Below the pieces are notes generated by a model that saw nothing but the letters and a program-made list of their open reading frames with translations, did no database searches and had not been told where the DNA came from. This document shows positions 1 through 6,842 of a stretch of DNA of 6,842 nucleotides, piece by piece. Made by a program: the position numbers and the translations under genes. This DNA comes from Actinomycetota bacterium (GTDB lineage Bacteria; Actinomycetota; Actinomycetes; Streptosporangiales; Streptosporangiaceae), in assembly GCA_003161205.1 (NCBI GenBank), contig PMOU01000589.1:2866-9707 (forward strand), in the 5' to 3' direction. Position 1 is the stretch's first letter; each line of letters starts with the position of its first letter.

Positions 1-585
1 CGCCGCCAGGTAGCGCAGGATCGCGGCGTCGCCCGCCACCGCCTCGGCGCTCCTGCGGGCGGGGAACCAGCGGGCCACCCAGTCCGGGCCGTCTGCGCGC
101 TCGACCCGCCATACGCCCAGGTCAAGCTCGGTCATCGCGGCCACCGTGATCCCGTACCGTGTTTCCAGGTGCGCGCGCAGCCGCTCGCCTGGCCGGCCGG
201 GCATCGGCGAGCCGAAGCGGATCAGGTTGCCGTCCGGGTCGACGTGGGAGCCCTCGCGCAGCTTGTACGGCGTGTCGCCGACGCGGCGGGTCAGCCCGCC
301 GACGCCGGGCCGCGCCCACTCGCCGTACAGCGCGTCGGCGTCCTCGACATACAGGTAGGCGGTACCGACGTGCTCGTGGTCGGCCTCGGGCCCGTGCCCT
401 TGGTCGAGCGACAGGTGCAAGCTCACCTCGTCCCGCTCGGCGAAGCCGTAGCCGTCCCCGTCGGCGTACGGTTCCACCTCGAAGCCCAGCGACGCGTAGT
501 GCGTGAGGGCGCGCCGCAGGTCGCGCACGGGGAAGACCGGACTGAAACTGCGGAACCTGGCGCGAGGCGCGAGATCATCGTCCAT
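1..585 (-). CDS. VOC-domain / aminoglycoside-phosphotransferase-like fusion protein, partial (3' end outside window)
   Basis: Reading leftward from the ATG at 585 gives 195 codons without a stop, so the gene continues past the left edge. Residues about 13-130 form a VOC (glyoxalase/bleomycin-resistance fold) domain: it opens with SPVFPVRDLRRAL, continues with HYASLGFEVE, and ends with the typical DPDGNLIRFGSP. After a short linker, residues about 139-195 match the N-terminus of actinobacterial APH-type kinases (RYGITV, TELDLGVWRVE, DGPDWVARWFP, then GDAAILRYL). The kinase catalytic loop would lie beyond the window. VOC domains of this type bind small molecules or metals, and APH-type kinases phosphorylate small molecules, so a drug-inactivating or metabolite role is possible but not shown. 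No Shine-Dalgarno is visible before 585, so translation may be leaderless. The start lies 58 bp from the divergent glycosylase gene. The domain calls are firm; the substrate is unknown. Confidence 0.8.
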   Translation of the reverse strand, partial: MDDDLAPRARFRSFSPVFPVRDLRRALTHYASLGFEVEPYADGDGYGFAERDEVSLHLSLDQGHGPEADHEHVGTAYLYVEDADALYGEWARPGVGGLTRRVGDTPYKLREGSHVDPDGNLIRFGSPMPGRPGERLRAHLETRYGITVAAMTELDLGVWRVERADGPDWVARWFPARRSAEAVAGDAAILRYLAA

Positions 586-643
586 GAGGCAAGCATCTCG
601 CATGCCTCTGACAATCCTCGAAATGTCGGTGGGCGGTGATGTG

Positions 644-1582
644 ATGGGCGCTATGGAGACGTTCACCCTGGTCCCGCGCGGGCCGTTCTCGCTCGCGGCC
701 AGCATTCAATTCCTCGAGGGCTTCACGCCTGCCGCATACAACGGGTCGGCGGACAGCGTGCTTGAGCTGGCGTTCCCGGTCGAGGGCAGCTGGCAGACCG
801 CCGGCGTCCGGGTGCGCCAGGCGGCCGGGCATGTGACGGCTGAGATCGTCAGCCCGGGTGAGCCCGGGCCTGATCTGGTGGCGGCGGTGCGCTCGCAGGT
901 GGAGCGGATCCTGTCGCTCGATGTAGACGGCTCGGGGTTTCTCGCGGTCGGCGAGCGCGACCCGGTCGCCGGGGAGATCCAGCGGCGATATCCGGGGCTG
1001 CGCCCGGTAGGATTCTGGTCCCCGTACGAAGCCGCGGCCTGGACGATCATCGGGCACCGCATCCGCATCACGCAGGCCGCGGTTATCAAGGCGCGGATGG
1101 CCGAGCAGCTCGGCGAGCCGGTCAGTTTCGGCGGCCGGGTGGTCCACGCCTTCCCGGCCCCGCAGCGGCTGGCGGGCCTCGATACGTTCCCTGGGCTGGC
1201 CGGACGCAAGCCGGAGTGGCTTCGGTCGCTGGCCCAGGCCGCCCTCGATGGCCAGCTCGACACCGCCCGGCTGCGCGCCATTCCGCACGAGGACGCCATG
1301 GCCGACCTGAAGAAGCTGCCCGGCATCGGGGACTTCTCTGCCGGGCTGACGTTGCTGCGCGGCGCCGGCGACCCCGACGCCGTGCCGAGTCAGGAGCCGC
1401 GGCTGGCCCGCGCGATGGCGCTCGCCTACGGGCTGCCCGGGCCGGCGACGCCCGAACAGATCCGGGAGATCAGCGAGAACTGGCGGCCCTATCGCACCTG
1501 GGTCACGCTGCTGCTGCGCATTCAGCTGGAGTACGAGACGGGTGAGATCACCGGTCGGCCGGGCCAGGCCAGAACAGGTTAA
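644..1582 (+). CDS. AlkA-like DNA-3-methyladenine glycosylase (HhH-GPD superfamily)
   Basis: This 312-residue protein resembles actinobacterial members of the DNA-3-methyladenine glycosylase II family, which excise alkylated bases and start base-excision repair. An N-terminal beta domain (about 1-110, with FSLAASIQFLEGF) precedes the helical glycosylase fold. SPYEAAAWTII marks the first helices, and the helix-hairpin-helix is LKKLPGIGDFSA at about residues 222-233. The conserved RGAGDPDAVP block follows. Where E. coli AlkA has its catalytic aspartate (in FLPDD), my alignment by eye puts Glu251 (SQEPRL); the residue may be typical of this subfamily or may change activity. The start is uncertain: ATG 644 has a weak GGGCGG 8 nt upstream, ATG 653 gives the family-like METFTL, and an upstream in-frame ATG at 623 has no ribosome site. 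The gene is divergent from the VOC/kinase gene and is followed closely by the riboswitch leader. Confidence 0.85.
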   Translation: MGAMETFTLVPRGPFSLAASIQFLEGFTPAAYNGSADSVLELAFPVEGSWQTAGVRVRQAAGHVTAEIVSPGEPGPDLVAAVRSQVERILSLDVDGSGFLAVGERDPVAGEIQRRYPGLRPVGFWSPYEAAAWTIIGHRIRITQAAVIKARMAEQLGEPVSFGGRVVHAFPAPQRLAGLDTFPGLAGRKPEWLRSLAQAALDGQLDTARLRAIPHEDAMADLKKLPGIGDFSAGLTLLRGAGDPDAVPSQEPRLARAMALAYGLPGPATPEQIREISENWRPYRTWVTLLLRIQLEYETGEITGRPGQARTG

Positions 1583-1585
1583 GAT
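1580..1585 (+). promoter_or_regulatory. Candidate -10 element for the riboswitch-transporter transcript
   Basis: TAAGAT overlaps the TAA stop of the glycosylase gene and fits the loose actinomycete -10 pattern TAnnnT. It would start transcription around 1592, just before the first paired element of the aptamer at 1603. No convincing -35 box lies 17-18 bp upstream. Read-through from the glycosylase gene is the alternative. Confidence 0.3.
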
Positions 1586-1602
1586 GGGGATAGCACGTGG
1601 TT

Positions 1603-1768
1603 GCGTCTAGGGTTCCGCTGGCTGTCCGCCAAGCAAACGACACCACACAATCAGGGCGGCCGGGACTGGACCGAGCGACGCCGCGACTCGCTCCCGGGTC
1701 TTAACCGGCCTGCCAGGCCGGGACCCGCCGACCGGGGAACACCTGACGGGATAGAAGCCCTGAGGGCT
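1603..1768 (+). promoter_or_regulatory. ykkC-superfamily riboswitch (guanidine-I-like or ykkC-2 variant)
   Basis: All hallmark blocks of the ykkC RNA family occur in order: CTAGGGTTCC (1607-1616), GGACCGAGCG (1668-1677), ACACC (1739-1743) and GGGATAGAAGCCC (1748-1760). The secondary structure agrees. P1 pairs GCGTC (1603-1607) with GACGC (1677-1681). An inner arm pairs CTGG (1618-1621) with CCGG (1660-1663) and CCGCC (1626-1630) with GGCGG (1655-1659). A separate arm pairs GGGTC (1696-1700) with GACCC (1722-1726), capped by CCGGCCTG/CAGGCCGG (1705-1721). From memory, guanidine-I RNAs carry GGTCCGAGAG and ACACGG, while ykkC-2 variants (ppGpp, PRPP and nucleoside-diphosphate sensors) carry GGACC(G/A)AGCG and ACACC; the present RNA looks more like the latter. 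Two deviations stand out: G1754 where A is usual, and TGAGGG after GCCC instead of GGGAG. The family call is strong; the ligand is unresolved. Confidence 0.85.
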
Positions 1769-1791
1769 CCATTCAGCCTGCCTGAGGAGCC
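1756..1791 (+). promoter_or_regulatory. Expression platform: competing hairpins and sequestered Shine-Dalgarno
   Basis: Two mutually exclusive stems are visible. Stem A pairs AGCCC (1756-1760) with GGGCT (1764-1768) and would break the aptamer's own GGG/CCC pairing (1748-1750 with 1758-1760). Stem B pairs GGCTCC (1765-1770) with GGAGCC (1786-1791), helped by CAG/CTG inside, and covers the GAGGAG Shine-Dalgarno at 1784-1789. There is no U-run, so control of translation rather than termination is likely. Read literally, a folded aptamer disfavours stem A and frees stem B, which would switch expression off; this polarity is an inference by eye. Confidence 0.5.
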
Positions 1792-1794
1792 CCG

Positions 1795-2646
1795 TTGGAC
1801 CCGTCGACCACCCTCCCGCTGACCGTCACCCTCGCCGTCCTCGCCGCCGCCGTCACCCACGCGACCTGGAACGCCATCGCGCACGGCATCAAGGACCAGA
1901 CGCTCGCCTTCGCGCTGATCGGCGTGGGCGGCATCATCGTCGCGATCCCGCTCATCATCGTGGCCGCCACCCCCCGGCCGGCTTGCTGGCCGTATCTGCT
2001 GGCCTCGATCGTGATTCATATCTTCTACAACCTGCTGCTGATGCGGTGCTACCGGCTCGGCGAATTCGGCCAGGTCTACCCGCTGGCCCGGGGCACCTCA
2101 CCGCTGGTGGTGACGATCCTGGCCGCGATCTTCGTGCACGAGCACCTTGGCCTGCCGCAGATCGGCGGGGTGCTCATCGTCTCGGCCGGGCTGGCCACGC
2201 TCGTCCTGGCCGGGCGCCGTCCCGGCCGCGCCGCCTTCCTGGCCGCCATCGCCACCGGCCTGACCATCGCCGCCTACACCACCGTGGACGGCGTGGGCGT
2301 GCGGCTGGCGCACAGTCCGGTGGGCTACATCGGCTGGCTGATGCTGCTCGAGAGCCTCTGCGTCCCGATGTTCGCCCTGATCCGGCGGCGGGACGTGCTG
2401 CTGAAGCAGCCGCCGCGCATCCTGCTGGCCGGCCTGGCCGCGGGGGCGCTGAGCGTGCTCGCCTACGGCCTGGTGCTGTGGGCGCAGACCCGAGGCTCAC
2501 TGGCCCCGATCGCCGCTCTCCGCGAGACGAGTGTCATTTTCGGCGCGATCATCAGCACGCTGATCTTCCGCGAGCCGTTCGGCCGGACCCGCATCGCGGC
2601 CACCGTCCTGGTCGTGGCCGGCATCGTGCTGCTCAATATTGGCTAG
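1795..2646 (+). CDS. EamA/DMT-superfamily transporter under riboswitch control
   Basis: This 283-residue integral membrane protein has the two-repeat layout of the drug/metabolite transporter superfamily, about ten hydrophobic segments. The first EamA repeat spans about residues 8-138 (VTHATWNAIAH in segment 1; QVYPLARGTSPLVV in the middle). The second spans about 146-282 (ALRETSVIFGAIISTLIFREPFG near the end). The start is the TTG at 1795, supported by GAGGAG 5 nt upstream and by the protein beginning directly before the first membrane segment. Family members usually export small metabolites such as amino acids, amines or guanidinium-like compounds across the inner membrane; the substrate cannot be read from this sequence. 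The preceding ykkC-type leader suggests that the gene answers to a small cytoplasmic ligand, guanidine or a nucleotide-type signal, and this is the best clue to function. Confidence 0.85.
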   Translation: MDPSTTLPLTVTLAVLAAAVTHATWNAIAHGIKDQTLAFALIGVGGIIVAIPLIIVAATPRPACWPYLLASIVIHIFYNLLLMRCYRLGEFGQVYPLARGTSPLVVTILAAIFVHEHLGLPQIGGVLIVSAGLATLVLAGRRPGRAAFLAAIATGLTIAAYTTVDGVGVRLAHSPVGYIGWLMLLESLCVPMFALIRRRDVLLKQPPRILLAGLAAGALSVLAYGLVLWAQTRGSLAPIAALRETSVIFGAIISTLIFREPFGRTRIAATVLVVAGIVLLNIG

Positions 2647-2666
2647 CTCTGCTTCGGGCCGGTTTA

Positions 2667-2680
2667 TCCGCGGCAGCGGA
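2667..2680. terminator. Small hairpin between convergent genes
   Basis: TCCGC (2667-2671) and GCGGA (2676-2680) form a perfect 5-bp stem with a GGCA loop in the 41-bp gap between the transporter and vapC stops. It could help end transcription from both sides, but it is short and has no T-tract. Confidence 0.25.
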
Positions 2681-2687
2681 GCGGTGG

Positions 2688-3125
2688 TCACGGCAGAGTG
2701 CCTCGGGGCACGATCCAGGTGTGCGGCTGGCCGGTCGTCGCTGCGATGTGCTCAAAGTCCGCGTCGTAGTGAAGGATTACCGCGCCATGGTGCTCTGCCA
2801 CCGCCGCGGTCAGCAAGTCGATCACGCCAGCGGCGCGGTGATGACCGCGGGCCGCCATCCGGACCTGGATATCGCGGGCGCGGTCGGCGATCACCTCGCT
2901 GATCGGCAGTACGACGTAGAGTTCCTTGCGGCGCTGCGCGATCACGCGCACGTCAGCGAGGTCGCGCCCGGAGTAGGCCGCCTCCAAGTCAACCGTCACG
3001 CAGGTAGCTGCGGCACGGTCGGCAATGAGGCCCGCGATGACGTTGCGGATGACCGCGTGCTGACTCCGGGCGTGGGCCGAGGTGTCGATGAGGTAGAGAG
3101 TCCCGGGACTCACCGGGACGGTCAC
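2688..3125 (-). CDS. vapC: VapC-family PIN-domain ribonuclease toxin
   Basis: This 145-residue protein is a full-length PIN domain, the usual size for VapC toxins, which cleave RNA with a metal ion held by acidic residues. The expected acidic residues are present: Asp14 in LIDTSA, Glu48 in VDLEAAYSG, Asp103 in GVIDLLTAA, and Asp121 and Asp123 in HYDADFEHIA. The ending TGQPHTWIVP is typical of actinobacterial VapC. The GTG start overlaps the TGA of vapB by 4 nt (GTGA), so the toxin is translationally coupled to its antitoxin. Nothing suggests inactivation. The gene converges on the transporter gene and probably has nothing to do with it. Confidence 0.92.
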   Translation of the reverse strand: MTVPVSPGTLYLIDTSAHARSQHAVIRNVIAGLIADRAAATCVTVDLEAAYSGRDLADVRVIAQRRKELYVVLPISEVIADRARDIQVRMAARGHHRAAGVIDLLTAAVAEHHGAVILHYDADFEHIAATTGQPHTWIVPRGTLP

Positions 3126-3331
3126 CGCCGGGCGGTACGCATGATCTCCGGATCGGTAATGTCCGGGCCGACTCCCAGGGCAAAGGGGTCGTCAAGCAGC
3201 TGCTCAATCCGGCGCCGCCGGTTGGCGACGAACACCAGGGCGGCGTTGACGGTGTCCTTCTTCGTGGTGGTACCCAGTTCCCTGGCCGCAAGGCTGAGCG
3301 CCTCGTCGTCCAGGTCAATCATGGTCTTCAT
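3122..3331 (-). CDS. vapB: VapB-family antitoxin (ribbon-helix-helix)
   Basis: This small protein of 69 residues begins MKTMIDLDDEALSLAARELG and continues TTTKKDTVNAAL, the classic N-terminal ribbon-helix-helix of actinobacterial VapB antitoxins. The arginine-rich NRRRRIEQLL links to the C-terminal tail that normally wraps the toxin. VapB binds and neutralises VapC, and the complex usually represses its own promoter. I chose the ATG at 3331 because family members start at the MKT/MRT strand. The ATG at 3343 would add only MVVY, and neither has a visible Shine-Dalgarno. Its stop overlaps the vapC start. Confidence 0.88.
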   Translation of the reverse strand: MKTMIDLDDEALSLAARELGTTTKKDTVNAALVFVANRRRRIEQLLDDPFALGVGPDITDPEIMRTARR

Positions 3332-3360
3332 ATATACAACCATACAGCCATGGATATATT
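3329..3360 (-). promoter_or_regulatory. Candidate vapBC promoter/operator (AT-rich patch)
   Basis: The stretch around the vapB start is strikingly AT-rich for this GC-rich sequence. Leftward it holds ATATAT (3354-3359), a CCATGG palindrome and TGTATGG followed by TTGTATAT. A -10 element with leaderless initiation and VapBC autorepression would fit. No convincing -35 box is seen. Confidence 0.35.
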
Positions 3361-3459
3361 GGCGGCAATACTGTGGGCTGCTACCTGGGTTCGTTCGGCA
3401 TCAATCGAGGACCGCCATCCGCGGCCGGTACCGGGCCCGCGGCCGTTGGACAGGACGGC

Positions 3460-3486
3460 GCCCGGCGGTGCAGGGTTCCGCCGGGC
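3460..3486. repeat. Perfect 9-bp inverted repeat with 9-nt loop
   Basis: GCCCGGCGG (3460-3468) pairs perfectly with CCGCCGGGC (3478-3486) around the loop TGCAGGGTT. An alternative fold pairs CAGGG (3471-3475) with CCCTG (3493-3497), so the two are mutually exclusive. There is no T-tract. It may be a stray terminator, an RNA structure or a protein-binding site. Confidence 0.5.
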
Positions 3487-3626
3487 ACCAAGCCCTGTCG
3501 GCCTGACTCTACCCAGGGAAACGGGGCGAATGCGCAAATGGATCGATAAAAGCTTCCCAACGTAAGCAATCCGTGACATCAGGAATCAGTAGTCACCTGC
3601 CGGGGCCGAACGCAGGAGACAGCGAA

Positions 3627-3674
3627 ATCGCGACGAGTGCGCGATCGATATCCCCGGGCCCGAGCTCCCGGGGA
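3627..3674 (-). terminator. Tandem hairpins behind the aldehyde dehydrogenase gene
   Basis: Only 10 nt past the aldehyde dehydrogenase stop (reading leftward) lies a perfect 8-bp stem, TCCCCGGG (3651-3658) with CCCGGGGA (3667-3674), loop of 8 nt. A second stem follows, ATCGCG (3627-3632) with CGCGAT (3640-3645). There is no U-run, as is common for actinomycete stem-loop terminators. Confidence 0.5.
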
Positions 3675-3684
3675 GGCTGTTACG

Positions 3685-5118
3685 TCAGGTACCGATGTAG
3701 CTCATGACGTGCTTGATGCGGGTGTAGTCCTCGAAGCCGTACATGGACAGGTCCTTGCCGTAGCCGGAGTGCTTGAAGCCCCCGTGCGGCATCTCCGCGA
3801 CGATCGGGATGTGGGTGTTGATCCACACCGCGCCGAAGTCCAGGCGCTTGGCCATCCTCATCGCGCGGCCGTGGTCCTTGGTCCACACGCTCGAGGCGAG
3901 CCCGTACTTGACCCCGTTCGCCCACCGGAGCGCCTCGTCCTCGTCGGTGAACCGCTGGACGGTGATGACCGGGCCGAAGACCTCGTCCTGGATCAGCTCG
4001 TCGTCCTGCCGCAGCCCGGAGACGACGGTGGGGGCGTACAGGTACCCGCGCTCCCCCACCCGGTGTCCGCCCGCGACCACCTCGGCGTGGTCGGGGGCGC
4101 GCGCGATGAAGCCCTGGACGCGGGCGAGCTGGTTCGGGTTGTTCAGCGGGCCGAAGTAGGCGTCGGGCACGTCCAGGCCGCCGGTCGTGGTGTTGTTGGC
4201 CTGCTCGGCCAGCGCGGCGGTCAGGTCGGCGGCGATGCCCGGGCCGGCCAGCACGCGGGTCGCGGCGGTGCAGTCCTGCCCGGCGTTGAAGTAGCCGGCC
4301 CCGGCGATGCCCTCCGCGGTCGCCTCGACATCGGCGTCGTCGAAGACCACGACCGGCGCCTTGCCGCCCAGCTCGAGGTGGACCTTCTTCAGGTCATCCG
4401 CGGCCGCGCGGGCGACCTCCATGCCCGCCCGGACCGAGCCGGTGATCGAGACCATGCTCGGCGTGGGGTGCGAGATCAGGTCCCGGCCCGTGTCCCGGTC
4501 GCCGCAGATGACGTTGAACACGCCGGGCGGCAGGAACTCGGCGGCGATCTCCGCCATCAGCAGGGTGGACACCGGGGTGGTGTCGGACGGCTTGAGCACG
4601 ACGGTGTTACCGGCCGCGATGGCCGGCGCGAACTTCCACACCGCCATCATCATCGGGTAGTTCCACGGCGTGACCTGGGCGCAGACGCCGATAGGCTCGC
4701 GCCGGATCATGGAGGTGTGGTCCCGCATGTACTCACCGGCGCTGCGGCCCTCCAGGACGCGCGCGGCGCCGGCGAAGAACCTGATCTGGTCCACCGCGGG
4801 CGGGATCTCCTCCGACGCCGTCAGCGCGACGGGCTTGCCCGTGTTGCGGGTCTCGGCCTCGATGATCTGGTCGGCGTGCTTTTCGATCGCGTCAGCGAAC
4901 CTGAACAGGGCCAGGCTGCGCTCGGACGGGGTGCTGTCCCGCCAGCCCTCGAACGCGTTCGCCGCGGCCTGCATCGCGGCGTCCACGTCCTGGCGGCTTG
5001 ATATCGGCGCCTGGGCGTAGACCTCACCGGTACTTGGGTCGATGACATCGCTGGTGCGCCCATCGCCGGCGTCGGTGAACTTGCCGTTGACAAAGTTCTG
5101 CAGCGTGCGGTCCGTCAT
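3685..5118 (-). CDS. Gamma-aminobutyraldehyde dehydrogenase-type NAD(P)-dependent aldehyde dehydrogenase
   Basis: This 477-residue protein has the full length and all key residues of the aldehyde dehydrogenase superfamily: Asn153 in PWNYP, Lys176 in LKPSD, Glu249 in LELGGK and the nucleophile Cys283 in GQDCTAA. The stretches [21 protein letters not shown] and [11 protein letters not shown] closely resemble E. coli gamma-aminobutyraldehyde dehydrogenase (PatD), which oxidises 4-aminobutanal to GABA in putrescine breakdown. The EVFGPV motif near the C-terminus is also present. The ATG at 5118 is chosen because GGAGG lies 6 nt upstream and [12 protein letters not shown] is the expected N-terminus; an extension to 5214 has no support. 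It is divergent from the Lrp regulator and aminotransferase, which fits a transaminase-then-dehydrogenase pathway. Substrate is inferred; betaine-aldehyde-like activity cannot be excluded. Confidence 0.88.
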
Positions 5119-5314
5119 GCCGAGCCTCCATCCGCGGAGTGTCCTGCCCCACTTCAGTGCCATCACCCGCCGTGAAACCTTATGACGAGCTTCGCAGAGA
5201 TGGACTATCTCCACAAGTGATTCAGTTGCTATCTTTACATATACCTACGAAATCAGTTGACTAGGGTAGGCGGACATAAAGGTGGACGCCAGTCAGGCGA
5301 ACGAGGGGGACCGC
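5119..5314. promoter_or_regulatory. Divergent regulatory region with TCAGTTG repeats
   Basis: This 196-bp region separates the aldehyde dehydrogenase and Lrp genes and is much richer in A/T than its surroundings between about 5215 and 5280. TCAGTTG occurs twice in the same orientation, at 5222-5228 and 5253-5259, 31 bp apart (about three helical turns), each followed closely by CTA. The second copy abuts TAGGGT (5262-5267), a plausible actinomycete -10 box for the regulator. GAGAT (5197-5201) and ATCTC (5207-5211) form a further small inverted repeat. These are candidate operators for the adjacent Lrp-type protein, which commonly autoregulates and controls its divergent neighbour. Confidence 0.45.
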
Positions 5315-5803
5315 ATGGCGCATAGCCCGAGGACGCTCCCGGCCCATGGTCCTGGCGGTGCCGTCCTCGACGACGTCTCGAAGCAGATCATCGAGCAGCT
5401 GCAGCAGGACGGCCGGCGGTCCTATGCGGCGATCGGCAAGGCCGTGGGGCTTTCCGAGGCCGCCGTCCGGCAGCGCGTGCAGCGCCTGCAGGACGCCGGG
5501 GTGATGCAGATCGTCGCGGTCACCGATCCGCTCATGCTCGGCTTCCGGCGCCAGGCCATGATCGCGATCAAGATCGACGGCGACCTGGACAAGGTGGCCA
5601 GCCAGCTGGCTGACATGGAGGAAATCGACTACGTCGTCATCACCGCCGGCTCCTTTGACATGCTCGCGGAGGTCGTCTGCGAGGACGACGACGACCTCCT
5701 GGAGATCCTGGGCCGGGTGCGCGCCGTGCCGTGCGTGACCAGCACCGAGACATTCGTTTACCTCAAGCTCCGCAAGCAAACCTACTCATGGGGAACCAGA
5801 TGA
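5315..5803 (+). CDS. Lrp/AsnC-family transcriptional regulator
   Basis: The 162-residue protein has the two-domain build of Lrp/AsnC regulators. An N-terminal winged helix-turn-helix (about 19-66) starts at LDDVSKQIIEQLQQDGRRSY and has the recognition helix SEAAVRQRVQRLQDAG. A C-terminal RAM ligand-binding and oligomerisation domain (about 79-152) includes the effector-loop segment ITAGSFDMLAEVVCEDDDDL. The start at ATG 5315 is preferred because GAGGGGG lies just upstream; the in-frame GTG at 5282 has no proper ribosome site. The TGA stop overlaps the aminotransferase ATG by 4 nt (ATGA), so the two genes form an operon. Local position suggests control of the polyamine/amino-acid catabolic genes on both sides, possibly with an amine or amino acid as effector (inference). 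Confidence 0.92.
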   Translation: MAHSPRTLPAHGPGGAVLDDVSKQIIEQLQQDGRRSYAAIGKAVGLSEAAVRQRVQRLQDAGVMQIVAVTDPLMLGFRRQAMIAIKIDGDLDKVASQLADMEEIDYVVITAGSFDMLAEVVCEDDDDLLEILGRVRAVPCVTSTETFVYLKLRKQTYSWGTR

Positions 5804-6842
5804 CCTCCTCCTTCGACGCCTCCGACGCCGTCGAGCCAGTGGCAATCGACCCGGACGCAATCGAGGCAGCACAGGACGCCGCCAAGCGCAATCTCTGGCT
5901 GCATTTCACCCGGATGTCCGCCTACTCCGACAGCGACGTCCCCGTGATCGTCCGCGGCTCCGGGGCTTACGTCTTCGACCAGCGCGGCAAGCGTTACCTG
6001 GACGGGCTGTCCGGCCTGTTCGTCAGCCAGGTCGGCCACGGGCGGAAGGAGATCGCCGAGGCGGGCGCGCGGCAGGCGGAGGAGCTGGCGTACTTCCCGC
6101 TGTGGTCCTACGCCCACCCCAAGGCGATCGAGCTGGCCGCCCGGCTGGCTGACCTGGCCCCGGGCGACCTGAACCGGGTGTTCTTCACCACCAGCGGCTC
6201 GGAGGCGGTCGAGTCGGCGTGGAAGCTGGCCAAGCAGTACTTCAAGCTGACCGGCCAGCCGGAACGGTACAAGGTCATCAGCCGCGAGCTCGCCTACCAC
6301 GGCACGTCCATGGGCGCGCTCGCGATCACCGGCCTGGCCGACATCAAGTACCCGTTCGAGCCGCTGCCGCCCGGCGGCGTCCGGGTGCCGAACACCAACT
6401 TCTACCGGGCCCCCGGGTTCGTCCGCGATGACCTCGAGGGGTTCGGCGCGTGGGCCGCGGATGAGATCGAGCGGGCGATCCTGCGCGAGGGACCGCAGTC
6501 GGTCGCCGCCGTCTACCTGGAGCCGGTGCAGAACTCCGGCGGCTGCTTCCCGCCGCCGCCCGGGTACTTCCAGCGGGTCAGGGAGATCTGCGACCGGTAC
6601 GGCGTGCTGCTCGTGTCCGACGAGGTGATCTGCGCCTTCGGGCGGCTCGGCTACTACTTCGGCTCCGAGCGCTACGGGTACCAGCCGGACATCATCACCT
6701 TCGCCAAGGGACTGACGTCCGGGTACTCCCCGATGGGCGGGATGCTGGTCAGGGACGCCCTGATGGAACCGTTCACCGCGGGAACCGCCACGTTCCTGCA
6801 CGGCATCACGTTCGCCGGCCATCCGGTGTCCGCCGCGGTGGC
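5800..6842 (+). CDS. Class III PLP-dependent aminotransferase (aspartate aminotransferase family, putative diamine/omega-amino acid), partial
   Basis: The frame is open from ATG 5800 to the right edge (347 codons plus 2 nt), so about a quarter of a typical 450-residue protein is missing. It shows the fold-type I, class III signature: TTSGSEAVES (about 130-139) for PLP phosphate binding, YHG (166-168) for ring stacking, Glu241 in YLEPVQ, Asp274 in VSDEVICAFGR, and the Schiff-base Lys303 in FAKGLTSGYSPMGG. Related enzymes transaminate putrescine, GABA, beta-alanine or similar omega-amines. The neighbouring gamma-aminobutyraldehyde dehydrogenase makes a putrescine or related amine substrate the best guess. 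GGGGAA 4 nt upstream and the ATGA overlap with the Lrp gene support this start; an in-frame ATG at 5788 is the alternative. Confidence 0.9.
   Translation, partial: MTSSFDASDAVEPVAIDPDAIEAAQDAAKRNLWLHFTRMSAYSDSDVPVIVRGSGAYVFDQRGKRYLDGLSGLFVSQVGHGRKEIAEAGARQAEELAYFPLWSYAHPKAIELAARLADLAPGDLNRVFFTTSGSEAVESAWKLAKQYFKLTGQPERYKVISRELAYHGTSMGALAITGLADIKYPFEPLPPGGVRVPNTNFYRAPGFVRDDLEGFGAWAADEIERAILREGPQSVAAVYLEPVQNSGGCFPPPPGYFQRVREICDRYGVLLVSDEVICAFGRLGYYFGSERYGYQPDIITFAKGLTSGYSPMGGMLVRDALMEPFTAGTATFLHGITFAGHPVSAAV

Follow-up and report, generated by a model that had tools for sequence, protein, structure and literature searches.

A candidate ykkC subtype 2d riboswitch in the 5' leader of an actinomycete EamA exporter gene

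The stretch of DNA analysed here, which we call the window, is 6,842 nucleotides long and contains an EamA/DMT exporter gene preceded on the same strand by a segment (1597-1770) that is a real structured RNA and, judged by its marker residue and downstream gene, a candidate riboswitch of ykkC subtype 2d. The features of the RNA and its surroundings are:

1597..1770, + strand: ykkC subtype 2d aptamer (candidate), from the sub-threshold RF00442 match, conservation before EamA homologues and covariance models R1-R3
1603..1607, + strand: P1 5' strand GCGUC, pairing with 1677-1681
1607-1617, + strand: block 1, CTAGGGTTCCG, read in the sequence
1618..1627, + strand: P1b 5' strand CUGGCUGUCC, pairing with 1654-1663
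1666-1677, + strand: block 2, CTGGACCGAGCG, read in the sequence
1666..1681, + strand: CUGGACCGAGCG block and P1 3' strand, with C1676 at the conserved guanidine-I A
1683..1737, + strand: variable P2 region, long in the window and nearly absent in L004 (alignments A1, A2)
1739-1743, + strand: block 3, ACACC, read in the sequence
1739..1766, + strand: ACACC and P3, covariation in 26 sequences
C1742-G1766 and C1743-G1765, + strand: lowest pairs of P3
1744-1747 (UGAC) and 1761-1764 (UGAG), + strand: internal loop of P3
1748-1750 (GGG) and 1758-1760 (CCC), + strand: P3 stem, with loop AUAGAAG
1748-1760, + strand: block 4, GGGATAGAAGCCC, read in the sequence
1764..1792, + strand: likely expression platform, in which GGGCUCC (1764-1770) can pair with GGAGCCC (1786-1792)
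1795..2646, + strand: EamA/DMT exporter gene, 283 aa, TTG start; PF00892
2688-3125, - strand: PIN-domain protein
3685-5214, - strand: aminobutyraldehyde dehydrogenase
5282-5803, + strand: Lrp/AsnC regulator
5731-6840, + strand: class III aminotransferase

The dehydrogenase, Lrp/AsnC and aminotransferase genes are perhaps an amine catabolism group, and the PIN-domain protein may be the toxin component in a toxin-antitoxin system. The product of the exporter gene scores 76.1 bits against PF00892 (Pfam cut-off 28.2), and its TTG start corresponds to ATG in the related loci L003 and L077. The most similar NCBIfam family is TIGR03340, phn_DUF6, at 127.7 bits; the similarity runs over nearly the full length but lies below the curated cut-off of 288.15, and the protein is hence not an equivalog of that family.

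All four ykkC family blocks occur in the expected order within the RNA, on the three-hairpin scaffold that characterizes the family. When the whole window was compared with the 4227 families of Rfam 15, RF00442 (Guanidine-I) was the sole ykkC-family model to match (1596-1767, + strand, 29.6 bits, E 0.024); matches to mir-493 and sR28 were at chance level and were set aside. The covariance check envisaged in an earlier sequence-only reading of this DNA thus returned a family model, but one whose gathering cut-off is 63, and taken alone this sub-threshold score is weak support. We therefore considered how the RNA is distributed. EamA homologues gathered by protein similarity alone yielded 80 loci, and in seven of these (L001-L006 and L077, from Nocardiopsis, Streptosporangiaceae, Trebonia, Actinomadura and Nocardiopsaceae) the same blocks lie no more than 200 bases upstream, with compensatory changes. 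In the remaining 73 loci, largely from Streptomyces, the RNA was absent by pattern or by model R1 (E 0.01), the best R1 score being 18.8 bits at L053. Because the blocks recur, with compensatory changes, ahead of homologues that were selected by their proteins, the RF00442 match is not a product of chance. Aligned together (A1, A2), the eight RNAs, window included, have conserved blocks and changing helices.

Covariance-model searches extended the collection, with matches in 12 of the 297 genomes searched in one order, 13 of 396 genomes of the phylum and, in further sets, 7 of 198, 11 of 138, 8 of 39 and 48 of 200. The window belongs to the training set of models R1-R3, and its own scores from them are not independent. 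Since the matches include other ykkC types, they were sorted by eye on sequence and downstream gene together. The 200-genome search gave 54 places, 24 of them without a locus; one of these, L197, was classified later and 23 were left unclassified. The sorted and aligned loci comprise 52 RNAs of the window's type (window included), 12 of guanidine-I and nine of a guaA-associated type, with L116 and L134 dropped, as no motif was seen in them; guanidine-I loci L111-L115, L117-L120, L123, L124 and L136 stand outside alignment A5. One genome (G002) has two copies, L002 before an EamA gene and L081 before a TauE-type gene. We also considered, and rejected, a presence of 2d in the phylum to which the Proteobacteria locus L078 belongs: 10 of 398 genomes matched, nine being guanidine-I by eye and the other, L116, chance-like.

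Two other groups of RNA came to light in this sorting. Canonical guanidine-I RNAs occur at L107-L110, L124, L135, L137, L138, L111-L115 and L117-L120, followed, by eye, by agmatinase-like or isochorismatase-like genes in Actinomycetota and by an ABC substrate-binding protein gene in the Proteobacteria search. In one Actinomycetota order, a ykkC-2-type RNA (L154, L155, L156, L158, L159, L160, L164, L165 and L167, at about 1500-1625 in each) precedes what appears by eye to be guaA (GMP synthase); it has the C marker discussed below, and its GACCG, facing CGGUC or CGGUU, may form a P0 helix. The available portion of PMC5912903 places its 257 PRPP examples in Firmicutes without mention of guaA, and the open-licence PMC literature matches listed include none that joins ykkC and guaA; the guaA-associated RNA is possibly an unreported subtype.

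The genes that follow RNAs of the window's type are strikingly uniform. Of 50 downstream proteins tested, window included, 43 are EamA and six are TauE by Pfam, a tally of adjacency only; ten relatives contributed seven EamA and three TauE, and another 39 contributed 35 EamA, three TauE and one protein that is neither. The proteins of L005 and L090 are outside the 50, those of L077, L133 and L147 are partial, and the reading frames of the L102 EamA gene and the L081 TauE gene seem to be disrupted, one piece of each having been scanned. TIGR03340 matches 33 of the 50 (28 of the 39, four of the ten, and the window), the six printed scores lying between 104 and 128 bits, all below the cut-off. 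Downstream of the RNAs at L104-L106, and by eye also at L125-L133, lies a second EamA subfamily; it is nearest to TIGR00950 and below the cut-off of that family where scores were printed. Behind the RNA of L090 / L172 comes just a short EamA-like start that runs into unrelated sequence, either a remnant or an assembly joint. The RNA at L197 (6014-6122, - strand) resembles the set in its C marker and in CAUCUGA; where the others have GAG it reads UAG, and an MFS-like transporter gene lies downstream by eye. It is not counted among the 52; were it a member, it would break the EamA/TauE rule. Perhaps it is another variant, or points to a third family of exporters.

The proposed helices are borne out by covariation. 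Two of the five P1 pairs vary on both sides while 100% of their cells remain paired, and in helix 3 (P1a and P1b) nine of 13 pairs show changes on both sides in 26 sequences. Paired cells make up 97.5% in 18 sequences, against a mean of 85.8% after shuffling and 30-54% with slid partners; in 26 sequences standard pairs fill 96.8% of 620 cells, where shuffling gives a mean of 82.3%, and the covariation score of 0.384 compares with 0.129 for shuffled and 0.041-0.079 for slid versions, all to be read with the knowledge that alignments A3-A5 were fitted to the model structure, which favours it. At the base of P3, the counterpart of C1742-G1766 is C-G in 17 sequences, U-A in five, A-U in two and G-C in two, and the adjacent pair is A-U rather than C-G in L151 and L152. 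GAGCG and several residues of the P3 loop are invariant in 26 of 26 sequences while the helices covary. The P3 internal loop of the window's type reads UNA in 50 of 52 RNAs (the exceptions are L149 and L131) opposite GAG in all 52, and in the 3' strand of P3 this inner GAG alone is fixed.

The sequence-only reading had described four family blocks in order with matching stems between 1603 and 1768. The blocks and stems are all present, the covariation exceeds that of both controls, and the element is real, although its limits are better drawn at 1597-1770 for the aptamer and at about 1797 with the platform. Two departures from consensus that it had remarked upon disappear in the larger alignment: the position of G1754 tolerates A or G, with G also in L001, L002, L104, L128, L131 and L149, and the TGAGGG that follows is one usual form of the P3 3' strand.

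Alignment of the pocket positions, which that reading had singled out, places C1676 opposite the A of guanidine-I. The accessible part of PMC6031431 presents the residue at this position as the marker dividing guanidine-I from subtype 2, and all 52 RNAs of the window's type have C there, as do all nine guaA-type RNAs, while the 12 guanidine-I RNAs all have A. According to the sections available of a 2020 review (PMC7266159), subtype 2d is the single orphan among the ykkC subtype 2 RNAs and controls EamA (originally phn_DUF6) and TauE transporter genes, its ligand being undetermined; a link between 2d and phn_DUF6 is also drawn in the part available of PMC5912903. By its gene association, which matches this published description, and by its marker residue, we place the window RNA in subtype 2d, membership here meaning gene association and marker rather than agreement with the published consensus. 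Against this assignment, C1676 and C1743 look like subtypes 2a and 2b, whereas the 2d consensus, as given in the available text of PMC5912903, is closest to guanidine-I. The apparent departures from consensus are common to other RNAs of the window's type, and a new subtype is thus not needed. The earlier conclusions that the RNA is a ykkC-2 variant rather than guanidine-I and that it precedes a DMT exporter gene are therefore upheld; the further idea of a variant with an unassigned ligand ahead of an exporter also holds, but the combination already has a name. In other words, the class is documented, and the window RNA is another example of a known orphan subtype. No ligand for 2d was found in the open-licence PMC literature, and one may be reported elsewhere.

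The leader between aptamer and gene suggests how such an RNA might act. The helix that the aptamer tail and the ribosome-binding site (RBS) could form would cover the Shine-Dalgarno sequence GGAG (1786-1789) and shares G1765 and G1766 with P3; the expression platform likely reaches about 1797. A helix of at least six pairs between these elements is found in 19 of the 25 leaders examined, out of 52 known, against 8.5 expected with shuffled RBS letters and a maximum of 17 in 1000 simulations. Its sequence varies together with that of its partner, for example as GGACCC/GGGUCC in L099. The six-pair helix is absent in the other six leaders examined (L006, L096, L098, L104, L105 and L106), with maxima of zero, five and four hiding pairs in L104, L105 and L106, respectively. 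When P3 is forced in a model of the window, four of the seven hiding pairs remain, still over GGAG, and the unconstrained fold is 5.5 kcal/mol lower than the one with forced P3. Because these four pairs persist, release of the RBS is not shown in the window model.

We suggest the following sequence of events. As long as no ligand is bound, the GGGCUCC segment that closes the aptamer on its 3' side would pair with GGAGCCC and hide the Shine-Dalgarno sequence. Binding of a small molecule by the aptamer (P1/P1a/P1b, P2 and P3) would stabilize P3, and because G1765 and G1766 are used by both structures, the hiding hairpin would become shorter and weaker and ribosomes could start. As the ligand accumulates, more exporter would be made. 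Such a translational ON switch fits the guanidine, PRPP and ppGpp members, which are described as ON switches in the available portion of PMC6031431. Thus the RNA probably turns on a membrane exporter when a small molecule builds up, and we hold with good confidence, from comparative sequence evidence, that the 5' leader of this EamA exporter gene contains a riboswitch of the orphan ykkC subtype 2d, for which we propose a translational ON mechanism.

A sharper form of this explanation names the ligand. It could be an organophosphonate or a closely related reduced-phosphorus compound, bound near the site that holds phosphate in the PRPP aptamer, with EamA and TauE proteins removing the compound or its toxic excess; we regard this as a speculative proposal that is rather unlikely to be correct as it stands. 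Its main attraction comes from the order of genome G524, where all five loci (L205-L209) have phosphonate genes about 1-10 kb from the RNA and EamA gene by tblastn. These encode a PhnF-like regulator, PhnD, PhnC, PhnE, a PhnX-like hydrolase and the dehydrogenase HpnZ. The PhnD-type binding protein exceeds the TIGR01098 cut-off in all five; PhnC (TIGR02315, cut-off 266.1) scores 285.6 and 293.3 in the two loci scanned, and PhnE (TIGR01097, cut-off 216.7) scores 422.1 in the one scanned. HpnZ (TIGR03366, cut-off 328.1) reaches 389.5 in L205 and 371.8 in L206, with 207.3 for a cut-off piece in L208; the PhnX-like protein (TIGR03351, cut-off 218.9) falls just short at 216.1 in L208, with 125.6 for a piece in L207, and the regulator is below the PhnF cut-off. 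The EamA gene adjoins and faces the regulator gene directly in L205 and L206, and 1.6-2.3 kb of differing genes lie between the two in L207-L209. HpnZ occurs in 21 of 198 genomes of this order (E 1e-60), and all five 2d genomes are among the 21 (hypergeometric 8.4e-6, uncorrected for kinship). Some support also comes from the phn_DUF6 matches described above and from the residues that hold the 5-phosphate of PRPP, G48, C49 and C78 in the excerpt available of PMC6031431, which the window apparently retains as G1675, C1676 and C1743 if the numbering is transferred by alignment.

Other findings weigh against the proposal. Only 14 of the 198 genomes exceed the HpnZ cut-off, including just three of the five with 2d, and L205-L209 are one lineage. 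In 11 clusters examined from the 16 HpnZ genomes that have no 2d, neither the RNA nor the EamA gene was present. The printed phn_DUF6 scores are all sub-threshold, and the counterpart of C78 and C1743 is A in L151 and L152. The neighbourhoods compared numbered 37, belonging to 36 of the 52 RNAs and to L197; in the 32 outside L205-L209, several of them ended by the contig, PhnD, PhnE, PhnF-like, PhnX-like and HpnZ genes were not found, the matches there being only distant PhnC-like ATPases. In other orders PhnE is present in 15 of 41 2d genomes and in 17 of 39 genomes without a match (Fisher p 0.65), or in 8 of 41 and 4 of 39 above the family cut-off (p 0.35), positives and negatives being unbalanced by order. 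As PhnE is not enriched, a genome-wide link between 2d and phosphonate uptake outside the one order was rejected; recurrent neighbours elsewhere (hemL, cytochrome c biogenesis and rpsT/lepA, by eye) were judged to be conserved gene order. We thus offer a phosphonate ligand as one testable idea and no conclusion; were it true, the last orphan of the ykkC family would gain its ligand and a phosphonate riboswitch would be defined. The loci L225-L235 are clusters of PhnD-PhnC-PhnE, PhnX-like and HpnZ genes, all five genes being present in 9 of 11, that lack the riboswitch exporter.

Sensing of ppGpp, PRPP or a nucleoside diphosphate, as in subtypes 2a-2c, would agree with the pyrimidine marker C1676 and with ACACC, which match residues described for the PRPP aptamer in the available part of PMC6031431 when the numbering is carried over by alignment. 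We nevertheless consider it improbable. EamA or TauE genes lie downstream in 49 of 50 cases, with no amino acid, purine or Nudix genes, and in the window itself the EamA gene takes the place both of the amino acid and purine genes expected for PRPP and ppGpp riboswitches and of the Nudix or HAD hydrolase genes expected for the nucleoside diphosphate riboswitches of subtype 2c. No P0 helix joining the 5' flank to the 3' flank was seen by eye in the window or in alignments A1 and A2, whereas the nine guaA-type RNAs offer a P0-like pairing.

Still less likely is a diverged guanidine-I riboswitch whose EamA protein exports guanidine. The sole ykkC-family match in Rfam is to that model, and the accessible portion of PMC5912903 both sets the 2d consensus nearest to guanidine-I and places phn_DUF6 and the guanidine transporters in one superfamily. 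Yet the RF00442 scores of 22 RNAs of the window's type run from 29.6 to 53.2 bits and three more (L092, L094 and L096) give no match at E 0.1, whereas the guanidine-I RNAs L107, L108 and L110 score 68-82; the Rfam guanidine-I cut-off thus misses 25 of 25 scanned RNAs of the window's type. The marker A is C throughout, CANCUNA stands in place of CACGG in 48 of 52, and the guanidine-I pocket (A at position 46, with CACGG/GGGAG) is not that of the window RNA. Genes after guanidine-I RNAs are, by eye, agmatinase-like, isochorismatase-like, permease or ABC substrate-binding genes, with no EamA or TauE. By score and marker residue, we reject membership of the window RNA in guanidine-I. A structured leader that acts independently of ligand, as a constitutive structure or bound by protein, would suit a subtype that had no known ligand in the 2020 review, as far as its available sections go (PMC7266159), but is hardly credible given the aptamer-like pattern of invariant GAGCG and P3 loop residues amid covarying helices, and relatives on the same scaffold that the portions available of PMC7266159, PMC5912903 and PMC6031431 present as validated riboswitches.

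The subtype 2d assignment can finally be set against the known systems. With guanidine-I (RF00442) the window RNA shares the P1/P1a/P1b architecture, CUAGGGUUCCG and the GGGAUAAAAGCCC hairpin; it differs by C in place of A46 and by its score under the Rfam cut-off, and the window's type has CACC-UGAC for CACGG and NGAGG for GGGAG. With the PRPP (2b) and ppGpp (2a) riboswitches, as described in the available part of PMC6031431, it shares a pyrimidine at the position of residue 49 and a strand of ACACC type; it differs in having no P0 by eye, in the UNA/GAG loop of P3 and in the exporter gene downstream. The closest likeness is to ykkC subtype 2d itself, as the accessible parts of PMC5912903 and PMC7266159 portray it: a ykkC scaffold with a marker other than that of guanidine-I, located before EamA (phn_DUF6-like) or TauE genes, and an orphan. 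To that picture the present set adds a second EamA subfamily, a covarying base to P3, a possible translational platform and a related RNA before an MFS-like gene. Each well-defined 2d member, together with its exporter, narrows the search for the ligand, and the pocket signatures of the 52 members, the possible translation readout and the phosphonate-cluster link in one lineage make a short ligand panel feasible.
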